The notes beneath the pieces were generated by a model, which ran no database searches, had not been told where the DNA came from, and worked only from the letters and a program-made list of their open reading frames with translations. Shown here in pieces: positions 1-64,000 of a DNA stretch of 64,000 bases (its first letter is position 1; every line of letters starts with the position of its first letter). The stretch covers positions 62,001 through 126,000 of the forward strand of contig NZ_JYON01000004.1 in the NCBI RefSeq assembly GCF_000952155.1. The letters run 5' to 3'. The DNA comes from Aliterella atlantica CENA595. Its GTDB lineage: Bacteria; Cyanobacteriota; Cyanobacteriia; Cyanobacteriales; Chroococcidiopsidaceae. A program made the translations under genes and the position numbers.

Positions 1-141
1 TCAATTGCGACATCTAAACTTGTCGAGCATCCCCTTACAGCTTTACATTTTAGTACAATAACTCAAAATGTTTTGAAGATTGGTGATAATAGTCAATCCT
101 CACTGCTACAAAAAGTGGCAAAGATATTAATTGAAAATTGA
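1..141 (+). CDS. C-terminal fragment of a cut gene (unknown)
   Basis: Reading frame 1 is open from the first base to a TGA at 139-141 and gives 46 residues ending in KILIEN. The residue mix looks protein-like, with an amphipathic stretch LLQKVAKILI at the end. No family can be recognised from so short a tail. The gene would begin outside the window. The frame could also be open by chance, as 141 bases is short. Confidence 0.35.
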   Translation, partial: SIATSKLVEHPLTALHFSTITQNVLKIGDNSQSSLLQKVAKILIEN

Positions 142-562
142 AGAGCAAGTTTATACTGAATATTAGCTTACCCTGTTGTCTTATTTCGCAAACTGCATGG
201 CAAATATCGCTCGCAAGAGCAGGCAGCGCGATCGCTTTACAAGTTGATACTGAGCATAGTTTTACATAATTATGAAAGATAGGCGTGTGTTAAATTAGTT
301 AGAACATAGTAGTGCATTGGAAGTAATGAGTTTTAGGGATGTAGTCGAGGCGCTCAATAAGTCTTTCCACAAATGAGAAACATGGAATTCAACTGCTGTT
401 GAAGTAATACCCCTGTGAAGAAAGACGTGCCAAGATATATGAAAGCTTCAACACAGCGCAGCTTGAAAAGCAAGCAAAAATGTGAACTGAAATTTTCCTC
501 TAACATCACAGAACTTAGGCAACTGCCAGAGGAATAAGCATAATTAGTGAGGTATCAGTGCA
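142..562. other. Intergenic region, no gene seen
   Basis: About 420 bases with stops in all frames at short intervals. It holds one HIP1 site near 230 and otherwise A+T-rich sequence. It presumably carries the promoter of the toxin-antitoxin pair that follows, but no clear -35/-10 pair or tRNA can be picked out. Confidence 0.5.
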
Positions 563-811
563 ATGAGTGTTGTAATATCAGACGAGATCCTGCAAGCATC
601 TCAGCTTTCCCCAAGTGAGTTTCGTCAAGAGATTGCCCTACACCTGTTTCAGACGGGTCGTTTAACACTTAGGTACGCTAGCCAATTGGCGGATTTGCAC
701 CCCAATGCCTTTCGTCAACTTCTCAAGCAGCGCAATATTCCTCTCTACTGTTATGATGTCGAGGACTTTGAACTCGACCTGAAGAATCTGCGGGAGTTAG
801 GACGGTTGTGA
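563..811 (+). CDS. UPF0175 family small protein (probable antitoxin)
   Basis: An 82-residue protein with the UPF0175 pattern: an N-terminal strand (VVISDEIL), then a helix-turn-helix-like stretch EIALHLFQTGRLTLRYASQLADLHPNAF broken here only for length, then an acidic tail. UPF0175 proteins are DNA-binding antitoxin-like proteins usually encoded next to DUF3368 PIN-like proteins. The next gene is exactly such a DUF3368 protein, and its GTG start overlaps this stop codon as GTGA at 808-811, so the two are translationally coupled. An antitoxin that also represses the pair is the likely role. No residue appears to be missing. Confidence 0.85.
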   Translation: MSVVISDEILQASQLSPSEFRQEIALHLFQTGRLTLRYASQLADLHPNAFRQLLKQRNIPLYCYDVEDFELDLKNLRELGRL

Positions 812-1308
812 TTGTTATTAGCGACACGTCAGCAATTACGAACTTAGCAGCAATTCAACATCTGCACCTTCTCTCTCAACTCTATAAACAAGTCATCATT
901 CCTGAAGCAGTCTATCGCGAACTAGCAGACATCGATCCTCCAGTGCCAGGAACTCTCGAAATTCAAGCTGCCTGTTGGGTTTCAGTCAAACAAATTACGA
1001 ACCGTAATGTCGTTGAACGTCTTCAAGAACAGGTAAGCTTAGATCCAGGAGAGTCTGAGGCGCTCGCTCTTGCCTTAGAACTGAATGCCGACGATCTACT
1101 ATTGATTGATGAGCGACGCGGTAGAGCAGAAGCTAATCGTTTAGGATTAAGAATTACTGGGCTACTAGGCATATTGGTTGAGGCGAAACGCAAAAATCTA
1201 GTTGCTGCAGTTAAGCCACTAATGGATGCCCTTATTGCTACTTTAGAGTTTAGAGTTTCTTCAGCACTTTATCAGCAGATTTTAGAAATAGTGAATGAAG
1301 CCCGATAG
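808..1308 (+). CDS. DUF3368 PIN-like protein (probable toxin RNase)
   Basis: This 166-residue protein starts with a GTG that overlaps the upstream antitoxin stop. It begins with the PIN-type strand and acidic residue VISDTSAITNLA. Further on come the conserved LDPGESEALALALE segment and LLIDERRGRAEANRLG, which supply the other acidic residues of the metal site. DUF3368 belongs to the PIN fold, whose members are usually Mg-dependent RNases. The acidic residues (D6, E of GESEA, D and E of LLIDE) are present, so it looks intact. By context it is the toxin half of a UPF0175/DUF3368 module; its RNA target cannot be inferred. Confidence 0.85.
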   Translation: MIVISDTSAITNLAAIQHLHLLSQLYKQVIIPEAVYRELADIDPPVPGTLEIQAACWVSVKQITNRNVVERLQEQVSLDPGESEALALALELNADDLLLIDERRGRAEANRLGLRITGLLGILVEAKRKNLVAAVKPLMDALIATLEFRVSSALYQQILEIVNEAR

Positions 1309-1329
1309 GGATTTGATACCATTAGCTAA

Positions 1330-1950
1330 ATGAGCGATCGCCCTTTCCCGCAGATTGGCAAAAATACTATGGCAAAGCGTAAGAAAAGCAATCTTGAGTG
1401 GATTAAAGAAACGCTGGAACTAAAACCAGACCATCGCTGGGAATCTCCGTCTGGTTATAAAATTTTTGTCGCAGATCGTGGTTCTGTTCGCTTCAATGTT
1501 CCCCAAAATTGGGTTTTTGAACCCCAAGAAAATTCGTTTAAGTTTCTCGATCGCAAACCGCCTAATGATGATTGCTGCCTAGAAATGTCTTTCAATCGTC
1601 TACCACCCCGCGATGACTGGGATCTGTTTCCGCTCAAGCCGATATTGAAGAAAGTAATAGCAGACGATAGCCGCGATGTTATTGCTAGGGGAGAAATTCA
1701 TACTGTCAAGCGCCAAACAGCAAGGATTATGTGGACGGAGATTAAATTTATCGATACTCAAGCAGAACCGCGCGAAGCTTTTTCGCGGACTTGTATCGGT
1801 ATAGGATCGAACGTTCAGTGCTTGATTACGTTTGATTATTGGGTAGACCAAGCAGAGAAGTTAATACCTGTTTGGGATGAGGTGATGCGTAGTCTGACGC
1901 TAGGGCTATATATCCGCGATCCTAGGACTGGTTTGGCTTACCCTGACTAG
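1330..1950 (+). CDS. Conserved hypothetical protein, possible PsbP/Mog1-like fold
   Basis: A soluble protein of up to 206 residues with no signal peptide. The first 13 codons include a HIP1 octamer (SDRP), and an in-frame ATG at 1369 opening MAKRKKSNLEWIKETL is the other plausible start. Neither start has a clear ribosome binding site. The stretch GSVRFNVPQNWVFEP followed by a conserved LEMSFNRLPP strand resembles the opening of PsbP/Mog1/DUF1795-type domains, but this is a guess from pattern. It lies 21 bases after the toxin gene on the same strand and may be cotranscribed. Function unknown. Confidence 0.7.
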   Translation: MSDRPFPQIGKNTMAKRKKSNLEWIKETLELKPDHRWESPSGYKIFVADRGSVRFNVPQNWVFEPQENSFKFLDRKPPNDDCCLEMSFNRLPPRDDWDLFPLKPILKKVIADDSRDVIARGEIHTVKRQTARIMWTEIKFIDTQAEPREAFSRTCIGIGSNVQCLITFDYWVDQAEKLIPVWDEVMRSLTLGLYIRDPRTGLAYPD

Positions 1951-1990
1951 AAAAATAGATTTGGATGAGTCTTTACGTTTGAGGAGACAA

Positions 1991-2016
1991 GGGGACAAGG
2001 AGGACTACAGGGGGAT
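1991..2016. repeat. Dispersed G-rich repeat, copy 1 of 3
   Basis: A 26-base stretch ending in GACTACAGGGGGAT. It matches, with few differences, the copies at 10928-10955 and 56661-56686. All three lie in short gaps between genes. This one sits between the converging unknown gene and xylB. Confidence 0.7.
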
Positions 2017-2030
2017 GCCTAATTGTGCTA

Positions 2031-3497
2031 TCAACGGACAGGTTTAAGCGATTCGTACAGCAAACTGTAACGCTCAAATGCTGTTTCGTATAACGGATTT
2101 ACTTGTGGCTGTACTACTTTACTTTCTTGGGGCAGAATCTTGAATGCAGCCTCTAAGTTTGGATACGCCCCAACTCCTACCATTGCTAAAATTGCAGCAC
2201 CATAAGCTGCTCCTTCTTCTGCTTGAGGTGCAATTAGTTCTGCTTGCAAAACATCTGCCAAAATCTGCAACCAAGTGTGAGATCGCGCTCCTCCACCTGT
2301 TGCTAACAATTGATGTACGGGCGCAATTGGCTTAATTATTTCCAATGCTGCGCGTAAGCTAAAAGCAACGCCTTCTAGTACAGCCCGAACTACATCTGCC
2401 TGCGTATGAGCTAATGACAAGTTTACCCAAGCGCCGCGAGTATCTGGATCGAGGTGTGGACTGCGTTCTCCAGCCAGATGAGGTAAAAATAGCACGCCAC
2501 GCGCACCAGGCTGGGAAAGCTCTGCAACAGCCATCAAATCAGTAAAGGTAGTCTGCGGGGCAAATGTATCTCGATACCAACGCAGCGCACCGCCAGCAGC
2601 TAAAGTTACACCAAGCAAATGATAGCCGCCATCTGCATGGCAAAATAGATGCACTCTACCTTCAGGATCGGGAATTGGGCGATCGCATGGCACAAAAATA
2701 ACTCCCGATGTACCAATACTCAGACTGCCTAGGTTTAAATTGCTACTAGAAATGCCCAAACCGATTGCTGCTGCTGCATTATCACCGCCGCCTGCAATCA
2801 CAGGTAAACCCGCAGGTAGTCCTGTGCGCTCGGCTATTGTCGGTTTTAGCTTTCCGGCGATCGCTGTTGACTCCACAATGGCAGGGAATAGCACTGGGCT
2901 AATATTAATTGCCTTAAGTATATCTGCGTCCCATTGCTTTTGCGCCAAGTTCAAGCAGCCTATTCCAGATGCGTCAGATGGTTCTGTTACTAACTCCCCA
3001 GTCAACATATAGCCAAGATAATCCTTGGGTAAAAGAACCTGTTGCATCCGAGTGTACGCCTGCGGTTCTTCATTTCTTAACCATACTATTTTGGGCAGTT
3101 GAAAGCCTGTAATTGCTGGATTACCAGTACGTGCAATTAATTCCTGGCGCGAAATTGCTTTTTCAATTATCTCAACTGCTTTACCTGTACGCTGGTCGTT
3201 CCACAAAATTGCTGGTCTAATGACTGTACCATCTGCATCTAAAGGAACCATGCCATGCATTTGTCCAGATAAACCAAGAGCTACTATTTTATGGCTATTT
3301 AACTTTTGTGTTAGTGCTAATAAAGCCTCTAGACTAGCTTCGAGCCAATCAGCGGGGTTTTGCTCCGTCCAACCAGGCTGTGGTGTGAGTAAAGGATAGC
3401 TGCTTGTTGCTTGAGCGATCGCTTGTCCTTGGAGATCGACTGCGATCGCTCTTACTCCTCCCGTACCAAGGTCTAATCCAATGAAAACGTCAGTCAA
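2031..3497 (-). CDS. xylB: Xylulokinase (FGGY carbohydrate kinase)
   Basis: This 488-residue protein has the usual length for xylulokinase, which phosphorylates D-xylulose with ATP to give xylulose 5-phosphate for the pentose phosphate pathway. The N-terminal phosphate-binding loop is [17 protein letters not shown], the substrate motif SGQMHGMV follows near residue 78, and the C-terminal domain carries [13 protein letters not shown] and the ATP-binding [17 protein letters not shown]. No xylose isomerase or sugar transporter is adjacent, so the enzyme may instead serve a free-pentulose salvage role. Related FGGY kinases act on ribulose or glycerol, but the overall pattern is XylB-like. Confidence 0.9.
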
Positions 3498-3608
3498 TCG
3501 CCCGTCCCAAATCCATCAGTCCTATGTTAGCGATTTTAAAATACCAGGCTCAATGTGCCTACAATCCGATATTTACTATTACAGACAATCGCACTACATT
3601 TCAGCATT

Positions 3609-4832
3609 TTATCGGCGTGTCTGCCTATTTGTAGAACTTTGAGAACTCGCTTCATTTACAAAGGGTGCTGGGGAAGACGTTACCTGGACTGCAGGCGGTC
3701 GATCGAAATGCTGGTAGACGCTGCGAGAAATTTGCCGGATCAATTCTTGAGCGCGGCTGTCATTGTGCGGGCGCTTGACCATTGCTACTCCAACGTAACG
3801 CTTGCCGTTAGGCATATCTATTAGTCCTACATCGCCAACCATCGAGCCAATATCTCCGGTTTTGTGCGCGATCGTCGATCCTTCTCCTAAACCGCGCGGC
3901 AGCAGCGTTCTTGTCTTAGTCTGGCGCATAATGTCTAACAAGCGATCGCGCGATCTTAGCGACATCAATTCGCCCTTATCTACTAACTGCATTAAATGTG
4001 CTAGATCTTTAGGGCTAGTAATATTTGTCCCTGGCAAATCTGGTAACTGATTGCGAATAATTGTCGATCCTAAACCCCAGTTTTTGAAGCGATCGTTTAG
4101 AGCAGCTATTCCACCCATCCGCGCGATCAGCATATTTGTCGCTGTATTATCGCTGATGATAATCATCTTTGCTGCCGTTGTTAAAGCAGTAAATTTTGTC
4201 CCCACAGGTCGATACTGCATATCTCCAGAACCGCCGCCAATAAGTTCTTTTTTCAGGGTTAGCTTTTCATCTAAGCGAATTTTTCCCGCATCTACATCTT
4301 GAAAAAAGGCAACCAAAACTGGAAACTTGATCGTACTAGCAGCAGCAAAGGTCAAAGAACCATTCCAGTCTAGGTAATTGTTGGTATCGAGATCGACAAA
4401 AAAAATGCCTGGTGTTAGTCCGTTATTCTTAGTTGATAACTGCTGTACGGCAGCTTTTAAGGGAGCAATTTCTTGATTGAGTTTTAAAGCTGAAGGTGGT
4501 ACTGTATTTGTGGCGGCTGAGGTTGGTTGAGCGGGTAATGACGGCTTTTCTTCGGCGATGCGGCTAGCAGGATTTAGCACTGATATCAACGTACCAGCGA
4601 TCGCCCCAATTCCTACTCCCAAAATCAGCAAGCGCAAACTATAAATAATTAGTTTATTTGGTTTTTTGCGTGCTAGCTTGCTAGTGCGCCGTTTGGGTGC
4701 TGGCGACGTTCTGGGTACTGTACCTTGACGCGGAGGGCGGCTAGTTGACGTGGCGTAGCTTGTTTTTTGCCTGCTAGATACAACTTTTGGCGGTAAATCT
4801 ATAGAAGAGCGCGATCGCGATTTGCCATTCAT
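3609..4832 (-). CDS. Membrane-anchored class A beta-lactamase-like serine hydrolase
   Basis: A 407-residue protein. Residues 1-60 are basic and Ser/Pro-rich, a single membrane segment lies at about 61-84, and a penicillin-binding/class A beta-lactamase-like domain fills about 120-380. The active-site motifs are present: S166-T-I-K169, S227-D-N229 and K324-T-G. The loop after SDN, where class A enzymes carry the deacylating Glu of ExxLN, reads NQLPDLPGTN and lacks that Glu, so efficient beta-lactam hydrolysis is unlikely. A periplasmic or thylakoid-lumen peptidase or penicillin-binding role is more plausible. The Ser/Thr-rich C-terminal tail is low in complexity. Confidence 0.85.
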   Translation of the reverse strand: MNGKSRSRSSIDLPPKVVSSRQKTSYATSTSRPPRQGTVPRTSPAPKRRTSKLARKKPNKLIIYSLRLLILGVGIGAIAGTLISVLNPASRIAEEKPSLPAQPTSAATNTVPPSALKLNQEIAPLKAAVQQLSTKNNGLTPGIFFVDLDTNNYLDWNGSLTFAAASTIKFPVLVAFFQDVDAGKIRLDEKLTLKKELIGGGSGDMQYRPVGTKFTALTTAAKMIIISDNTATNMLIARMGGIAALNDRFKNWGLGSTIIRNQLPDLPGTNITSPKDLAHLMQLVDKGELMSLRSRDRLLDIMRQTKTRTLLPRGLGEGSTIAHKTGDIGSMVGDVGLIDMPNGKRYVGVAMVKRPHNDSRAQELIRQISRSVYQHFDRPPAVQVTSSPAPFVNEASSQSSTNRQTRR

Positions 4833-4931
4833 TACTGATGCTCCAACCTTGCCTTTAATCTGCCTGCAGGAAATTATAGCTTCTTGGTTCTTATTTATTG
4901 ACGGTGTTTCTTTAAAGTCCCAATCTTTCTA

Positions 4932-4963
4932 ACTGGTCACTGGTTACTGGTCACTGGTCACTG
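4932..4963. repeat. Heptamer tandem repeat (ACTGGTC unit), 4.6 copies
   Basis: Four and a half tandem copies of ACTGGTC, one copy reading ACTGGTT. The same unit on the other strand (CAGTGAC phase) occurs at 47136-47149 and 48454-48486. It fits the short tandemly repeated repetitive sequences known from cyanobacteria. Confidence 0.9.
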
Positions 4964-5079
4964 CTATTTGACACCTAACTCCTCAAATACCCTACGCTTA
5001 AAATTACTTTTTGGCAATCAAGATTTTAGCTTTTGGCATTGCTAACTATCAATGCGATCGCCGCGATGCCTAAAATAGC

Positions 5080-5823
5080 TTATTCTCTTGTTTCTGCTGC
5101 GCGTAATGCCCATTCTATTTGCGTCAAAATTCCTCTAATTGCTCCTAATTCTTGCTTGTCTAGATAGGCGCGGTTGTATATGTGGCGAAATTTTTCCATC
5201 CGGCTAGCTGCTGTATGCGGGTACAAATAGCCAATTTTCAGCAAAACAGCTTCTAAGTGCTGGTAATACCCCTCTAATTCCTCAAAAGCTGCATAATTGT
5301 TAGTTTTGCTAGAGCGATCGCTTGGCGGTAAATCTACAGCTTGCGCGAGTTCGTAACAGCATATTGCTACTGCTTGCGCTAAATTTAACGCCGCATAATT
5401 AGGGCTAGAAGGAATACGGGCGAAGCGTTGAGCATAGTTTAGTTCTTCATTGCTCAATCCTCGGCTTTCAGGACCAAAAACTAGGGCTGATTGTTGCTTG
5501 GGTGCTTCAATCAGCCAAGGTAAGACGGTTCGCGCTGGCTCTAACAAGTCCCATTGGCGATCGCGGGCAGTTGTAGCAATAATCCGCGTACACCCTTGCA
5601 GCGCCTCTGGTAACGTTGCTACTTCATTTGCCTTAGCCAGAACATCTCCAGCATGAACTGCCATGTGCCTAGCTGCTTCGGAAGTGCGATCGCATTGCGG
5701 ATTGACTAAAATTAACTGGCTTAAACCGAAATTTTTCATTACCCTGGCGATCGCGCCTACATTCAACGCCCCCGCAGGTTCTACTACTACAATCTTTACT
5801 AATGCTAATTCTTGTTCCAACAT
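5080..5823 (-). CDS. trmJ: tRNA (cytidine/uridine-2'-O)-methyltransferase TrmJ-like
   Basis: A 247-residue SpoU-family (SPOUT, knotted) RNA methyltransferase. The N-terminal motif 1 is VEPAGALNVGAIARVMKNFG, motif 2 is LVFGPESRGLSNEEL near 118-132, and motif 3 is NYAALNLAQAVAICCYELAQ near 143. A helical C-terminal extension of about 80 residues follows, as in TrmJ, which 2'-O-methylates position 32 of tRNAs using SAM. A related rRNA or tRNA target cannot be excluded. It is divergent from the DUF2256 gene, with only 42 bases between the two starts. Confidence 0.87.
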   Translation of the reverse strand: MLEQELALVKIVVVEPAGALNVGAIARVMKNFGLSQLILVNPQCDRTSEAARHMAVHAGDVLAKANEVATLPEALQGCTRIIATTARDRQWDLLEPARTVLPWLIEAPKQQSALVFGPESRGLSNEELNYAQRFARIPSSPNYAALNLAQAVAICCYELAQAVDLPPSDRSSKTNNYAAFEELEGYYQHLEAVLLKIGYLYPHTAASRMEKFRHIYNRAYLDKQELGAIRGILTQIEWALRAAETRE

Positions 5824-5865
5824 AAACTTTTGTAAAATTAGAGGATGTGTATTAATTAAAAGATC

Positions 5866-6012
5866 GTGCCACGCTCTAAATCAGATTTACCGACGAAAAT
5901 TTGTCCTGTGTGTCAGCGTCCCTTTACATGGCGGAAAAAATGGGAAGATTGCTGGGATGATGTGAAATATTGCTCGGAACGCTGCCGTCGCCGCAAAGCA
6001 CAAAAGCAGTAA
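5866..6012 (+). CDS. DUF2256 small zinc-finger-like protein, GTG start
   Basis: A short open frame starting with GTG at 5866 and ending with TAA at 6010-6012, encoding 48 residues. It carries the DUF2256 pattern [20 protein letters not shown] followed by [12 protein letters not shown], with the paired cysteines CPVC and CSERC that would hold a zinc ion. The Trp-rich core and basic tail are typical of the family. DUF2256 proteins have no established function. It lies divergent to trmJ and 43 bases upstream of the isoaspartyl peptidase gene, with which it may be cotranscribed. Its size and non-ATG start make it easy to miss. Confidence 0.87.
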
Positions 6013-6055
6013 GAGAGAGCGCCAATAAATACAAGCAACAGATGGAGTAAGAGTA

Positions 6056-6997
6056 GTGCAGCCTAAGTTAATTATTCATGGTGGGGCTGGTAGTTCTCTT
6101 AAAGGCAAGGGAGGAGTAGAATCAGTCAGGCGATCGCTTGCGGCAGTGGTAGAAGAAGTTTACGCGCTGCTAAAGTCAGGCGCAAATGCTCGTGAGGCAG
6201 TGGTATTAGGTTGCCAGTTATTGGAGGACAATCCCCGTTTCAATGCTGGTACGGGTTCGGTACTGCAATCAGACGGGCAAATTCGCATGAGTGCAGCCTT
6301 AATGGATGGTACGAACCAAAGCTTTAGCGGTGTCATCAATGTATCGAGAGTACAGCATCCCATCGAGCTTGCCCAGCACTTACAGTCATCGCCAGATCGA
6401 GTTTTATCAGATATTGGCGCAGCAGAACTACTCCGAGAATTGCAAGTACCGCTATACAATCCGCTGACAGAATTACGCTTAGAAGAGTGGATGCAAGAAC
6501 GCCAAGAAAATTTTGTCAAAACGATGGCTGGAGTAGTAGCAGAACCGGAATTGGTAGAAAATGCCGGACGCGGGACAATTGGCGTTGTCGCCCTCGATAG
6601 CCAAGGTAATTTGGCAACTGGTACTTCTACAGGTGGCAAAGGATTTGAGAGAATTGGGCGCGTTAGCGATTCAGCAATGCCTGCGGGAAATTATGCTACC
6701 AAATACGCCGCAGTTAGCTGTACGGGTATTGGCGAAGATATTATTGACGAGTGTTTGGCAGCAAGGATCGTCGTGCGCGTAACCGATGGAATGTCACTGC
6801 ACGAAGCAATGAAGCGGACTTTTGCCGAAGCCCACAAAAATCAACGAGACTTAGGTGCGATCGCTCTTGATGCTACAGGGGCAATTTCTTGGGGCAAAAC
6901 TAGCGAGGTACTGCTGGCTGCTTTTCACGATGGCGAACAAATCGGGGATACGTTAGAGGCGGCTGACGGGACGATTACGGGTTGTTTGGGTGGTTGA
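6056..6997 (+). CDS. Isoaspartyl peptidase / type 2 L-asparaginase
   Basis: A 313-residue Ntn-hydrolase of the plant-type asparaginase family, which cleaves isoaspartyl dipeptides and asparagine. It opens with the family motif LIIHGGAG. The autoproteolytic and catalytic Thr is T174 in GRGTIGVVALD, so the precursor would be cut between G173 and T174 into alpha and beta chains. Downstream, TSTGGKGFERIGRVSDS and the later TGIGED segment form the substrate pocket. The start is GTG, with a GGAG at 6043-6046 upstream. It converges with glmU, the gap holding a palindrome and a GCAGGGG repeat. No missing residues. Confidence 0.93.
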   Translation: MQPKLIIHGGAGSSLKGKGGVESVRRSLAAVVEEVYALLKSGANAREAVVLGCQLLEDNPRFNAGTGSVLQSDGQIRMSAALMDGTNQSFSGVINVSRVQHPIELAQHLQSSPDRVLSDIGAAELLRELQVPLYNPLTELRLEEWMQERQENFVKTMAGVVAEPELVENAGRGTIGVVALDSQGNLATGTSTGGKGFERIGRVSDSAMPAGNYATKYAAVSCTGIGEDIIDECLAARIVVRVTDGMSLHEAMKRTFAEAHKNQRDLGAIALDATGAISWGKTSEVLLAAFHDGEQIGDTLEAADGTITGCLGG

Positions 6998-7019
6998 ATT
7001 GATATCCTCTGTCGGATTG

Positions 7020-7042
7020 GAGACGTTGCACTGCAACGTCTC
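7020..7042. repeat. Palindromic repeat GAGACGTTGCA-n-TGCAACGTCTC
   Basis: Perfect 11-base arms around a single base. A second palindrome of the same design at 23718-23740 has a paired change in each arm. Here it lies between two converging genes, where it could act as a bidirectional transcription stop. It resembles dispersed palindromes common between cyanobacterial genes. Confidence 0.85.
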
Positions 7043-7058
7043 TACATGATTAAATTCT

Positions 7059-7092
7059 CTACCCCTGCTCCCCCTGCTACCCCTGCTCCTCT
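7059..7092. repeat. GCAGGGG-type repeat overlapping the glmU stop codon
   Basis: Read on the minus strand, GAGCAGGGGTAG and GCAGGGGGA units follow one another. The glmU stop TAG at 7077-7079 lies inside the repeat, which therefore supplies the last residues EEQG. Related GCAGGGG units occur within the coding sequence at 53001-53050. Confidence 0.75.
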
Positions 7093-8444
7093 ACTCTCTT
7101 CAACTGCCACCCTGGTTTAACTACCTGACGGGCGCGACCGATAACTAGACAATCATCGGGGACGTTTTCGGTAACGGCTGAACCTGCGGCGATGAAAACA
7201 TCTGAACCTATGGTCAAAGGTGCTACTAAGACGCTGTTTGCTCCTGTTTTGGAACGATCGCCTATTTTGGTGGGATGCTTGTTGATGCCGTCGTAGTTAG
7301 CGGTAATTGTCCCTGCACCGATGTTGACTTTTTCGCCTAGTGTGGCATCTCCTAAATACGATAAATGTGCGACATTGGTGCGATCGCCTAATTTTGTCTT
7401 TTTCATTTCCACAAAATTGCCGATGCGACAGCCCGAACCAATTTCTACATCGCCGCGAAAATGCGTGTAAGGACCTATTTGGGTTTCTGCATGGATGATG
7501 CTGTTGTTGATGACTGAGTACAGTACGGTAACATTTTCATCGATGTGACTGTTTTCAATCAAACTTCCAGGTCCAATCCGGCAGCCTGTTTTAATTGTAG
7601 TATTGCCACGCAGGTGAGTTTGCGGCTCAATAATTACATCGCTTTGGATTTCTACTGTATCGTCAATGGTGATGCTATGAGGATCGACAAGCGTGACTCC
7701 AGCATTCATCCATTTTGCTTTCACTCGTTTTTGCAAAATTTCGTAGGCTGCTGCTAGTTGCTGGCGATCGTTGATGCCGAGCATTTCTTGATAATCTTCT
7801 ACATCCACTGCCATTACTGGTTCTAGTTGATTGACTGCATCAGTTAAGTAATATTCCTGTTGGTCGTTATTTGCTTGCAGGTGGGGCAAAACTTTCATTA
7901 ATTCCGACCACCGAAAACAGTACACTCCTGCATTGATGCGGCGATTTTGTCTTTGCGCGTCGGTGCAGTCTCGATCTTCGACAATTTCTTTAATAATATT
8001 TTGCCCGTTACAAAATACGCGCCCGTAGCCTTGGGCGTTGGGCAAGTGAGCGGTGAGAATCGTTGCTGAGTTTTGATGCTTTTGATGCACCTCTAACAAG
8101 TGCTGGAGAGTTTCAGGTCTAAGCAGAGGTACATCACCATTTAATACCAGTAAATCGCCTGTAAACCCTTCTAAATGAGGAATCAATTGCTGGATGGCAT
8201 GACCTGTTCCTAGTTGTTCTGTCTGTTCGACAAATTCTAGAGGTATTGGTTTTTCTTTGAGGGCAGATTTAACTTCTTGCGCCTGATATCCTACAATCAC
8301 CATCTGCCTTGTTGGCGAAATCGATTTCAAACTTTCTAAAACTCGTTCGACTAGCGATCGCCCAGCCAACGAATGCAAAACCTTGGGCAAGTGGGATTTC
8401 ATTCTCGTCCCGCGCCCCGCTGCTAAAATTGCTACCGCTACCAT
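7077..8444 (-). CDS. glmU: Bifunctional UDP-GlcNAc pyrophosphorylase / glucosamine-1-phosphate acetyltransferase
   Basis: A 455-residue protein, the usual GlmU length. The N-terminal uridylyltransferase domain opens with [11 protein letters not shown] and has LNGDVPLL near 100. From about residue 250 a left-handed beta helix of hexapeptide repeats forms the acetyltransferase, including [11 protein letters not shown] and the [12 protein letters not shown] segment. The enzyme makes UDP-N-acetylglucosamine for peptidoglycan and lipopolysaccharide. The last few residues (VEEQG) come from a GC-rich dispersed repeat that also provides the stop codon. No partner genes are adjacent. Confidence 0.97.
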
Positions 8445-8568
8445 ATCTACTTGTTTAGCTATCAGGTCTCAGAATAGATGATAAAGGCTAAAGGCAGCAC
8501 AGCTAGAAGAAAAGTTTAAAATTTCTAGATATTTTCTCTGAGCCTTTTTACTTATCCTTACCTATCTG

Positions 8569-9573
8569 CTAGCGTTCTCGCTCGTAAATAAACTGTTTAA
8601 ATTCTTGCAGTAGTTGCGGGTTGCGCCAACCTTTATCTCTTTCTTGCTCTAGTATTTCTATCGCTTCTTGAGGCGTAAATGCTTTTTTGTAAGGACGTTC
8701 GCTAGTTAGCGCGTCGTAAATATCAATCATTTGAAAAACCTGAGCTAAGTAAGGAATTTCATCGCCTACTAAGCCATAAGGGTAGCCAGAACCATCCCAG
8801 CGTTCGTGATGGTGGCGGATAATCGGGATAACTCCACGCATTGTCCGCAATGGTTGGCAAATCTTCTCGCCGATTAATACGTGTTGCTTCATAATCTCCC
8901 ATTCTTCGGAGGTGAACTTGCCTTTTTTGAGCAACACGGAGTCAGGAATACCAACTTTGCCAATATCGTGTAAGTATCCACCCCATTGCAAGTTTCGCAT
9001 TTGGGTACGGCTAAGATTCAAAAATTTGCCGAAAGCTTCTCCCCAACTAACTAATCGCTCGCAATGATCGCCTGTATTGGGATCTCGACTTTCAACCGCC
9101 CTAGCCATAGAAAACAATACCTGTTCGGTATGATCTAAATCTTCATTGAGCCGTTTTTGACGGATTAAAGATTTGACACGCGCTGATAATTCTGGGCGAT
9201 CGAATGGTTTGGTTAGAAAATCATCTCCACCAGCTTCTATTCCTCGGATGCGCGATTGTTTGTCATTTAGTGCTGTAATAAAAATTACGGGTATTAACCT
9301 AGTTTGTTCGTCCTGTTTTAATTGCTGGCAAACTTCAAACCCATCCATTTCTGGCATCATGACATCAAGCAAAATTAGATCGGGTTGAATTTTCATTACC
9401 CTTTCTAGGGCAATAGCTCCACTTTCCGCTTCTGAAACTTCGTAGCCTTCCAATGCCAATAGAGCCATTGCTGTCATGCGGTTAGCTGGATAATCGTCAA
9501 CCACAAGAATCTTAGCTGGAGATGAATCAATATCATTTGCTAAGAATTTTTTTGTTTGATAGGTAGAAACCAT
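8569..9573 (-). CDS. Response regulator with HD-GYP phosphodiesterase output
   Basis: A 334-residue two-domain protein. A receiver domain spans about 20-140 with VVDD at 24-27, phosphoacceptor D70 in LILLDVMMPEMDG, and K122 in FLTKPF. A HD-GYP domain follows, with the metal-binding pair H202-D203 in YLHDIGKVGIPD and the HHERWDGSGYP motif at 255-265. HD-GYP enzymes hydrolyse cyclic di-GMP (EC 3.1.4.-), so phosphorylation of D70 probably controls c-di-GMP breakdown. All catalytic residues are visible. No histidine kinase lies next to it, so the partner must be encoded elsewhere. Confidence 0.94.
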   Translation of the reverse strand: MVSTYQTKKFLANDIDSSPAKILVVDDYPANRMTAMALLALEGYEVSEAESGAIALERVMKIQPDLILLDVMMPEMDGFEVCQQLKQDEQTRLIPVIFITALNDKQSRIRGIEAGGDDFLTKPFDRPELSARVKSLIRQKRLNEDLDHTEQVLFSMARAVESRDPNTGDHCERLVSWGEAFGKFLNLSRTQMRNLQWGGYLHDIGKVGIPDSVLLKKGKFTSEEWEIMKQHVLIGEKICQPLRTMRGVIPIIRHHHERWDGSGYPYGLVGDEIPYLAQVFQMIDIYDALTSERPYKKAFTPQEAIEILEQERDKGWRNPQLLQEFKQFIYERER

Positions 9574-10038
9574 TTCTTCATTAATAAAGTTAAAACGACA
9601 TAAGCGTGCAAAAGTAGTTCAATAACCTGCTGAAGTATATATTTGTTTTCAGCGCAATTTCTAACTGTAGTTTTTCCTATAAACCAAGTATAAACCTAGT
9701 AAATAGCTACTCTGCGTTTTAGTAAGTTTTTAAATAATGTATATGTTTTAACATGACTTTATTTTTTATAAATGTTAACTACTAACTTCTAAATATGAAG
9801 AAAAGTGGGTTGGCAAATCCAATCAGACATCATGCAAAGTATAATTATATACTTACTTTATGAAGATTGTATCTGCGTAATGCAAATATGGAGAACCGAG
9901 AAGTTACTAAATTATAGCAGCAGTAATATTTATAGATACTTAGTTAACATAGCTGTGGCGTAAGTTTTTTCACTGATACGTATATCAATTTTTTAAGTCT
10001 ACTATCAGTAAAAATATACTTTCAGGAAATTTTTATTA
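9574..10038. other. A+T-rich intergenic region
   Basis: About 465 bases, strongly A+T-rich, with no open frame of note and no HIP1 site. It lies upstream of the HD-GYP regulator gene and downstream of the mnmD-like gene, so it should contain the regulator's promoter. No hairpin or tRNA stands out. Confidence 0.5.
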
Positions 10039-10926
10039 TTAATAGTCGACAATCTGAGGAAAAGTTAAAGTTTTAGTAAATTGAATGCGTTTTCGCCAAT
10101 GGCTAGTAGTTTCAAGTTGGCTAGTTTGCTGTTCATCTCGCCGTCGCTGCAAAATTACTGAAGCTAGGTCATTTAAACTAGGATCTCGATACGGAATCGC
10201 CGCACGAGTTAGCAGGCGTTCTTGTTCTAGCACAGACAATTGAGGTAGTGGATAATTTGCGGCAATTGTTCCAGGCGATCGCCTACCTAATGCTACTGTC
10301 GAACTAATATGCAATCCTGCTGCTACTAGCGCCGTTCGTACCGCCGCAGCCGAGGAATAAGTCGCAAGAATACCATTGCTAGATAAGCAGTTAGCAACAA
10401 GTTGGATAAATTCTACAGTCCACAACTGCGGACAGTTAGGCGGTGAAAAAGGATCGAGAAAAATTGCCTCTGCTTTCCAGTCTGGTTGTATTAACTTAAT
10501 TGTCGCTCTAGCATCGCCAATTAGTAAAGTTGCTTGTGCAAGATCTGTCTGTACTTGATGCTTAGTTGCAAGTTGAGTAAGAATTTGCTTTGTAGGTTCG
10601 CCCCAAGCACTAAGCAAATCGCGAGCGATCGCACTTTGGGGTACATTTGCGTTAGCTTCTAAAGCTACTATTTCTACACGACAGTGAGGATTAATTGCCC
10701 AAATCTTGGCTAAAGCAGCAGCAGTATTGTAGCCCAGACCGTAACAAACATCTAATAACCTAACTTGTGGCGCTAAAGCCTGTTTATCTAGCTTTGTTGG
10801 TGCAACGAACTTAAGTTCCGCTTCTTGACGCGCACCAAAATGACTGTGAAATGTCTCGCCAAATTCATCAGAATAGAACGTAGCGGAGCCATCTGCTGTA
10901 AGTTGAGGGATAAAGCGATCGCTCAT
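10039..10926 (-). CDS. MnmC/MnmD-like tRNA U34 methyltransferase
   Basis: A 295-residue protein with the MnmC methyltransferase-domain pattern: the opening ATFYSDEFGETFHSHFGA, the SAM-binding DVCYGLGYNTAAAL near 78-91, an acidic EALEAN-type strand, and AIFLDPFSPPNCPQLW near 164-180. MnmD uses SAM to convert nm5U to mnm5U at the tRNA wobble position. The oxidase half found in enterobacterial MnmC is absent, as in stand-alone MnmD. It is transcribed away from the divergent sulfurtransferase gene, with a dispersed G-rich repeat just upstream of its start. Confidence 0.83.
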   Translation of the reverse strand: MSDRFIPQLTADGSATFYSDEFGETFHSHFGARQEAELKFVAPTKLDKQALAPQVRLLDVCYGLGYNTAAALAKIWAINPHCRVEIVALEANANVPQSAIARDLLSAWGEPTKQILTQLATKHQVQTDLAQATLLIGDARATIKLIQPDWKAEAIFLDPFSPPNCPQLWTVEFIQLVANCLSSNGILATYSSAAAVRTALVAAGLHISSTVALGRRSPGTIAANYPLPQLSVLEQERLLTRAAIPYRDPSLNDLASVILQRRRDEQQTSQLETTSHWRKRIQFTKTLTFPQIVDY

Positions 10927-10927
10927 A

Positions 10928-10955
10928 GGGGATAAGGGGGACTACAGGGGGATCT
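10928..10955. repeat. Dispersed G-rich repeat, copy 2 of 3
   Basis: 28 bases containing GGGACTACAGGGGGATCT, matching copies at 1991-2016 and 56661-56686. Here it lies between two divergent genes, directly upstream of the mnmD-like start. Confidence 0.7.
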
Positions 10956-10995
10956 CTATTGACTCTAAAATATTTGCAATATAGATAATTTTTTT

Positions 10996-11811
10996 ATGGA
11001 TAATTTGCCTGTAGTTTCTGCTTCGTGGCTTTACGAACATATTGGCGAGGAAAAAATTGCGATCGCTGATTGTCGTTTTTCCTTGGCAAATCCACAACTA
11101 GGACAGCAACAATACCAACTTAGTCACATTCCTGGCGCACACTACCTAGATTTAAATTCGGATCTATCTAGTCCAGTGCAAAAACATGGCGGTAGACATC
11201 CTTTACCCGATTTTAATCAATTAGCAGCAAAGCTATCAGCAATGGGAGTAGATAGTCAAACTCTAGTTGTAGCTTACGATGACTCGCGCTTTGCCTTTGC
11301 GGCGCGTTTGTGGTGGCTATTGCGCTATATGGGACACAAACGAGTTGCTGTTTTAGATGGTGGCTTTAAAGCTTGGCAAGTGCAAGGATACCCTATTAGC
11401 GATGAAGTTCCCCAGTCGCAACCAGCTAAGTTTGATTGGCAATTACAACCAGCTTATGCAGTAGACATCGATATTGTTAAAGCCCGTAAAGACTTGCCAA
11501 ATGTGGCGCTAGTAGACGCTAGAGAAAGCGATCGCTATCGCGGTATCAGCGAACCTATAGATCCGGTTGCTGGGCATATTCTTGGCGCTGTTAACTACCC
11601 CTGGCAAGATGTTTCTACTCCTGACGGTTATTTACGCCCCCAGTCTGCACAAAGCGATCGCTGGCAAGAATTAAAAGGTGCTGAAGAAATTATTGTTTAC
11701 TGCGGTTCGGGCGTTACAGCCTGCGTTGACTTATTATCTTTACAACTAGCCGGAATTAATACAGGTAAGCTTTATGTTGGTAGCTGGAGCGATTGGTGTT
11801 CGTACTCTTAA
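10996..11811 (+). CDS. Sulfurtransferase (tandem rhodanese, 3-mercaptopyruvate type)
   Basis: A 271-residue protein of two rhodanese domains. The first (about 8-130) has the diagnostic HIPGAHYLDLNSDLS and YDDSRFAFAARLWWLLRYMG. The second (about 150-271) carries the catalytic Cys C236 in YCGSGVTAC. The loop CGSGVTA is the form typical of 3-mercaptopyruvate sulfurtransferase, whereas thiosulfate enzymes usually have CRKGVTA, so the mercaptopyruvate donor is preferred. It moves sulfane sulfur to cyanide or thiol acceptors in the cytosol. It is divergent from the mnmD-like gene and not in an obvious operon. Confidence 0.9.
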   Translation: MDNLPVVSASWLYEHIGEEKIAIADCRFSLANPQLGQQQYQLSHIPGAHYLDLNSDLSSPVQKHGGRHPLPDFNQLAAKLSAMGVDSQTLVVAYDDSRFAFAARLWWLLRYMGHKRVAVLDGGFKAWQVQGYPISDEVPQSQPAKFDWQLQPAYAVDIDIVKARKDLPNVALVDARESDRYRGISEPIDPVAGHILGAVNYPWQDVSTPDGYLRPQSAQSDRWQELKGAEEIIVYCGSGVTACVDLLSLQLAGINTGKLYVGSWSDWCSYS

Positions 11812-12203
11812 TTTTTGTCGTTTAATAGATAGCCAATACAATGCCCGCGTCTGCTTCCCTTATCTCCAAACGTTAATTTATAAGCAACTGCTTGATTTCC
11901 TTGCACTTAACGTCTATACCAGGATAAGGGGAGCGCTATGCAGCGTTGCCTAAAACGTTAACTACCTCAATTTCCCAGTAAATTTGAGCTAGCTGACCGA
12001 ATCTACTGCGTCTATCCTTAACATAAAGTTATAAATTAATATGTTTCTATTATCAAATTGTCAATTAATTCAAAAAACAGATATATTTTAGTTAAATAAT
12101 CGCTCGGAATATATTTTTATTTTCTATCAAGGGCATTAGCTCTAAATTGCTATAACTGACTACTTAACTTAACTTTTACTTAAATTATTAGGTGCGTTTT
12201 TCT
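11812..12203. other. Intergenic region upstream of the NYN-domain gene
   Basis: About 390 bases without a supported gene, becoming very A+T-rich towards 12040-12190. It ends with AGGTG at 12190-12194, a ribosome binding site nine bases before the ATG at 12204. Confidence 0.5.
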
Positions 12204-12725
12204 ATGTCTTGCTTAATGAACCGTCTGTCTATTTTTGTAGACGGCAATAATATGTTTTATGCCCAGCAAAAAAATGGGTGGTTTTTCGATCCAAGAAGAG
12301 TATTAGAATTTTTAAGAAAAGAGAAACCAGACACAGAATTAATTAATGCTTTTTGGTACACCGGATTAAAAGATCCTCAAGATCAAAGAGGCTTTCGAGA
12401 TGCGCTAATTAGTCTAGGATATACAGTAAGAACAAAAATACTTAAAGAATATTACGATGATACTTCGGGTCGCTACTCGCAAAAAGCGAATTTAGATATA
12501 GAAATTGTTATAGATATGTTTAATACAGTAGAGCAGTACGACCGAGTAGTATTATTTAGCGGTGATGGCGATTTTGAAAGAGCGATAGAATTGTTAAGAT
12601 CGAAAAGCACGCATATTACAGTAGTTTCTACAGAAGGGATGATTGCTAGAGAATTACGGAACGTGACTGATAGATATATAGATTTAAATGATATTCGCGG
12701 ACAGATAGAAAAGACCGATTTATAA
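12204..12725 (+). CDS. LabA-like NYN domain protein (putative RNase)
   Basis: 173 residues from the ATG at 12204, which is preceded by AGGTG. A GTG at 12192 lies inside that ribosome site and an ATG at 12216 is also possible. The NYN/PIN-like core shows SIFVDGNNMFY at the start, NLDIEIVIDMFN near the middle and VLFSGDGDFERAIELLRSKS later, giving the conserved acidic residues of a metal-dependent nuclease. The family includes LabA, which affects circadian output in Synechococcus, and many uncharacterised paralogues. Direct activity is not established, so a general LabA-like label is safest. Confidence 0.9.
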   Translation: MSCLMNRLSIFVDGNNMFYAQQKNGWFFDPRRVLEFLRKEKPDTELINAFWYTGLKDPQDQRGFRDALISLGYTVRTKILKEYYDDTSGRYSQKANLDIEIVIDMFNTVEQYDRVVLFSGDGDFERAIELLRSKSTHITVVSTEGMIARELRNVTDRYIDLNDIRGQIEKTDL

Positions 12726-12767
12726 AAAAACCTAAAAGTAAACTAAGCTAAAGCAGGAGTTAGCAAA

Positions 12768-14366
12768 ATGCAGAACCAACAAGACCGAGTAATTATTTTT
12801 GACACCACATTGAGAGACGGCGAACAATGTCCTGGTGCAACTTTAAATGTGGATGAAAAGTTGTTGATTGCCAAGCAATTAGCAAGATTAGGAGTAGATG
12901 TAATTGAAGCAGGTTTCGCTTTTGCAAGTCCTGGAGACTTTGAAGCAGTCAAAAGAGTTGCCGAAACAGTAGGAACAGAAGATGGACCAGTAATTTGCTC
13001 TTTGTCAAGGGCAATTAAAGCTGATATTAAAGCTTCAGCCGAAGCCTTGAAGCCAGCAGCACACGGCAGAATTCACACCTTTATTTCTACCTCGGATATT
13101 CACTTAGAGTATCAACTAAAGAAAACTAGAGCCGAGGTACTAGCGATCGCTGAGGAAATGGTAGCCTATGCTAAGTCCTTTATGGACGATGTAGAGTTTT
13201 CCACAATGGACGCTACGCGCACCGATCCAGAATATTTGTACCAAGTATTAGAAAGAGCGATCGCCGCAGGTGCAACAACAATTAATATTCCCGATACAGT
13301 TGGCTACACTACGCCTAGCGAATTTGGCGATTTAATCAGGGGAATTAAAGCCAACGTCCCGAATATCGATAAAGCAATTATTTCCGTTCACGGACATAAC
13401 GATATTGGTTTGGGTGTTGCTAACTTCCTAGAAGCAGTAAAAAATGGCGCAAGACAGCTAGAATGCGCGATTAACGGAATTGGCGAACGCGCTGGAAATA
13501 CCGCCCTAGAAGAAATAGTTATGGCTTTGCACGTCCGCAGACAATATTTCAATCCATATTTAGGACGCGCACCCGAATCAGAAGCACCGCTAACTAATAT
13601 TGACACCCGCCAAATATATAAGACTTCGCGCTTGGTTTCCAACTTGACGGGAATGCTGGTACAGCCAAATAAAGCAATTGTCGGTGCAAATGCTTTCGCC
13701 CACGAATCGGGGATTCACCAAGACGGCGTATTGAAAAATCGCCTCACCTACGAAATTATGGATGCTGCCTCGATCGGATTAACAGATAATCAGATCGTAT
13801 TGGGTAAGCATTCTGGGCGTAACGCCTTCCGCACGCGTTTGAAAGAATTGGGCTTCGATTTGCCAGAAGGAGAACTAAATAAAGCCTTTTTGAAGTTCAA
13901 AGAATTGGCAGATAAGAAAAAAGAAATATCTGACTGGGATTTAGAAGCGATCGCTAATGACGAAATGCAGTCTAGTCCAGAAATCTTTCGGGTGGAACTC
14001 GTTCAGGTATCTTGCGGCGATCGCGCCCAACCTACAGCTACAGTAACGCTCAGAACACCAGACGGTCAAGAATTGACAGATGCAGCGATCGGTACTGGAC
14101 CTGTAGACGCGGTATATAAGGCAATTAATCGCGTAGTTAACGTACCCAACCAATTGATTGAATTTTCCGTCCAATCAGTGACAGCGGGAATTGATGCCAT
14201 TGGCGAAGTCACAATTAGGTTGCGTCACAACGAACGAGTATTTTCCGGTCATGCGGCAAATACAGACATTATCGTTGCTTCCGCCCAAGCTTATGTCAAT
14301 GCTTTGAACAGGTTATATGGTTCCTTGCAGCAGGAAAAGCGATCGCAAATGGCACAAGAAGTTTAA
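12768..14366 (+). CDS. leuA: 2-isopropylmalate synthase
   Basis: A 532-residue enzyme that condenses acetyl-CoA with 2-oxoisovalerate, the first committed step of leucine synthesis. The catalytic TIM barrel opens with [16 protein letters not shown], shows the metal-binding HGHND near 211 and the GIGERAGN loop, and is followed by the HESGIHQDG linker. The C-terminal regulatory domain (about 400-520), where leucine inhibits, is present. The length is typical of the long bacterial LeuA type. A strong hairpin at 14381-14415 ends the transcript. The other leu genes are not adjacent, as is usual in cyanobacteria. Confidence 0.96.
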
Positions 14367-14380
14367 AATCAAATAACTGA

Positions 14381-14415
14381 AAAATGGGCGTACTTAAATT
14401 AAGTGCGCCTATTTT
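14381..14415 (+). terminator. Rho-independent terminator after leuA
   Basis: A near-continuous hairpin of about 17 pairs, with two G-T wobbles, that pairs AAAATGGGCG on the left with CGCCTATTTT on the right and ends in TTTT. It lies 15 bases after the leuA stop. Confidence 0.75.
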
Positions 14416-14447
14416 GCTAAAGTCGTTTAACTGCAAGACTGAATATT

Positions 14448-15248
14448 ATGGGTGAGGAGATATTTGCCAAAGAAAGGCAATTTCACGACCAATGGGCATC
14501 GACAATCGATATAGATGGTATCAACGTCAAAGATTACTTTGAGGCGTGTACAGCCCCCGAAAATCGCTTTATATTGCGCCATTTAGGCGATGTACGTGGC
14601 AAGAAATTATTAGATTTAGGTTGCGGTGCTGGGGAAAATAGCGTTTATTTTGCTAAAAGAGGCGCATTATGCGTTGCTTCTGATTACTCGCCAGGAATGG
14701 TAGAAGTAGCTATGCAACTAGCAGAGGCTAACGGAGTTAAAATTGAGGGCAGAACCATGAATGCGATCGCTCTTGATTGTCCTGACAACACCTTTGATAT
14801 CGTCTATGCTGCCAATTTGCTGCATCATTTACCCAATCCTCATGCAGCGATTAAAGAAATGCACCGCGTTCTCAAGCCTGGCGGAAAAGCTTGTTTTTGG
14901 GACCCTTTGAAGCACAACCCAATTATTAATGTATATCGGCGGATTGCAACGTCAGTAAGAACAGAAGACGAAACACCGTTAGATATTAATATAGTTAACT
15001 TTGTAGAATCGCAGTTTGCTAAAACTACTTACGACACATTTTGGCTAGCAACATTGTGGATTTTCTTACAATTTTATCTAATCGAAAAAGTAGATCCAAA
15101 CAAAGAGCGCTATTGGAAGAAAATCATTATCGAACAAGCAAGATTGCAACCCCAGTATCGACGCTTAGAAAAGTTAGATTTAATTTTGAAACAGCTTCCT
15201 CTAATGAAGCGTTTCGCCTGGAACTTAGCTGTAGTTGCGATGAAGTAG
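14448..15248 (+). CDS. Class I SAM-dependent methyltransferase
   Basis: A 266-residue protein with a methyltransferase type 11 core. Motif I is LLDLGCGAGENSVYFAKRGA, followed by an acidic ASDYS strand, DIVYAANLLHHLPNPHAAIKE and MHRVLKPGGKACFWDP. The C-terminal third (about 175-266) is helical and poorly conserved, and may select the substrate. The core resembles ubiquinone/menaquinone-type and small-molecule methyltransferases, but the substrate cannot be told. Its last 24 bases overlap the 3' end of the opposite-strand ParD-like gene. Confidence 0.88.
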   Translation: MGEEIFAKERQFHDQWASTIDIDGINVKDYFEACTAPENRFILRHLGDVRGKKLLDLGCGAGENSVYFAKRGALCVASDYSPGMVEVAMQLAEANGVKIEGRTMNAIALDCPDNTFDIVYAANLLHHLPNPHAAIKEMHRVLKPGGKACFWDPLKHNPIINVYRRIATSVRTEDETPLDINIVNFVESQFAKTTYDTFWLATLWIFLQFYLIEKVDPNKERYWKKIIIEQARLQPQYRRLEKLDLILKQLPLMKRFAWNLAVVAMK

Positions 15249-15473
15249 ATAATCAATAAAGGTTTCGCCATCAATTCCTTCTCCACATTCAAGGGATGCA
15301 ATTCCTTCATCAACTTTTATACGAGTTTCAATTGCCCATTGTTCATCTGCTTTATCTTGTTCTTCTAACAAATCCAACGCTGCTTGAATTACATCGTCTA
15401 CAGTTTGATACTGACGGCTTTGCAGTTTAGCGTGAATCAACGCTTCCTGTTCTGGTTTAAGAGTAATATTCAT
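15225..15473 (-). CDS. ParD-like antitoxin without a toxin partner
   Basis: An 82-residue protein. The N-terminal half, MNITLKPEQEALIHAKLQSG-like with YQTVDDVIQAALDLLEEQD, is the ribbon-helix-helix signature of ParD-type antitoxins. The acidic second half, ending in FIDYLLHRN, would wrap a ParE toxin. The place downstream where parE normally lies is instead the 3' end of a methyltransferase gene on the other strand, with a 24-base overlap. It is therefore an orphan, either a remnant or a regulator acting alone. The gene just upstream is a GNAT acetyltransferase in another family. Confidence 0.82.
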   Translation of the reverse strand: MNITLKPEQEALIHAKLQSRQYQTVDDVIQAALDLLEEQDKADEQWAIETRIKVDEGIASLECGEGIDGETFIDYLLHRNYS

Positions 15474-15512
15474 CTGTTATTCCTTTAGCGGCTTATATAA
15501 TAAGAGTATTTT

Positions 15513-15959
15513 TTAGGACTGGCTACTAGCATTAGAAATAACCATCATGCGCTCAGGTAATGGTAAATTCTTAAACCCAAATTGACGATAAAGTTCATGA
15601 GCATCTGCTGTCGATAGTAACAAAGTTCTTAAATTTTGAAGTTCTGGGTGTTCTAAAATTGATTTTATTAACCACTTTCCTAAACCTTTTCCTCTGTAAG
15701 CTTCTATAATAAAAATATCTGCAAAATAAGCGAAAGTTGCATAATCAGAAATTACTCTAGCAAAACCAATTTGTTCATTTAAGTCGTAAACACCAAAACA
15801 TAGAGAATTATTTATCGATTTTTCAATAACAGGTATCAATATATCTTCAGCCCAATAAGAAGTTTTAAGGAAATTATAGATTTTTGTTATATCTAACTTA
15901 GATTTATCGGTGCTAAGTGAAATCTCATGTCGGCGCTCGTGATGTATTTCGTAAATCAT
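15513..15959 (-). CDS. GNAT family N-acetyltransferase
   Basis: 148 residues with the GNAT core. Strands leading to IGFARVISDYATFAYFADIFI precede the acetyl-CoA pyrophosphate loop EAYRGKGLGKWLIKSIL (Q/RxxGxG type), and the last part HELYRQFGFKNLP is the usual C-terminal motif. The substrate is unknown. It lies 39 bases upstream of the ParD-like gene on the same strand. TacT-type GNAT toxins pair with RHH antitoxins, but the usual order puts the antitoxin first, whereas here the RHH gene is downstream, so a toxin role is only a weak possibility. Confidence 0.88.
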   Translation of the reverse strand: MIYEIHHERRHEISLSTDKSKLDITKIYNFLKTSYWAEDILIPVIEKSINNSLCFGVYDLNEQIGFARVISDYATFAYFADIFIIEAYRGKGLGKWLIKSILEHPELQNLRTLLLSTADAHELYRQFGFKNLPLPERMMVISNASSQS

Positions 15960-16113
15960 TATTTACTTAAGGTTATCTATACTATTGCTACAAAATTATG
16001 TTGGCTCTAGTCAACATAGTTAAAATGACAATATTTTAATTTCTTAAGTACAATCAATAGCCTATATGCAAATTCAATCAAAACCTTTAAAAATACCGCT
16101 TTGGAACTAGACT

Positions 16114-16413
16114 TTAATTCGTCTCATCTTCTGGCAAATCACCCAAACCCGTAATAGCTTCAAGAATTACTTCCATCTTGGCTTGTAAGCGATTGAACTG
16201 CTGTTCCAATCGGTCAAATCGGCTATCAATGCGATCGAATCTCATATTAACCATCTCAAACTGCTTGTCTATGTGGTTTTCCATTGCAGCAAATCCCTCA
16301 CTGATTCTACCATCAGGCTCCATATCTAATTCAAGTGTTTTGATCCGCTCGGCAGCGTTAGCTAGCTGTCGTCGAAGTTGGTTAATGCGCTTATTTTGCT
16401 CTTGTTCGCTCAT
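16114..16413 (-). CDS. Small coiled-coil protein, unknown function
   Basis: 99 residues, almost wholly predicted helix. The N-terminal part, EQEQNKRINQLRRQLANAAE, and a later run of heptads with F/I/L at spaced positions (MRFDRIDSRFDRLEQQFNRL) suggest a long parallel coiled coil, with hydrophobic residues about every 3.5. Such proteins are common in cyanobacteria as unnamed hypothetical proteins. There is no signal peptide or membrane segment. It stands divergent from the RecQ-like helicase gene and no function follows from context. Confidence 0.7.
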   Translation of the reverse strand: MSEQEQNKRINQLRRQLANAAERIKTLELDMEPDGRISEGFAAMENHIDKQFEMVNMRFDRIDSRFDRLEQQFNRLQAKMEVILEAITGLGDLPEDETN

Positions 16414-16593
16414 GCGTTAAACTCCAAGGAGAATGAAAAATTTTCTTTCCCCTGGCTGGTGCGAACAGCTAGGGGATTAGTTTTATTATCCGTTCCTAAT
16501 AAACTAATCAAGTATTAAACATTCGTTTCCTATCTGCCCCTTTTGTGTTTGGAGCAAGATACTTTTAATATTACTAAAAAATCCGCTTATATT

Positions 16594-18030
16594 ATGAATC
16601 ACTCTGAAACAACATTATTGAAAGACATTCGTACTAAGTTAAAAGAAATTTGGGGATATGATGACTTTAGAGCGCCTCAAAGGGAAATTGTCAGTAGCCT
16701 AATATCTCAGCAAGATGCTTTGGTGGTAATGCCAACAGGTGGAGGGAAATCAATTTGTTTTCAGCTTCCTGCCTTAATGCAAACTGGACTGACGTTAGTA
16801 GTTTCGCCCTTAGTAGCATTAATGGAAAATCAGGTGAAAGAACTGCGCGATCGCCAATTACCAGCAGCATTATTACACAGCGAATTACCCAGCCAACAAA
16901 AATGGCAAACTTTACAGTTATTAGATAAGCAACAACTAAGATTACTCTACTTATCCCCAGAAACATTACTCAGTCAAAAAGTATGGGAAAAACTATGCAA
17001 TCCGCAATTAAAAATAAACGGCATAATCCTCGACGAAGCGCATTGCCTAGTCCAGTGGGGAGACACATTTAGACCAGCTTATAGACGATTAGGGGCAGTA
17101 AGACCAGCATTATTAAAAAATAAACCACAAGGGACAAAAATAGCGATCGCCGCTTTCACAGCAACAGCCGACACCGAAGCCCAAAAAACCATCACCCAAG
17201 TCTTACAACTACAATCTCCAGCAATATTCAAACAAAATCCCTACAGACAAAACTTACACCTGAAAGTCCAAATAGCTTGGACACCCAAAGGACGCAAACA
17301 ACAGCTATTAAACGTAATTCAAGCCAAACCAGAACAAACAGGCTTAATATACGTTCGCACTAGACGAGACAGCGAAAATTTAGCCGAATGGCTAACTAAC
17401 TTAGGTCATACAACAGCAGCCTATCACGCAGGCTTAAGCCCAGAAGAACGCAGACAAATTGAAAACCACTGGCTAACTAGCAAAATACCCTTCGTTATTT
17501 GTACCTCAGCCTTTGGTATGGGCATAAACCAGCCTCACGTGCGCTGGGTAGTGCATTTTCACCCACCATTATTACTATCAGAATACGTGCAAGAAATAGG
17601 ACGAGCAGGAAGAGACGGCAAAGACAGCATCGCCATAACCTTAATTAGCGAACCTACAGGATGGCTAGATCCAGAAGACAAACAAAGGCAGAAGTTCTTC
17701 GAGGAAAAAATGCGATCGCACTATTCCAGCGCCCAACAACTAGCCAAAAAGCTACCAGTGCAAGGCGAAGTCAGCACAATAGCAAGACAACACAAAGAAG
17801 GAGCGATCGCTCTATCCTTACTGCATAGCACCAACCAACTAGAATGGCTAGATCCGTTCCACTATCAAATCCATCCACCCATAAAAATCAAACCACCAGC
17901 CCACTTTCCCGCCGCCCAACAAATGACCAAATACCTAACAACCAAACAATGCCGTTGGCAATATTTACTCAACGCCTTCGGATTCGCCTCAGAAATATCC
18001 AAGTGCGGACACTGCGACAACTGCCAGTAA
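16594..18030 (+). CDS. RecQ-family ATP-dependent DNA helicase (short form)
   Basis: 478 residues from ATG 16594; a TTG at 16543 would add 17 unlike residues. Superfamily 2 motifs appear in order: FRAPQREIV (motif 0), VVMPTGGGKSICFQLPAL (Walker A), ILDEAHCLVQWGDTFRPAY (DEAH), AFTATAD, TGLIYVRTRR, and GMGINQPHVRWVVHF with QEIGRAGRDG (motif VI). The C-terminal CRWQYLLNAFG then CGHCDNC forms the RecQ zinc-binding module. The winged-helix and HRDC domains of E. coli RecQ are absent. It probably unwinds DNA 3' to 5' in repair. It converges on pheS. Confidence 0.9.
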   Translation: MNHSETTLLKDIRTKLKEIWGYDDFRAPQREIVSSLISQQDALVVMPTGGGKSICFQLPALMQTGLTLVVSPLVALMENQVKELRDRQLPAALLHSELPSQQKWQTLQLLDKQQLRLLYLSPETLLSQKVWEKLCNPQLKINGIILDEAHCLVQWGDTFRPAYRRLGAVRPALLKNKPQGTKIAIAAFTATADTEAQKTITQVLQLQSPAIFKQNPYRQNLHLKVQIAWTPKGRKQQLLNVIQAKPEQTGLIYVRTRRDSENLAEWLTNLGHTTAAYHAGLSPEERRQIENHWLTSKIPFVICTSAFGMGINQPHVRWVVHFHPPLLLSEYVQEIGRAGRDGKDSIAITLISEPTGWLDPEDKQRQKFFEEKMRSHYSSAQQLAKKLPVQGEVSTIARQHKEGAIALSLLHSTNQLEWLDPFHYQIHPPIKIKPPAHFPAAQQMTKYLTTKQCRWQYLLNAFGFASEISKCGHCDNCQ

Positions 18031-18098
18031 AATCGAGAATCCCCTCTCCTCTCATCTCTCTGCGTCCTCTACGGCTTCGCTTCGCTGACGCGGTTCTT

Positions 18099-19106
18099 TT
18101 AAAACTGCTGCAAAAACCGCAAATCGCTAGCATAAAAGCGGCGAATATCATCAATTTGGTGCAACACCATCGTCAAGCGTTCCACACCCATACCAGCCGC
18201 AAACCCAGTATAAACCTCCGGATCGTAGCCCACAGCCTTCAGTACATTAGGGTCAACCATTCCGCAACCCATTACCTCTAGCCAGCGCCCGTTCCACTCC
18301 ATATCTACCTCAGCAGACGGTTCTGTAAAAGGGAAATAACTTGCCCGAAACCGAATTGGCACATCGCCAAACATCTGTTGCAAAAATTCCTTAACAGTCC
18401 CTTTTAAATCGGTAAAAGTTAGCCCTTCATCAATTGCCAAAATTTCAATTTGATGGAATACCGCCGCATGACTAGCATCTACCGTATCGCGCCTGTAGCA
18501 TTTTCCTGGTACGGCAATTCTAATCGGCGGATCGTTTTCCTCCATATAGTGGATTTGCACGTTGGAAGTGTGAGTCCGCAGTAAATTTCCATCTGGCAAA
18601 TACAAAGTATCTTGCATATCCCGCGCTGGGTGATCGGGCAAGAAATTTAACGCCTCAAAGTTGTAATAGTCCGTTTCCATTTCAGGACCATCTGCAACCG
18701 TGTAACCCAGTCCAACAAATATATCTAACACGCGGTCAATCGTATTATTTAATGGATGTACGCGACCCAAAAGACTGTAAACTGCTGGCATACTTACATC
18801 TAGCGTTTCTGCTGCTAATTGCGCTTGAATTTGGGCAGCTTGCAAATCGCTACGCCGTCGATCTAACTCATTTTGGACGGCTTCTTTAACTGTATTGGCG
18901 ATCGCTCCTAAAACTGGACGCTCCTCTGCACTTAACTTGCCCATTTCCCGCAAGATTAACGATAGTTCGCCTTTCTTACCAAGGTAAACTAATCTAAGTT
19001 CTTCTAAACGTTCTAAAGTCTCGGCAGTGGCGATCGCACTTTTGGCTGTTTGGCGTAGTGCTTCTAATTGCGTCTCTAAATTGCTAGGCTGATCGATCGT
19101 AGTCAT
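18099..19106 (-). CDS. pheS: Phenylalanyl-tRNA synthetase alpha subunit
   Basis: 335 residues from the ATG at 19106, opening [13 protein letters not shown]. An upstream in-frame extension would run into surE and is not PheS-like. The N-terminal coiled coil (about 1-90) binds tRNA, and the class II catalytic core shows [11 protein letters not shown], the motif 2 region [21 protein letters not shown], and the C-terminal motif 3 [15 protein letters not shown]. It attaches phenylalanine to tRNA-Phe together with PheT, which is not adjacent. Its start lies only 34 bases from the divergent surE start, so the two promoters must overlap. Confidence 0.97.
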
Positions 19107-19140
19107 CTGAAGTATAAGATTTTGTCTATATTTACTGTAA

Positions 19141-19944
19141 ATGAAATTATTGATTAGCAACGACGATGGTATTTTTGCTCCTGGTATTCGCACTTTAGCT
19201 AATACGTTAGCAGCATCCGGTCATGATGTTACTGTAGTTTGCCCTGACAGAGAGCGATCGGCGACTGGACATGGTTTGACTTTACACCAACCGATTCGCG
19301 CTGATGTTGTTACTTCCGTTTTTCACCCCAATATTAAGGCTTGGGCTTGTTCTGGCACTCCTTCTGACTGCGTTAAGCTTGCCTTATGGGCTTTACTAGA
19401 TAGTCCTCCCGATTTGGTCGTTTCTGGCATCAATCAAGGCGCTAATTTAGGTACGGATATTTTATACTCTGGCACTGTATCGGCAGCAATGGAAGGCACT
19501 ATTGAGGGAATTCCTAGTATCGCAATTAGCCTAACTAGCTTTTCATCTCAAGACTTTCAGAGCGCGGCTGACTTTGCTGTTAGCTTACTTGAAAAACTAG
19601 CGATCGCACCTCTAAAAGAACCAATGTTACTCAATGTCAACGTTCCGGCTGTATCTGCAACTGAAATTGCTGGAGTTGTCATTACTCGCCAAGGCGTGCG
19701 CCGTTATATTGATGTATTTGAAAAGCGTGTAGATCCGCGCGGCAAAACTTACTATTGGCTAGCAGGCGAGTTGCTAGAAGAAGTCGAACCCCAACCAGGG
19801 CTGAATTTGCCTACAGATATTCCTACTGATGTCGAAGCAATCCGCAATAATTACATTACGATTACACCCTTGCAATATAACCTCACTTATGCGTCTGGCT
19901 TAAAACAAATCCCAGACTGGCAATTTGATTTTCCTGGCACATAA
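19141..19944 (+). CDS. surE: 5'/3'-nucleotidase SurE
   Basis: A 267-residue SurE. The metal-binding signature is [14 protein letters not shown] at the N terminus, followed by [18 protein letters not shown], the [11 protein letters not shown] loop, and [24 protein letters not shown], which holds the fourth ligand Asn. It removes phosphate from 5' or 3' nucleotides, and in some bacteria from polyphosphate. The start ATG is 34 bases from the divergent pheS start. ribF begins 38 bases downstream and moxR follows, suggesting a surE-ribF-moxR operon. Confidence 0.96.
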
Positions 19945-19982
19945 AAGGCGTTACATTTCTTTATTTATGGCAAGATGTAAGA

Positions 19983-20909
19983 GTGTGGGTTACTTCATCT
20001 CTTACTAAAGCTTTAACACCAACTGCTGTTGCCCTGGGGAATTTTGACGGCGTACATCGCGGGCATCAGCAGGTAATTGCGCCTGTCTTGGCAAAGAAGC
20101 GTCAAGCAACACAAGATTTGCACAGTACAGTTGTAACATTTAGTCCTCATCCCCAAGAATTTTTTACAGGCAAGCGGCGGAGTTTGCTTACTCCTATAGA
20201 TCAAAAAGTAGAGCAGTTAGAACGCTTAGGCATAGAACAACTGGTATTATTGCTTTTCGATCGCGAACTTGCGTGTTTGAGTCCCCAAGAATTTGTCGAA
20301 CAGATATTGATCCAACAATTACAAGCGCAAAGTATCAGCGTAGGACAAGATTTTTGCTTTGGCAAGCAGCGCAGCGGCAAAGCTACAGATTTACAAGCGA
20401 TCGCAGCTAATTACAATATTCCTGTAACTATAGTACCTCTGCATACTTGCGAGGGCGATCGCATCAGCAGTTCGGCAATTCGTCAAGCATTGGAACAAGG
20501 TGACGTACAAAGAGCTAATTTACTCTTAGGACGTGCTTATACGCTTGCAGGTACAGTAGTTACAGGCAAGCAAATCGGGCGCACCATCGGTTTTCCTACT
20601 GCCAATCTTCAACTACCGCCAGAAAACTTTATCCCCCGCCAAGGTGTATACGCTGTGCGAGTTGTAGGTGTAGATAATAGCCCTGTAGCGGGTGTCATGA
20701 ATATAGGCAATCGCCCAACAGTTAGCGGAATGTCCCAGTCTGTAGAAATACATCTGTTAGATTGGTCTGGAGATTTATACGGAAAAGCGATTGCAGTGCA
20801 GTTAGAAAAATTTATCCGCCCAGAACAAAAATTTGCCTCGTTAGAAGAACTCAAAGCCCAAATTCAAGCTGATTGCGAATTTGCTAAATCTATATTGGAG
20901 TCTCTCTAA
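19983..20909 (+). CDS. ribF: Bifunctional riboflavin kinase / FAD synthetase
   Basis: 308 residues, the usual RibF length. The N-terminal FMN adenylyltransferase has the nucleotidyltransferase signature ALGNFDGVHRGHQQVI, a FSPHPQEFF strand and ISSSAIRQALEQGDVQRA. The C-terminal riboflavin kinase domain (about 180-305) starts with GKQIGRTIGFPTANLQLP and contains GVMNIGNRPTV. It makes FMN and then FAD from riboflavin and ATP. The start is GTG at 19983. It lies in line with surE upstream and moxR downstream, the latter starting two bases after its stop. Confidence 0.96.
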   Translation: MWVTSSLTKALTPTAVALGNFDGVHRGHQQVIAPVLAKKRQATQDLHSTVVTFSPHPQEFFTGKRRSLLTPIDQKVEQLERLGIEQLVLLLFDRELACLSPQEFVEQILIQQLQAQSISVGQDFCFGKQRSGKATDLQAIAANYNIPVTIVPLHTCEGDRISSSAIRQALEQGDVQRANLLLGRAYTLAGTVVTGKQIGRTIGFPTANLQLPPENFIPRQGVYAVRVVGVDNSPVAGVMNIGNRPTVSGMSQSVEIHLLDWSGDLYGKAIAVQLEKFIRPEQKFASLEELKAQIQADCEFAKSILESL

Positions 20910-20911
20910 GC

Positions 20912-21820
20912 ATGAGACAACAAATAGATCGGCTAACTGACAATCTCAGTCGCACCATTGTCGGCAAAACAGAAGCAATCCGCCTAGTTTTAGTAGCTTT
21001 GCTCAGTGGCGGACACGCATTGTTAGAAGATGTCCCAGGAGTAGGCAAAACTTTACTTGCAAAGTCTCTGGCGCGTTCTATAGACGGACGATTTCAACGT
21101 TTGCAATGCACTCCCGATTTACTACCTACAGATATTACTGGCACAAATATTTGGAACCCCAAAAGCGGCGAATTTGAGTACCTGCCAGGTCCAGTGTTTG
21201 CCAACGTGCTATTAGCAGACGAAATCAACCGCGCTACCCCACGCACTCAGTCAGCCTTGCTAGAAGTGATGGAAGAGGGGCAAGTAACAGTTGATGGTGT
21301 TTCTCGCCAAGTTCCTGCACCATTTTTCGTCATTGCAACTCAAAACCCAATTGAGTATCAAGGTACATTTCCGCTTCCAGAGGCGCAGATGGATCGTTTC
21401 ACTCTATCTTTGACGTTGGGTTATCCCAGCGCCGCCGAAGAATTGCAAATGTTACAGCGGTTGCAAGATGGTATTAGCGTCAGCGATTTGCAACCGTGTA
21501 TTACTTTAGAGCAGGTGCAAAAATTAAGGCAATTATGCAGTGCTATTAAAGTTGAGACTTCTTTGCAACAGTACATATTAGACTTAGTACGCGCTACACG
21601 TTCTGATGATGAAATTACTTTAGGTGTAAGTCCGCGCGGTACGGTAGCTTTGCAAAGAGCAACTCAGGCTTTGGCTTATTTGAGTGATCGCGATTATGCT
21701 ATTCCCGATGATGTCAAATTCCTCGCGCCGCACGTCCTTAGCCATCGGATGATTCCCGCCGGAGGGCGCAAAGCTAAGACTGTCGTGGAGAAATTATTGC
21801 GCCAGGTTTCTATTCCATAA
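20912..21820 (+). CDS. MoxR family AAA+ ATPase
   Basis: 302 residues. Walker A is EDVPGVGKTLLAKSLA, Walker B LLADEINRATPRTQSALLEVMEE, the sensor 1 region FFVIATQNPIEYQGTFPLPEAQMDRF, and the C-terminal lid carries SPRGTVALQRA. MoxR ATPases act as chaperone-like machines, often with von Willebrand A or DUF58 proteins, but no such partner lies here. It is two bases behind ribF. The last 132 bases (21689-21820) are repeated at 22936-23067, where a diverged copy of the same C-terminal 43 residues remains. Confidence 0.95.
   Translation: MRQQIDRLTDNLSRTIVGKTEAIRLVLVALLSGGHALLEDVPGVGKTLLAKSLARSIDGRFQRLQCTPDLLPTDITGTNIWNPKSGEFEYLPGPVFANVLLADEINRATPRTQSALLEVMEEGQVTVDGVSRQVPAPFFVIATQNPIEYQGTFPLPEAQMDRFTLSLTLGYPSAAEELQMLQRLQDGISVSDLQPCITLEQVQKLRQLCSAIKVETSLQQYILDLVRATRSDDEITLGVSPRGTVALQRATQALAYLSDRDYAIPDDVKFLAPHVLSHRMIPAGGRKAKTVVEKLLRQVSIP
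21689..21820 (+). repeat. moxR 3' end, first copy of a 132-base direct repeat
   Basis: The last 43 codons and stop of moxR. Comparison with 22936-23067 gives 106 of 132 identical bases without gaps, with 18 of the 26 differences at third codon positions. The interval between the copies holds only the acyl-carrier-like gene on the minus strand. Confidence 0.9.
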
Positions 21821-21857
21821 CGATGCTTTAAGTTGTCCTCTCAACAACATTAATATT

Positions 21858-22751
21858 TTAAGCTGACAGTTTGCTATGGACATAATCTACAGCTTGTTGA
21901 ACCGTTGTAAGCTGCTCGGCTGCTTCGTCAGGAATTTCTATATCAAATTCTTCTTCTATAGCCATCATTAGTTCAACGAAGTCAAGATGGTCATCGTTTG
22001 AATTATTACAGCTACTTATACTCATTCCAAAAAAGTTAAAAGCATTGTTATTTAGGTCATTTCGGCTACTGCTGTTAAGCCTACGATTGTTAGCATATAA
22101 GTTACTCCCTATATCTATATTGCTGTCTAAGTGTACTAGATTTTCCTCTACACATAACTGATCGACAATTATTCTTTGAAGTTCAAAGAAAATACTAGCT
22201 TTGTGCTTGCCTAAATACTTTATTACACGTTCTTTTTCACTTCCATTTATTTTTTTATTTATTCTTCTATCTGCCAACTCATCTAGTTCTTTAGTCAGAC
22301 GAGCTTTTTCTTCAGCAACTCGACGAGCATTCTCCTCAACTAGACGAGCCTTTTCTTCAGCAATTCTACGAGTTTGCTCTTCCCAGCGAACTTTTTCTTC
22401 AGCTATTCGACGAGCATTTTCTTCAGCCAGACGAACTTTTTCTTCAGCAATTTGACGAGCTTGCTCTTTTTGCTCCCAGCGAACCTGTGCTAATTGAAAT
22501 TTCTTGTTTCCAAGCCAATAACTAACTCTATCTCTTGTTATATAAAACTCAACTTTATAACCACTCTGAGTATAAATGTTTGTATTTATATCCCATACAA
22601 AACGATCTCGATTTGATTCAAGTAGCTGAAGACCTTCCTCTGTAAAATCAATTGTTTTATCCAAGTACATATCAATTGCTGTTTTCAGCATTGTTAGTTC
22701 ATAATCTTTATCTACTTGATCCATTACTTCATCTCTTAAAACTTTTTGCAA
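21858..22751 (-). CDS. Coiled-coil protein with C-terminal acyl-carrier-like domain lacking the Ser site
   Basis: 297 residues in three parts. Residues 1-85 are an unknown alpha/beta segment. About 88-168 are near-identical heptad-like units RIAEEKxRxxEE, a long charged coiled coil. From about 186 the sequence follows acyl carrier proteins: [14 protein letters not shown] for helix 1, then [33 protein letters not shown] for helices 2-4. Two oddities stand out. An Asn/Ser-rich insert fills about 205-250, and the phosphopantetheine-bearing Ser of the D-S-L motif is replaced by His (D254-H255-L256). It cannot carry acyl groups in the usual way. It lies alone between two copies of the moxR end. 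Confidence 0.8.
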
Positions 22752-22845
22752 TGTATGTTTAACCTAGATAGATAGTACCCAGTAAAACTATGAAAACAAC
22801 AAAAAAACTAAAATAGGTTAAAGCATCAGCATAAGTTGTTTTTTT

Positions 22846-22865
22846 TAAGTCTCGTTTGAGACTTA
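22846..22865. other. Inverted repeat upstream of the acyl-carrier-like gene
   Basis: TAAGTCTC and GAGACTTA around GTTT form an 8-base-pair stem about 95 bases upstream of the start at 22751. It has no T-run on the minus side, so it is not a terminator; an operator or promoter element is possible but unproven. Confidence 0.4.
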
Positions 22866-22935
22866 TAGAAGCAGTTTAGTAGCAATACTGAGTATAAGAA
22901 ACAACATTAAACTGAAGCCTGTACCAAACTGAAAA

Positions 22936-23067
22936 CGAGATTGTGTTATCCCCGATGATGTAAAATTCCTCGCTCCTCACGTCCTCAATCATCGCCTTAT
23001 TCCTGCTGGGGGAAGTAAAGCTAAGACTGTTGTAGAAAAATTATTGCGCTCGGTTTCTATTGCGTAA
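22936..23067 (+). pseudogene. Remnant of a second moxR gene (3' end only)
   Basis: An open stretch that encodes IPDDVKFLAPHVL, then RLIPAGG and KAKTVVEKLLR, ending VSIA and TAA at 23067. Of 43 residues, 36 match the C terminus of the intact MoxR at 21689-21820. Upstream, an in-frame TGA at 22930-22932 closes the frame and no further similarity is seen. It has no start and no upstream domain, so it is a leftover, not a gene. Differences from the intact copy lie mostly at third codon positions, which indicates that this tail evolved as part of a working gene before it was cut. Confidence 0.88.
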
Positions 23068-23138
23068 CTGTAGAATACTTATTGCATAGTGGTAGTCTAC
23101 AAATGCTATGTAGTCAGCAATGCCTGTAAGTGTGGAGT

Positions 23139-23675
23139 ATGCCAAACCGAGTTAAGCTAAAACGCCATTTTCAAAAACAAACGCGATCGCCCTTTTTCCT
23201 CCTATTCTTGATCCTTATCTGGAGTTTATTTATGGGCTGGGGTTTAGCTGCAATTACTAACGCCCAAACAACTCCAAGCGCAGAAATAGGTACGGTTGAC
23301 GTAGTTCCCGAACGCTACCAATTAGGACAAGAATTATATTTAGAAAACTGCGCTACTTGTCATATTGCAGTACCTCCAGCGGTTCTACCTACACAAACTT
23401 GGCAAAGAATCCTTCAAGATCCGCAACACTATGGCGTGAATATCAAGCCTTTGGTTGACCCCTCACGCTTGATAGTTTGGCAATACTTACAAATTTTTTC
23501 TCGTTCTCAACCCAAGGAAGAAGAAATACCTTATCGATTGCAAGAATCTCGGTATTTTAAAGCTTTGCATCCCCAAGTCAAACTACCTCGCCCGCTTGAA
23601 TTAAGTAGTTGCGCTAGCTGTCATCCTAACGCCGCCGATTTTAATTTCCGCAGCCTGACATCAGAATGGCAATAA
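23139..23675 (+). CDS. Diheme c-type cytochrome, membrane or lumen
   Basis: 178 residues from ATG 23139; a GTG at 23130 would add three. A basic start is followed by a hydrophobic segment (FFLLFLILIWSLFMGWGLAAI) and an Ala-Gln-Thr junction that could be cleaved by signal peptidase, so the rest lies in the lumen or periplasm. Two heme-binding motifs are present: CATCH near 66 and CASCH near 162. Each would bind one heme covalently, with axial His. It resembles cyanobacterial diheme cytochrome proteins of unknown role. The GC content and context give no partner. Confidence 0.87.
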   Translation: MPNRVKLKRHFQKQTRSPFFLLFLILIWSLFMGWGLAAITNAQTTPSAEIGTVDVVPERYQLGQELYLENCATCHIAVPPAVLPTQTWQRILQDPQHYGVNIKPLVDPSRLIVWQYLQIFSRSQPKEEEIPYRLQESRYFKALHPQVKLPRPLELSSCASCHPNAADFNFRSLTSEWQ

Positions 23676-23988
23676 AAAATCCCCTCATTGGTATCGCCTA
23701 TTGTATTGCCCATCGTAGAGACGTAGCAGTGCTACGTCTCCACACATCAATCGCAATATTTCTATATCTATCCCTGCATCGATCCCCGCACCCAACAAAG
23801 GTGTAGAAATACGCCAAAGCGCGATCGCATCCCTCTACAGCCCTAGCCAGCATGAAATGATACGATAAAAGCAGTTTCGTATTGGGACTCGCCCAAATTC
23901 AGTTAAAACTAAAATACGCTTCAATCTAGCCACGAGCAAAACAACTCAACACTATAAACATATATTCTAAATATTTCCTCAAACTGCC
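23676..23988. other. Intergenic region upstream of secA
   Basis: About 313 bases. It holds the second palindrome at 23718-23740, a HIP1 site near 23820 and the secA leader. No open frame or RNA gene is apparent. Confidence 0.5.
23718..23740. repeat. Palindromic repeat GAGACGTAGCA-n-TGCTACGTCTC
   Basis: Perfect 11-base arms around one base. It differs from the palindrome at 7020-7042 by a paired T-to-A and A-to-T change, so the stem is kept. It lies 43 bases after the cytochrome stop and could end its transcript. Confidence 0.85.
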
Positions 23989-26787
23989 ATGCTAAAAACC
24001 TTGCTGGGCGACCCGAACGCTCGTAAGCTCAAAAAATTTCAACCAGCGGTTAAAGAAATTAACCTCTTAGAAGAAGAGATACAAGTCTTACCCGATGACC
24101 AACTAATTGCGAAAACGGCTGAATTTAAACAGCGTCTTGCTAATGGTGAAACTTTAGACGATTTGCTTCCAGAAGCATTTGCTGTAGTTAGAGAAGCTGG
24201 AAAGCGCGTATTAGGACTGCGACACTTTGACGTGCAATTATTGGGCGGAACTATTCTGCACAGAGGGCAAATTGCCGAAATGAAGACTGGTGAGGGCAAA
24301 ACATTAGTTTCTACTCTACCAGCTTATCTCAATGCGCTCACAGGTAAAGGCGTTCACGTTGTAACTGTTAACGATTATCTCGCAAGACGCGACGCAGAAT
24401 GGATGGGTCAAATCCATCGCTTTTTGGGATTAAGTGTCGGACTAATCCAGCAAGGGATGGGACCTGCGGAAAGAAAGAAAAACTATGATTGCGATGTTAC
24501 TTATGTAACCAACAGCGAAGTAGGTTTTGACTACCTGCGCGATAACATGGCTACATCCATCGTTGATGTAGTGCAACGCCCCTTACATTACTGCGTAATT
24601 GACGAAGTAGATTCAATTTTAGTTGATGAAGCGCGGACACCCTTGATTATTTCCGGTCAGGTAGAACGCCCGACAGAGAAGTATATGCAAGCAGCCGAAG
24701 TAGCAGCAGCTTTAATTAAAGGCGAAGAAGAACATTACGAAGTAGATGAAAAAGCGCGTAACGTGTTGCTTACCGATGAAGGATTTGCCGAAGCAGAAAG
24801 ACTGTTAGAAGTTACAGACTTATTCGATCCTAACGATCCTTGGGCGCACTACATATTTAACGCCCTCAAAGCCAAAGAATTATTTATCAAAGATGTAAAC
24901 TACATTGTCCGCAACGACGAAGTAGTAATTGTCGATGAATTTACTGGTAGGGTATTACCAGGAAGGCGCTGGAGTGATGGCTTGCACCAAGCAATTGAAG
25001 CTAAAGAAAGAGTAGAAATTCAACCAGAGACGCAAACTTTAGCCACAATTACCTATCAAAACCTCTTCTTGCTGTATGAAAAACTAGCCGGAATGACTGG
25101 AACGGCGAAGACAGAAGAAGCAGAATTTGAAAAGATTTACAAGCTAGAAGTTACAATCGTCCCCACCAATCGACCCCGCAGCCGTCAAGATTTGTCGGAT
25201 GTGGTATATAAAACAGAAGAAGCCAAGTGGAATGCGATCGCCGATGAATGCGCTCAAATGCACGAACTCGGTCGTCCGGTGCTTGTCGGAACTACTAGCG
25301 TTGAAAAATCTGAATACCTTAGCGCTCTACTCAATCAGCGAGAAGTTGCCTACAATATCCTCAACGCCAGACCCGAAAACGTGGAACGCGAATCAGAAAT
25401 CATCGCTCAAGCCGGACGCAAGGGAGCGCTGACAATCGCAACTAACATGGCGGGTAGAGGTACAGATATCATCTTAGGTGGTAATTCGGAGTATATGGCG
25501 CGGTTGAAGTTGCGCGAATACTTTATGCCCCGCATCGTCTTACCAGAAGATGAAGATGTGTTTAGTATAGGACAAGCTGCTGGTTTACCAGGCGGTAGCA
25601 CTGGCGGACAAGGTTTTGTCCCTGGCAAAAAAGTGAAAACTTGGAAAGCGTCGCCGCAAATTTTCCCCACTCAACTATCCAAAGAAACGGAACAAATACT
25701 CAAGCAAGCTGTAGAATTTGCCGTACAGCGGTACGGAGAGCGGAGTTTACCAGAACTAGAAGCAGAAGACTTAGTTGCAGTAGCCGCTGAAAAAGCACCT
25801 ACAGAAGACTTGGTCATTCAAAGACTGCGCGATGCCTACAACCGCATCAAGCACGAGTACGAACAATTTACCGATACCGAACACCAAGAAGTAATTCAAC
25901 TCGGTGGCTTGCACGTCATTGGTACAGAACGTCACGAATCGCGGCGGATTGACAACCAGTTGCGCGGACGGGCGGGAAGACAAGGCGACCCTGGTTCGAC
26001 ACGGTTTTTCCTCAGCTTACAAGATAGCTTGCTGCGAATCTTTGGTGGCGATCGCGTTGGTAAGTTGATGGATATGTTCCGCGTTGAGGAAGATATGCCG
26101 ATTGAATCGGGAATGCTGACGCGCAGCTTGGAAGGCGCTCAGAAAAAGGTAGAAACGTACTACTACGACATCCGCAAACAGGTGTTTGAGTACGACGAGG
26201 TAATGAACAACCAGCGTCGCGCTATCTACGCCGAACGCCGCCGTGTTTTGGAAGGGCAAGACTTGAAGGAACAAGTAATCAAGTATGCCGAAAAGACAAT
26301 GGATGACATTGTTGATTACTACATCAATCCAGACTTACCATCTGAAGATTGGGATGTAGCTACTTTGGTAAGTAAAGTCAAAGAGTTTGTTTATTTGCTA
26401 GAAGACTTAGAACCAAATCAATTAGAGGATTTATCTGTTAGCGAAATTAAAACATTCTTGCACGAGCAAGTAAGGATTGCCTACGACATCAAAGAAGCTC
26501 AAGTTGATATGCTGCAACCTGGATTGATGCGTCAAGCCGAACGTTTCTTTATCTTGCAGCAAATTGATACTCTGTGGCGCGAACACTTGCAACAAATGGA
26601 TGCATTGCGCGAGTCAGTCGGATTGCGCGGTTACGGACAAAAAGATCCGCTAGTTGAATACAAGAGCGAAGGTTACGAACTATTCCTAGATATGATGACG
26701 AATATTTACCGCAACGTCGTCTACTCTTTGTTCCAGTTCCAGCCGCAAATGCAGCAAACAGTACAAGAACCATCAGAAATGGTGTAA
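23989..26787 (+). CDS. secA: Preprotein translocase ATPase SecA
   Basis: 932 residues, the cyanobacterial SecA length. The ATPase shows [18 protein letters not shown] (Walker A), [22 protein letters not shown] (DEVD Walker B) and, in the second half, [14 protein letters not shown] and [20 protein letters not shown]. The preprotein cross-linking region lies between, and the helical wing and scaffold lie in the C-terminal third. The region around 520-560 holds an insertion rich in Gly ([16 protein letters not shown]), typical of cyanobacterial and plastid SecA. It drives proteins through SecYEG at thylakoid and plasma membranes. No C-terminal zinc-binding tail is seen, as in other cyanobacteria. 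A hairpin ends the transcript. Confidence 0.98.
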
Positions 26788-26792
26788 AAAAA

Positions 26793-26820
26793 CGCCCCTG
26801 TGTGGGGCGCTGTTTGTTTT
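26793..26820 (+). terminator. Rho-independent terminator after secA
   Basis: CGCCCC pairs with GGGGCG around a five-base loop, followed by CTGTTTGTTTT. It begins six bases after the secA stop. Confidence 0.85.
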
Positions 26821-26897
26821 AGGAGAAATATTTTTATCCACTTCGGGAGTAGACAGAATTGATTACTGCTACTCCTTTTAATTTTGAGCGGATGAAT

Positions 26898-28859
26898 CTA
26901 GCTAACGACCTGCTGGCGATCGCTAATATCGCGTAAGGTAACTACATATTCTTGTACGCCTTGATTATTACGCGACAAAACTGTAGACTCCAATATACGC
27001 AAGCCTTTGCGGATTAGTTTGAGTTGGCTTCTTTCTGACCATGCATCCGGCGTACCTGGCAATGAAACTAATTTATTCAAGCGGTAGCCAGTCAAATCTT
27101 GAGCTTTCATCTCGAATAATTTTTCCGCAGCTAAGTTGGTTTGGGTAATTCTACCTTGAGTATCCAAAATTAAAGTAGCGTCTATAGCGTTGTAGAACAA
27201 GTTTTCAGCTTTTTCCCGCGCTTCTTCAATCGCTGTAATTTGGGGCAATGTTGTCCAACAAGCGATCGCCACGCTGATAAATGCTAAAGTTGCAATCAAA
27301 ATAACCAACAAGTCATTGTTAGCTTGAGCGACAACTGTATGTAATTTGGCGCTCACAACCCAACCGACAATTACAGAACAGCTAATTAGTCCTAGCAAAG
27401 CAAATACTTGCACGCCCAAAACGTCTTCGTTATGACTTTCAGATTGCTTGTAGTAAAGATTCATCCACCATTTAGGACGCAAGAGCGCAAAAGGTATCCG
27501 CCGAATCGCTACGTCTATAGCCAAAATGACACCTGGAAATAATAGTCCCAAAATTAAGTCTTTGGGACTCCACAGCCAGCATCCTACTACTAGCACCACA
27601 GCTTCGACAATGAAAAACCCTAGTGACAGCCAAGCCCATCTTACCTCTGAGCGATGGCGATACATCCACAATCCTAGATGAAATCCCATAATTGAGATTA
27701 AGTAGCCGACACCTGTAACTGTTACTACATCAGATAAATTGCCAATCAACAGACAAATTAAACTAAGGATTAAGGTAAATAGCAAGGCTGGTCCTAATAC
27801 ACCCCGTTTGGAAACAACTGTAAATACAGGTGAGAGATGTCCGTCTAAGGCAAGTTGGTATAGTACGCGGGAAGTATTAGCGACAGTAGTAGAGCTACTG
27901 ACTAGGCAGCAAGTAGTAATCAAAACTGTAACCAAAAGCGAAGCCGATTCACCCCAAAATGGTTTAGCCGATGCAACAAGGTTTACATATAAGTTACCGT
28001 CATTACCCGTTCCCCCAGGAACCGCTAACTGCATCATTACCCAAGAGCAACCTAGAAATACAACTGGAATTAACCAAGCAGCAACTCCTAGAAATCTCGC
28101 CGTTTGAGCAGGTTTTTTGCTATCAGCAACAAAGGAAGCCGCTGTTTCGCAGGAATATACAGAGTAAGTAGAAATAAAGAACCACTTTGCCCACTCCCCA
28201 AAGCTGGGTAGAGTTGATAAATTGCTAGGTATAAGACCAGGACTATCAGGCGAAAAAGCTAGCCAACCTAAACCTTGAACGCAAAAAGCAATTAGCAATG
28301 CTATCCCAGGTAAGACAAAAAATACTTGCAAAATAGCCAACGCACGAGTACCGCTTAAGCCGACGATAAAAGCGATCGCTGTAAAGCCAATTTTGAGCAG
28401 CATTTCTGGTGGGTGAAGACCTATTGGCTGTAAATTGACCTTAATTAAGTCTGTGAGGACGATCGCATATACTACAGGAGCCGCAGCCCAGCCGACAAAA
28501 TACCCAATTGCTACATAAGGTCCTAATTTAGAGATTTTACCTAACAGCCTTGCTGCATAGTTAGGCGTTCCGCCTGCCAAATTTGTCCAAGTTTGAGCTA
28601 GGCGTTGCACCTGAAAGTTTAACAACATAGAGACTATTACGCCTGGTAGCCATACCCAAAAAGCTTTAGGACCAAGAGCGGCATGAAGTACAGGTGCAGT
28701 ACCAATCCAACCAACATGACCTGTTAAGCCAAAGCTATAAGTTTCGAGCGCACCTAAAGTCCTCTGCAAGCGCATTGCTTGAGGCTTGACAACCTGTTCG
28801 CTCTTGGCTGGACTTGACGATTTGTATGGATGTTGAGAATCAAAAGAAGAAACTGCCAC
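26898..28859 (-). CDS. APC-superfamily amino-acid permease fused to a PAS domain
   Basis: 653 residues. About 30-530 are a permease-like region with at least 12 hydrophobic segments. The N-terminal half opens with ALETYSFGLTGHVGWIGTAP, with a GG-rich loop GGTPNYAARLLG. The C-terminal 106 residues are a PAS domain: AIDATLILDTQGRITQTNLAAEKLF and ending in VTLRDISDRQQ, the PAC motif. The chain then ends with no kinase, GGDEF or other output domain. A permease that senses or signals through PAS is implied, but ligand and partner are unknown. The gene is isolated and converges on secA. Confidence 0.87.
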   Translation of the reverse strand: MAVSSFDSQHPYKSSSPAKSEQVVKPQAMRLQRTLGALETYSFGLTGHVGWIGTAPVLHAALGPKAFWVWLPGVIVSMLLNFQVQRLAQTWTNLAGGTPNYAARLLGKISKLGPYVAIGYFVGWAAAPVVYAIVLTDLIKVNLQPIGLHPPEMLLKIGFTAIAFIVGLSGTRALAILQVFFVLPGIALLIAFCVQGLGWLAFSPDSPGLIPSNLSTLPSFGEWAKWFFISTYSVYSCETAASFVADSKKPAQTARFLGVAAWLIPVVFLGCSWVMMQLAVPGGTGNDGNLYVNLVASAKPFWGESASLLVTVLITTCCLVSSSTTVANTSRVLYQLALDGHLSPVFTVVSKRGVLGPALLFTLILSLICLLIGNLSDVVTVTGVGYLISIMGFHLGLWMYRHRSEVRWAWLSLGFFIVEAVVLVVGCWLWSPKDLILGLLFPGVILAIDVAIRRIPFALLRPKWWMNLYYKQSESHNEDVLGVQVFALLGLISCSVIVGWVVSAKLHTVVAQANNDLLVILIATLAFISVAIACWTTLPQITAIEEAREKAENLFYNAIDATLILDTQGRITQTNLAAEKLFEMKAQDLTGYRLNKLVSLPGTPDAWSERSQLKLIRKGLRILESTVLSRNNQGVQEYVVTLRDISDRQQVVS

Positions 28860-29330
28860 AATACCTCTTTATAGATGAATTGAGTTAAATAAATAATTAG
28901 TTCGTAACATGAGCTATCTTGCCCTAACAATAAATTTAGATTTGCCCTGATTTGTTCGGCGATTTATTATGACGGCTGCTGAATTGTTTGAGGAGCAAAC
29001 AAATAAAAAACTTACTTTTAGCGTCTTTTAGTCATAATTTTATTTATCGCTATAAGTTATTTATGCAACGTACGTCAAAATGTTCAGTGTTTCTACTTGC
29101 CACCTCTGGAAAGATTTAGATTACATCTATAAGTAATAAACCTAACAATAAGTAATAACCATTGAGATTCTACGGATATTTGGCAACAGCAAGCATAGCC
29201 CCAACTTAAATATCCGTAAATACCGCAAACAATCCCGCTTTAGTGTTTAGGAAAAGTAGTTTAATTTTTCCTATGCAAAAATAATTTAAGCAAAATGCCT
29301 AAATTAGTTAATTTTTATATAAATTTATAC
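28860..29330. other. A+T-rich intergenic region
   Basis: About 470 bases with no gene that I can support. It lies upstream of the permease-PAS gene and downstream of the Nif11 gene, and ends with the hairpin at 29331-29366. Confidence 0.5.
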
Positions 29331-29366
29331 AAAAAGCGATCGCGTAAATTGCGCGATCGCTTTTTT
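29331..29366 (-). terminator. Hairpin terminator built around two HIP1 octamers
   Basis: AAAAAGCGATCGCG pairs perfectly with CGCGATCGCTTTTT around a seven-base loop. Both arms contain GCGATCGC. With A and T runs at the ends it can stop transcription in both directions. It follows the Nif11 gene stop by 27 bases. Confidence 0.85.
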
Positions 29367-29393
29367 CTATCCAAGTCATTATTACTAACTGTT

Positions 29394-29627
29394 TTACCTC
29401 GGCGTTAAATGTCTTCTAGGCGATATACCTGGGTTAATAACCGCTGCTACCTCTTCGTGAGACAATTTAGCGATCGCCGCATCTAACTCTTCAAGAGTAA
29501 ACTGATAACCGCGTTGGTTAGCAATCTGCAAAAATGCTTGTGGATCGTCAGTAGCTTTCAGCTTTGCCTTTAATCCTTGGTCTTGTTGTACAGACTTAAA
29601 AAATCGAGCAGCGTTTTCTTGTGTCAT
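29394..29627 (-). CDS. Nif11 family protein, leader-like
   Basis: 77 residues. The first 60 follow the Nif11 pattern: an N-terminal AARFFKSVQQDQGLKAKLK helix, then DPQAFLQIANQRGYQFTLEELDAA. Nif11 domains act as leader peptides for ribosomal natural products or occur alone. Here the tail is short (NPGISPRRHLTPR), lacks a double-Gly cleavage site and has no Cys, Ser or Thr run for modification. No LanM, radical SAM maturase or peptidase-transporter lies nearby. It is probably a stand-alone Nif11 protein with unknown role. It is divergent from dxr and ends at a strong hairpin. Confidence 0.83.
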   Translation of the reverse strand: MTQENAARFFKSVQQDQGLKAKLKATDDPQAFLQIANQRGYQFTLEELDAAIAKLSHEEVAAVINPGISPRRHLTPR

Positions 29628-29904
29628 TACAGTACAACTCCTGATTTATTTGGGATCTTTATTTCACTAGCTTCAAGCAGGCGCAGGGCGTAGGGAAAAT
29701 CTCACACTTATAAATATCAAGCCAGCTACCTTTGAGCATAGCTCTGTAATTGGTAAATTTCACCAAATCTTGACAGAAGTTAAAGCTATTGGTAACTCTG
29801 TTAACAATTGCTACGATTTTTCTGTGGTATGCGATCGCATTTGGCTCTATCTAAAGAGTCCGAAGAATTTTATAGTAGTAATTGCTGCTGACTGTTAAAA
29901 CATT

Positions 29905-31089
29905 GTGAAAGCGATTACTCTTTTAGGCTCTACTGGCTCTATCGGTACACAAACATTAGATATTGTGGCTCAATACCCTGACAAGTTCCAGCTTGTAGGT
30001 TTGGCTGCGGGGCGGAATGTAGAAATGTTGGCGGCGCAAATTCGCCAATTTCGCCCGCAAATTGCCGCTATTTGCGATGAAACTAAGTTGCCAGAATTAA
30101 CAGAAGCGATCGCCGATCTCGACTATAAACCAATCTTGCTCGCAGGAGAAGCTGGAGTAGTTGAAGTTGCCCGTTATGGCGAGGCAAAAACTGTAGTTAC
30201 AGGTATAGTCGGTTGTGCTGGCTTATTACCTACGATTGCTGCAATTGAAGCTGGAAAAGATATAGCTTTAGCCAACAAAGAAACGTTAATTGCTGGTGCG
30301 CCTGTAGTTTTGCCCTTAGTAGAAAAACACGGTGTCAAAATATTACCTGCCGATTCCGAACATTCAGCAATATTTCAATGCCTTCAAGCTGTACCACAGG
30401 AAGGATTGCGACGAATTTTGCTCACAGCATCAGGAGGCGCTTTTCGCGATTTGCCTGTAGAAAAATTGGCGACTGTCAAAGTTGCCGATGCTCTAAAACA
30501 TCCTAACTGGTCTATGGGACAGAAGATTACTATAGACTCAGCTTCATTGATGAACAAAGGGTTAGAAGTAATTGAAGCTCATTTTCTCTTTGGTTTAGAT
30601 TATGACCATATAGAAATAGTTATTCATCCCCAAAGCATTATTCACTCGCTGATTGAGGTACAAGACACATCAGTATTGGCACAATTAGGTTGGGCAGATA
30701 TGCGCTTACCATTACTTTATGCTTTATCGTTTCCAGAGCGTATTTATACAGATTGGCAACAACTAGATTTAGTCAAAGCAGGTAGTTTAACCTTCAAAGC
30801 ACCAGATCGCGATAAATATCCTTGTATGCAGTTAGCCTATGCCGCAGGTAGGGCGGGTGGTTCGATGCCAGCGGTACTTAATGCCGCCAACGAGCAAGCA
30901 GTAGCCTTATTTTTAGCAGAAAAGATTGAATTTTTAGATATTCCGCGTTGTATCGAATGGGTATGCGAGCGCTTTACTAATGATAATCGCCCCGATCCTT
31001 CTTTAGATGACATTATCGCCGCTGACAACTGGGCAAGGCAAGAAGTATTAGCAGCAAGTCAAGCCGCAAAGAGGCAATTCGCGCATTAA
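29905..31089 (+). CDS. dxr: 1-deoxy-D-xylulose-5-phosphate reductoisomerase
   Basis: 394 residues, GTG start. The NADPH-binding motif is [16 protein letters not shown]. The substrate and metal region holds [16 protein letters not shown] and [11 protein letters not shown], then [13 protein letters not shown] and [31 protein letters not shown]. The C-terminal helical domain follows. It converts deoxyxylulose 5-phosphate to methylerythritol 4-phosphate in the non-mevalonate isoprenoid pathway, the only such route in cyanobacteria. No other isoprenoid gene is adjacent. Confidence 0.97.
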
Positions 31090-31170
31090 TACCTCACGCC
31101 TGAAGTCGAACTCCGTAAGTAATTCGCGCATTACAGACTTCAATTACAAATTACGAATTATTTTGTCAAG

Positions 31171-31737
31171 CTAGTTAGGGTAGAGCAAACTAAATAAATC
31201 TGCTACCGACAATTGCCAGTCATTAAGTACATCTAAGACAGGTAAAATGTCTTGTCCTTCCTTAAATTCTGGTAGCTTGTTAGGCTGAAAGACTGTAACC
31301 GCTTCCCCGTTAGAATCAATAAACCAACCTAGCTTTGTACCGTGATTGAGGCAAAAAGTTATTTTTCTGATGACGTGGCTAGGTGATTGGTTTGGGGAGA
31401 GGATTTCAATTATCCAATCTGGGGGAATTTCAAATTTATTAGCAATTCTCCCATTAGAAAGTAAAGGAATATTTTGCCACTCAAAAACTGCGATGTCTGG
31501 AACTATTACCGCACCGCCAAACGTACAGCGTAACTCAGGAAAAGCATACCCTAGTTTTGATGGTGTAGCAGTTTGATTAATGGTAGTAACTAAACCACCT
31601 TGTAGAATACTGTGTTCTCCTTGAGGCATAGGTTTTTGATAAACTTGACCGTTGATATACTCGCTATAGGGCTTAGTTTCGGGTAATTGTAAAAATTCAG
31701 CTAGAGAGATTTTTGCGGTGGAATCAGTAACTACCAT
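31171..31737 (-). CDS. Uma2 family (DUF820) restriction-endonuclease-like protein, copy 1
   Basis: 188 residues with the Uma2 pattern: an N-terminal LAEFLQLPETKPYSEYINGQVY, then GGAVIVPDIAVFEW for the conserved Pro-Asp, followed by PDWIIEILSPNQSP (I-x-E metal ligand) and the FCLNHGTKLGWFID segment. Uma2 proteins have a PD-(D/E)XK fold and are numerous in cyanobacteria. Their substrate and role are unknown. The active-site D and E are present. A second, distant copy lies at 40937-41512. No repeat or mobile element is visible next to it. Confidence 0.92.
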   Translation of the reverse strand: MVVTDSTAKISLAEFLQLPETKPYSEYINGQVYQKPMPQGEHSILQGGLVTTINQTATPSKLGYAFPELRCTFGGAVIVPDIAVFEWQNIPLLSNGRIANKFEIPPDWIIEILSPNQSPSHVIRKITFCLNHGTKLGWFIDSNGEAVTVFQPNKLPEFKEGQDILPVLDVLNDWQLSVADLFSLLYPN

Positions 31738-31879
31738 TTAAGACTCCCAAGTAAAGCTAGATTCTCATTTTAACCAAGTATAGCGATCGCTCTCCCTATA
31801 TCTTTGCCCTAAAAATCTGGAAAGCACTGGCGGCAGTTGGTAGATTTATGTAGCACTGAGCATTTACCATTCTAAAGTT

Positions 31880-32761
31880 ATGAATCGCATTCAAAATAGC
31901 ATTGCTGTATTAGGAATTATTGGTATTCTTAGCGGACAACCTGCGGCTATAAGCGCCCAATCTGCACAATCGTCCATCTCTCAACTTAGCGAACAAGACT
32001 ACCTTCAGCAAGGAACAGATAAATACAAGCAAGGCGACTATGAAGGTGCAATTGCGGACTTTACGCAAGCAATTCAACTAAATCCTAGATCGGATGTAGC
32101 CTATGAAGCGCGTGGAAATGCCAGAGACGATAATGGAGACTCTACTGGTGCGATCGCCGATTATCAACAAGCGCTTAAAATTAATCCTAATAGTTACACT
32201 ACTTACTTCAATCAAGGTATTGCTTACGAGAAACTCAAAAACTACGACGCAGCGATCGCAAGTTATACCCAAACTATCAAACTAAATCCCAATTACGCCG
32301 CAGCTTACGAAAATCGCGGTAATATTCTTGACGATCAAGGCGATCGCACTGCAGCGCTAGCAGACTACAAACAAGCGATCCTAATTAATCCGAATAATCC
32401 TTCTAGCTACTATAACCAAGGCATTACTTACGCTAGGCTCAAAAACTATCAAGCGGCGATCGCCAGTTTTAGCCAAACTATCGAAGTAGATCCCAGCTAC
32501 TTTTTAGCTTATAACAATCGAGGAATTATTTTCTCTAATTTAGGCGATCGGCAAGCAGCAATTCAAGATTTCAACCAAGCACTAAAAATTAATCCCAAGT
32601 CAGCTAATACTTATTACAATCGCGGTTTATTGTATGTTGCTCTAAAAAATAACCAATTAGCGATTCAAGATTTTCAGCAAGCAGCAAATCTCTACAAATT
32701 AGAAAATAGAACGGAAGATTACCAAGATGCTTTAGCGCGAATTCAAGAACTTCAGCAGTAA
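31880..32761 (+). CDS. TPR repeat protein with signal peptide
   Basis: 293 residues. A hydrophobic N terminus ending near AAISAQSAQS suggests export. Seven tetratricopeptide repeats then fill 40-290, each like YxxRGxxxxxxGDxxGAIADYxQALxxNP. Repeats 2-3 and 4-5 are close relatives (RGN-DD-GD-TGAIADY and NQGI-Y-LKNY-AAIASY), showing that a two-repeat block of about 68 residues was duplicated. Proteins of this type act as scaffolds for protein complexes, possibly in the periplasm or thylakoid. No partner can be inferred. Confidence 0.88.
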   Translation: MNRIQNSIAVLGIIGILSGQPAAISAQSAQSSISQLSEQDYLQQGTDKYKQGDYEGAIADFTQAIQLNPRSDVAYEARGNARDDNGDSTGAIADYQQALKINPNSYTTYFNQGIAYEKLKNYDAAIASYTQTIKLNPNYAAAYENRGNILDDQGDRTAALADYKQAILINPNNPSSYYNQGITYARLKNYQAAIASFSQTIEVDPSYFLAYNNRGIIFSNLGDRQAAIQDFNQALKINPKSANTYYNRGLLYVALKNNQLAIQDFQQAANLYKLENRTEDYQDALARIQELQQ

Positions 32762-32787
32762 TAATTAGTAGGAGCGTGAGTACGCCC

Positions 32788-34128
32788 TTAATATCTCCCG
32801 CCACGAGGTAATGAAATGCCCTTAATTTTCTTAAATAGCGAAACTGCGAAAGAATCAGTCATCCCAGCAATATAATCTGTAATTTGCAATACTTTTGTAT
32901 AAATGTCGGCATCTTCTCGAAAATTTGGGATTAACTTTTTGATTAAGTAACTTTTAGATAAACTACTTTCAGCAATAGCAGTAATAAATTCTTCTAATAA
33001 TCCTCCTATTACCTCATATCCAGCTACCTTTACTTCAACAACCTCGCAAGATTCATATACATTCTTGCGAGTAATATCTATAATTTCTTTTAACTTATTA
33101 CCCGATGCAATCTCTGAAGTTAAAGGACTGTCTAGTGTTACATCTAAAAAATTAGGTTCGCAGTCTAGAAATACTTGCTTGACTTCAGTAATTAGTTTAT
33201 GAATTGCTTTAGCACGTAGGTATTTAATATTTGCTTTGCGATCGCTACTTAAATTATCTAACTTTTCTCCTGCTAAAATATCTTGGAGTAATGCACTTGC
33301 ATCTTCATAAGTAATATTTCCCATTTGCAAGCCATCTTCCAAATCGACAATGTGATAGCATATATCATCCGCAGCTTCTACCAAAAAAGTCAAGGGATGC
33401 CTGCACCACCAAGCTACTGTATTGTTGCGGGCAATTAATCCTACTTCATTAGCTAATCGAGCAAACAAGTCTTTCTCTGCTTGAAAGAAACCGTGTTTTT
33501 TTGTGCTTTTATTATTCAAATTAGCATTGTAACTATCAAAAGCTTTATTATTAATTCCTGCTTCTCTAGGATATTTAGTAAATGTAGCAAGAGTAGCACA
33601 AGTAAATTGAACGCCAAGAGTATTAGCAGGTTTTTCTAGCTCAGTTAGAATTCTAAAACCTTGAGCATTTCCTTCAAAACTTTTAAAATCTGCTTGTTGA
33701 GGCGCTGATAACAACGATAAAATATTTTCTGCTTTATCAGACTTAAACCACTCTTGAATAGCATCTTCACCTGCATGACCAAAAGGTGGATTGCCAATAT
33801 CGTGTGCTAGACAAGCTGCCGCTACTATATCGCCAAAATCTCTAGCTTGAAAATCTTGTAATTCTTGAGTGTGGCGTTTGATAATTTCACTACCTACAAG
33901 CGTACCTAAAGTTCTGCCCACACATGAAGCTTCTAAGCTGTGGCTTAGTCTGCTGCGGATATAGTCATTTTCAACTAAAGAAAATACTTGAGTTTTGTCT
34001 TTAAGTCTTCTAAAAGACGAAGAAAAAATAATTTTATCAAAATCTTTCTCAAAAACAGTTCTTCCCGCGTCAGGAATATTAGGATCTTCCACCAAACGAC
34101 TAGAAGATAAAAGTTTGCTCCACTGCAT
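32788..34128 (-). CDS. dgt: Deoxyguanosinetriphosphate triphosphohydrolase-like protein
   Basis: 446 residues of the Dgt HD-domain family, which cleaves dNTPs to nucleoside and triphosphate. The N-terminal RRLKDKTQVFSL and RLSHSLEASCVGRTLG precede the metal-binding pair H-D in AACLAHDIGNPPFGHAGE, and a second E of the metal site follows in that motif. ADDICYHIVDLEDGLQ is the later conserved segment. The enzyme acts on dGTP or other dNTPs in the cytosol. It converges with the TPR gene with about 26 bases between. A related HD phosphohydrolase role cannot be excluded. Confidence 0.9.
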   Translation of the reverse strand: MQWSKLLSSSRLVEDPNIPDAGRTVFEKDFDKIIFSSSFRRLKDKTQVFSLVENDYIRSRLSHSLEASCVGRTLGTLVGSEIIKRHTQELQDFQARDFGDIVAAACLAHDIGNPPFGHAGEDAIQEWFKSDKAENILSLLSAPQQADFKSFEGNAQGFRILTELEKPANTLGVQFTCATLATFTKYPREAGINNKAFDSYNANLNNKSTKKHGFFQAEKDLFARLANEVGLIARNNTVAWWCRHPLTFLVEAADDICYHIVDLEDGLQMGNITYEDASALLQDILAGEKLDNLSSDRKANIKYLRAKAIHKLITEVKQVFLDCEPNFLDVTLDSPLTSEIASGNKLKEIIDITRKNVYESCEVVEVKVAGYEVIGGLLEEFITAIAESSLSKSYLIKKLIPNFREDADIYTKVLQITDYIAGMTDSFAVSLFKKIKGISLPRGGRY

Positions 34129-34194
34129 AGATAATGCTCAACTGCTAGGGCGATCGCTTACCTTAAATAATAAGAGTATTTCAGGCTAAAGCTA

Positions 34195-34413
34195 ATGCCA
34201 GTTGAGTTGATAATTCTAGTTGCTGCTGTAATTGTGTCTTGGCTAGTATTTACAGCCTTAATTAAAATAGTAAAAACAACAGTGACTACAGCGATCGCAG
34301 TTACAGCAATTGTTCTAATCTTACAAATAGCGTTCGGTATTATTCCTCAAGACTTGTGGCAACAAATAACTCAATTGCCGCAAATAATCTGGAATTTAAT
34401 TACAGGCGGCTAA
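34195..34413 (+). CDS. Small two-helix membrane protein, unknown
   Basis: 72 residues with two hydrophobic stretches, LIILVAAVIVSWLVFTALI and TAIAVTAIVLILQIAFGII, then an amphipathic tail ending ITGG. Its length and make-up are typical of small conserved cyanobacterial membrane proteins. The function is not known. It is divergent from dgt and converges with the ABC ATPase gene; the stop codons overlap by four bases (34410-34413). Confidence 0.72.
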   Translation: MPVELIILVAAVIVSWLVFTALIKIVKTTVTTAIAVTAIVLILQIAFGIIPQDLWQQITQLPQIIWNLITGG

Positions 34414-35150
34414 CTCCATTCCTGTGCTGCTTTAATTTCTGCTTGTACTAAGTCATCTCGCAGTTTATGCCAATCAAGTTCGGGAGAATTAGGCAAATCG
34501 CGAATCAAACGCCCGTCTTGGAGGTACAAAACTCGCTCTCCAAAACTTTGGGCTAACTCTAACTGGTGGTTCACCATTAAGATTGTGGTCTGACTATTTG
34601 CAGCTAATACTTGCAAAAGTTGGTTAGCTCTACCAGCATCCAAAGCAGAAGTCGGTTCATCTAGTAAGAGAATTTTGGGCTGAATTACCAAAGCACGAGC
34701 GATCGCAACTATTTGTCTTTGCCCTACCGAAAGCTTCACCTCAGAGCGTTCTAGCCAGTCCTGGGGGATGTGCAATTGCTCGCTCCAGTACAAAACCCTT
34801 TGCTGAATTTGCGACTTCTCTAATCCCCTTAAAACCAGCGGATACGCTAACGCATCTTTTACTGTCATCCCTAGCAACTTCGATTCTTGCTGTACTAGCG
34901 GAATTTGCTGGCGCAGTTGAATAACGGGAATAGTTCGATAATCGCTATCTTCTAAGTAAATTGTGCCTGCACTCGGTTCGCTGAGACGATTTAGCAGCCT
35001 TAACAGTGAAGTTTTACCCGCACCAGAAGGACCAATTAGACAAATGCGATCGCCTGGATGCACTACAAAGGAAATATCTTTGAGTAAATATCGAGAACCA
35101 ACTGATGCAGATAGACTTACTCGATCTAAACGTAGTTGTGCTGTTTGCAC
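34410..35150 (-). CDS. ABC transporter ATP-binding protein
   Basis: 246 residues. Walker A is LIGPSGAGKTSLLRLLNRL, the Q-loop is QQIPLVQQES, the ABC signature LSVGQRQIVAIARAL, and Walker B with the D-loop KILLLDEPTSALD; the switch His lies in NHQLE. It resembles phosphate or small-molecule importer ATPases (PstB-like or unnamed). No permease or binding protein is nearby. A membrane protein gene (35181-35744) lies 30 bases upstream on the same strand and may belong with it. The transported substrate is not known. Confidence 0.9.
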   Translation of the reverse strand: MQTAQLRLDRVSLSASVGSRYLLKDISFVVHPGDRICLIGPSGAGKTSLLRLLNRLSEPSAGTIYLEDSDYRTIPVIQLRQQIPLVQQESKLLGMTVKDALAYPLVLRGLEKSQIQQRVLYWSEQLHIPQDWLERSEVKLSVGQRQIVAIARALVIQPKILLLDEPTSALDAGRANQLLQVLAANSQTTILMVNHQLELAQSFGERVLYLQDGRLIRDLPNSPELDWHKLRDDLVQAEIKAAQEWS

Positions 35151-35180
35151 TGGCTACTCGCAAATAGAAGGACAAGTAAA

Positions 35181-35744
35181 TTATATTAATGGGTTTTGAG
35201 ACATCGCCGTTAAAATCGTCCAACCATCGACTAAAAGCAAAAGCAGCGTAAACCCGAACAAAATCAAATACATCCAAGGTTGTGCTAATGGGCGAACATC
35301 GGTTGTATCTATGCCTGTTTTTGCCTGCACTTGCCTAACCAATTCAGCAAAACCAGCTATACGCATTGGTAACAAATAACCTTTGCCATCGCTGCCTAGG
35401 AAGTAGTAAACTAAGCCACCTTGACCTGTGGTTCTTGGTTTTAAAGCTTTTACATTTACCCAATCTAAAGACCAACCTTTGCGAAAGAATTTGGGAACCC
35501 AATTGGGGTAAGTTACGCTAATTGCGCGATCGTCTAATATTACTCTTTCGCTGAGGGCAGCATATAAAGCGATCGCTCCTAGGCAAATACCCGCCCACAA
35601 CACCACAGGCGGAACAGGCGCACTTGTCACTTGCGCCAAAAAAGGTAAAGGCACTGTCAAAGCTACATAGAGACTTAGAAGTGTAATCCGAATTAAAGGC
35701 GATAGGCGAAAAGTCGAAGATGAGGAATGAGCTAAGTCTACCAA
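35181..35744 (-). CDS. Conserved membrane protein, unknown
   Basis: 187 residues. Two adjacent hydrophobic segments lie near 17-65, and a third near 152-173. The soluble middle (about 70-145) reads ERVILDDRAISVTYPNWVPKFF, a strand pattern like the PH-type domains of small bacterial membrane proteins. No signal peptide or catalytic motif is seen. It lies 30 bases upstream of the ABC ATPase gene, which suggests cotranscription and perhaps a link, but homologues are unknown to me by name. Confidence 0.72.
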   Translation of the reverse strand: MVDLAHSSSSTFRLSPLIRITLLSLYVALTVPLPFLAQVTSAPVPPVVLWAGICLGAIALYAALSERVILDDRAISVTYPNWVPKFFRKGWSLDWVNVKALKPRTTGQGGLVYYFLGSDGKGYLLPMRIAGFAELVRQVQAKTGIDTTDVRPLAQPWMYLILFGFTLLLLLVDGWTILTAMSQNPLI

Positions 35745-35838
35745 GGCAATATAACTCTAATGTTGGATAATACAAGGCTGATAAATAGTTAGAGAAGGAT
35801 ATAGGTTTGCCTTAATCCTTCTCTTTTCATCAAATATT

Positions 35839-36255
35839 TTAATCTATGTAATCTGTAGTAATTTGCTGATTTTCTAGCTTATTTGAGCTAATTGGACGAT
35901 TGCCATCTTCTCGGTAAGTGCTTGTGATTTCAAAATCACTTTTACCGATGGGACGTTCGCCGTCTTCTTCATAAGTGCCTTCTATTTCAATTTCAGCTGG
36001 ATCGATTGGGCGATGTCCGTCTACATCTAGTGTATGTTCGTACTCAAGATGACTGGAGCTAATGGGACGTTCGCCATCGAATTCAAAACTTTTCTGCACG
36101 TTTGTCTCGCCAGAAGTAACAGGGCGTTTGCCGTCAATATCTAGTGTTTCTTTAACTTCAAGCGTACCTGGTTCAACCGGACGTTTGCCAGCGATATCAA
36201 TTACCTTGGGGCTTTTATCGTCTGTGTTATTAGCTTTATCCTTTTTCTTGCTCAT
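35839..36255 (-). CDS. Protein of six 19-residue repeats, unknown
   Basis: 138 residues, hydrophilic and acidic. Six units of exactly 19 residues follow one another, each starting DGxRPI or DGKRPV (AGKRPVEPG, DGKRPVTSG, DGERPISSS, DGHRPIDPA, DGERPIGKS, DGNRPISSN) and ending in an xExxTxxx strand. The coordinates of the repeats run from about 36200 down to 35850 at 57-base spacing. No such family is known to me by function. The regular G-x-RP turns suggest a beta-structured repeat, perhaps for binding. It lies alone between the membrane protein and GNAT genes. Confidence 0.8.
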   Translation of the reverse strand: MSKKKDKANNTDDKSPKVIDIAGKRPVEPGTLEVKETLDIDGKRPVTSGETNVQKSFEFDGERPISSSHLEYEHTLDVDGHRPIDPAEIEIEGTYEEDGERPIGKSDFEITSTYREDGNRPISSNKLENQQITTDYID

Positions 36256-36452
36256 TTTATTATCAAGGGTATTTTGGGTTAATCTTAGCTAGTAACTGAT
36301 ACCCAGACACCCACCGAAAAGAGGAAATGCAGACAAAAAGGCGATCGCGCTACGTTATTTAAACTTATATTTCAGGAATTACGATTGCTGCGATGATTTA
36401 TATATAGAGCAGCCAAGCTGTTCGGCTAACTGTTAGATGTATATCTGGGCAA

Positions 36453-36974
36453 ATGCTCCACGTACTTGAAACAACCCGACTTCAGCTTAGACCTTGCCGT
36501 AGAATGGATGATGCTATACTGCTGCATACTCTTTGTACCAACGATCGCGTCCGCCATTTTCTCTTTGACAACCGGACAATTTCCTTAGACGAGGCGCGTT
36601 CTTTTGTCGAAGATAGTGGGACAAACTTTGCCGAATATGGATACGGACTCTGGTTAATCTTTGCGCGTGTCAATATTAAACGTTTTACTGGTTTTGCTGG
36701 TTGTTTGCCTTCAAAAGCAGAAATTCCTAGCTTAATTTATGGCATTCATCCTGACTACTGGGGACGCGGCTATGCAACAGAAGCGGCTGATGCTGTGTTG
36801 AAATATATGCTAGAAACGCTTAATTTGCCTGTAGTCAAAGCAGATGCAGACGAACCAAACCTTGCGTCTGTGCGCGTACTAGAGAAGATTGGGATGGTGA
36901 AAACAGGGAATGCTGTAGTCAATGACAAACCACTGGTATATTTTGAGCGATCGCATCCTGCTATTGCGATTTAG
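36453..36974 (+). CDS. GNAT N-acetyltransferase, RimJ/RimL-like
   Basis: 173 residues with the acetyltransferase_3 pattern: TTRLQLRPCRRMDDAILLH at the start, a GFAGCLPSKAEIPSLIYGIHPDYWGRGYATEAADAVLKYMLE core with the acetyl-CoA loop RGYATEA, and ADADEPNLASVRVLEKIGMVKTG at the end. Members acetylate protein N termini or small amines; the substrate here is unknown. It stands alone, divergent from the six-repeat gene and converging on the ParA-module. Confidence 0.9.
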   Translation: MLHVLETTRLQLRPCRRMDDAILLHTLCTNDRVRHFLFDNRTISLDEARSFVEDSGTNFAEYGYGLWLIFARVNIKRFTGFAGCLPSKAEIPSLIYGIHPDYWGRGYATEAADAVLKYMLETLNLPVVKADADEPNLASVRVLEKIGMVKTGNAVVNDKPLVYFERSHPAIAI

Positions 36975-37028
36975 CGATCGCTATGCCTACGTTGATTGTA
37001 AAGCTAGCGATCGCATTACTTCAATTCA

Positions 37029-37742
37029 TTAACTTAATGCAGCTAAAAGCTCAGGTTTTTTCATCTTACTATAACCAGTAATTCCTCTTGCCTTAGCTAT
37101 TTTTTTCAGTTCTGTCACTGACATTGTTTTAGAAATGCTTGTAGTCTTTTCTGGCGCTGCTTGAGGAACACTAGCATTTTCCTTTTTCTCTGGTGTTGTT
37201 TGAGGTGTTAAATAAAACACCTGTTTTAAAGCCTCAAGTTTTGCGCCTTTAGTAATACCGCAGTTGAGTTTTGTAATTGGGTCAAAATTTTGCCAAGACT
37301 GGCGAGGTGCTTCATCAATTCGATTTGTTGCTACAGCAATTTTAACTGTTTTGAGAGCGCTTCCTGGTTGTTCGATTAGATATTGTAATGCTGCCATAAT
37401 CTCATCTCTGGATGCTGTAGAGAGATTGATTCTTGGCATTTTTTCACCAGCAAGGACTTTGGTAACTTCAACAGTATCCTCACTATCATCAGCAACAATA
37501 CACCAAACGCGATCTAAGCCAGCTTGTTCCGCAACTGTATAAACAAATGAATTGCCAATTACTTCATACTTATCTTCGCTAGTTTGTTTGACAACAACTG
37601 GAATCCAATTTCTTCCTCCTTTTTGTTGCAGCAAAGTAGCAGAAGCTTTAATCAAAAATTCAGGTGCATCAGTTCCCCCATTAGGACTAATATCATCTAA
37701 ATAGATATGCATTAAGTTACCGATATCGCTAAGACTACTCAT
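37029..37742 (-). CDS. ParB-like protein with C-terminal Rho-N/SAP-type domain
   Basis: 237 residues. About 27-85 read like the ParB/sulfiredoxin N-terminal fold: NWIPVVVKQTSEDKYEVIGNSFVYTVAEQAGLDRVWCIV, where canonical ParB has an I-x-V strand and Y-x-V-I-x-G motif followed by an A-rich helix. The middle (about 100-180) has a KxPRINLSTASRDEIMAALQYL segment. A Ser/Pro-rich linker leads to SVTELKKIAKARGITGYSKM and KPELLAAL, a Rho-N or SAP-like nucleic-acid-binding motif. The start overlaps the stop of the ATPase gene by four bases. It is probably the DNA-binding partner in that unit. Confidence 0.8.
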   Translation of the reverse strand: MSSLSDIGNLMHIYLDDISPNGGTDAPEFLIKASATLLQQKGGRNWIPVVVKQTSEDKYEVIGNSFVYTVAEQAGLDRVWCIVADDSEDTVEVTKVLAGEKMPRINLSTASRDEIMAALQYLIEQPGSALKTVKIAVATNRIDEAPRQSWQNFDPITKLNCGITKGAKLEALKQVFYLTPQTTPEKKENASVPQAAPEKTTSISKTMSVTELKKIAKARGITGYSKMKKPELLAALS

Positions 37743-39073
37743 TGTAAAAAATACTCCTTGGCTAAATTTTTGTAATATTCGTGAGCAAATTTATCTCGAT
37801 AAACTGCAGGAATGCGAGAAAATGTTGAACTTGCTATATTTGCATAGCTTGGTAGTTGATGAATATGCAAATTTTTTCCATTTGTGTACTTGGGATAGAA
37901 ATAGGGTAGTAAATCAATTTTCTCCTTTCTAGCAGATTCAATAATCTTCTTAATCTCTTGTTGAGCTACTTCTAGCTGTGGTTGTGTAATCTTTTCCCCA
38001 TTAAAGAAAATTGGTAAAGAAATAGGACTACCATCAGCCTTTTGCTGTTGTACTTCAGGAATGAACTTTTTGATTGCTGTAGCTGCATTCTCTAGCGAGA
38101 AAAGATTATTGTGTTTTGTGGGAATAAGAATAACATCCGCTGCATATACGGCTAATTGACTAAATACTCGCCAGTTTGGCGGCGAATCTATCAAAATGTA
38201 ATCATATATATGCCTAGAATCTTCTAATTTTCGATAAAGCGTATTTGGCTTTAAATAATTGCGTAAAAGATTTTCTGATTCCTCAGCTAACCTTTTATCT
38301 GCTGGAATGACATCAAACTTAAGCTCCAAGTTTCCTTTCTTGAACGAGTAAGGACGTACAACATCTTGAATCTTTATATCTCTGTCAATAAGAGCTTGAT
38401 AGAGATTGTCAGGACTTAACGGCAAACCTAAAGAGTTAGTTAAATCTTGCTGATTTGGATCGAAATCTATGGTTAAAACTTTTTTGCCTAAAAAAGCCAA
38501 TATCCCAGCTAAATTGACTGTTGTAGTTGTCTTGCCAACTCCGCCTTTATTATTATAAACAGCTATTGTTAATGCTCTAGCTGGTTTTGCAATTTTTTGT
38601 TTGATTACAGCAATAACTTTATCAATGTTTTCTTCGTTAATAGAAATACATTTGGTTGCAGGAAATACTACTTTGCCATGCTTGCGAAATAACTGGATAT
38701 GACAAGAATTAGTAATAATACCCCAATGCGCTGTCTGACAATTAGATGCAAGTAGATATCTTTTCAACTGATTGACTGTTTTTTGATAATCGGCAGCATT
38801 ACTAGATAAATTAATATCTCTACCTTTTAGCTCTACCAATAGATAAGGATTAGATCTGGTATGGAGGAAAACGTCATCTTCAATAGTGTTCCTAGCAGCT
38901 TTATCAACGGCTTCGTTTCCATTACCAGTCTTGTATTCTGAAATAATTTCTTCAGCTTGAAATCCTAACTCTCTCAGCAAGGTAGGTGCAAAAATGTCGT
39001 TAACAGTAGGTTCTTGGGCTTGATCGGGTAGACTTCGCAGGGCAGCTTGAAGCCTTGTAATTGTCGTACTCAT
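37739..39073 (-). CDS. ParA-type ATPase with N-terminal nuclease-like domain
   Basis: 444 residues. Residues 1-160 look like a restriction-type (HsdR N-terminal) PD-(D/E)XK domain: DDVFLHTRSNPYLLVELKGR contains D67 and E81-x-K83, the usual spacing, followed by a QLKRYLLAS helix and WGIITNSCHIQLFR strands. From about 166 a ParA fold follows: deviant Walker A NNKGGVGKTTTTVNLAG with K176 and K181, TIDFDPNQQDLT, and ILIDSPPNW. ParA proteins normally move or position DNA. Nuclease and ParA in one chain is unusual. The next gene overlaps by ATGA. Confidence 0.85.
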   Translation of the reverse strand: MSTTITRLQAALRSLPDQAQEPTVNDIFAPTLLRELGFQAEEIISEYKTGNGNEAVDKAARNTIEDDVFLHTRSNPYLLVELKGRDINLSSNAADYQKTVNQLKRYLLASNCQTAHWGIITNSCHIQLFRKHGKVVFPATKCISINEENIDKVIAVIKQKIAKPARALTIAVYNNKGGVGKTTTTVNLAGILAFLGKKVLTIDFDPNQQDLTNSLGLPLSPDNLYQALIDRDIKIQDVVRPYSFKKGNLELKFDVIPADKRLAEESENLLRNYLKPNTLYRKLEDSRHIYDYILIDSPPNWRVFSQLAVYAADVILIPTKHNNLFSLENAATAIKKFIPEVQQQKADGSPISLPIFFNGEKITQPQLEVAQQEIKKIIESARKEKIDLLPYFYPKYTNGKNLHIHQLPSYANIASSTFSRIPAVYRDKFAHEYYKNLAKEYFLQ

Positions 39074-39244
39074 TATCTCAGGCGACTTTCAGCAATGTTC
39101 GACTTTAGTATGCCCAGTTAGAAACAATTATTCACTATATGCACAATTAAATTAGGCAATATTTTTTGTTTGGGTAAAGTGCGATCGCACTCCATCTCAC
39201 CCAAGTTAAACTAATAGTGCATCTAGCGCGAATCGGGAGCGAAA

Positions 39245-40144
39245 ATGATGCCTGCACCGCTTTTAAACCTCGATTGCTCTAAAGAAGAAGCGCTTGCTTT
39301 AATATTCCCTCAATTTCCTGTACTTACAAGCAAAACAGCAGGATGGAATGGAATTTATCTAGCTTACGACTATCAACTTCCAGGCGAAACCCCAGAAGTT
39401 TCCAGCTTGCAACATGGGATGGCGATTTTTGTAGATATCCCCAAACCTATTAAAGCAGAACGCAAAATCGGCGAAGTCTTGCGCTCTGAACAAGTCAAGC
39501 AAGGCGATATCGTAATTGTTCCCGCAGGTACTACCAATCAAACGCAGTGGTACGATAGCGGTAGCGTAATTATGTTAGGTTTTGAGCCAGCTATTTTTAG
39601 CCGCACTATATCCGAAATAGTTGAGCCAGAAAAAGTAGAACTCGCACCTTATTTTGCCACGCCCGATCCGTTAATTTGTCAGTTAGGTTTGACGCTAAAG
39701 GCAGAATTAGAATCAAATAGCTTAGGTAGCAAGCTTTATGCAGAGACAATTGTCAATCTTCTCGCCGTTCACCTTTTACAGCATTACTGCATTCAAAAAC
39801 CAGTAATTAAGGAATATACAGGTGGTTTACCTAAGTACAAGTTGCAGTCAGTAATAGATTACATCAATACCTATTTAGAGCAGTCCTTGGGATTAGAGGA
39901 ATTAGCCCAAGTCGTGCAGATGAGTCCTACTTACTTTTCGCGCTTATTCAAGCAATCTACAGGACTTGCACCGCATCAATACTTGATTCAATGTCGCGTC
40001 AATCGAGCCAAACAACTACTTAGTAGAGGTAATGCGATCGCTGATGTTGCCTATAAGGTCGGTTTTGCCAATCAAGCACATCTCAATTACCACTTTAAAC
40101 GATTACTTGGAGTTACGCCCAAATCTGTAGGCAAAAACTTGTAA
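39245..40144 (+). CDS. AraC family transcriptional regulator
   Basis: 299 residues. The C-terminal about 100 residues form two helix-turn-helix motifs: LGLEELAQVVQMSPTYFSRLFKQSTGLAPHQYLIQCRVNRAKQLL, then AIADVAYKVGFANQAHLNYHFKRLLGVTPKS, which is the AraC signature. The N-terminal 180 residues are a divergent sensor domain. It probably binds a small ligand and controls nearby or distant genes; ndhK starts 70 bases downstream on the same strand. ATG occurs twice in a row at the start. Confidence 0.93.
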   Translation: MMPAPLLNLDCSKEEALALIFPQFPVLTSKTAGWNGIYLAYDYQLPGETPEVSSLQHGMAIFVDIPKPIKAERKIGEVLRSEQVKQGDIVIVPAGTTNQTQWYDSGSVIMLGFEPAIFSRTISEIVEPEKVELAPYFATPDPLICQLGLTLKAELESNSLGSKLYAETIVNLLAVHLLQHYCIQKPVIKEYTGGLPKYKLQSVIDYINTYLEQSLGLEELAQVVQMSPTYFSRLFKQSTGLAPHQYLIQCRVNRAKQLLSRGNAIADVAYKVGFANQAHLNYHFKRLLGVTPKSVGKNL

Positions 40145-40204
40145 AAAAAAGCAGAAATCTGTAAGACAGCCCACTACTAACTGCCGATACTAAAGGCAAA
40201 TGTT

Positions 40205-40210
40205 GGAGGT
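40205..40210 (+). promoter_or_regulatory. Ribosome binding site GGAGGT of ndhK
   Basis: A full Shine-Dalgarno four bases before the ATG at 40215. It shows that the upstream in-frame ATG at 40200 is not the start. Confidence 0.75.
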
Positions 40211-40214
40211 ATAT

Positions 40215-40898
40215 ATGTCAACACAAATTATCAATCCTGGAAGTCGCCCGCAAGTAACTCAACAATTGTCAGAAAACGTTATTCTCACTACTGTTGATGA
40301 CCTTTACGACTGGGTAAAGATGTCTAGCTTGTACCCCTTGATGTTTGGTACTGCTTGCTGTTTTATTGAATTTAGCGCCATGCTAGCCTCTCGGTTTGAT
40401 TTAGATAGATTTGGGATATTTCCCCGCATGACTCCCAGACAAGCCGATTTACTAATTACCGCAGGCACGATAACAATGAAATATGCTCCAGTTTTGGTGC
40501 GCCTCTACGAACAAATGCCAGAACCTAAATATGTAATTGCAATGGGTGCTTGCACGATAACTGGGGGAATGTTTAGCGCCGATTCGCCTAGCGCTGTGCG
40601 GGGAGTAGATAAATTAATTCCTGTAGATGTATATTTGCCTGGATGTCCGCCTAGACCAGAAGCGATAATGGATGCAATCGTTAAGTTGCGGAAAAAAATA
40701 GCTAATGAAAGTATGCAAGAGCGATCGCACTCCTCGCAAACTCACCGCTATTATAGTTGCACTCATAATATGAAAATTGTGCCTGAAAGCCACATAGGAC
40801 AATATCTGAGAAGTCCAGAAAGACAAGAATCTTTAGAAATGGATGCAAAGATGGAATTGCCGTTATCAAATATAGTGCAAAAACCCGAACAGGTATAG
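40215..40898 (+). CDS. ndhK: NAD(P)H-quinone oxidoreductase subunit K, isolated copy
   Basis: 227 residues from ATG 40215. This is the NDH-1 subunit that holds the N2 [4Fe-4S] cluster at the base of the peripheral arm. Its four Cys ligands are visible in [21 protein letters not shown] and [10 protein letters not shown]. Between them lie SRFDLDRFG, the [12 protein letters not shown] and KYVIAMG segments. Cyanobacterial ndhK normally lies between ndhC and ndhJ. Neither is present here, so this may be a second paralogue. The C-terminal tail is divergent (NIVQKPEQV). Downstream is an unrelated Uma2 gene. Confidence 0.93.
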
Positions 40899-40936
40899 TG
40901 CTACGCTACGGTTAGAGCGATCGCAAAAGGTAAAAT

Positions 40937-41512
40937 ATGGAAGCCATTACCTTTAACTTAAGTCCAACAATCGAGCTAACAGATGAACAGTTTTTTCAAC
41001 TGTGTCAGAACAATCAAGATTTGCGAATCGAGCGTACTGCACAAGGAGAACTGATTCTAATGCCACCTACAGGATGGGAAAGCGGGAACCGTAATGGGAG
41101 ACTAAACCAGTGGTTATTTAATTGGACGGATTTAGATGGAACGGGTATAGCTTTTGATTCTTCCACAGGCTATAAACTTCCTAACGGTGCAAACCGCTCC
41201 CCTGATGCTTCCTGGATTAGCAAAGAGCGGTTAGAAGCTCTAAATCCAGATCCAGCAAAATTTATGCCAATGGCTCCCGATTTTGCTGTAGAGTTGCGTT
41301 CTGCAACTGATAGCTTAAGAGCAATGCAACAAAAAATGCAAGAATACATGGATTGTGGCGTGCGTCTAGCTTGGTTAATCGATCCGCAAAATCAGCAAGT
41401 TGAGATTTATCGTTTAGGGCAAAATGTAGAAGTATTGAAGTCGCCTACCAGTTTATCAGGAGAGGATGTATTACCTGGATTTGTACTAGATTTGATGGGA
41501 ATTTTGAGCTAG
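40937..41512 (+). CDS. Uma2 family (DUF820) restriction-endonuclease-like protein, copy 2
   Basis: 191 residues. Core motifs: LTDEQFFQLCQNNQDLRIER at the start, GELILMPPTGW, the Asp of GANRSPDASWISKERLEAL, FAVELRSATDS with the ExR ligand, and the MQQKMQEYMDCGVRLAWLIDPQNQQVEIY end. This is the common cyanobacterial type of Uma2. It is only distantly like the first copy at 31171-31737 and was not recently duplicated from it. Role unknown; PD-(D/E)XK fold by family. Confidence 0.93.
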   Translation: MEAITFNLSPTIELTDEQFFQLCQNNQDLRIERTAQGELILMPPTGWESGNRNGRLNQWLFNWTDLDGTGIAFDSSTGYKLPNGANRSPDASWISKERLEALNPDPAKFMPMAPDFAVELRSATDSLRAMQQKMQEYMDCGVRLAWLIDPQNQQVEIYRLGQNVEVLKSPTSLSGEDVLPGFVLDLMGILS

Positions 41513-41571
41513 GCGATCGCTTAATTCAGTAGCTTCTCAGTGTCAAGTTGTAGTTTGAGCAAATTTTTGAC

Positions 41572-42081
41572 ATGAATCTAAATACTATTCCCATATCAAC
41601 TCTCTTTGTTGGGCTTAATGGTTTTGTTGCTTTAGCACTTTCCTACATCGTAGTAATGGAGCGGACAAGAAAGAGGGTTTGGCATGGAGAATCAAAGCAG
41701 GACGTTACAATGCAAATCGATCCTCTTGCCAATCCTACTGCATGGGTATCTACTGTAGAAACCATGAGTAAAAAGCTTTCAACTAGCGAAGTTGGACAGG
41801 AAGGTACTTTACAGCGCAAAGTTCGCGCTCATGGCAATTTTGTGGAATATGTTCCTTTGGGATTGCTTTTTATAGTCGCCCTTGAATTAATGCGATCGCC
41901 AATTTGGTTATTGTGGTTACTAGGCAGCACGCTAACACTAGCAAGAATTATCTATGCTTGGGGCGTAATTAAGACTTATGGACCTTCTATCAGTAGAGCA
42001 ATAGGTTTTTTTGCCACCTGGTTTGTCTACATAGTAGGCTCAAGTGCTTGCATTTATTACGGCTTACAAGGTTTAAGGTAA
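41572..42081 (+). CDS. MAPEG family membrane protein
   Basis: 169 residues with four hydrophobic segments. The MAPEG signature is seen in LQRKVRAHGNFVEYVPLGLLFIVALELM and the later LTLARIIYAWGVIKTYGPS. The family includes glutathione and leukotriene-related membrane enzymes. The loop between helices 1 and 2 carries about 40 extra residues (about 37-78), longer than in the common bacterial form. The substrate is unknown. The 3' end overlaps the DUF4079 gene by nine bases on the opposite strand. Confidence 0.87.
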   Translation: MNLNTIPISTLFVGLNGFVALALSYIVVMERTRKRVWHGESKQDVTMQIDPLANPTAWVSTVETMSKKLSTSEVGQEGTLQRKVRAHGNFVEYVPLGLLFIVALELMRSPIWLLWLLGSTLTLARIIYAWGVIKTYGPSISRAIGFFATWFVYIVGSSACIYYGLQGLR

Positions 42082-42507
42082 ATATTTTTGCACTACATTC
42101 CAACCTGTAAGCGATACCCACACCAAGCCTATAAATAGAGTAATATTTGTGCCAATGTGCAAAGGACGCGCCCAAGGCATAATTCCAATTAACGTAGAAC
42201 TTGCCCCAGACAATAAAACTAAGCCAACAACTGCTAAACCTGCGCCAAAATGGGACGAATGACCCAAAGACCCAAAATGCCCTAACGTGCCAACAATGCC
42301 AATAGCTAGTAATAGCAGTACCAAACTGACTAAACTAGCACCGAGTAAATAATGAAGCGATCGCAGCCAAGTTGGTTGAGAGGTCGATTGGTTTCTAGCA
42401 TTAAACATCCACACACCTGTAACTGCTAGTAGCAGATAAGCCAGTATTGATAGACCCATCGACCAGGCTGCTATTTTCCACAACCAAATAAACGAAGGTA
42501 GATTCAA
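42073..42507 (-). CDS. DUF4079 family membrane protein
   Basis: 144 residues with four hydrophobic segments. It follows the DUF4079 pattern: an N-terminal FIWLWKIAAWSMGLSILAYLLLAVTG, a His-bearing WLRSLHYLLGA segment, and the end WARPLHIGTNITLFIGLVWVSLTGWNVVQKYLP. The paired His residues on neighbouring helices suggest a b-type heme site, but this is inferred. Widely kept in cyanobacteria with unknown function. It converges with the MAPEG gene. Confidence 0.85.
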   Translation of the reverse strand: MNLPSFIWLWKIAAWSMGLSILAYLLLAVTGVWMFNARNQSTSQPTWLRSLHYLLGASLVSLVLLLLAIGIVGTLGHFGSLGHSSHFGAGLAVVGLVLLSGASSTLIGIMPWARPLHIGTNITLFIGLVWVSLTGWNVVQKYLP

Positions 42508-42675
42508 CGCAATTAACCCAATTAAATAAAGCGTAGTTTACGTGCTAGCTACATTACCGCGCTTTTGGGTATTAATGGGGATCTTTCTTAAGAAACAGTT
42601 TTTATTTAAAAACAGGCTGCTCTATTTTACAGCCCGCAAAAGGGCGTACTTAATTTTTTGATTCTCAGCCACACT

Positions 42676-43038
42676 TCAAGATAAAGCAGCAGTTAAGTTT
42701 GGTTGTTTAGAGGAATTGTACCCTTCGTTCGCTGATTCTAGCGTTTGTTGGTCTGCTTGCTGACTAAAAGCGCTACTGCTTTCTTCATCCAACGCCAAGC
42801 GATCGCAAGGAATCTTGTCTGATAAAATTGCACTTGCCATCATTCCTGTATGAATCTCTAAAACCGCATCGGCTGGAGCTTCAAATACTAAACGCTGACC
42901 TGGAAAAACGACCCGCTCAAAATACCAATCTCCCACATTTGAACTGCGAGCTATTTGAATTTTACTTGTGGCATTAACGTAGCAGCAGACGATACGATTT
43001 GGTTGATTCGGTGGTATGGGATCTAAGATTTGAGCCAT
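42676..43038 (-). CDS. DUF1830 family protein
   Basis: 120 residues from ATG 43038 (MAQILDPIPP); a longer start at 43065 adds nine unlike residues. The DUF1830 core reads IVCCYVNATSKIQIARSSN, then YFERVVFPGQRLVFEAPADAVLEIHTGMMASAILSDKIPCDRL. The final 35 residues are a Gln/Ser-rich tail not typical of the family. DUF1830 proteins are cyanobacterial and their function is unknown. It stands alone. Confidence 0.85.
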   Translation of the reverse strand: MAQILDPIPPNQPNRIVCCYVNATSKIQIARSSNVGDWYFERVVFPGQRLVFEAPADAVLEIHTGMMASAILSDKIPCDRLALDEESSSAFSQQADQQTLESANEGYNSSKQPNLTAALS

Positions 43039-43522
43039 AACTGCTAAGGAGCTTGATAGCCACACTAAGATTACACTTTCTAAGCTAACACCGAGCGATC
43101 CCCAGCGTTGTAACCTCCACTACCAACTGCACCAAATCTATTAATCTATTTCTTAAGATAGAGAGACACAAACTTAATTCTATATTAAGCTTTCGCAAAT
43201 TTAGCCAATTTGTATTTGACGAATTATCTATTCAATGTTAACTATTTGCTTCCTTCTCATATATCTGGAAATTTGATAGCAAAATTAATTTAATTCTTGA
43301 CTCGGCTGAGTAAAGTAGATGTTATCGTAAAGTTATGTAAATAAAGTTCAGGAACCTAAGTTAGCAGAGACTTCCAAGAAAAAATCAGCACCATAAGACC
43401 AAGCCCAAGCAAATTCTCTCAAGTTATAGAGAGGCAAAACAGGCAAAAGTAATATGGTTAAGTAAGAGTGTATTGTTGGCTACAGTCGGAGCATTTGACT
43501 AGCTCAAGTAAAAACAACCGCA
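43039..43522. other. Intergenic region before the radical SAM gene
   Basis: About 480 bases between divergent genes. No open frame or RNA gene is apparent. It probably holds the promoter of the radical SAM-DICT-pentapeptide run. Confidence 0.5.
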
Positions 43523-45091
43523 ATGGAAAACCGCATTCTCTACGTTCGCCTTCCGTGCAATCCCATTTTCCCAATCGGGGTTGTTTACCTAGCCGATCAT
43601 ATCCACAAACAATTTTCTCAAATTGAGCAACGCATTTTCGACTTAGGCACAGTACCGCCATTGGACTTTAACTCAGCGTTAGATACTTGTATCGACGAGT
43701 TTCAGCCGACATTATTAGTATTTTCTTGGCGAGACATTCAAATATACGCACCAGTGGGAGGAAGAGGCGGCAATCCCTTACAGAACGCCTTTGAATTTTA
43801 CTATGCCAGCAATCCATTGATTAAAGCTAGAGGAGCAGTCGGCGGACTGAGACTAGCCGTTTCTTACTACAGCGAATTGTGGCGCAACAAAGGATTAATC
43901 GAACGTGGCTTAAAACGCGCCCAAAAATATCATCAAAATGCCCGCGTAGTAGTAGGCGGAGGGGCAGTAAGCGTATTTTACGAGCAATTAAGTAACAAAT
44001 TGCCTAAAGGGACAATAGTTTCGGTAGGTGAAGGCGAGACATTATTAGAAAAACTATTAAAAGGACAAGAAATTAGAGACGAACGCTGTTATGTAGTGGG
44101 AGAAGAGAAACCACGCGATCGCCTAATTCACGAACAACCAACCCCATTAGAAAAAACCGCCTGCAATTACAACTACATAGAAGAAATCTGGGCAGAATTT
44201 CAATACTACCTACAATCGTCAGACTTCTACATCGGCGTACAGACAAAACGTGGTTGTCCCCACAACTGTTGTTACTGCGTCTATACAGTAGTAGAAGGCA
44301 AACAAGTACGCATCAACCCAGCCGATGAAGTAGTAGCCGAAATGCGGCAATTATACGATCGCGGCATTCGTAACTTTTGGTTTACAGACGCACAATTCAT
44401 TCCCGCCCGCAGATTCATAGACGATGCCATAGAACTACTGCAAAAAATAGTAGATTCTGGCATGAAAGACATCCACTGGGCAGCCTACATTCGCGCCGAC
44501 AACCTCACCCCAGAACTGTGCGAACTAATGGTCAAAACCGGAATGAACTACTTTGAAATCGGCATTACCAGCGGTTCGCAAGAACTCGTCCGCAAAATGC
44601 GAATGGGCTACAACCTACGTACAGTATTACAAAACTGCCGCGACCTCAAAGCAGCAGGCTTCAACGACTTAGTATCCGTCAACTACTCCTTCAACGTCAT
44701 CGACGAACGCCCCGAAACTATCCGCCAGACCATAGCCTACCACCGAGAACTAGAAAAAATCTTCGGAGCCGACAAAGTAGAGCCAGCAATCTTCTTCATT
44801 GGCTTACAACCCCACACCCACTTAGAAGAATACGCCTTCAATAACGGCATCCTCAAACCAGATTACGACCCTATGAGCTTAATGCCCTGGACAGCCAAAA
44901 AACTCCTCTGGAACCCAGAACCACTAGGCTCATTCTTCGGTGAAGTATGCCTCCAAGCCTGGAGACAAAACCCCAACGACTTTGGGCGAGAAGTAATGAA
45001 CATCCTAGAAGCCAAACTAGGCAAATCCGACCTAGAGCAAGCCCTAAACGCCCCCATCACCACAACCAAACAACTCATAACAGCATCCTAA
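43523..45091 (+). CDS. B12-binding-type radical SAM protein, cyanobacterial PSII-acclimation type
   Basis: 522 residues. The N-terminal half has the cobalamin-domain look, with KVVVGGGAVSVFYEQL-like strand (here ARVVVGGGAVSV) and VGEGETLLEKLL. The radical SAM motif C245-x3-C249-x2-C252 lies in KRGCPHNCCYCVYTV. GITSGSQELVRKMRMGY follows. In databases this cyanobacterial family goes under a name tied to photosystem II high-light acclimation; that name comes from my memory, not from this sequence. The substrate is unknown. A DICT sensor gene follows by 64 bases. Confidence 0.87.
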   Translation: MENRILYVRLPCNPIFPIGVVYLADHIHKQFSQIEQRIFDLGTVPPLDFNSALDTCIDEFQPTLLVFSWRDIQIYAPVGGRGGNPLQNAFEFYYASNPLIKARGAVGGLRLAVSYYSELWRNKGLIERGLKRAQKYHQNARVVVGGGAVSVFYEQLSNKLPKGTIVSVGEGETLLEKLLKGQEIRDERCYVVGEEKPRDRLIHEQPTPLEKTACNYNYIEEIWAEFQYYLQSSDFYIGVQTKRGCPHNCCYCVYTVVEGKQVRINPADEVVAEMRQLYDRGIRNFWFTDAQFIPARRFIDDAIELLQKIVDSGMKDIHWAAYIRADNLTPELCELMVKTGMNYFEIGITSGSQELVRKMRMGYNLRTVLQNCRDLKAAGFNDLVSVNYSFNVIDERPETIRQTIAYHRELEKIFGADKVEPAIFFIGLQPHTHLEEYAFNNGILKPDYDPMSLMPWTAKKLLWNPEPLGSFFGEVCLQAWRQNPNDFGREVMNILEAKLGKSDLEQALNAPITTTKQLITAS

Positions 45092-45155
45092 ACTTCGTGT
45101 TCTTCGCGCCTAAACGCTACACTTTGCGATCGCAGTTCTTTTTACAAAATCCACC

Positions 45156-46523
45156 ATGTTACAAGGTTCAATCTTACAGCAGCTAGCAGCCGCCCACACC
45201 GAAAAACGTCCTCTAAACTTCGGAGTTTACTACAAAAACACCCTAGTAGCCCTCTGTCACGCCTTAGAAGACTGCATTCTCACCACTAGCACCCCGCCCC
45301 TAGTAATCACTGCCTTCCAGCGCGGCAAATGGTATCTCCAAGAAGCAGACAGATACCACGAACTAGCGCAAAAATCGCAACAAGTAGCCATAATGGCAGC
45401 ACCAGATGCCGGATTTGCCGAACATCCAACCAGCCAGCTAGGCAATGTAGACATCCTCGGCTTAGATCCAAAAGATCCAGTAGCCCAAGAATGGCACTTG
45501 ATTATCATGGCTCCAAGCTATACAGCAATGGTGCTGTGCCAAGAACTATCAGAGGAAGATTACGGCAAAGCAGGACAACCAGACACAGACCTCGAACGTA
45601 AATTCTACGGATTTTGGACATTTGAGCCAACATTAGTCCAAGAAACAGTCGATATAGCGATCGCCCACATCAACAAATACGACCCCGAACTCGCCCAAAA
45701 ACTAACAACCCAAGCCCAAGAAATAGCCGCTCTCATCCCCACCACCGCCCAAGATGACTTAGGCGAAATAGTTCACCGCGTCGTCGATTACCTGCAAACT
45801 AGCGAAATTGATGTCCTTGATGGCAAAATAGGCACGCACCAACAAGCATTAGACAACAACCTAGTTTCTAACGAACTACAAGCCTTTCTGCGCCTAGCGC
45901 AATTAATCGATATTGCCGACACAAACAACCAAATGGCAGCCGCAGAAGTAGCAACGCTAGCAGAAACCATCGGTCAAATGCTAGATTTACCCGCATGGCA
46001 GCTTAAACGCTTGCGCCTTGCTGGATTGCTCCACCGCGTAGCTCCATGTACAGTCACAGTAGAATATGGCGATGCTCCTAGTTGCCCATTAGTACCAGCA
46101 GCGCAAGTATTGCGGACAATGCCACGCATGAGTGCGATCGCTCAAATCATCACCCATCAGAACGAATGGTGGGATGGTAATGGGCAACCTGCGGGATTGG
46201 CTGGCGAAAAAATTCCCCTAGAATCAAGGATTTTAGGTTTAGCGGCTACCTTTCAACAGCGCGTCATGGCACGACAAGCATCTCAACATAGCAGCGAACC
46301 TGTATTATTACAAGTTCTCTCAGAATTTAGAGCAGAGGAAAATACAATCTGGGAGCCAAAACTAATAGATACCCTAGAACTTTTAGTTATGGGACTGCAA
46401 CAGGGATTGAATTTGTCAGTTTCATCACCTAAAATTAGTGCCGGAATGTGGTTAATTGATACACAACAAAGCACAGATAAATCGATAGAACAAGAAGAGA
46501 GAGCAAGCAGTCGTGGATATTGA
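45156..46523 (+). CDS. DICT sensory domain protein with degenerate HD-GYP-like domain
   Basis: 455 residues. The N-terminal about 165 form a DICT domain (RPLNFGVYYKNTLVALCHALED, FYGFWTFEPTLV), a sensor linked to light or c-di-GMP signalling. From about 270 the sequence follows HD-GYP domains: LRLAGLLHRVAP stands where LLHDIGK is usual, so the metal Asp is Arg (H293-R294), but THQNEWWDGNGQPAGLAGEKIPLESRIL keeps the later motif. It is probably inactive as a phosphodiesterase and may bind ligand. It is followed, with 11 bases overlap, by the pentapeptide gene. Confidence 0.86.
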   Translation: MLQGSILQQLAAAHTEKRPLNFGVYYKNTLVALCHALEDCILTTSTPPLVITAFQRGKWYLQEADRYHELAQKSQQVAIMAAPDAGFAEHPTSQLGNVDILGLDPKDPVAQEWHLIIMAPSYTAMVLCQELSEEDYGKAGQPDTDLERKFYGFWTFEPTLVQETVDIAIAHINKYDPELAQKLTTQAQEIAALIPTTAQDDLGEIVHRVVDYLQTSEIDVLDGKIGTHQQALDNNLVSNELQAFLRLAQLIDIADTNNQMAAAEVATLAETIGQMLDLPAWQLKRLRLAGLLHRVAPCTVTVEYGDAPSCPLVPAAQVLRTMPRMSAIAQIITHQNEWWDGNGQPAGLAGEKIPLESRILGLAATFQQRVMARQASQHSSEPVLLQVLSEFRAEENTIWEPKLIDTLELLVMGLQQGLNLSVSSPKISAGMWLIDTQQSTDKSIEQEERASSRGY

Positions 46524-47148
46524 AGCTATTCGTAAAGGAAAAAACGTTCAACTACCAGGAGCCAACTTAGAAGATGAAGACTTCTCAAAGCTAGATCTTA
46601 CTGGTATCAATTTGTCTGGAGCTAATTTAGTTGGAGTAAATTTTTCCAGTTCCAAACTAGAAAGAGCGCGTTTAGATGGAGCAAATTTACTAGGTAGTCA
46701 ATTATTAGGCACTGACTTACGGGCGAATTTGCTAGGGGCTAACTTAATGCAAGCCGATCTTAGTGGTGCTGACTTGCGCGGTAGCAACCTTAGAGGCGCT
46801 AATTTAATGGGTGCTAAGTTATCTCAAGCATCTTTTGCTGGAGCCTTTTTAAGCGGCGCTAATTTAATGAGCGTCAACTTACAAGGTGTAGACTTAAGAA
46901 GCGCGGATTTGCGGGGAGTCAATCTAAGCGGTGCAAATCTACAAGGTGCTAATCTTAGCGGCGCTGACTTGCAAGGTGCATTACTCCAAGAAGCAAATCT
47001 TGAGGAAGCAGACTTACGCAATGCCAATTTAGCAGGAGCTAATTTGACAGGTGCAAATTTGTTGTGCGCTGAGTTGGAAGGTACTAATTTAGCTGGAGTT
47101 AATTTTACTGGTGCTTGTTTAGTTGGTACTATTAACAGTGACCAGTGA
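46513..47148 (+). CDS. Pentapeptide repeat protein
   Basis: 211 residues, GTG start overlapping the DICT gene. After about 20 residues, nearly all the chain is A(D/N)LxG pentapeptides, about 35 in tandem, such as ANLLGSQLLGTDLRANLLGA in part. This forms a right-handed quadrilateral beta helix. Roles in the family range from DNA mimicry to protein scaffolding, and it is abundant in cyanobacteria. The last residues NSDQ and the stop TGA come from a heptamer repeat (CAGTGAC), which suggests the original end was changed. Confidence 0.93.
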   Translation: MDIEAIRKGKNVQLPGANLEDEDFSKLDLTGINLSGANLVGVNFSSSKLERARLDGANLLGSQLLGTDLRANLLGANLMQADLSGADLRGSNLRGANLMGAKLSQASFAGAFLSGANLMSVNLQGVDLRSADLRGVNLSGANLQGANLSGADLQGALLQEANLEEADLRNANLAGANLTGANLLCAELEGTNLAGVNFTGACLVGTINSDQ

Positions 47149-47149
47149 C
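47136..47149. repeat. Heptamer repeat (CAGTGAC unit), 2 copies
   Basis: Two copies of the unit found at 4932-4963 and 48454-48486. It overlaps the end of the pentapeptide gene and contains its stop codon at 47146-47148. Confidence 0.8.
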
Positions 47150-47185
47150 CAATTAATTTTCTTGGTTGTGTGTTGTCTAACTTCT

Positions 47186-48043
47186 TTAAGAAAGTGGTTT
47201 TGCTTGGGATTGGTTCCTAAGTTGAAAACGCGATCGCTTTCTCATTGCTACAGCTATTGCACTTAAAAATACTATGCCTGCAACGCCAGCTAAGGGATTT
47301 TGGTTGACTCCTGTAATCCAATCGGGAACTCGACCGGAATATTTAATTAGTTGACCTACATTGATAATGTAATATCCCCAAATTAATCCTGCATGGATGC
47401 CAATAGGTAAACCCAGCCGATTTTTGCTGCTGCGCTTTGCCCAAACTAGCGTCAAACCCAGCAAAATTAAGCCTGGAAATTGTGGGGCTGTACGTAGCAT
47501 ATCGGGCAAAGGTTTAATAAAATGCAGTGCGGCAAATATGAGGGTAGTTGCCCACAATACGACATTTGGGCGGTAATCGCGTTGCAATTCATCTAACAGC
47601 CAGCCGCGAAACAATAATTCTTCTGCAAAACCAACAGCGATCGCACTTAATAAGCCTTCTAAAATTATTTTTGGCAAAGAAGCATTTTCTTGCCAAACTA
47701 GCCAACCAAACCAGCCTTGCAAACTAAATAGACTGAGAACGGCAATTAAACCAATTCCCAGCCCAATTAGCAATTCTCGAACGTTGCGCCTAGTTTTGAC
47801 TAAGCCGTAGCTTCTAAGTACCTGCGGCTGATTGTAAACGCGATCGCCCCAAAAGCGAACCAGAAAAATAAACTCTCCATACAGCAGCACCAGCGTGATG
47901 ATGCTAACTAAATTGGGATCGCCTCCCCACGCATAAATAGGTGCAGCTAAGGGCAACCACAACGCTAACAACGTAAGTATAAATATACTTAACCTAACTG
48001 GGGCTGGGTATTTAGCTATACGGACGAAGTTAATCTTCTGCAA
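47186..48043 (-). CDS. CPBP family intramembrane glutamic protease
   Basis: 285 residues with at least seven hydrophobic segments. The CPBP signature E-E-x3-R is in VGFAEELLFRGWLLDEL, the second motif FAALHF has the His, and the third lies in GLTLVWAKRSSKNRLGLPIGIHAG. CPBP members (abortive infection/CAAX) cut membrane proteins or prenylated peptides. All catalytic residues are seen, so it should be active. The substrate is unknown. clpS lies 12 bases upstream on the same strand, suggesting cotranscription. Confidence 0.92.
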   Translation of the reverse strand: MQKINFVRIAKYPAPVRLSIFILTLLALWLPLAAPIYAWGGDPNLVSIITLVLLYGEFIFLVRFWGDRVYNQPQVLRSYGLVKTRRNVRELLIGLGIGLIAVLSLFSLQGWFGWLVWQENASLPKIILEGLLSAIAVGFAEELLFRGWLLDELQRDYRPNVVLWATTLIFAALHFIKPLPDMLRTAPQFPGLILLGLTLVWAKRSSKNRLGLPIGIHAGLIWGYYIINVGQLIKYSGRVPDWITGVNQNPLAGVAGIVFLSAIAVAMRKRSRFQLRNQSQAKPLS

Positions 48044-48055
48044 CGCAATGCCTAC

Positions 48056-48337
48056 TTACTCATCAGGCTCAATTGTGCAGTGCAATCCGTGATTTTTCAA
48101 GGTTTCACAGTAAAACTCAGCGTGTTCTTGAGCGCAGACGATTACCAGAGCTATGCCATTACTATGAGCCTCCATCATAATACTGACAGCTTGGGGTTGA
48201 GTGATACTAGCTACTGTTTGCATTAAGACTTGCACCACGAACTCCATACTATTGAAGTCGTCATTGTGCAAGAGAACGCGATATTGAGGGGCAAGTTTAC
48301 GGGCGGTTGAACGCTGCTCAATAGTTTCAACAGACAC
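48056..48337 (-). CDS. clpS: ATP-dependent Clp protease adaptor ClpS
   Basis: 93 residues. The ClpS pattern is clear: YRVLLHNDDFNSMEFVVQVLMQTVASITQPQAVSIMMEAHSNG (N-degron pocket with the conserved N-D-D), then ALVIVCAQEHAEFYCETLKNHGLHCTIEPDE. It delivers proteins with bulky N-terminal residues to ClpC-ClpP. The N-terminal tail (about 15 residues) that enters the Clp pore is present. A CPBP protease gene follows by 12 bases. Confidence 0.96.
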   Translation of the reverse strand: MSVETIEQRSTARKLAPQYRVLLHNDDFNSMEFVVQVLMQTVASITQPQAVSIMMEAHSNGIALVIVCAQEHAEFYCETLKNHGLHCTIEPDE

Positions 48338-48684
48338 GGGTTTCTACTCTTTGGTTACTAATTACAATTTGCGTCAAGCAACTGCCTGACACATATTAAT
48401 TCAAGTTATAGCGTAGATCGGCAAGTGCGATCGCTCCCAGGGAGGATAAAGTACAGTGACCAGTGACCAGTAACCAGTGACCAGTTAAAAGAGAAAGAGG
48501 AAAATACTTTGATCTAAGTAGCTAATAGCTGATGATGAGATAGTTAGTAGGTCAGACAATTAACAGTAGCTAGCTAGTGTTAATTGTCTGTCACTGTAAA
48601 ATTCTTCCTTGTCTCTTTGACGTTATTTATAATCGATATAGAAAGCAGCAAAACAGGCTTGTTGTTGCTACGGAGTTAATGGTA
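48338..48684. other. Intergenic region with heptamer repeat
   Basis: About 350 bases. It contains the heptamer repeat at 48454-48486 and a HIP1 site near 48428. An upstream in-frame ATG at 48577 in this stretch does not look like the start of the next gene. Confidence 0.5.
48454..48486. repeat. Heptamer tandem repeat (CAGTGAC unit), 4.7 copies
   Basis: CAGTGAC twice, CAGTAAC, CAGTGAC, then CAGTT. It is the same unit as at 4932-4963, on the other strand. Confidence 0.9.
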
Positions 48685-49050
48685 ATGGGCTTGAAGTGCG
48701 ATTTTCAACCGCGACAGATTGTTTGTTTAGAGCATCAAAATACTAGCTTGTATGCTGAAGTTATCCAAGTTGTAGAATCGCGTCAGGTATGCTGGGTACG
48801 CCCTATCCTCTTGTTAGAATATCCGCAAGGCGATCGCACTTTTCTAGCAGAACCGTTAAGCTACGATTTGCGCCCAACGGTCGATCTGCTGTGGTCTTGT
48901 GCTTTGTTTCGCCCTGCTTTGGATACGGAAATTTTGCCTTATTTAACTGATTTGTTTGCCACACCACAACAAGAATCCAATTCTCTTGCTCGCGAGCAAC
49001 TAAATAAGTTTATCGTGCAACTTTGGCAGGCACAAAATAGCGAAACTTAG
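48685..49050 (+). CDS. Conserved hypothetical protein, unknown
   Basis: 121 residues from ATG 48685, preceded by GGAG at 48672-48675; ATG 48679 is possible and 48577 would add unlike residues. The chain opens MGLKCDFQPRQIVCLEHQNT, with VIQVVESRQVCWVRPILLLE and YDLRPTVDLLWSCALFRPALDTE later. It reads as a compact beta-rich domain with a helical end. It looks cyanobacterial, but I do not recognise a family. Its last four bases overlap the end of dapL on the other strand. Confidence 0.7.
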   Translation: MGLKCDFQPRQIVCLEHQNTSLYAEVIQVVESRQVCWVRPILLLEYPQGDRTFLAEPLSYDLRPTVDLLWSCALFRPALDTEILPYLTDLFATPQQESNSLAREQLNKFIVQLWQAQNSET

Positions 49051-50219
49051 CTGTAACGAATGCCAGCTTCTTGCATCCGTTTGATTGCTTCGTGCATCCG
49101 TTCGTCAGCAACAGTAAGGGCGATACGGAAAAATCCTTCTCCCGCTGCGCCATAGCCGTTACCAGGGGGAACAATAATGCCGCATTTATCTAACAACAGC
49201 GTGACAAATTCTGTTGAAGTATAGCCTTGAGGTACTTTCGCCCAGACATAAAGCGTCGCTTTGGGTGCTTCTATATCCCAGCCTAAAGATTGCAATCCTT
49301 GAACGATAATGTCGCGCCTTTTTTGGTACACAGACATGACAGCTTGCAGTTCTTGTTCGCTGGTAGAATAAGCAGCGATCGCTGCTTTTTGAATTGCTTT
49401 AAATACGCCTGAATCTACATTTGTCTTAACTTGCCCTAAGCCCTTAATGCCATGACTGGAACCGACAACAAAACCAACCCGCCAGCCAGTCATATTATAG
49501 GACTTAGATAAGCTATGAAATTCAATTGCTATATCTTTCGCGCCTGGTACTTGCAACACGCTAGGCGGTTTGTAACCGTCATAAGCCATTTCTGAGTAAG
49601 CATGATCGTGACACAGCAAAATGTCATACTGCTTGCAGTACGCTACTAATTTCTCAAAAAATTCTAAGTCTGCTAGCGCCCCAGTAGGATTATTTGGGTA
49701 ATTGATCCACAATAACTTAGCTTTATGCGCTATTTCTGGGTGAATTGCCTCTAAATCGGGCAAAAACTTCTTTTCTGGCAACAATGGCATGGCATGAGAC
49801 TCGCCGCCAGCAAAAATGGTCGAAGTCCGATACACTGGATAGCCTGGATCGGGAATTAAAGTGTAGTCTCCTGGTTCAACAAAAGCTAAAAATGTATTGT
49901 GGATAGCTTCTTTAGAACCAATAGAGGAAACTACCTCAGTATTTGGGTTTAAGTCTTTCACTCCAAACCTCTTTTCCATCCACTTGACTGCTGCTTCGCG
50001 GAAGTCTTTTGTACCTTGATACGGTGGATAGTTATGGGTACTAGCATCGTCAATCGCCGCGTGCATCGCTTGAACGATTGGGCTTGGAGTTGGTTTGTCT
50101 GGATCTCCTACTCCCATATTGATAATGTCTACTCCCTTAGCAACCATTTCGTCGCGCTTGCGATCGATCTCGGCAAATAGGTAGGGAGGAATCTTTTCTA
50201 GGCGTTTGGCAAACTGCAT
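49047..50219 (-). CDS. dapL: LL-diaminopimelate aminotransferase
   Basis: 390 residues, class I aminotransferase fold with PLP. Motifs include IINMGVGDPDKPTPSPIV, the PDPGYPVYRTSTIFAGG and NYPNNPTGA loops, DHAYSEMAYDG, and the Schiff-base Lys in HSLSKSYNMTGWRVGFVVG. It turns tetrahydrodipicolinate directly into LL-diaminopimelate, giving lysine and peptidoglycan precursors, the route used by cyanobacteria and plants. Other aspartate aminotransferases are close in sequence, so the assignment rests on the overall match to cyanobacterial DapL. It is on the strand opposite the unknown gene. Confidence 0.88.
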   Translation of the reverse strand: MQFAKRLEKIPPYLFAEIDRKRDEMVAKGVDIINMGVGDPDKPTPSPIVQAMHAAIDDASTHNYPPYQGTKDFREAAVKWMEKRFGVKDLNPNTEVVSSIGSKEAIHNTFLAFVEPGDYTLIPDPGYPVYRTSTIFAGGESHAMPLLPEKKFLPDLEAIHPEIAHKAKLLWINYPNNPTGALADLEFFEKLVAYCKQYDILLCHDHAYSEMAYDGYKPPSVLQVPGAKDIAIEFHSLSKSYNMTGWRVGFVVGSSHGIKGLGQVKTNVDSGVFKAIQKAAIAAYSTSEQELQAVMSVYQKRRDIIVQGLQSLGWDIEAPKATLYVWAKVPQGYTSTEFVTLLLDKCGIIVPPGNGYGAAGEGFFRIALTVADERMHEAIKRMQEAGIRYS

Positions 50220-50937
50220 GACGATTTAGCAACAAATTACATAAATAAATGTATCGGCAATTGGCGATCGCCTTCTAGCCCACCGATAAAGTCTTATCAG
50301 TCGTTAACTACAACTGTCTGCTAGTGCAAAGCACAATACCATAGTTTACGCTCTACGGAAATATTGGCTTTCAGCATAAATCTATCTAAAGGTAGGTCTG
50401 CATTTGTTATCTGTTCTGTATAATCGCTGCATTAAGACCACCCACTTATTTTTGCAGTTGTTGAGGAGGTATTAAAAATTTATAACTTCTCTCTGTCCTG
50501 GATTTTGATTTTCTTCTCAGTTGTTTAGCAAAGAATTCGGAATTTGCTGGCAACAAATTGAAGGTAAAAGCAGATTTATAACCAAATTTATGGAGTTTAA
50601 ATATACTGTATTGACAAAACCACTCAGATTTTTCTGTTGCTAACATATGTATCTAATGTAACTATATTAACTTGGTTAACCTATGCCTAAAGATAGATTA
50701 GACCTCAAGCTAAGTTAAGCCTTTAGTCACTGCGATCGCTAGTTTTGATAGAAATTATCTATAAATTGGTACATCTGAGGATTTTTGTATAATCATACAC
50801 TTTTAAGTTTTATGAACACTGATAGATTTAAGTGACAAGCTGAAGAGAAAATTTCAGCCATGCGGTTGATACTAAAATTGACTGCTTCTGATGAAATGAA
50901 ATTTATGTAATTGAGTATTAGCTCCTGGGAAAAAACA
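50220..50937. other. Long intergenic region
   Basis: About 718 bases, the longest gap in the window. It is A+T-rich with HIP1 sites near 50264 and 50734. A minus-strand frame at 50446-50646 gives a basic, Phe-rich peptide with no family and no ribosome binding site, so I do not accept it. It probably carries the promoters of dapL and the STAS gene. Confidence 0.5.
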
Positions 50938-51273
50938 ATGTCAACAACGATCGCCTATCCAAAAACTACAGTTATCTGCCCTCACGGTGCTATCAACGCC
51001 TCAAACGCTAGTGAATTTCAACAAAGAATGGTAAAAGCAGTAGCGCAAGATGGTTGCACTAACCTCTTGGTAAACTTGGAACAAGTAGAGTCTCTAGACA
51101 GTGCAGGATTGATGGCATTAGTTTCCAGCTTGCGGTTGGCGCAGTCTTTAGGAAGACGCTTTAGCTTGTGTTGTGTTTCCCCAGCGATTCGCATCATCTT
51201 TGAACTTACGCAACTAGATCGCGTGTTTGAAATCTACGAAGACAGTGCTGCTTTTGAAAAAGCGATCGCCTAA
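50938..51273 (+). CDS. STAS domain protein, anti-sigma factor antagonist type
   Basis: 111 residues from ATG 50938; a TTG at 50911 would add nine. A STAS fold fills the chain: TTVICPHGAINASNASEFQQRM, CTNLLVNLEQVESLDSAGLMALVSSLRLAQ (S of LDSAG is the usual phosphoserine), then RRFSLCCVSPAIRIIFELTQLDRVFEIYED. Such proteins bind anti-sigma kinases or act in similar switches. No kinase or sigma gene is near, so its partner is elsewhere. Confidence 0.92.
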   Translation: MSTTIAYPKTTVICPHGAINASNASEFQQRMVKAVAQDGCTNLLVNLEQVESLDSAGLMALVSSLRLAQSLGRRFSLCCVSPAIRIIFELTQLDRVFEIYEDSAAFEKAIA

Positions 51274-51357
51274 GTTTGTCTAAACAATATTATCCAAGCA
51301 AGTAAACGCCAAGAAAATTAGTGCTAAGTTAGAGCAAAATAGCTCTAAATTAGCAAA

Positions 51358-53973
51358 GTGGCACTAGCGGTTGAAAAACTATTAACAGCCGATATCTTTA
51401 AACCTGCACGTTATTTAGGTAACGAGTTAGGCTCGATACACAAGCAATGGGATACGGCAACAGTACGCTGGGTGTTAACTTACCCAGAAGTATATGAGGT
51501 GGGTGCGTCCAATTTGGGGCATATCATCCTCTACAACATCGTCAACGCGCAACCCCGTCAATTGTGCGATCGCGCGTACCTCCCAGCAACAGATTTAGCT
51601 GTAAAGCTTAGAGACACCAACACGCCTTTATTTGCGGTAGAGTCCAAAGCATCGCTCGTAGAATTTGATATTTTAGGTTTCAGCCTCAGCTACGAATTAG
51701 GGGCAACCAATATTCTCGAAATGTTAGATTTAGCAGGAATTCCTCTTACCTGGAAAGAAAGACAAGGTAACGAGCATTATCCCCTAATCTTTGCTGGCGG
51801 ACAAACAGCAACATCAAACCCAGAACCTTACGCTGACTTTTTTGATTTTATTGCTTTGGGTGATGGGGAAGAGTTGTTGCCAGAAATAGGTCTAGTGCTA
51901 GAAGAAGGAAAACTAGCCAACCTGGGCAAACAAGAACTATTACTAGATTTAGCTCAAGTTCCAGGCGTTTACGTCCCTCAATTTTATGACATGGCGGCAG
52001 ATGGCTCAGTGCAGCCCAATCGCCCAGACGTACCAACGACAATTTTAAGGCGAGTGGCAACGCCTATTCCCGCTTATTCAATTGGTTTAGTACCGTACGT
52101 AGAAACGGTACACGATCGCCTAACAGTAGAAATTCGCCGCGGTTGTACTCGTGGGTGTCGTTTCTGCCAACCTGGAATGCTAACTCGCCCAGCTAGGGAT
52201 GTAGAACCAGAATTAGTAGTAGAAGCAATAGAATCAGGGATGCGAGAGACGGGATACAACGAATTTTCCTTACTTTCCCTCAGTTGTTCTGACTATCTAG
52301 CTTTGCCTGCTGTAGGAGTAGAAATCAAAAATCGTCTTAAAGATGAGAATATCTCTCTATCATTGCCCAGCCAAAGAGTAGACAGGTTTGATGAAAATAT
52401 CGCCCATATTTTGGGCGGTACTAGGCGAGCAGGGCTTACATTTGCGCCCGAAGCGGGAACGCAAAGATTGCGAGATGTCATTAATAAAGGACTAACTAAT
52501 GAAGAACTATTGAGGGGTGTCAAAACAGCAGTAGAGCAAGGTTGGGACAAAGTTAAGCTGTACTTTATGATCGGCTTACCAGGAGAAATAGACGAAGATG
52601 TTTTAGGCATTGTCGAAACCGTCAGATGGTTGCAACGCGAATGCCGCATTAATGGCAGAAAGCCTTTAAGTGTCAACATAACTATTTCTAACTTTACGCC
52701 TAAGCCACATACACCGTTTCAATGGCATAGCGTCACCAAAGCTGAATTTAAGCGCAAACAATGGTTGCTGAAGCAGGAATTTCGCCGCATCAAGAATTTA
52801 AAAGTAAATTTTACTGACGTGCGGATCTCCGCGATGGAGGATTTTGTCGGTAGAGGCGATCGCCGCATAGCTGCTGTCATCCGTCGTGCTTGGGAATTAG
52901 GTGCGGGTATGGATTCATGGTACGAGAGCGTAGAGCGGGCTTATAGTGCCTGGGAAAGTGCGATCGCTGAATCTGGATTGGGGTGGAAGTATCGCCAGAT
53001 GGAGGCGGAGGAAGCAGGGGAGGAGAGAGCAGGGGAGGCAGGGGAAGAGTTGGCTTTTGCTCGTTCTTTAGATGCTTTGGAATTGCGGTTGCCTTGGGAG
53101 CATATTAATACAGGTATTAGTAAGGAATGGCTCAAAGCTGATTTGCAGAACGCTTTGGCGGCGGCGACAGTGCCCGATTGCTCTTTTGATGGCTGCTCTC
53201 ATTGTGGTGTTTGTAGCATCGATTTTGGTCATAATGTTGTCGTTGCACCCAAAGAAGTACCTGAATTTGCTGGGGACTTTGTACCGAACACAGATAGAGT
53301 CCACAGGGTGCGAGTTTGGTTTGGTAAGTTGGGAGATATGGCTTTGATTAGTCACCTCGATTTGCTGCGCTTGTTCGATCGCGTGCTACGACGGGCGGCT
53401 TTGCCAATTTCTTTTAGTGGTGGCTTTCATCCTAGCCCCCGCATGGCGATCGCTATGGCTTTACCTTTGGGCGTAACTAGCTCTGGGGAAATTATTGATT
53501 TTGAATTAACCCAAGAAGTCGATTTAACAGCTTTTCAACAACAGTTGAGCGCACATTTACCAGCAAATTTACCAGTCTATCGCGTGGAAACAGTAGATCT
53601 TAAGGCTTCAGCAGCAGCTAAGTTTTTAGCAAAAGCTGAATATTTGCTGACTATAGCAACCTCTGAAGATGTATCTCTAACTCAATGGCAAACTTGGGTA
53701 GACGCGATTCAAGCTCAAGATGCTATTTGGTGGGAGCATACAACTAAGTCGGGGAAAAAGCAGATGGTGAATTTGTGCGATCGCTTGTTTTCCTTAGAAG
53801 TAGTTGCAATGAGCGATCGCCAAACAGTAGTGCTACGCTATGTGGGCAGTTGTCAAAATGATGGTACTCAATTGCGCCCAGAGCAATTGTTGTTTATGCT
53901 CGCACAAGTAACTGCACTAGGAGAAATTGAACTGCTGCAGATCCACCGCGATCGGCTTGTATTTGAGTTTTAA
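51358..53973 (+). CDS. TIGR03960-type B12-binding radical SAM protein with DUF2344 domain
   Basis: 871 residues, GTG start. The N-terminal about 200 contain a cobalamin-domain-like region. The radical SAM core follows with C263-x3-C267-x2-C270 in RRGCTRGCRFCQPGM, EFSLLSLSCSDY and TFAPEAGTQRLRDVINKG. A C-terminal DUF2344 domain (about 640-871) begins HRVRVWFGKLGDMALISHLDLLRL. The substrate is unknown. Between them, near 548-564, an EAGEE-rich segment is encoded by GCAGGGG repeats, a likely late insertion in a linker. rne follows after a 513-base leader. Confidence 0.92.
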   Translation: MALAVEKLLTADIFKPARYLGNELGSIHKQWDTATVRWVLTYPEVYEVGASNLGHIILYNIVNAQPRQLCDRAYLPATDLAVKLRDTNTPLFAVESKASLVEFDILGFSLSYELGATNILEMLDLAGIPLTWKERQGNEHYPLIFAGGQTATSNPEPYADFFDFIALGDGEELLPEIGLVLEEGKLANLGKQELLLDLAQVPGVYVPQFYDMAADGSVQPNRPDVPTTILRRVATPIPAYSIGLVPYVETVHDRLTVEIRRGCTRGCRFCQPGMLTRPARDVEPELVVEAIESGMRETGYNEFSLLSLSCSDYLALPAVGVEIKNRLKDENISLSLPSQRVDRFDENIAHILGGTRRAGLTFAPEAGTQRLRDVINKGLTNEELLRGVKTAVEQGWDKVKLYFMIGLPGEIDEDVLGIVETVRWLQRECRINGRKPLSVNITISNFTPKPHTPFQWHSVTKAEFKRKQWLLKQEFRRIKNLKVNFTDVRISAMEDFVGRGDRRIAAVIRRAWELGAGMDSWYESVERAYSAWESAIAESGLGWKYRQMEAEEAGEERAGEAGEELAFARSLDALELRLPWEHINTGISKEWLKADLQNALAAATVPDCSFDGCSHCGVCSIDFGHNVVVAPKEVPEFAGDFVPNTDRVHRVRVWFGKLGDMALISHLDLLRLFDRVLRRAALPISFSGGFHPSPRMAIAMALPLGVTSSGEIIDFELTQEVDLTAFQQQLSAHLPANLPVYRVETVDLKASAAAKFLAKAEYLLTIATSEDVSLTQWQTWVDAIQAQDAIWWEHTTKSGKKQMVNLCDRLFSLEVVAMSDRQTVVLRYVGSCQNDGTQLRPEQLLFMLAQVTALGEIELLQIHRDRLVFEF
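53001..53050. repeat. GCAGGGG-type repeat inside the radical SAM coding sequence
   Basis: Three GCAGGGG units in the plus strand, at 53014-53020, 53029-53035 and 53038-53044, in a G-rich stretch encoding residues EAGEERAGEAGEE. The same unit lies between genes at 7059-7092. Confidence 0.8.
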
Positions 53974-54486
53974 ATAGTCGATAGTAAAAACTTGGATTTG
54001 CTATCTAATTGATTTTTTCACAGCTTAGGCTAGAATTTAATCAATAGCAGTTTTTTAGCGCCCGATTGCGTGCTGTAGCTTACTCACCTAGCGATCGCAG
54101 GTTGAAGCAAAAATAATTGCAGAACTGTCCCGACGATTCTTTTACATAGAAACTAAGGCGAATCAGGAACTCTTTATTGTTTGTTGCTTTCGAGTAGCTA
54201 AGTAACCAATAGCAAGCGCTTTGATTTTTCATTGCCCTGAAGATTGCATTCCCGAACGCATATAGGTTGGGAAACTGCATCAAAGATTGACTACAAATGG
54301 TTGAATTAGATGTCTACCATAGTATGCAGCAATTAGCCCGCGCTTCTTGGGCAATCAGCGTTTGTAGCTTTTTGCTTTTGAACATAAGTTAAACCCTAAT
54401 GGAATTATCAGCAGCACCACTTTGGCTTGCAAAAGCGAGAGAACCATCCTCAAAGCCTTGGGCGCTGCCGAATTTGAGGAAATTGA
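53974..54486. other. Long leader region of rne
   Basis: 513 bases between the radical SAM stop and the rne start. No supported gene. It may contain a regulatory leader, as the rne 5' untranslated region is known to be long and autoregulated in other bacteria. A small plus-strand frame at 54399-54539 overlaps the rne start. Confidence 0.5.
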
Positions 54487-56619
54487 ATGCCAAAACAAAT
54501 TATTATCGCCGAGCAGCATCATATCGCTGCGGTTTTTAGCGAAGATCAAATTCAAGAACTTGTAGTAGCCACAGGTCATCATCAAATCGGCGATGTTTAT
54601 CTCGGAGTCGTAGAAAATGTCCTACCTGGGATAGATGCCGCATTTGTCAATATAGGGGACTCAGAACGCAATGGATTTATTCACGTTACCGATTTAGGAC
54701 CTTTACGACTAAAACGTACGGCAGGGGCAATTACAGAATTGCTAACACCGCAACAGAAAGTTTTAGTTCAGGTAATGAAAGAGCCGACAGGGAATAAAGG
54801 ACCCAGGCTGACGGGTAATATAACTTTACCAGGGCGATATGTCGTACTGATGCCGTTTAACCGAGGCGTGAACTTATCGCGGCGGATTAGAAGCGAGAAC
54901 GAACGCAACCGCTTGAGAGCTTTAGCAATTTTGATTAAGCCCTCTGGAATGGGGATGCTAGTACGCACTGAAGCAGAAGGCAAACCAGAAGAGGCAATTA
55001 TTGAAGATTTGGAAATGCTGCAAAAGCAGTGGGAGGCAATTGGGCAAGAAGCTCAATCTACAAGAGCGCCAGCCTTGCTAAACCGCGACGATGATTTTAT
55101 TCAGCGCGTACTTAGGGATATGTACGGCGCAGATGTAAATAGGATTGTAGTTGATTCCAGCACTGGGTTGAAGCGAGTCAAGCAGTATTTAGTCAACTGG
55201 AGTGGCGGACAAGCTCCTCAAGGAGTGTTGATCGACCATCACCGCGATCGCACCTCAATTTTAGAATACTTCCGCATTAATGCTGCAATTAGAGAAGCTT
55301 TAAAGCCGCGAGTAGATTTACCTTCGGGAGGTTACGTAATTATCGAGCCGACAGAAGCACTAACTGTAATTGATGTCAACTCAGGTTCATTTACGCGCTC
55401 GGCAACAGCTAGAGAAACAGTTTTGTGGACGAACTGCGAAGCTGCAACAGAAATTGCCAGACAATTGAGAATGCGAAATATTGCTGGGGTGATTGTAGTA
55501 GATTTCATTGACATGGAATCGCGCAAAGATCAACTGCAAGTCTTGGAACACTTTAATAAAGCGCTAAAAGCTGATAAAGCAAGACCGCAAATTGCTCAAC
55601 TGTCAGAATTAGGGTTGGTAGAACTTACCCGCAAGCGCCAAGGACAAAATATCTACGAATTATTTGGTAGCACTTGTCCTACCTGTGGTGGCTTAGGGCA
55701 TTTAGCACATTTACCAGGAGAGACAGAGCGCGTCGAACGGGAAGTATCGGCAACAACCAATCGAGATAGTCGGGAAAGAGTAGTAATTGCTGAAGTTCCA
55801 GAGCGATCTCCAGTTACGCCAAATCGAGAATTTCGTACGCCGATGCCGCGCATTCCAGAACAGCGCGAAACTTATGAAACTCCAGCAGAAACTTTTAATT
55901 TTGAGTTTGAAGAGCGTAATTCTGCTTTAAATTTAATCAACCATCCCAGCTATCAAGAATTAGGAGAGCCTAACAACCGCCGTCGCCGCCGCCGGAACAG
56001 CCGTATGGGTATGGATGAGGGCGCACCAAACGAGCGGGAGCGGGTAAGTAGCGATCGTAATTTAACTCTTGTGAGCGAACGGGAAGCAGGAATAGATTTG
56101 GAGCCAGAATTACCGCAAACACCAGAAGTTGCTGTAGGTAATAAAGCTAATTGGGTAGAAAGAGCAGAACGCAGTAAGCCAGTCAAGCCAGAACCAATTA
56201 AACCTGTAGTTACGCCCCCAGAGATCGTGACTGTAGAAATGACTTCAGAGCAACAGGACGTATATGCAGTAATGGGTGTATCGCCTTTGGTCTTGTTAAA
56301 TCGCCAAGTCAAGAACCCCAAATCGGCACTTATTAATGTTGTTTTGCCTGGACAAGCGTCAAGAACTCATACTATTGACCCTGTAGCAGTAGTTAATACG
56401 CAAGTAGAACAAGAAGAGCGATCGCCCGAACCAGCAATAGAATCGACTAATTCCGAGCAACTAACCTTACCTGTTGAACCACCTGAAGAGCCATCAGCAA
56501 CGCCTAGCCCTATACCTTTGCCTGTTGCTGTAGCTACTCCAGAAAGTGAATTGGCTAGCGAAGAACCAGCAACTCGTCGCCGTCGCCGTCGTTCTTCTGC
56601 TACTGAAGATAATGCTTGA
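54487..56619 (+). CDS. rne: Ribonuclease E
   Basis: 710 residues. The N-terminal S1 domain (about 35-120) opens with GDVYLGVVENVLPGIDAAFVNIG. The catalytic part holds RDMYGADVNRIVVDSS, GGYVIIEPTEALTVIDVNSGS and VVDFIDME (D residues for Mg), then the zinc link CPTCGGLGH. The C-terminal 300 residues are a disordered noncatalytic region with basic patches NRRRRRRNSRMG. It ends with RRRRRRSSA near the C terminus, the nonapeptide known to bind PNPase in cyanobacterial RNase E. It is the main mRNA-decay endonuclease. rnhB follows. Confidence 0.97.
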   Translation: MPKQIIIAEQHHIAAVFSEDQIQELVVATGHHQIGDVYLGVVENVLPGIDAAFVNIGDSERNGFIHVTDLGPLRLKRTAGAITELLTPQQKVLVQVMKEPTGNKGPRLTGNITLPGRYVVLMPFNRGVNLSRRIRSENERNRLRALAILIKPSGMGMLVRTEAEGKPEEAIIEDLEMLQKQWEAIGQEAQSTRAPALLNRDDDFIQRVLRDMYGADVNRIVVDSSTGLKRVKQYLVNWSGGQAPQGVLIDHHRDRTSILEYFRINAAIREALKPRVDLPSGGYVIIEPTEALTVIDVNSGSFTRSATARETVLWTNCEAATEIARQLRMRNIAGVIVVDFIDMESRKDQLQVLEHFNKALKADKARPQIAQLSELGLVELTRKRQGQNIYELFGSTCPTCGGLGHLAHLPGETERVEREVSATTNRDSRERVVIAEVPERSPVTPNREFRTPMPRIPEQRETYETPAETFNFEFEERNSALNLINHPSYQELGEPNNRRRRRRNSRMGMDEGAPNERERVSSDRNLTLVSEREAGIDLEPELPQTPEVAVGNKANWVERAERSKPVKPEPIKPVVTPPEIVTVEMTSEQQDVYAVMGVSPLVLLNRQVKNPKSALINVVLPGQASRTHTIDPVAVVNTQVEQEERSPEPAIESTNSEQLTLPVEPPEEPSATPSPIPLPVAVATPESELASEEPATRRRRRRSSATEDNA

Positions 56620-56630
56620 GGCACTTCAAT

Positions 56631-56662
56631 AATTCGTAATTCGTAATTCGTAATTCGTAATT
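56631..56662. repeat. Heptamer tandem repeat (AATTCGT unit), 4.6 copies
   Basis: Four copies of AATTCGT plus AATT between rne and rnhB. A second type of heptamer repeat with the same copy number as the ACTGGTC set. Confidence 0.92.
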
Positions 56663-56686
56663 ATAAGGGGGACCACAGGGGGATCT
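56661..56686. repeat. Dispersed G-rich repeat, copy 3 of 3
   Basis: Contains GGGACCACAGGGGGATCT, a near match to 10928-10955 with one C for T. It lies directly before the rnhB start and abuts the AATTCGT repeat. Confidence 0.7.
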
Positions 56687-56695
56687 GTCTCGCTC

Positions 56696-57349
56696 GTGAA
56701 AAAGGAATATATAGGTTTAGAGTTTGATACTTCAATTGCTGCTAAGGCGATCGCTGGTGTTGATGAAGTAGGTAGAGGAGCTTTATTTGGTCCGGTAGTA
56801 GCGGCAGCGGTGGTTCTGCCTACTTCAGCTTTGTCTGAGTTGGTATTAGCACAGATGCGCGATAGCAAGCAATTGTCTAGTTCTCGTCGAATTAAGTTAG
56901 CGCAAAAAATTTGTGCGATCGCTTTAGATTGGAATATTGGCTTTGCCTCTACTGCTGAAATTGACAAAATTAATATCTTGCAAGCAACTTTGTTAGCAAT
57001 GAAAAGGGCTGTACTCAAACTCAAAGTACAGCCCGATCTATGTTTAGTTGACGGCAATCAGCAGATTAAAGACTTATCTGTACCTCAACAAACTTTTGTC
57101 AAGGGAGACGAGAAATCGCTAGTTATTGCCTCTGCTAGCATCGTTGCCAAAGTCTGGCGCGATGACTTAATCGTTCGTCTGGCTAATAAGTACCCGATGT
57201 ACGATTTAGTTGCTAATAAAGGTTACGGCACTAATAGACACCTTCAAGCGTTGCAAGAGTTTGGTCCTTCTCCATTACATCGCTTATCCTTTCGCTGTTG
57301 CCAAAATTTTGCTGAAAACGAGCAAGGCATTAGGATGCGCTCCCCCTGA
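56696..57349 (+). CDS. rnhB: Ribonuclease HII
   Basis: 217 residues, GTG start. The RNase H fold is seen in IAGVDEVGRGALFGPVVAAAVVL with the first acidic pair (D and E), RDSKQLSSSRR, LVDGN with the next Asp, and SIVAKVWRDDLI with the last Asp. It cuts RNA in RNA/DNA hybrids. The rne-rnhB order is common in cyanobacteria. Two short repeats occupy the gap between the two genes, and the gene's ribosome site is not obvious. It converges with the DUF1997 gene. Confidence 0.95.
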   Translation: MKKEYIGLEFDTSIAAKAIAGVDEVGRGALFGPVVAAAVVLPTSALSELVLAQMRDSKQLSSSRRIKLAQKICAIALDWNIGFASTAEIDKINILQATLLAMKRAVLKLKVQPDLCLVDGNQQIKDLSVPQQTFVKGDEKSLVIASASIVAKVWRDDLIVRLANKYPMYDLVANKGYGTNRHLQALQEFGPSPLHRLSFRCCQNFAENEQGIRMRSP

Positions 57350-57367
57350 CCCACTTATCTCCTAGCC

Positions 57368-57958
57368 TTAAATAATTTGGGTATTTGATGATATTAGCGG
57401 AACTTGACTTGTCAAATTTGCTTGCTCGGATTGAGCGCTCACCCAGAGTCGGTAATCGGCTAAAAGTTGATGCAACAATCTTTGCTTAATTGTCAGCAAT
57501 ACGCTTTTCAATAAACCATTGCCAGTTGTTTCTAAAATTGGCTTAGGCATCATGGCAAAAGGCATCGGCAAATCGACTTGGACTTCCAAATCGGCGTTAC
57601 CTTTTAGCCATGTTTGTCCGTTGATTTGATGGGGGGATAAATATCCTTGCAGGTTTAAACCGAAGCGTTGATTGATGTATTCAACGCCACGAATTTCACA
57701 AGCTACAGACTGCAAGCGCACAGTACCGTTAGCGTCTGCCCAAACTTTTAAGTCTACCGTCGGCTGAATACTCAACGTCATAAACTCTAAAGGACGCATC
57801 TTGAGGCGAAAATGCTCTTCCCCTAGCGTCTCTATACGAGTGGGGTCTACAAGGGCATGAACTAAACGTTGAGGCTGACGCAAGTAGTGGCAAATTGCAA
57901 CTGGCTGCTCTGGAACCACAATTTCTACCGATTGAGAGGCAGTAAACCTAGTAGGCAT
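57368..57958 (-). CDS. DUF1997 family protein
   Basis: 196 residues of the DUF1997 family, seen in cyanobacteria and plants. Segments include VEIVVPEQPVAICHYLRQPQRLVHALVDP, the FRLKMRPLEFMTLSIQPTVDLKVW core, and GVEYINQRFGLNLQGYLSP. The fold resembles lipid- or ligand-binding START-like barrels, but function is not known. It stands convergent to rnhB, and this neighbourhood (rne, rnhB, DUF1997, pheA) is commonly preserved. Confidence 0.87.
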   Translation of the reverse strand: MPTRFTASQSVEIVVPEQPVAICHYLRQPQRLVHALVDPTRIETLGEEHFRLKMRPLEFMTLSIQPTVDLKVWADANGTVRLQSVACEIRGVEYINQRFGLNLQGYLSPHQINGQTWLKGNADLEVQVDLPMPFAMMPKPILETTGNGLLKSVLLTIKQRLLHQLLADYRLWVSAQSEQANLTSQVPLISSNTQII

Positions 57959-58142
57959 GAGTAGTTATTTAAACCTGTTTGCTAATCTTAATATCTTTCT
58001 GGCAAGTAATTGCGATCGCTAACGATATTTATTTAGTTATGAATAATTGTAAAAATTTGTATGTATAGAGAGCCTCCGTCTAAAGGTAAGGGTAGTACAA
58101 GGTTGAAGATCGAAATGTCTAAATATCAATAGTTTGTAAATT

Positions 58143-59387
58143 TTGTTAAAGAGACTCAATCGCTGGTTAATGTTGTTGCTGTGCTTGGGAATTGCGATCG
58201 CGCTTACCTGCGCTCAAACTTCCCCCAGCTTGAGCGTAGCCCCTAAAGTCACAGAAATACGCGGTGTTTGGCTAACTAATGTTAGTAGTGCAGTGCTATA
58301 TACTCCTTGGGGCATCAATAGAGCAATAAATCAGCTAGCTAGGCTAAAGTTCAACACTGTTTATCCTGTAGTTTGGAATCGGGGAGCGACGTTTTACCCT
58401 AGTGCTGTAGCCAAAAAGGTAATTGGACGCGATCGCGATTTATGGTTGCAAGTTTTACGATTAAGGCAAGATAGTTTGGCGGAAATTGTCAAACAGTCGC
58501 ATCGCCAAGGTTTAAGAGTTATACCCTGGTTTGAGTATGGTTTTATGGCTCCAGCTTCCTCGGCATTGGTTAAGCGTCATCCTGACTGGTTAACTAGCCG
58601 TCGCGATCGCAGCAAGGTTTTTCAAGCTGAAGAAAACGAGCCAACTTTACCCAAAGCTAGCAATCCTAAACTCAAACAAGTCGACCCCCCAATTGTCAAT
58701 AAAGGCGTATGGCTTAATCCTTTCCACCCCCAAGTGCAGCAATTTATCCGCGATTTAATTGTTGAGGTGGTAACTAAATACGATGTCGATGGCATTCAGC
58801 TTGACGACCATTTTGGCTTGCCTAACGAGTTTAGTTACGATGCTTTTACTATTGACTTATACAAACAAGAACACCAAGGTAAAAGCCCTCCTAGTAACCC
58901 TGTAGACGCAGAATGGTTGCGCTGGCGAGCAGACAAACTGACAAAGTTTATGCAGCAAATTTATCTAGCTGTTAAAGCTGTTAAGCCTAATTGTTTGGTT
59001 ACGCTATCACCCAATCCTCAATATTACGCTTATAGAGCTACTTTGCAAGACTGGCGCAGGTGGGTGGAGCTTGGTTTGATTGAAGAATTAGTTTGTCAAG
59101 TTTATCGCACAAGTCGCCAAACTTTTATAGCTGAATTACAACAAAGTTCGCTCTTAGTTGCTCGGCAAAAAATTCCTGTAGGTATTGGTATATTAACAGG
59201 CTCTTTGAGTCATCCCGTAGCTATCGAGCAAATAAAAAGCCAAGTTCAATTGGTGCGCGATCGCGGTTATAGTGGGGTATCCTTCTTTTACTGGGAAAGC
59301 TTGTGGGGATATATAGCGCCAGAATCTCCCCAAGAACGCCGAGATGTTTTTCAAGCTTTATTTTCACCTTCTAAGCCAAGCAAATAA
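58143..59387 (+). CDS. Exported GH10-like (DUF187) glycosyl hydrolase
   Basis: 414 residues from a TTG start whose first residues KRLNRW give a basic signal-peptide head before LMLLLCLGIAIALTCAQ; cleavage is likely near CAQ. The family 10-like barrel opens with TEIRGVWLTNVSSAVLYTPWGI, then RLKFNTVYPVVWNRGATFYPS, VDGIQLDDHFGLP (catalytic Asp region) and GVSFFYWESLWGY near the end. Such enzymes may cut cell-wall or storage polysaccharide. The exact substrate is unknown. The next gene starts 19 bases after its stop. Confidence 0.89.
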   Translation: MLKRLNRWLMLLLCLGIAIALTCAQTSPSLSVAPKVTEIRGVWLTNVSSAVLYTPWGINRAINQLARLKFNTVYPVVWNRGATFYPSAVAKKVIGRDRDLWLQVLRLRQDSLAEIVKQSHRQGLRVIPWFEYGFMAPASSALVKRHPDWLTSRRDRSKVFQAEENEPTLPKASNPKLKQVDPPIVNKGVWLNPFHPQVQQFIRDLIVEVVTKYDVDGIQLDDHFGLPNEFSYDAFTIDLYKQEHQGKSPPSNPVDAEWLRWRADKLTKFMQQIYLAVKAVKPNCLVTLSPNPQYYAYRATLQDWRRWVELGLIEELVCQVYRTSRQTFIAELQQSSLLVARQKIPVGIGILTGSLSHPVAIEQIKSQVQLVRDRGYSGVSFFYWESLWGYIAPESPQERRDVFQALFSPSKPSK

Positions 59388-59406
59388 GTTATGCGATCGC
59401 ACCCTC

Positions 59407-60048
59407 ATGGATTCTCCTGATCTTCAGTCCTCAATCGTAAAATACCTGAAAACTGACTGCGGTTTTTGGTTGCAATGGTTGTTAGTTACCTTTGGCAGTT
59501 TTTTAGTAAGCTTATGTTTGATTGAAGTCGATGTTAGACCTTATATCAGAGTCTACGAAGGAGCGATTGGTGGCGCGGTTGTCGGATTAGCGCAGGGTTT
59601 AATTCTCAGGCAACGTTCTCAAACAATAGCTCTATGGTGGATACCTGTAAGTGTTATTAGTTGGGGCTTGATTGGTGCAAGTCATTTTGGTGCAATAGGT
59701 TGGATGGCTCCGCGCACGTTGCGCCTAGAGCCAAGAGTTATCTTTGGCTTGATTAACGGCTTGCAAGTAGGCGCTTTGCTAGGTATCGGGCAGTGGTTTG
59801 TACTCAGGCAGCACCTAAAAAAAGCTAGCTTATGGATATTGATAAGTGCTGGAGCATGGACTGTTGGCTTACCTATAGGTTGGGCGATTGGGGGAGTTTT
59901 ACGCCAAGCTACGCGCTTATTTTTAAGCGAAGTTGTAGGGCTAGCAGTAGCGTGGCTAGCGATCGCAGCCATCACCGGAATTGCTTTAATTTGGTTAGAA
60001 AAATTATCTGGACTCAAACAAAATCTCGCTCAAAAAAGCACTTTATAA
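59407..60048 (+). CDS. Membrane protein with internal duplication, unknown
   Basis: 213 residues from ATG 59407; an upstream frame would overlap the hydrolase. Six or so hydrophobic segments. Two stretches look alike: GGAVVGLAQGLILRQRSQTIALWWIPVSV and GALLGIGQWFVLRQHLKKASLWILIS, both with G-x-x-Q-x3-LRQ, which suggests an internal duplication. No known family is clear to me. It follows the hydrolase gene by 19 bases and may be cotranscribed. Confidence 0.75.
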   Translation: MDSPDLQSSIVKYLKTDCGFWLQWLLVTFGSFLVSLCLIEVDVRPYIRVYEGAIGGAVVGLAQGLILRQRSQTIALWWIPVSVISWGLIGASHFGAIGWMAPRTLRLEPRVIFGLINGLQVGALLGIGQWFVLRQHLKKASLWILISAGAWTVGLPIGWAIGGVLRQATRLFLSEVVGLAVAWLAIAAITGIALIWLEKLSGLKQNLAQKSTL

Positions 60049-60181
60049 GCAAAAATTATTTATAACTCAAGCAACTAGCTCTAACTTCCATCCTTCTTCG
60101 CATACTAGACGCTTCGCAACACCACGTGAATGCATCTTTGTGGTTCTTTTTTCTTTTACTTATAAATCTCCTCTTTAATTC

Positions 60182-61030
60182 ATGACAATATCCATCGCCC
60201 ATTTAGGTCCATCTGGCACATATTCAGAACAAGCTGCTGTTGCCTACGCCAATATCTTGCACCAACAGACTAAACAAGAACCTATTCTATGCCCTTATCC
60301 TAGTATTGCTAAAACCCTAAAAGCGATCGCTACCCATCAAGTCGATTTAGCTGTAGTTCCAGTCGAAAACTCTATTGAAGGTAGCGTTGCCGTTACTTTA
60401 GATATGCTCTGGCAGCTAGATATTTTACGCATTAACCTCGCTCTGGTCTTACCGATCGCTCATACTTTGTTATCTCATGCCGACTCTTTAGCCAACATCG
60501 AAACTGTGTATTCTCATCCCCAAGCTTTAGCACAGTGTCAGGGATGGTTAGAGCAGTTTTTGCCCAGGGTAGAGTTAATTCCTACTAATTCCACAACTGA
60601 AGCACTACAAAAGCTCGGTGAAGGCTCAAACGCGGGTGCTGTAGCATCGCCGCGAGCAGCCCAGCTTTACAATATCCCGATATTAGCTAGCTCGATCAAC
60701 GATTATGCCGAAAACTGTACGCGGTTTTGGGTGCTAGCTTTATCAGAGTCTACAATAGGCAGTCATACTAGCCTTGCTTTTAGTACCAGAGCAAATATTC
60801 CTGGTGCATTGGTACAACCCTTGCAAGTTTTTGCCAAACGAGGTATTAACCTCAGTAGAATTGAGTCTCGCCCCAGCAAGCGATCGCTCGGCGATTATTT
60901 ATTTTTTATAGATCTTGAAGGCAATACTACCTCTCCATCAGTCCAAGCTGCGATCGCCGAGCTTGCCATGCACACAGAAATCCTGAAAATCTTCGGTAGC
61001 TACAATGTCTTATCGCTAACCAAAAACTAG
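60182..61030 (+). CDS. pheA: Prephenate dehydratase
   Basis: 282 residues, the stand-alone type. The catalytic part has IAHLGPSGTYSEQAAVAYA, then VDLAVVPVENSIEGSVAVTLDML and the essential T-R-F of NCTRFWVLALSE. The C-terminal ACT domain (about 195-275) reads SLAFSTRANIPGALVQPLQVFAKRGINLSRIESRPSK, which is the phenylalanine sensor, so feedback control is likely. It makes phenylpyruvate from prephenate. A chorismate mutase is not fused. A 10-base repeat follows the gene. Confidence 0.97.
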   Translation: MTISIAHLGPSGTYSEQAAVAYANILHQQTKQEPILCPYPSIAKTLKAIATHQVDLAVVPVENSIEGSVAVTLDMLWQLDILRINLALVLPIAHTLLSHADSLANIETVYSHPQALAQCQGWLEQFLPRVELIPTNSTTEALQKLGEGSNAGAVASPRAAQLYNIPILASSINDYAENCTRFWVLALSESTIGSHTSLAFSTRANIPGALVQPLQVFAKRGINLSRIESRPSKRSLGDYLFFIDLEGNTTSPSVQAAIAELAMHTEILKIFGSYNVLSLTKN

Positions 61031-61076
61031 CAACTAAATAACTAAACCCGCAACACCGCATAAATTTCCATATTGC

Positions 61077-61106
61077 ATCTGCGTTTATCTGCATTTATCT
61101 GCGTTC
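61077..61106. repeat. Tandem 10-base repeat ATCTGCGTTT, 3 copies
   Basis: ATCTGCGTTT, ATCTGCATTT and ATCTGCGTTC in tandem between pheA and the LON-domain gene. Confidence 0.8.
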
Positions 61107-61174
61107 CTTTCCTTACAGACAGGCAACAACAGAGACAAGCAAAGACATTGAAGGTTTCCCTACCAGCAATTAAT

Positions 61175-61816
61175 TTAGTTAAAAGTGTCTTTCAACACCG
61201 TACGGGCTGCTAAATGGTTGCGGGTAGAAGTAAGAATTTCTATTTCCCTCTCTAACCGACTTGCTGTATCTTGCATTTCTAACAGCATTTGCTGTTCTAT
61301 TGCCACACCATAAAGGTTGCTTGCTACCCAATAGGATAGTTCTGTAGGCAAATTAGGAATATTTTCCGGTAATTCTATGCGTTGATCGGTAAGTTTTGCT
61401 GACAGACGCACTACATCTTGCAGGAGTTGTTCTACTTCAGTCGCTAGCGGTCTTAAATCCTGTTGGGGGGGACGATCTTCAATCCATTCTACCAAGCCTA
61501 CTTTATAAGGCTTCTCGCGTACGTACTCCAAAACGCGGAACCGCTGCTGACCTAAAGTTAACATTTTCATGCGATCGTCTGGCAGCCGCTCGTATTGCAC
61601 GATTTCCGCACAGCAACCTATATTAGAAACTTCTTTGCGTACGGGATCGAACAGCAATACTCCAAAACGGCGATCGCTTTCTAAGATCGTGTTCATCATG
61701 ATCCGGTAGCGAAACTCAAAGATATGTAAAGGTAAAGGTCTACCAGGAAATAGCACTACCTCCGGTAAAGGAAATAATGGAAGTTCTCGCACCGCAATTT
61801 GGGAAGAGGATGTCAT
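61175..61816 (-). CDS. LON peptidase N-terminal-domain protein
   Basis: 213 residues matching the substrate-binding N-terminal part of Lon: VRELPLFPLPEVVLFPGRPLPLHIFEFRYRIMMN, then FGVLLFD and GCCAEIVQYERLPDDRMKMLTLGQQRFRVLEY. No ATPase or peptidase part follows, so it is a stand-alone protein that may hold unfolded substrates. It lies downstream of rpsJ on the same strand, with a hairpin between. Such an order near pheA is common in cyanobacteria. Confidence 0.92.
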   Translation of the reverse strand: MTSSSQIAVRELPLFPLPEVVLFPGRPLPLHIFEFRYRIMMNTILESDRRFGVLLFDPVRKEVSNIGCCAEIVQYERLPDDRMKMLTLGQQRFRVLEYVREKPYKVGLVEWIEDRPPQQDLRPLATEVEQLLQDVVRLSAKLTDQRIELPENIPNLPTELSYWVASNLYGVAIEQQMLLEMQDTASRLEREIEILTSTRNHLAARTVLKDTFN

Positions 61817-61884
61817 CGGCGAAGGGTTGAAACGGTAACTACGTGTCTTAACTGTAGCGAATTTCTGATATTTATACTGCTAAT

Positions 61885-61921
61885 AAATTTGCCTTTTAGA
61901 GCTTTTCTAAAAGGCAAATTT
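61885..61921 (-). terminator. Hairpin terminator after rpsJ
   Basis: A perfect 15-base-pair stem, AAATTTGCCTTTTAG with its complement, around a seven-base loop, starting five bases after the rpsJ stop on the minus strand. Confidence 0.8.
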
Positions 61922-61926
61922 AGTTT

Positions 61927-62244
61927 TTATAGCTTGACTTCGATATCTACACCTGAAGGCAAGTCGAGTTTCATTAAAGCATCAATTGTTTTAGCAGAAG
62001 GTTGATAAATGTCGATAATCCGGCGGTGGGTACGAGTTTCAAAGTGTTCCCGCGCATCTTTATCAACGTGGGGCGATCTCAATAAACAATAGATCCGGCG
62101 TTTTGTCGGTAGAGGAATTGGTCCTACTGCTGAAGCGTTAGTCCGATTTGCCGTATCGACAATTTTTTCGCAAGATGTATCGAGCAAACGGCGGTCAAAA
62201 GCTTGTAAGCGAATGCGAATTTTTTGCTGCTGAAGAGTTGCCAT
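61927..62244 (-). CDS. rpsJ: 30S ribosomal protein S10
   Basis: 105 residues. Typical S10 sequence: [76 protein letters not shown] broken over the chain. It sits in the 30S head and takes part in NusB-S10 antitermination. It lies behind tuf, as in other cyanobacteria, but a hairpin at 62284-62328 separates them. A strong hairpin follows it. Confidence 0.98.
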
Positions 62245-62283
62245 TTTTTAGTTTTCTAGGTTCAAGTTTATATAAATCAGGCG

Positions 62284-62328
62284 AAAAAGCAGAAAAGCAT
62301 TGTACCTTGTTGGTACTACTTTTCTGCT
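62284..62328 (-). terminator. Hairpin terminator between tuf and rpsJ
   Basis: AGCAGAAAAG pairs with CTTTTCTGCT, with inner GTACC and GGTAC pairs, and the minus strand continues with a T-run (CTTTTTCGC). It lies 22 bases after the tuf stop. Confidence 0.75.
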
Positions 62329-62350
62329 CTAGTTAGTTAGTAGTTTTAAA

Positions 62351-63580
62351 CTACTTGACAATTTTGGAGACGACACCCGCACCAATAGTACGACCGCCTT
62401 CACGAATTGCAAAACGCATTCCTTGCTCGATCGCAATTGGGTTGATGAGTTCTACAGTCATTTTGATGCGATCGCCTGGCATTACCATCTCGGCTGTGCT
62501 GCCATCGTCAGATGTGAAGGATTTGATTGTACCTGTTACATCGGTTGTTCGCACGTAGAACTGAGGACGGTATCCTGGGAAAAATGGAGTCTTGCGACCG
62601 CCTTCTTTCTCTTTGAGTACGTACACTTCACCTTCAAATTGAGTGTGAGGTGTAATCGAGCCTGGTTTAGCAATTACCATCCCGCGCTCGATGTCTTCTT
62701 TTTCAATACCGCGTAGAAGTACGCCAGCATTGTCTCCAGCCATACCTTCGTCAAGGCTCTTTTTGAACATCTCAATCCCTGTAACAGTGGTGTTACGAGT
62801 ATTTCTGATGCCAACAAGCTCAACAGAATCGCCGACTTTGACCTTACCACGCTCGATTCTGCCTGTAGCTACTGTACCGCGACCTTTGATTGAGAATACG
62901 TCTTCTACAGCCATCAAGAAAGGCTTATCTACATCTCGCTCTGGGGTAGGAATGTATGAGTCTACAGCATCCATGAGTTCGTAGATTTTGTCTACCCACT
63001 CATTTTCGCCTTTTGGAGTTTTAGGATTAGCTGTCATTGCTTCTAATGCTAGCAATCCCGAACCTTTGACAATGGGGATATCATCGCCAGGAAAATCGTA
63101 GCTGCTGAGAAGTTCTCTTACTTCTAGCTCTACAAGTTCCATTAATTCCTCATCGTCTACCATGTCTTGCTTGTTCAAGAATACGACTAGGTTAGGAACA
63201 CCTACCTGCTTGGCTAGCAAGATGTGTTCGCGGGTTTGGGGCATCGGACCATCAGCAGCGGATACAACTAAGATCCCGCCGTCCATTTGCGCCGCACCTG
63301 TGATCATGTTTTTTACATAGTCAGCGTGTCCTGGGCAATCTACGTGAGCGTAGTGACGAGTTTCGGTTTCATACTCAACGTGAGCGGTGTTAATGGTGAT
63401 ACCGCGAGCCTTTTCTTCGGGAGCAGCATCAATATCAGCATACTTACGAGCTTGAGCTTGACCTAAAGCCGCCAATGTCATTGTAATTGCTGCGGTCAGC
63501 GTGGTCTTACCGTGATCTACGTGACCGATTGTACCGATGTTGACGTGGGGTTTATTCCTTTCAAATTTTGCGCGTGCCAT
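62351..63580 (-). CDS. tuf: Elongation factor Tu
   Basis: 409 residues. G1 is [15 protein letters not shown]2 is [15 protein letters not shown]3 is DCPGHADY and G4 is [16 protein letters not shown], where many bacteria have NKCDM. Domains 2 and 3 follow, with the [18 protein letters not shown] segment. It carries aminoacyl-tRNA to the ribosome. The gene follows fusA on the minus strand, the usual str-operon order. The length and G4 Gln are usual for cyanobacteria. Confidence 0.98.
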
Positions 63581-63705
63581 TGAATTACTTTTAAGTGTTG
63601 AGTGTTGAATTTACTGTTAACAAGAGCCGAGGAATGAACTGAGTTTTGAGTTTTAACGATTTTATTCTAATTTAAAACTCACTGGCTTAAAACTCACTGG
63701 CTTTT

Positions 63706-64000
63706 TTAACCGTTCCCTTTGCTCTTAGCAATAATTGCTTCAGCTACGTTGCGAGGTACTTCTTCGTAATGGCTAAATTCCATTGTAAAGATACCCCGAC
63801 CTTGGGTTTTCGAGCGGATATCGGTAGCATAACCAAACATATCTACCAAGGGAACTTTGGCAGTTACTTTAGCTAGACTTTGTTCCGATCCCATGCCCTC
63901 AATTTGACCGCGACGAGAGTTGAGATCGCCCATCACATCCCCCAGGAAGTTTTCAGGAACTTCTACTTCAACTTTCATCATTGGTTCTAGCAATATAGGA
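63706..64000 (-). CDS. fusA: Elongation factor G, C-terminal part, cut by window end
   Basis: The visible 98 codons are the C-terminal domain V region. [36 protein letters not shown] and the end [34 protein letters not shown] are strongly EF-G-like. EF-G drives translocation on the ribosome. The gene begins outside the window to the right. tuf follows 125 bases downstream, as expected. Confidence 0.96.

What the first reader, a model, noticed from the sequence alone, without database searches (positions are those of the whole stretch)
37029..39073. Nuclease-like/ParA fusion coupled to a ParB-like SAP protein: possible undescribed system
Two genes overlap by ATGA. The first encodes a ParA ATPase (deviant Walker A with K176 and K181) preceded by about 160 residues that look like an HsdR N-terminal PD-(D/E)XK domain, with D67, E81 and K83 at usual spacing. 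The second encodes a ParB/sulfiredoxin-like N terminus and a Rho-N or SAP-type C terminus. ParA is known for positioning DNA; a nuclease-like domain in the same chain, with a DNA-binding partner, suggests DNA tracking plus cleavage or end-sensing. Possible jobs are plasmid or phage interference, a segregation system, or a repair factor. No phage or plasmid genes surround it. The function is inference only.
Basis: partly seen in the sequence, partly recalled or inferred. Interest (0 to 1): 0.72.

Follow-up and report, generated by a model that had tools for sequence, protein, structure and literature searches.

The report
Nuclease-fused ParA with ParB-like partner
In this cyanobacterium and many others, a DNA-positioning motor protein (ParA) is fused to a DNA-cutting-type domain with its active site fully conserved, and is paired with a DNA-clamp-like partner (ParB-like); we found no published description, and it could be a partition or DNA-defence module that can also cut DNA.

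Summary
The first gene (444 aa) is an HsdR-N-type PD-(D/E)XK domain (PF13588) fused to a ParA ATPase. The second (237 aa, 4-nt overlap) is a ParB/sulfiredoxin-fold protein ending in Rho_N. The catalytic Asp is D57, not D67. E21, D57, E81, K83 and the ATPase residues K176, K181, D205 and D296 are identical in all 42 fusions compared, down to about 23% identity. At least 73 of 373 sampled cyanobacterial-phylum genomes carry full-length fusions, in several clades on chromosomes and plasmids. None occurred in 100 genomes of another phylum, and no non-cyanobacterial plasmid hit among those listed covered the nuclease half. In the window's clade the partner follows directly in 74 of 75 loci. Neighbours are mostly housekeeping genes, not defence islands. 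One divergent pair is the only ParA-type gene on a 12.6-kb plasmid. Best reading: a partition-type DNA-positioning pair carrying a probably active, ATP-gated nuclease. Which DNA it acts on, and whether it serves maintenance, competition or defence, is unproven. Eight literature searches found no description of this fusion. New variant of a known kind.

The parts
37739..39073 (-). Gene 1 (444 aa): HsdR-N-type PD-(D/E)XK domain fused to ParA ATPase
38594..39073 (-). N-terminal nuclease-type domain, aa 1-160; invariant E21, D57, E81, K83; Q102xxxY106 invariant/near-invariant in this clade
   Evidence: PF13588; invariant columns; alpha-beta-beta-beta-alpha-beta order in the model
38903..38905 (-). 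Codon of D57, the likely catalytic Asp (not D67)
   Evidence: 42 of 42 diverse fusions
38825..38833 (-). Codons of E81-L82-K83 (ExK of the active site)
   Evidence: 42 of 42 diverse fusions; 72 of 72 close relatives
38522..38557 (-). Deviant Walker A, YNNKGGVGKTTT (K176 signature Lys, K181)
37742..38581 (-). ParA/Soj-type ATPase domain, aa 165-444
   Evidence: AAA_31 E 9e-36; Foldseek top hit Soj, E 4e-16
37029..37742 (-). Gene 2 (237 aa): ParB/sulfiredoxin-fold partner with C-terminal Rho_N
37443..37721 (-). ParB/Srx-fold N domain of gene 2, aa 8-100; canonical CTP motif GERR replaced by G-N-S-F
   Evidence: Foldseek against ParB/Noc/KorB/Srx; alignment
37203..37430 (-). Helical domain of gene 2, aa 105-180; duplicated in some relatives
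37035..37130 (-). Rho_N/SAP-like C terminus of gene 2, aa 205-236
   Evidence: PF07498 E 1.9e-8
39086..39116 (-). Conserved element just upstream of the operon (TGGGCATACTAAAGTCGAACATTGCTGAAAG); promoter, leader or operator candidate; found once in the genome

Best explanation
A two-gene, partition-type DNA-positioning module that carries its own nuclease. Inferred mechanism: the ParA half binds ATP, dimerises and coats nucleoid DNA. The ParB-like partner, which keeps the ParB/Srx fold but lacks the canonical CTP motif, holds the DNA cargo through its helical domain and Rho_N. Contact between the two stimulates ATP hydrolysis and release, as in ParABS. Because PD-(D/E)XK nucleases usually cut as dimers, ParA dimerisation would bring two nuclease domains together, making cleavage depend on ATP and on the partner. 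Likely role: maintenance of a replicon or chromosomal region and/or removal of competing or wrongly engaged DNA. Shown here: architecture, folds by prediction, pairing, invariant active sites, distribution. Inferred: catalysis, dimer gating, DNA target, biological role.
For: Both active sites are invariant in 42 fusions down to about 23% identity. The partner is adjacent in 74 of 75 loci and a ParB-like gene follows in 16 of 20 further divergent fusions examined. Pairwise distances of nuclease half, ParA half and partner correlate (Spearman 0.82-0.88, 58 loci), so they evolve as a unit. Both folds are confidently predicted; ParA half closest to Soj, partner closest to ParB/Noc/KorB. Plasmid copies: on the 12.6-kb CyRepA1 plasmid ABRG53g the pair is the only ParA-type gene, and on pPg_01 it lies about 4.4 kb from a DUF3854 gene. 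Purifying selection against the congener: dN/dS 0.14 (nuclease), 0.11 (ParA), 0.20 (partner), with dS near saturation.
Against: No activity or complex was tested. Most copies of this clade are chromosomal, so simple plasmid partition does not fit them. Nostoc UHCC 0870 plasmids carrying the pair also carry ParM and/or canonical ParA/ParB genes. The partner lacks the basic N-terminal ParA-activating peptide of known ParB/ParT. The Q of QxxxY is not conserved in divergent clades. Four of 20 divergent fusions have no ParB-like gene next door. In one genus the ParA half evolves fast.
Confidence: 0.45

Rival explanations
1. Plain partition module: the nuclease-fold domain is only a DNA-binding or autoregulatory domain, replacing the N-terminal helix-turn-helix extension of type Ia ParA proteins (P1 ParA, SopA).
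For: parA-parB order and ParB-like partner in several clades; location on CyRepA1 plasmids; a conserved single-copy element directly upstream suits autoregulation.
Against: A non-catalytic domain need not keep E21, D57, E81 and K83 in 42 of 42 sequences at about 23% identity.
Confidence: 0.22
2. Anti-phage or anti-plasmid defence: the ParA/partner pair finds incoming DNA and the nuclease domain destroys it.
For: Restriction-type domain with intact active site; patchy presence; a Type II R-M system lies next to the syntenic pair in the congener; fast evolution of gene 1 in one genus, with a 20-residue hotspot.
Against: Neighbours are mostly housekeeping genes, with only single scattered PADLOC hits among 121 flanking proteins; no PADLOC family covers the fusion; no modification gene is linked in the window.
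Confidence: 0.2
3. Chromosome organisation or repair factor of polyploid cyanobacteria: the pair finds entangled or broken DNA and processes ends.
For: A related clade is chromosomal in many Nostocales-like genomes, often with a separate ParA gene next to it.
Against: No linkage to repair genes in the loci viewed; absent from many close relatives.
Confidence: 0.08
4. Protein-cargo positioning, as carboxysome McdA/McdB; the nuclease fold is vestigial.
For: McdA is among the best structural matches of the ParA half.
Against: The partner is ParB/Srx-fold with Rho_N; no carboxysome genes recognised nearby; nuclease residues are invariant.
Confidence: 0.05

Closest known systems
ParABS (type I) partition systems: Soj/Spo0J, plasmid ParA/ParB
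   Same: Deviant-Walker-A ATPase followed by a ParB-fold partner in one operon; ParA half matches Soj structures best.
   Different: N-terminal PD-(D/E)XK domain on ParA; partner lacks the GERR CTP motif and basic N-terminal peptide and ends in Rho_N; no set of parS sites identified.
ParA-ParT-parS of Streptomyces plasmid SCP2 (PMC12260392)
   Same: ParA paired with a ParB-like protein that needs no CTP.
   Different: ParT lacks the CTPase domain altogether and uses an SRR N-terminal peptide; its ParA is not reported as nuclease-fused in the passages read.
HsdR N-terminal nuclease domain of Type I restriction enzymes (PF13588/PF04313)
   Same: Domain family match and E..D..ExK..QxxxY signature.
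   Different: No helicase motor domains in this protein and no HsdM/HsdS neighbours recognised; fused to ParA instead.
McdA/McdB carboxysome positioning
   Same: Cyanobacterial ParA-type ATPase with a dedicated partner.
   Different: Unrelated-looking partner; nuclease-type domain; no carboxysome genes nearby.

Membership tests
PD-(D/E)XK nuclease, HsdR-N type | Family profile match | tested here: met
   PF13588 above cut-off; 52 of 57 relatives match
PD-(D/E)XK nuclease, HsdR-N type | Active site D..ExK on successive strands of an alpha-beta-beta-beta-alpha-beta core | tested here: met
   D57 on strand 55-60, E81 on strand 78-82; invariant. Fold judged from secondary-structure order; no Foldseek match of this domain alone was obtained
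PD-(D/E)XK nuclease, HsdR-N type | DNA cleavage activity | not testable with these tools
   needs biochemistry
Type I restriction-modification system | Helicase motor domains in the same chain | tested here: not met
   Only HSDR_N and ParA domains found
Type I restriction-modification system | Adjacent HsdM and HsdS | tested here: not met
   Not recognised by reading the window's ORFs
ParA (Walker-A partition ATPase) | Deviant Walker A with signature lysine, Soj-like fold | tested here: met
ParABS type I partition | ParB-fold partner in the same operon | tested here: met
ParABS type I partition | ParB CTP-binding motif GERRxRA | tested here: not met
   Consensus at that position is GNSFxYA
ParABS type I partition | Basic N-terminal ParA-activating peptide on ParB | tested here: not met
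   First 30 residues contain no Arg or Lys
ParABS type I partition | parS centromere sites | tested here: inconclusive
   One conserved upstream element, single copy in the genome; could equally be promoter or operator
ParABS type I partition | Stabilises a replicon | not testable with these tools
   needs genetics
Known anti-phage defence systems (PADLOC) | Match to a defence family over the whole protein | tested here: not met
   Only the generic P-loop stretch, aa 162-208, hits PDC-M28B
Known anti-phage defence systems (PADLOC) | Location in defence islands | tested here: not met
   121 flanking proteins: scattered single hits; the DndA/SspA hits look like ordinary cysteine desulfurases
McdA/McdB carboxysome positioning | McdB partner and carboxysome linkage | tested here: not met
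   Partner is ParB/Srx fold with Rho_N

The most novel reading that the evidence does not exclude
A cyanobacterial class of nuclease-armed partition systems in which ATP-driven ParA dimerisation on DNA, triggered or licensed by a CTP-independent ParB-like clamp, gates a double-strand nuclease, so that one module both tracks DNA and eliminates competing replicons or invading DNA.
Probability: 0.3. Interest if true: 0.82.

Novelty: new variant of a known kind. Interest (0 to 1): 0.62.

Why it matters
ParA systems are known as non-destructive positioning machines. A ParA with an invariant nuclease site in the same chain, kept across several divergent clades in about a fifth of the sampled cyanobacterial-phylum genomes, would link DNA positioning to DNA cutting. 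It would also widen the set of ParB-like partners that lack the CTP switch, and supply a testable candidate for plasmid competition, segregation or defence in a phylum whose plasmid biology is poorly known.

Tried and rejected
Profile search of the N domain against PDB sequences gave only spurious weak hits (best E 0.15). Foldseek of the whole fusion against PDB and viral libraries was dominated by the ParA half, so it neither supports nor refutes the N-domain fold. Defence-island reading rejected on flank scans. A centromere array near the operon: no repeat family beyond cyanobacterial GCGATCGC palindromes. The 'Tatlockia' MAG L043 as evidence of spread outside cyanobacteria: its phylum set turned out to be the cyanobacterial genomes again, so dropped. 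Gene-tree discordance as proof of horizontal transfer: partner identity versus SecA identity correlates weakly to moderately (Spearman 0.25 for 30 genomes, 0.53 for 24 with one genus collapsed), inconclusive. Viral scans with the full profile mostly returned plain ParA; one IMG/VR contig carries the true pair (L084/L164), but whether it is phage or plasmid was not settled. Literature searches on the fusion found nothing.

Full report
Observation. The window is a cyanobacterial chromosome segment. Gene 1 (37739-39073, -) and gene 2 (37029-37742, -) overlap by 4 nt. Gene 1 matches HSDR_N_2 (PF13588) at aa 27-131, above Pfam's cut-off, and ParA-type AAA_31 at aa 169-344. Gene 2 matches Rho_N at its C terminus and, weakly, ParB_N.

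Correcting the active site. In close relatives E81, K83, Q102 and Y96 are invariant, while D67 is Asp in only 60 of 70. A broad alignment of 22 fusions (23-50% identity to the window protein) leaves E21, D57, E81 and K83 invariant in the N domain. Adding 20 more fusions, all 42 keep E21, D57, E81, K83, K176, K181, D205 and D296; D67 is Asp in 6 of 42. In the AlphaFold model (pLDDT 94.5, pTM 0.93) the order is helix 21-35, strands 43-48, 55-60 (D57) and 78-82 (E81), helix 94-107 (Q102, Y106), strand 117-121. From established knowledge this is the PD-(D/E)XK core order. A Foldseek match for this domain alone was not obtained, because the ParA half dominates.

Partner. Gene 2's model (pLDDT 89) matches ParB, Noc, KorB, PadC and sulfiredoxin (best E 3e-7). 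The canonical ParB GERRxRA CTP motif is replaced by GNSFxYA, and the first 30 residues have no Arg or Lys, so CTP binding and the usual ParA-activating peptide are unlikely; both are inferences from sequence. ParT of plasmid SCP2 shows that a ParB-like protein can work without CTP (PMC12260392).

Pairing and distribution. In 75 loci of this clade, gene 2 follows gene 1 in 74; the likely exception is L082, whose contig ends shortly after gene 1. Other flanking genes are not conserved between genera. In the congener the pair sits in the same place among the same genes. A profile of all clades finds full-length fusions in at least 73 of 373 genomes of the phylum sample (my count rows that start by position 20 and end at or after 395); all 73 lie in the window's class. 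The same profile in 100 genomes of the phylum of G387 (record titled Candidatus Neomarinimicrobiota) finds only plain ParA, starting at position 115 or later. In 72,556 plasmids, full-length hits are cyanobacterial; the non-cyanobacterial hits listed cover only the ParA half, and 121 lower-ranked hits were not shown. Wider absence is therefore likely but not proven.

Clades and plasmids. Divergent fusions with ParB-like partners occur on plasmids ABRG53g, pLBA, pPg_01 and Nostoc UHCC 0870 unnamed10, and 52-56%-identical ones on unnamed4 and unnamed9. On ABRG53g (12.6 kb, CyRepA1 replication gene) no other ParA-type gene was detected. On the UHCC 0870 plasmids other partition genes are present too, so the pair is not their only stabiliser. 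Fusions also occur in two 1.7-1.8-Mb genomes (L176, L182). Of 20 further divergent fusions, 16 have a ParB-like gene directly downstream and 4 do not (partly judged by eye). Nuclease half, ParA half and partner diverge in step (Spearman 0.82-0.88).

Context. Among 121 flanking proteins PADLOC gives scattered single hits and Pfam shows mostly metabolic genes; there is no defence-island pattern. In the congener a Type II R-M pair lies beside it, a single case. Directly upstream is a conserved element, at 39086-39116, in roughly a dozen of the closest loci at the same distance from the start codon; it occurs once in the genome at up to 3 mismatches. It may be a promoter, leader, operator or single parS.

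Selection. Against the congener, dN/dS is 0.14 (nuclease), 0.11 (ParA) and 0.20 (partner), with dS 0.8-1.3 and so rough. In one other genus (six closely related genomes) gene 1 gives 0.17-1.06 depending on pair and domain, while gene 2 stays at 0.07-0.22; 14 of 20 columns vary at aa 261-280. Counts are small and alleles appear shuffled, so this is a lead only.

Mechanism. The best-supported reading is a partition-type motor and adaptor with a built-in nuclease, with ParA dimerisation as the natural gate for a nuclease that needs two domains. The architecture, pairing and invariance are shown; cutting, gating, target and role are inferred. A plain partition module with a non-catalytic N domain is the main rival, and strict retention of the D-ExK site argues against it. 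A defence role is possible but lacks contextual support.

Novelty. Eight full-text searches of the open library (subscription papers are mostly missing) found no description of an HsdR-N/ParA fusion. I file it as a new variant of a known kind.

Noticed in passing
L187:10818-12940 (congener, beside the syntenic pair): A Type II methyltransferase and restriction enzyme (PADLOC E 2e-222 and 7e-125) lie beside the pair in the congener; they are not seen beside the pair in the window genome.
   Followed up: partly
L015, L016, L017, L019, L021, L023 (genus g22): Gene 1 evolves much faster than gene 2, with a hotspot at aa 261-280; one further genome (G357/L022) has an in-frame stop in the nuclease half.
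   Followed up: partly
L165:4605-5675 and L166:3840-5291 (IMG/VR contigs): Partner-like ParB/Srx domains occur, without the nuclease-ParA gene, in larger proteins on viral contigs among what look like phage structural genes.
   Followed up: no
L028, L029, L032, L033, L036: Some partners carry a second copy of the helical aa 105-180 domain, mostly in place of Rho_N.
   Followed up: no
L237-L243 (several): In a related chromosomal clade a separate plain ParA gene lies just upstream of the fusion, usually divergently oriented.
   Followed up: no
window 35839-36255 (-): 138-aa protein made of repeats of a GxRPI/V motif; function not examined.
   Followed up: no
window 21858-22751 (-): 297-aa protein with coiled-coil-like [14 protein letters not shown] repeats and an acyl-carrier-like C terminus.
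   Followed up: no
L173, L177: Partner-like fragments without an adjacent nuclease-ParA gene, possible decayed copies.
   Followed up: no
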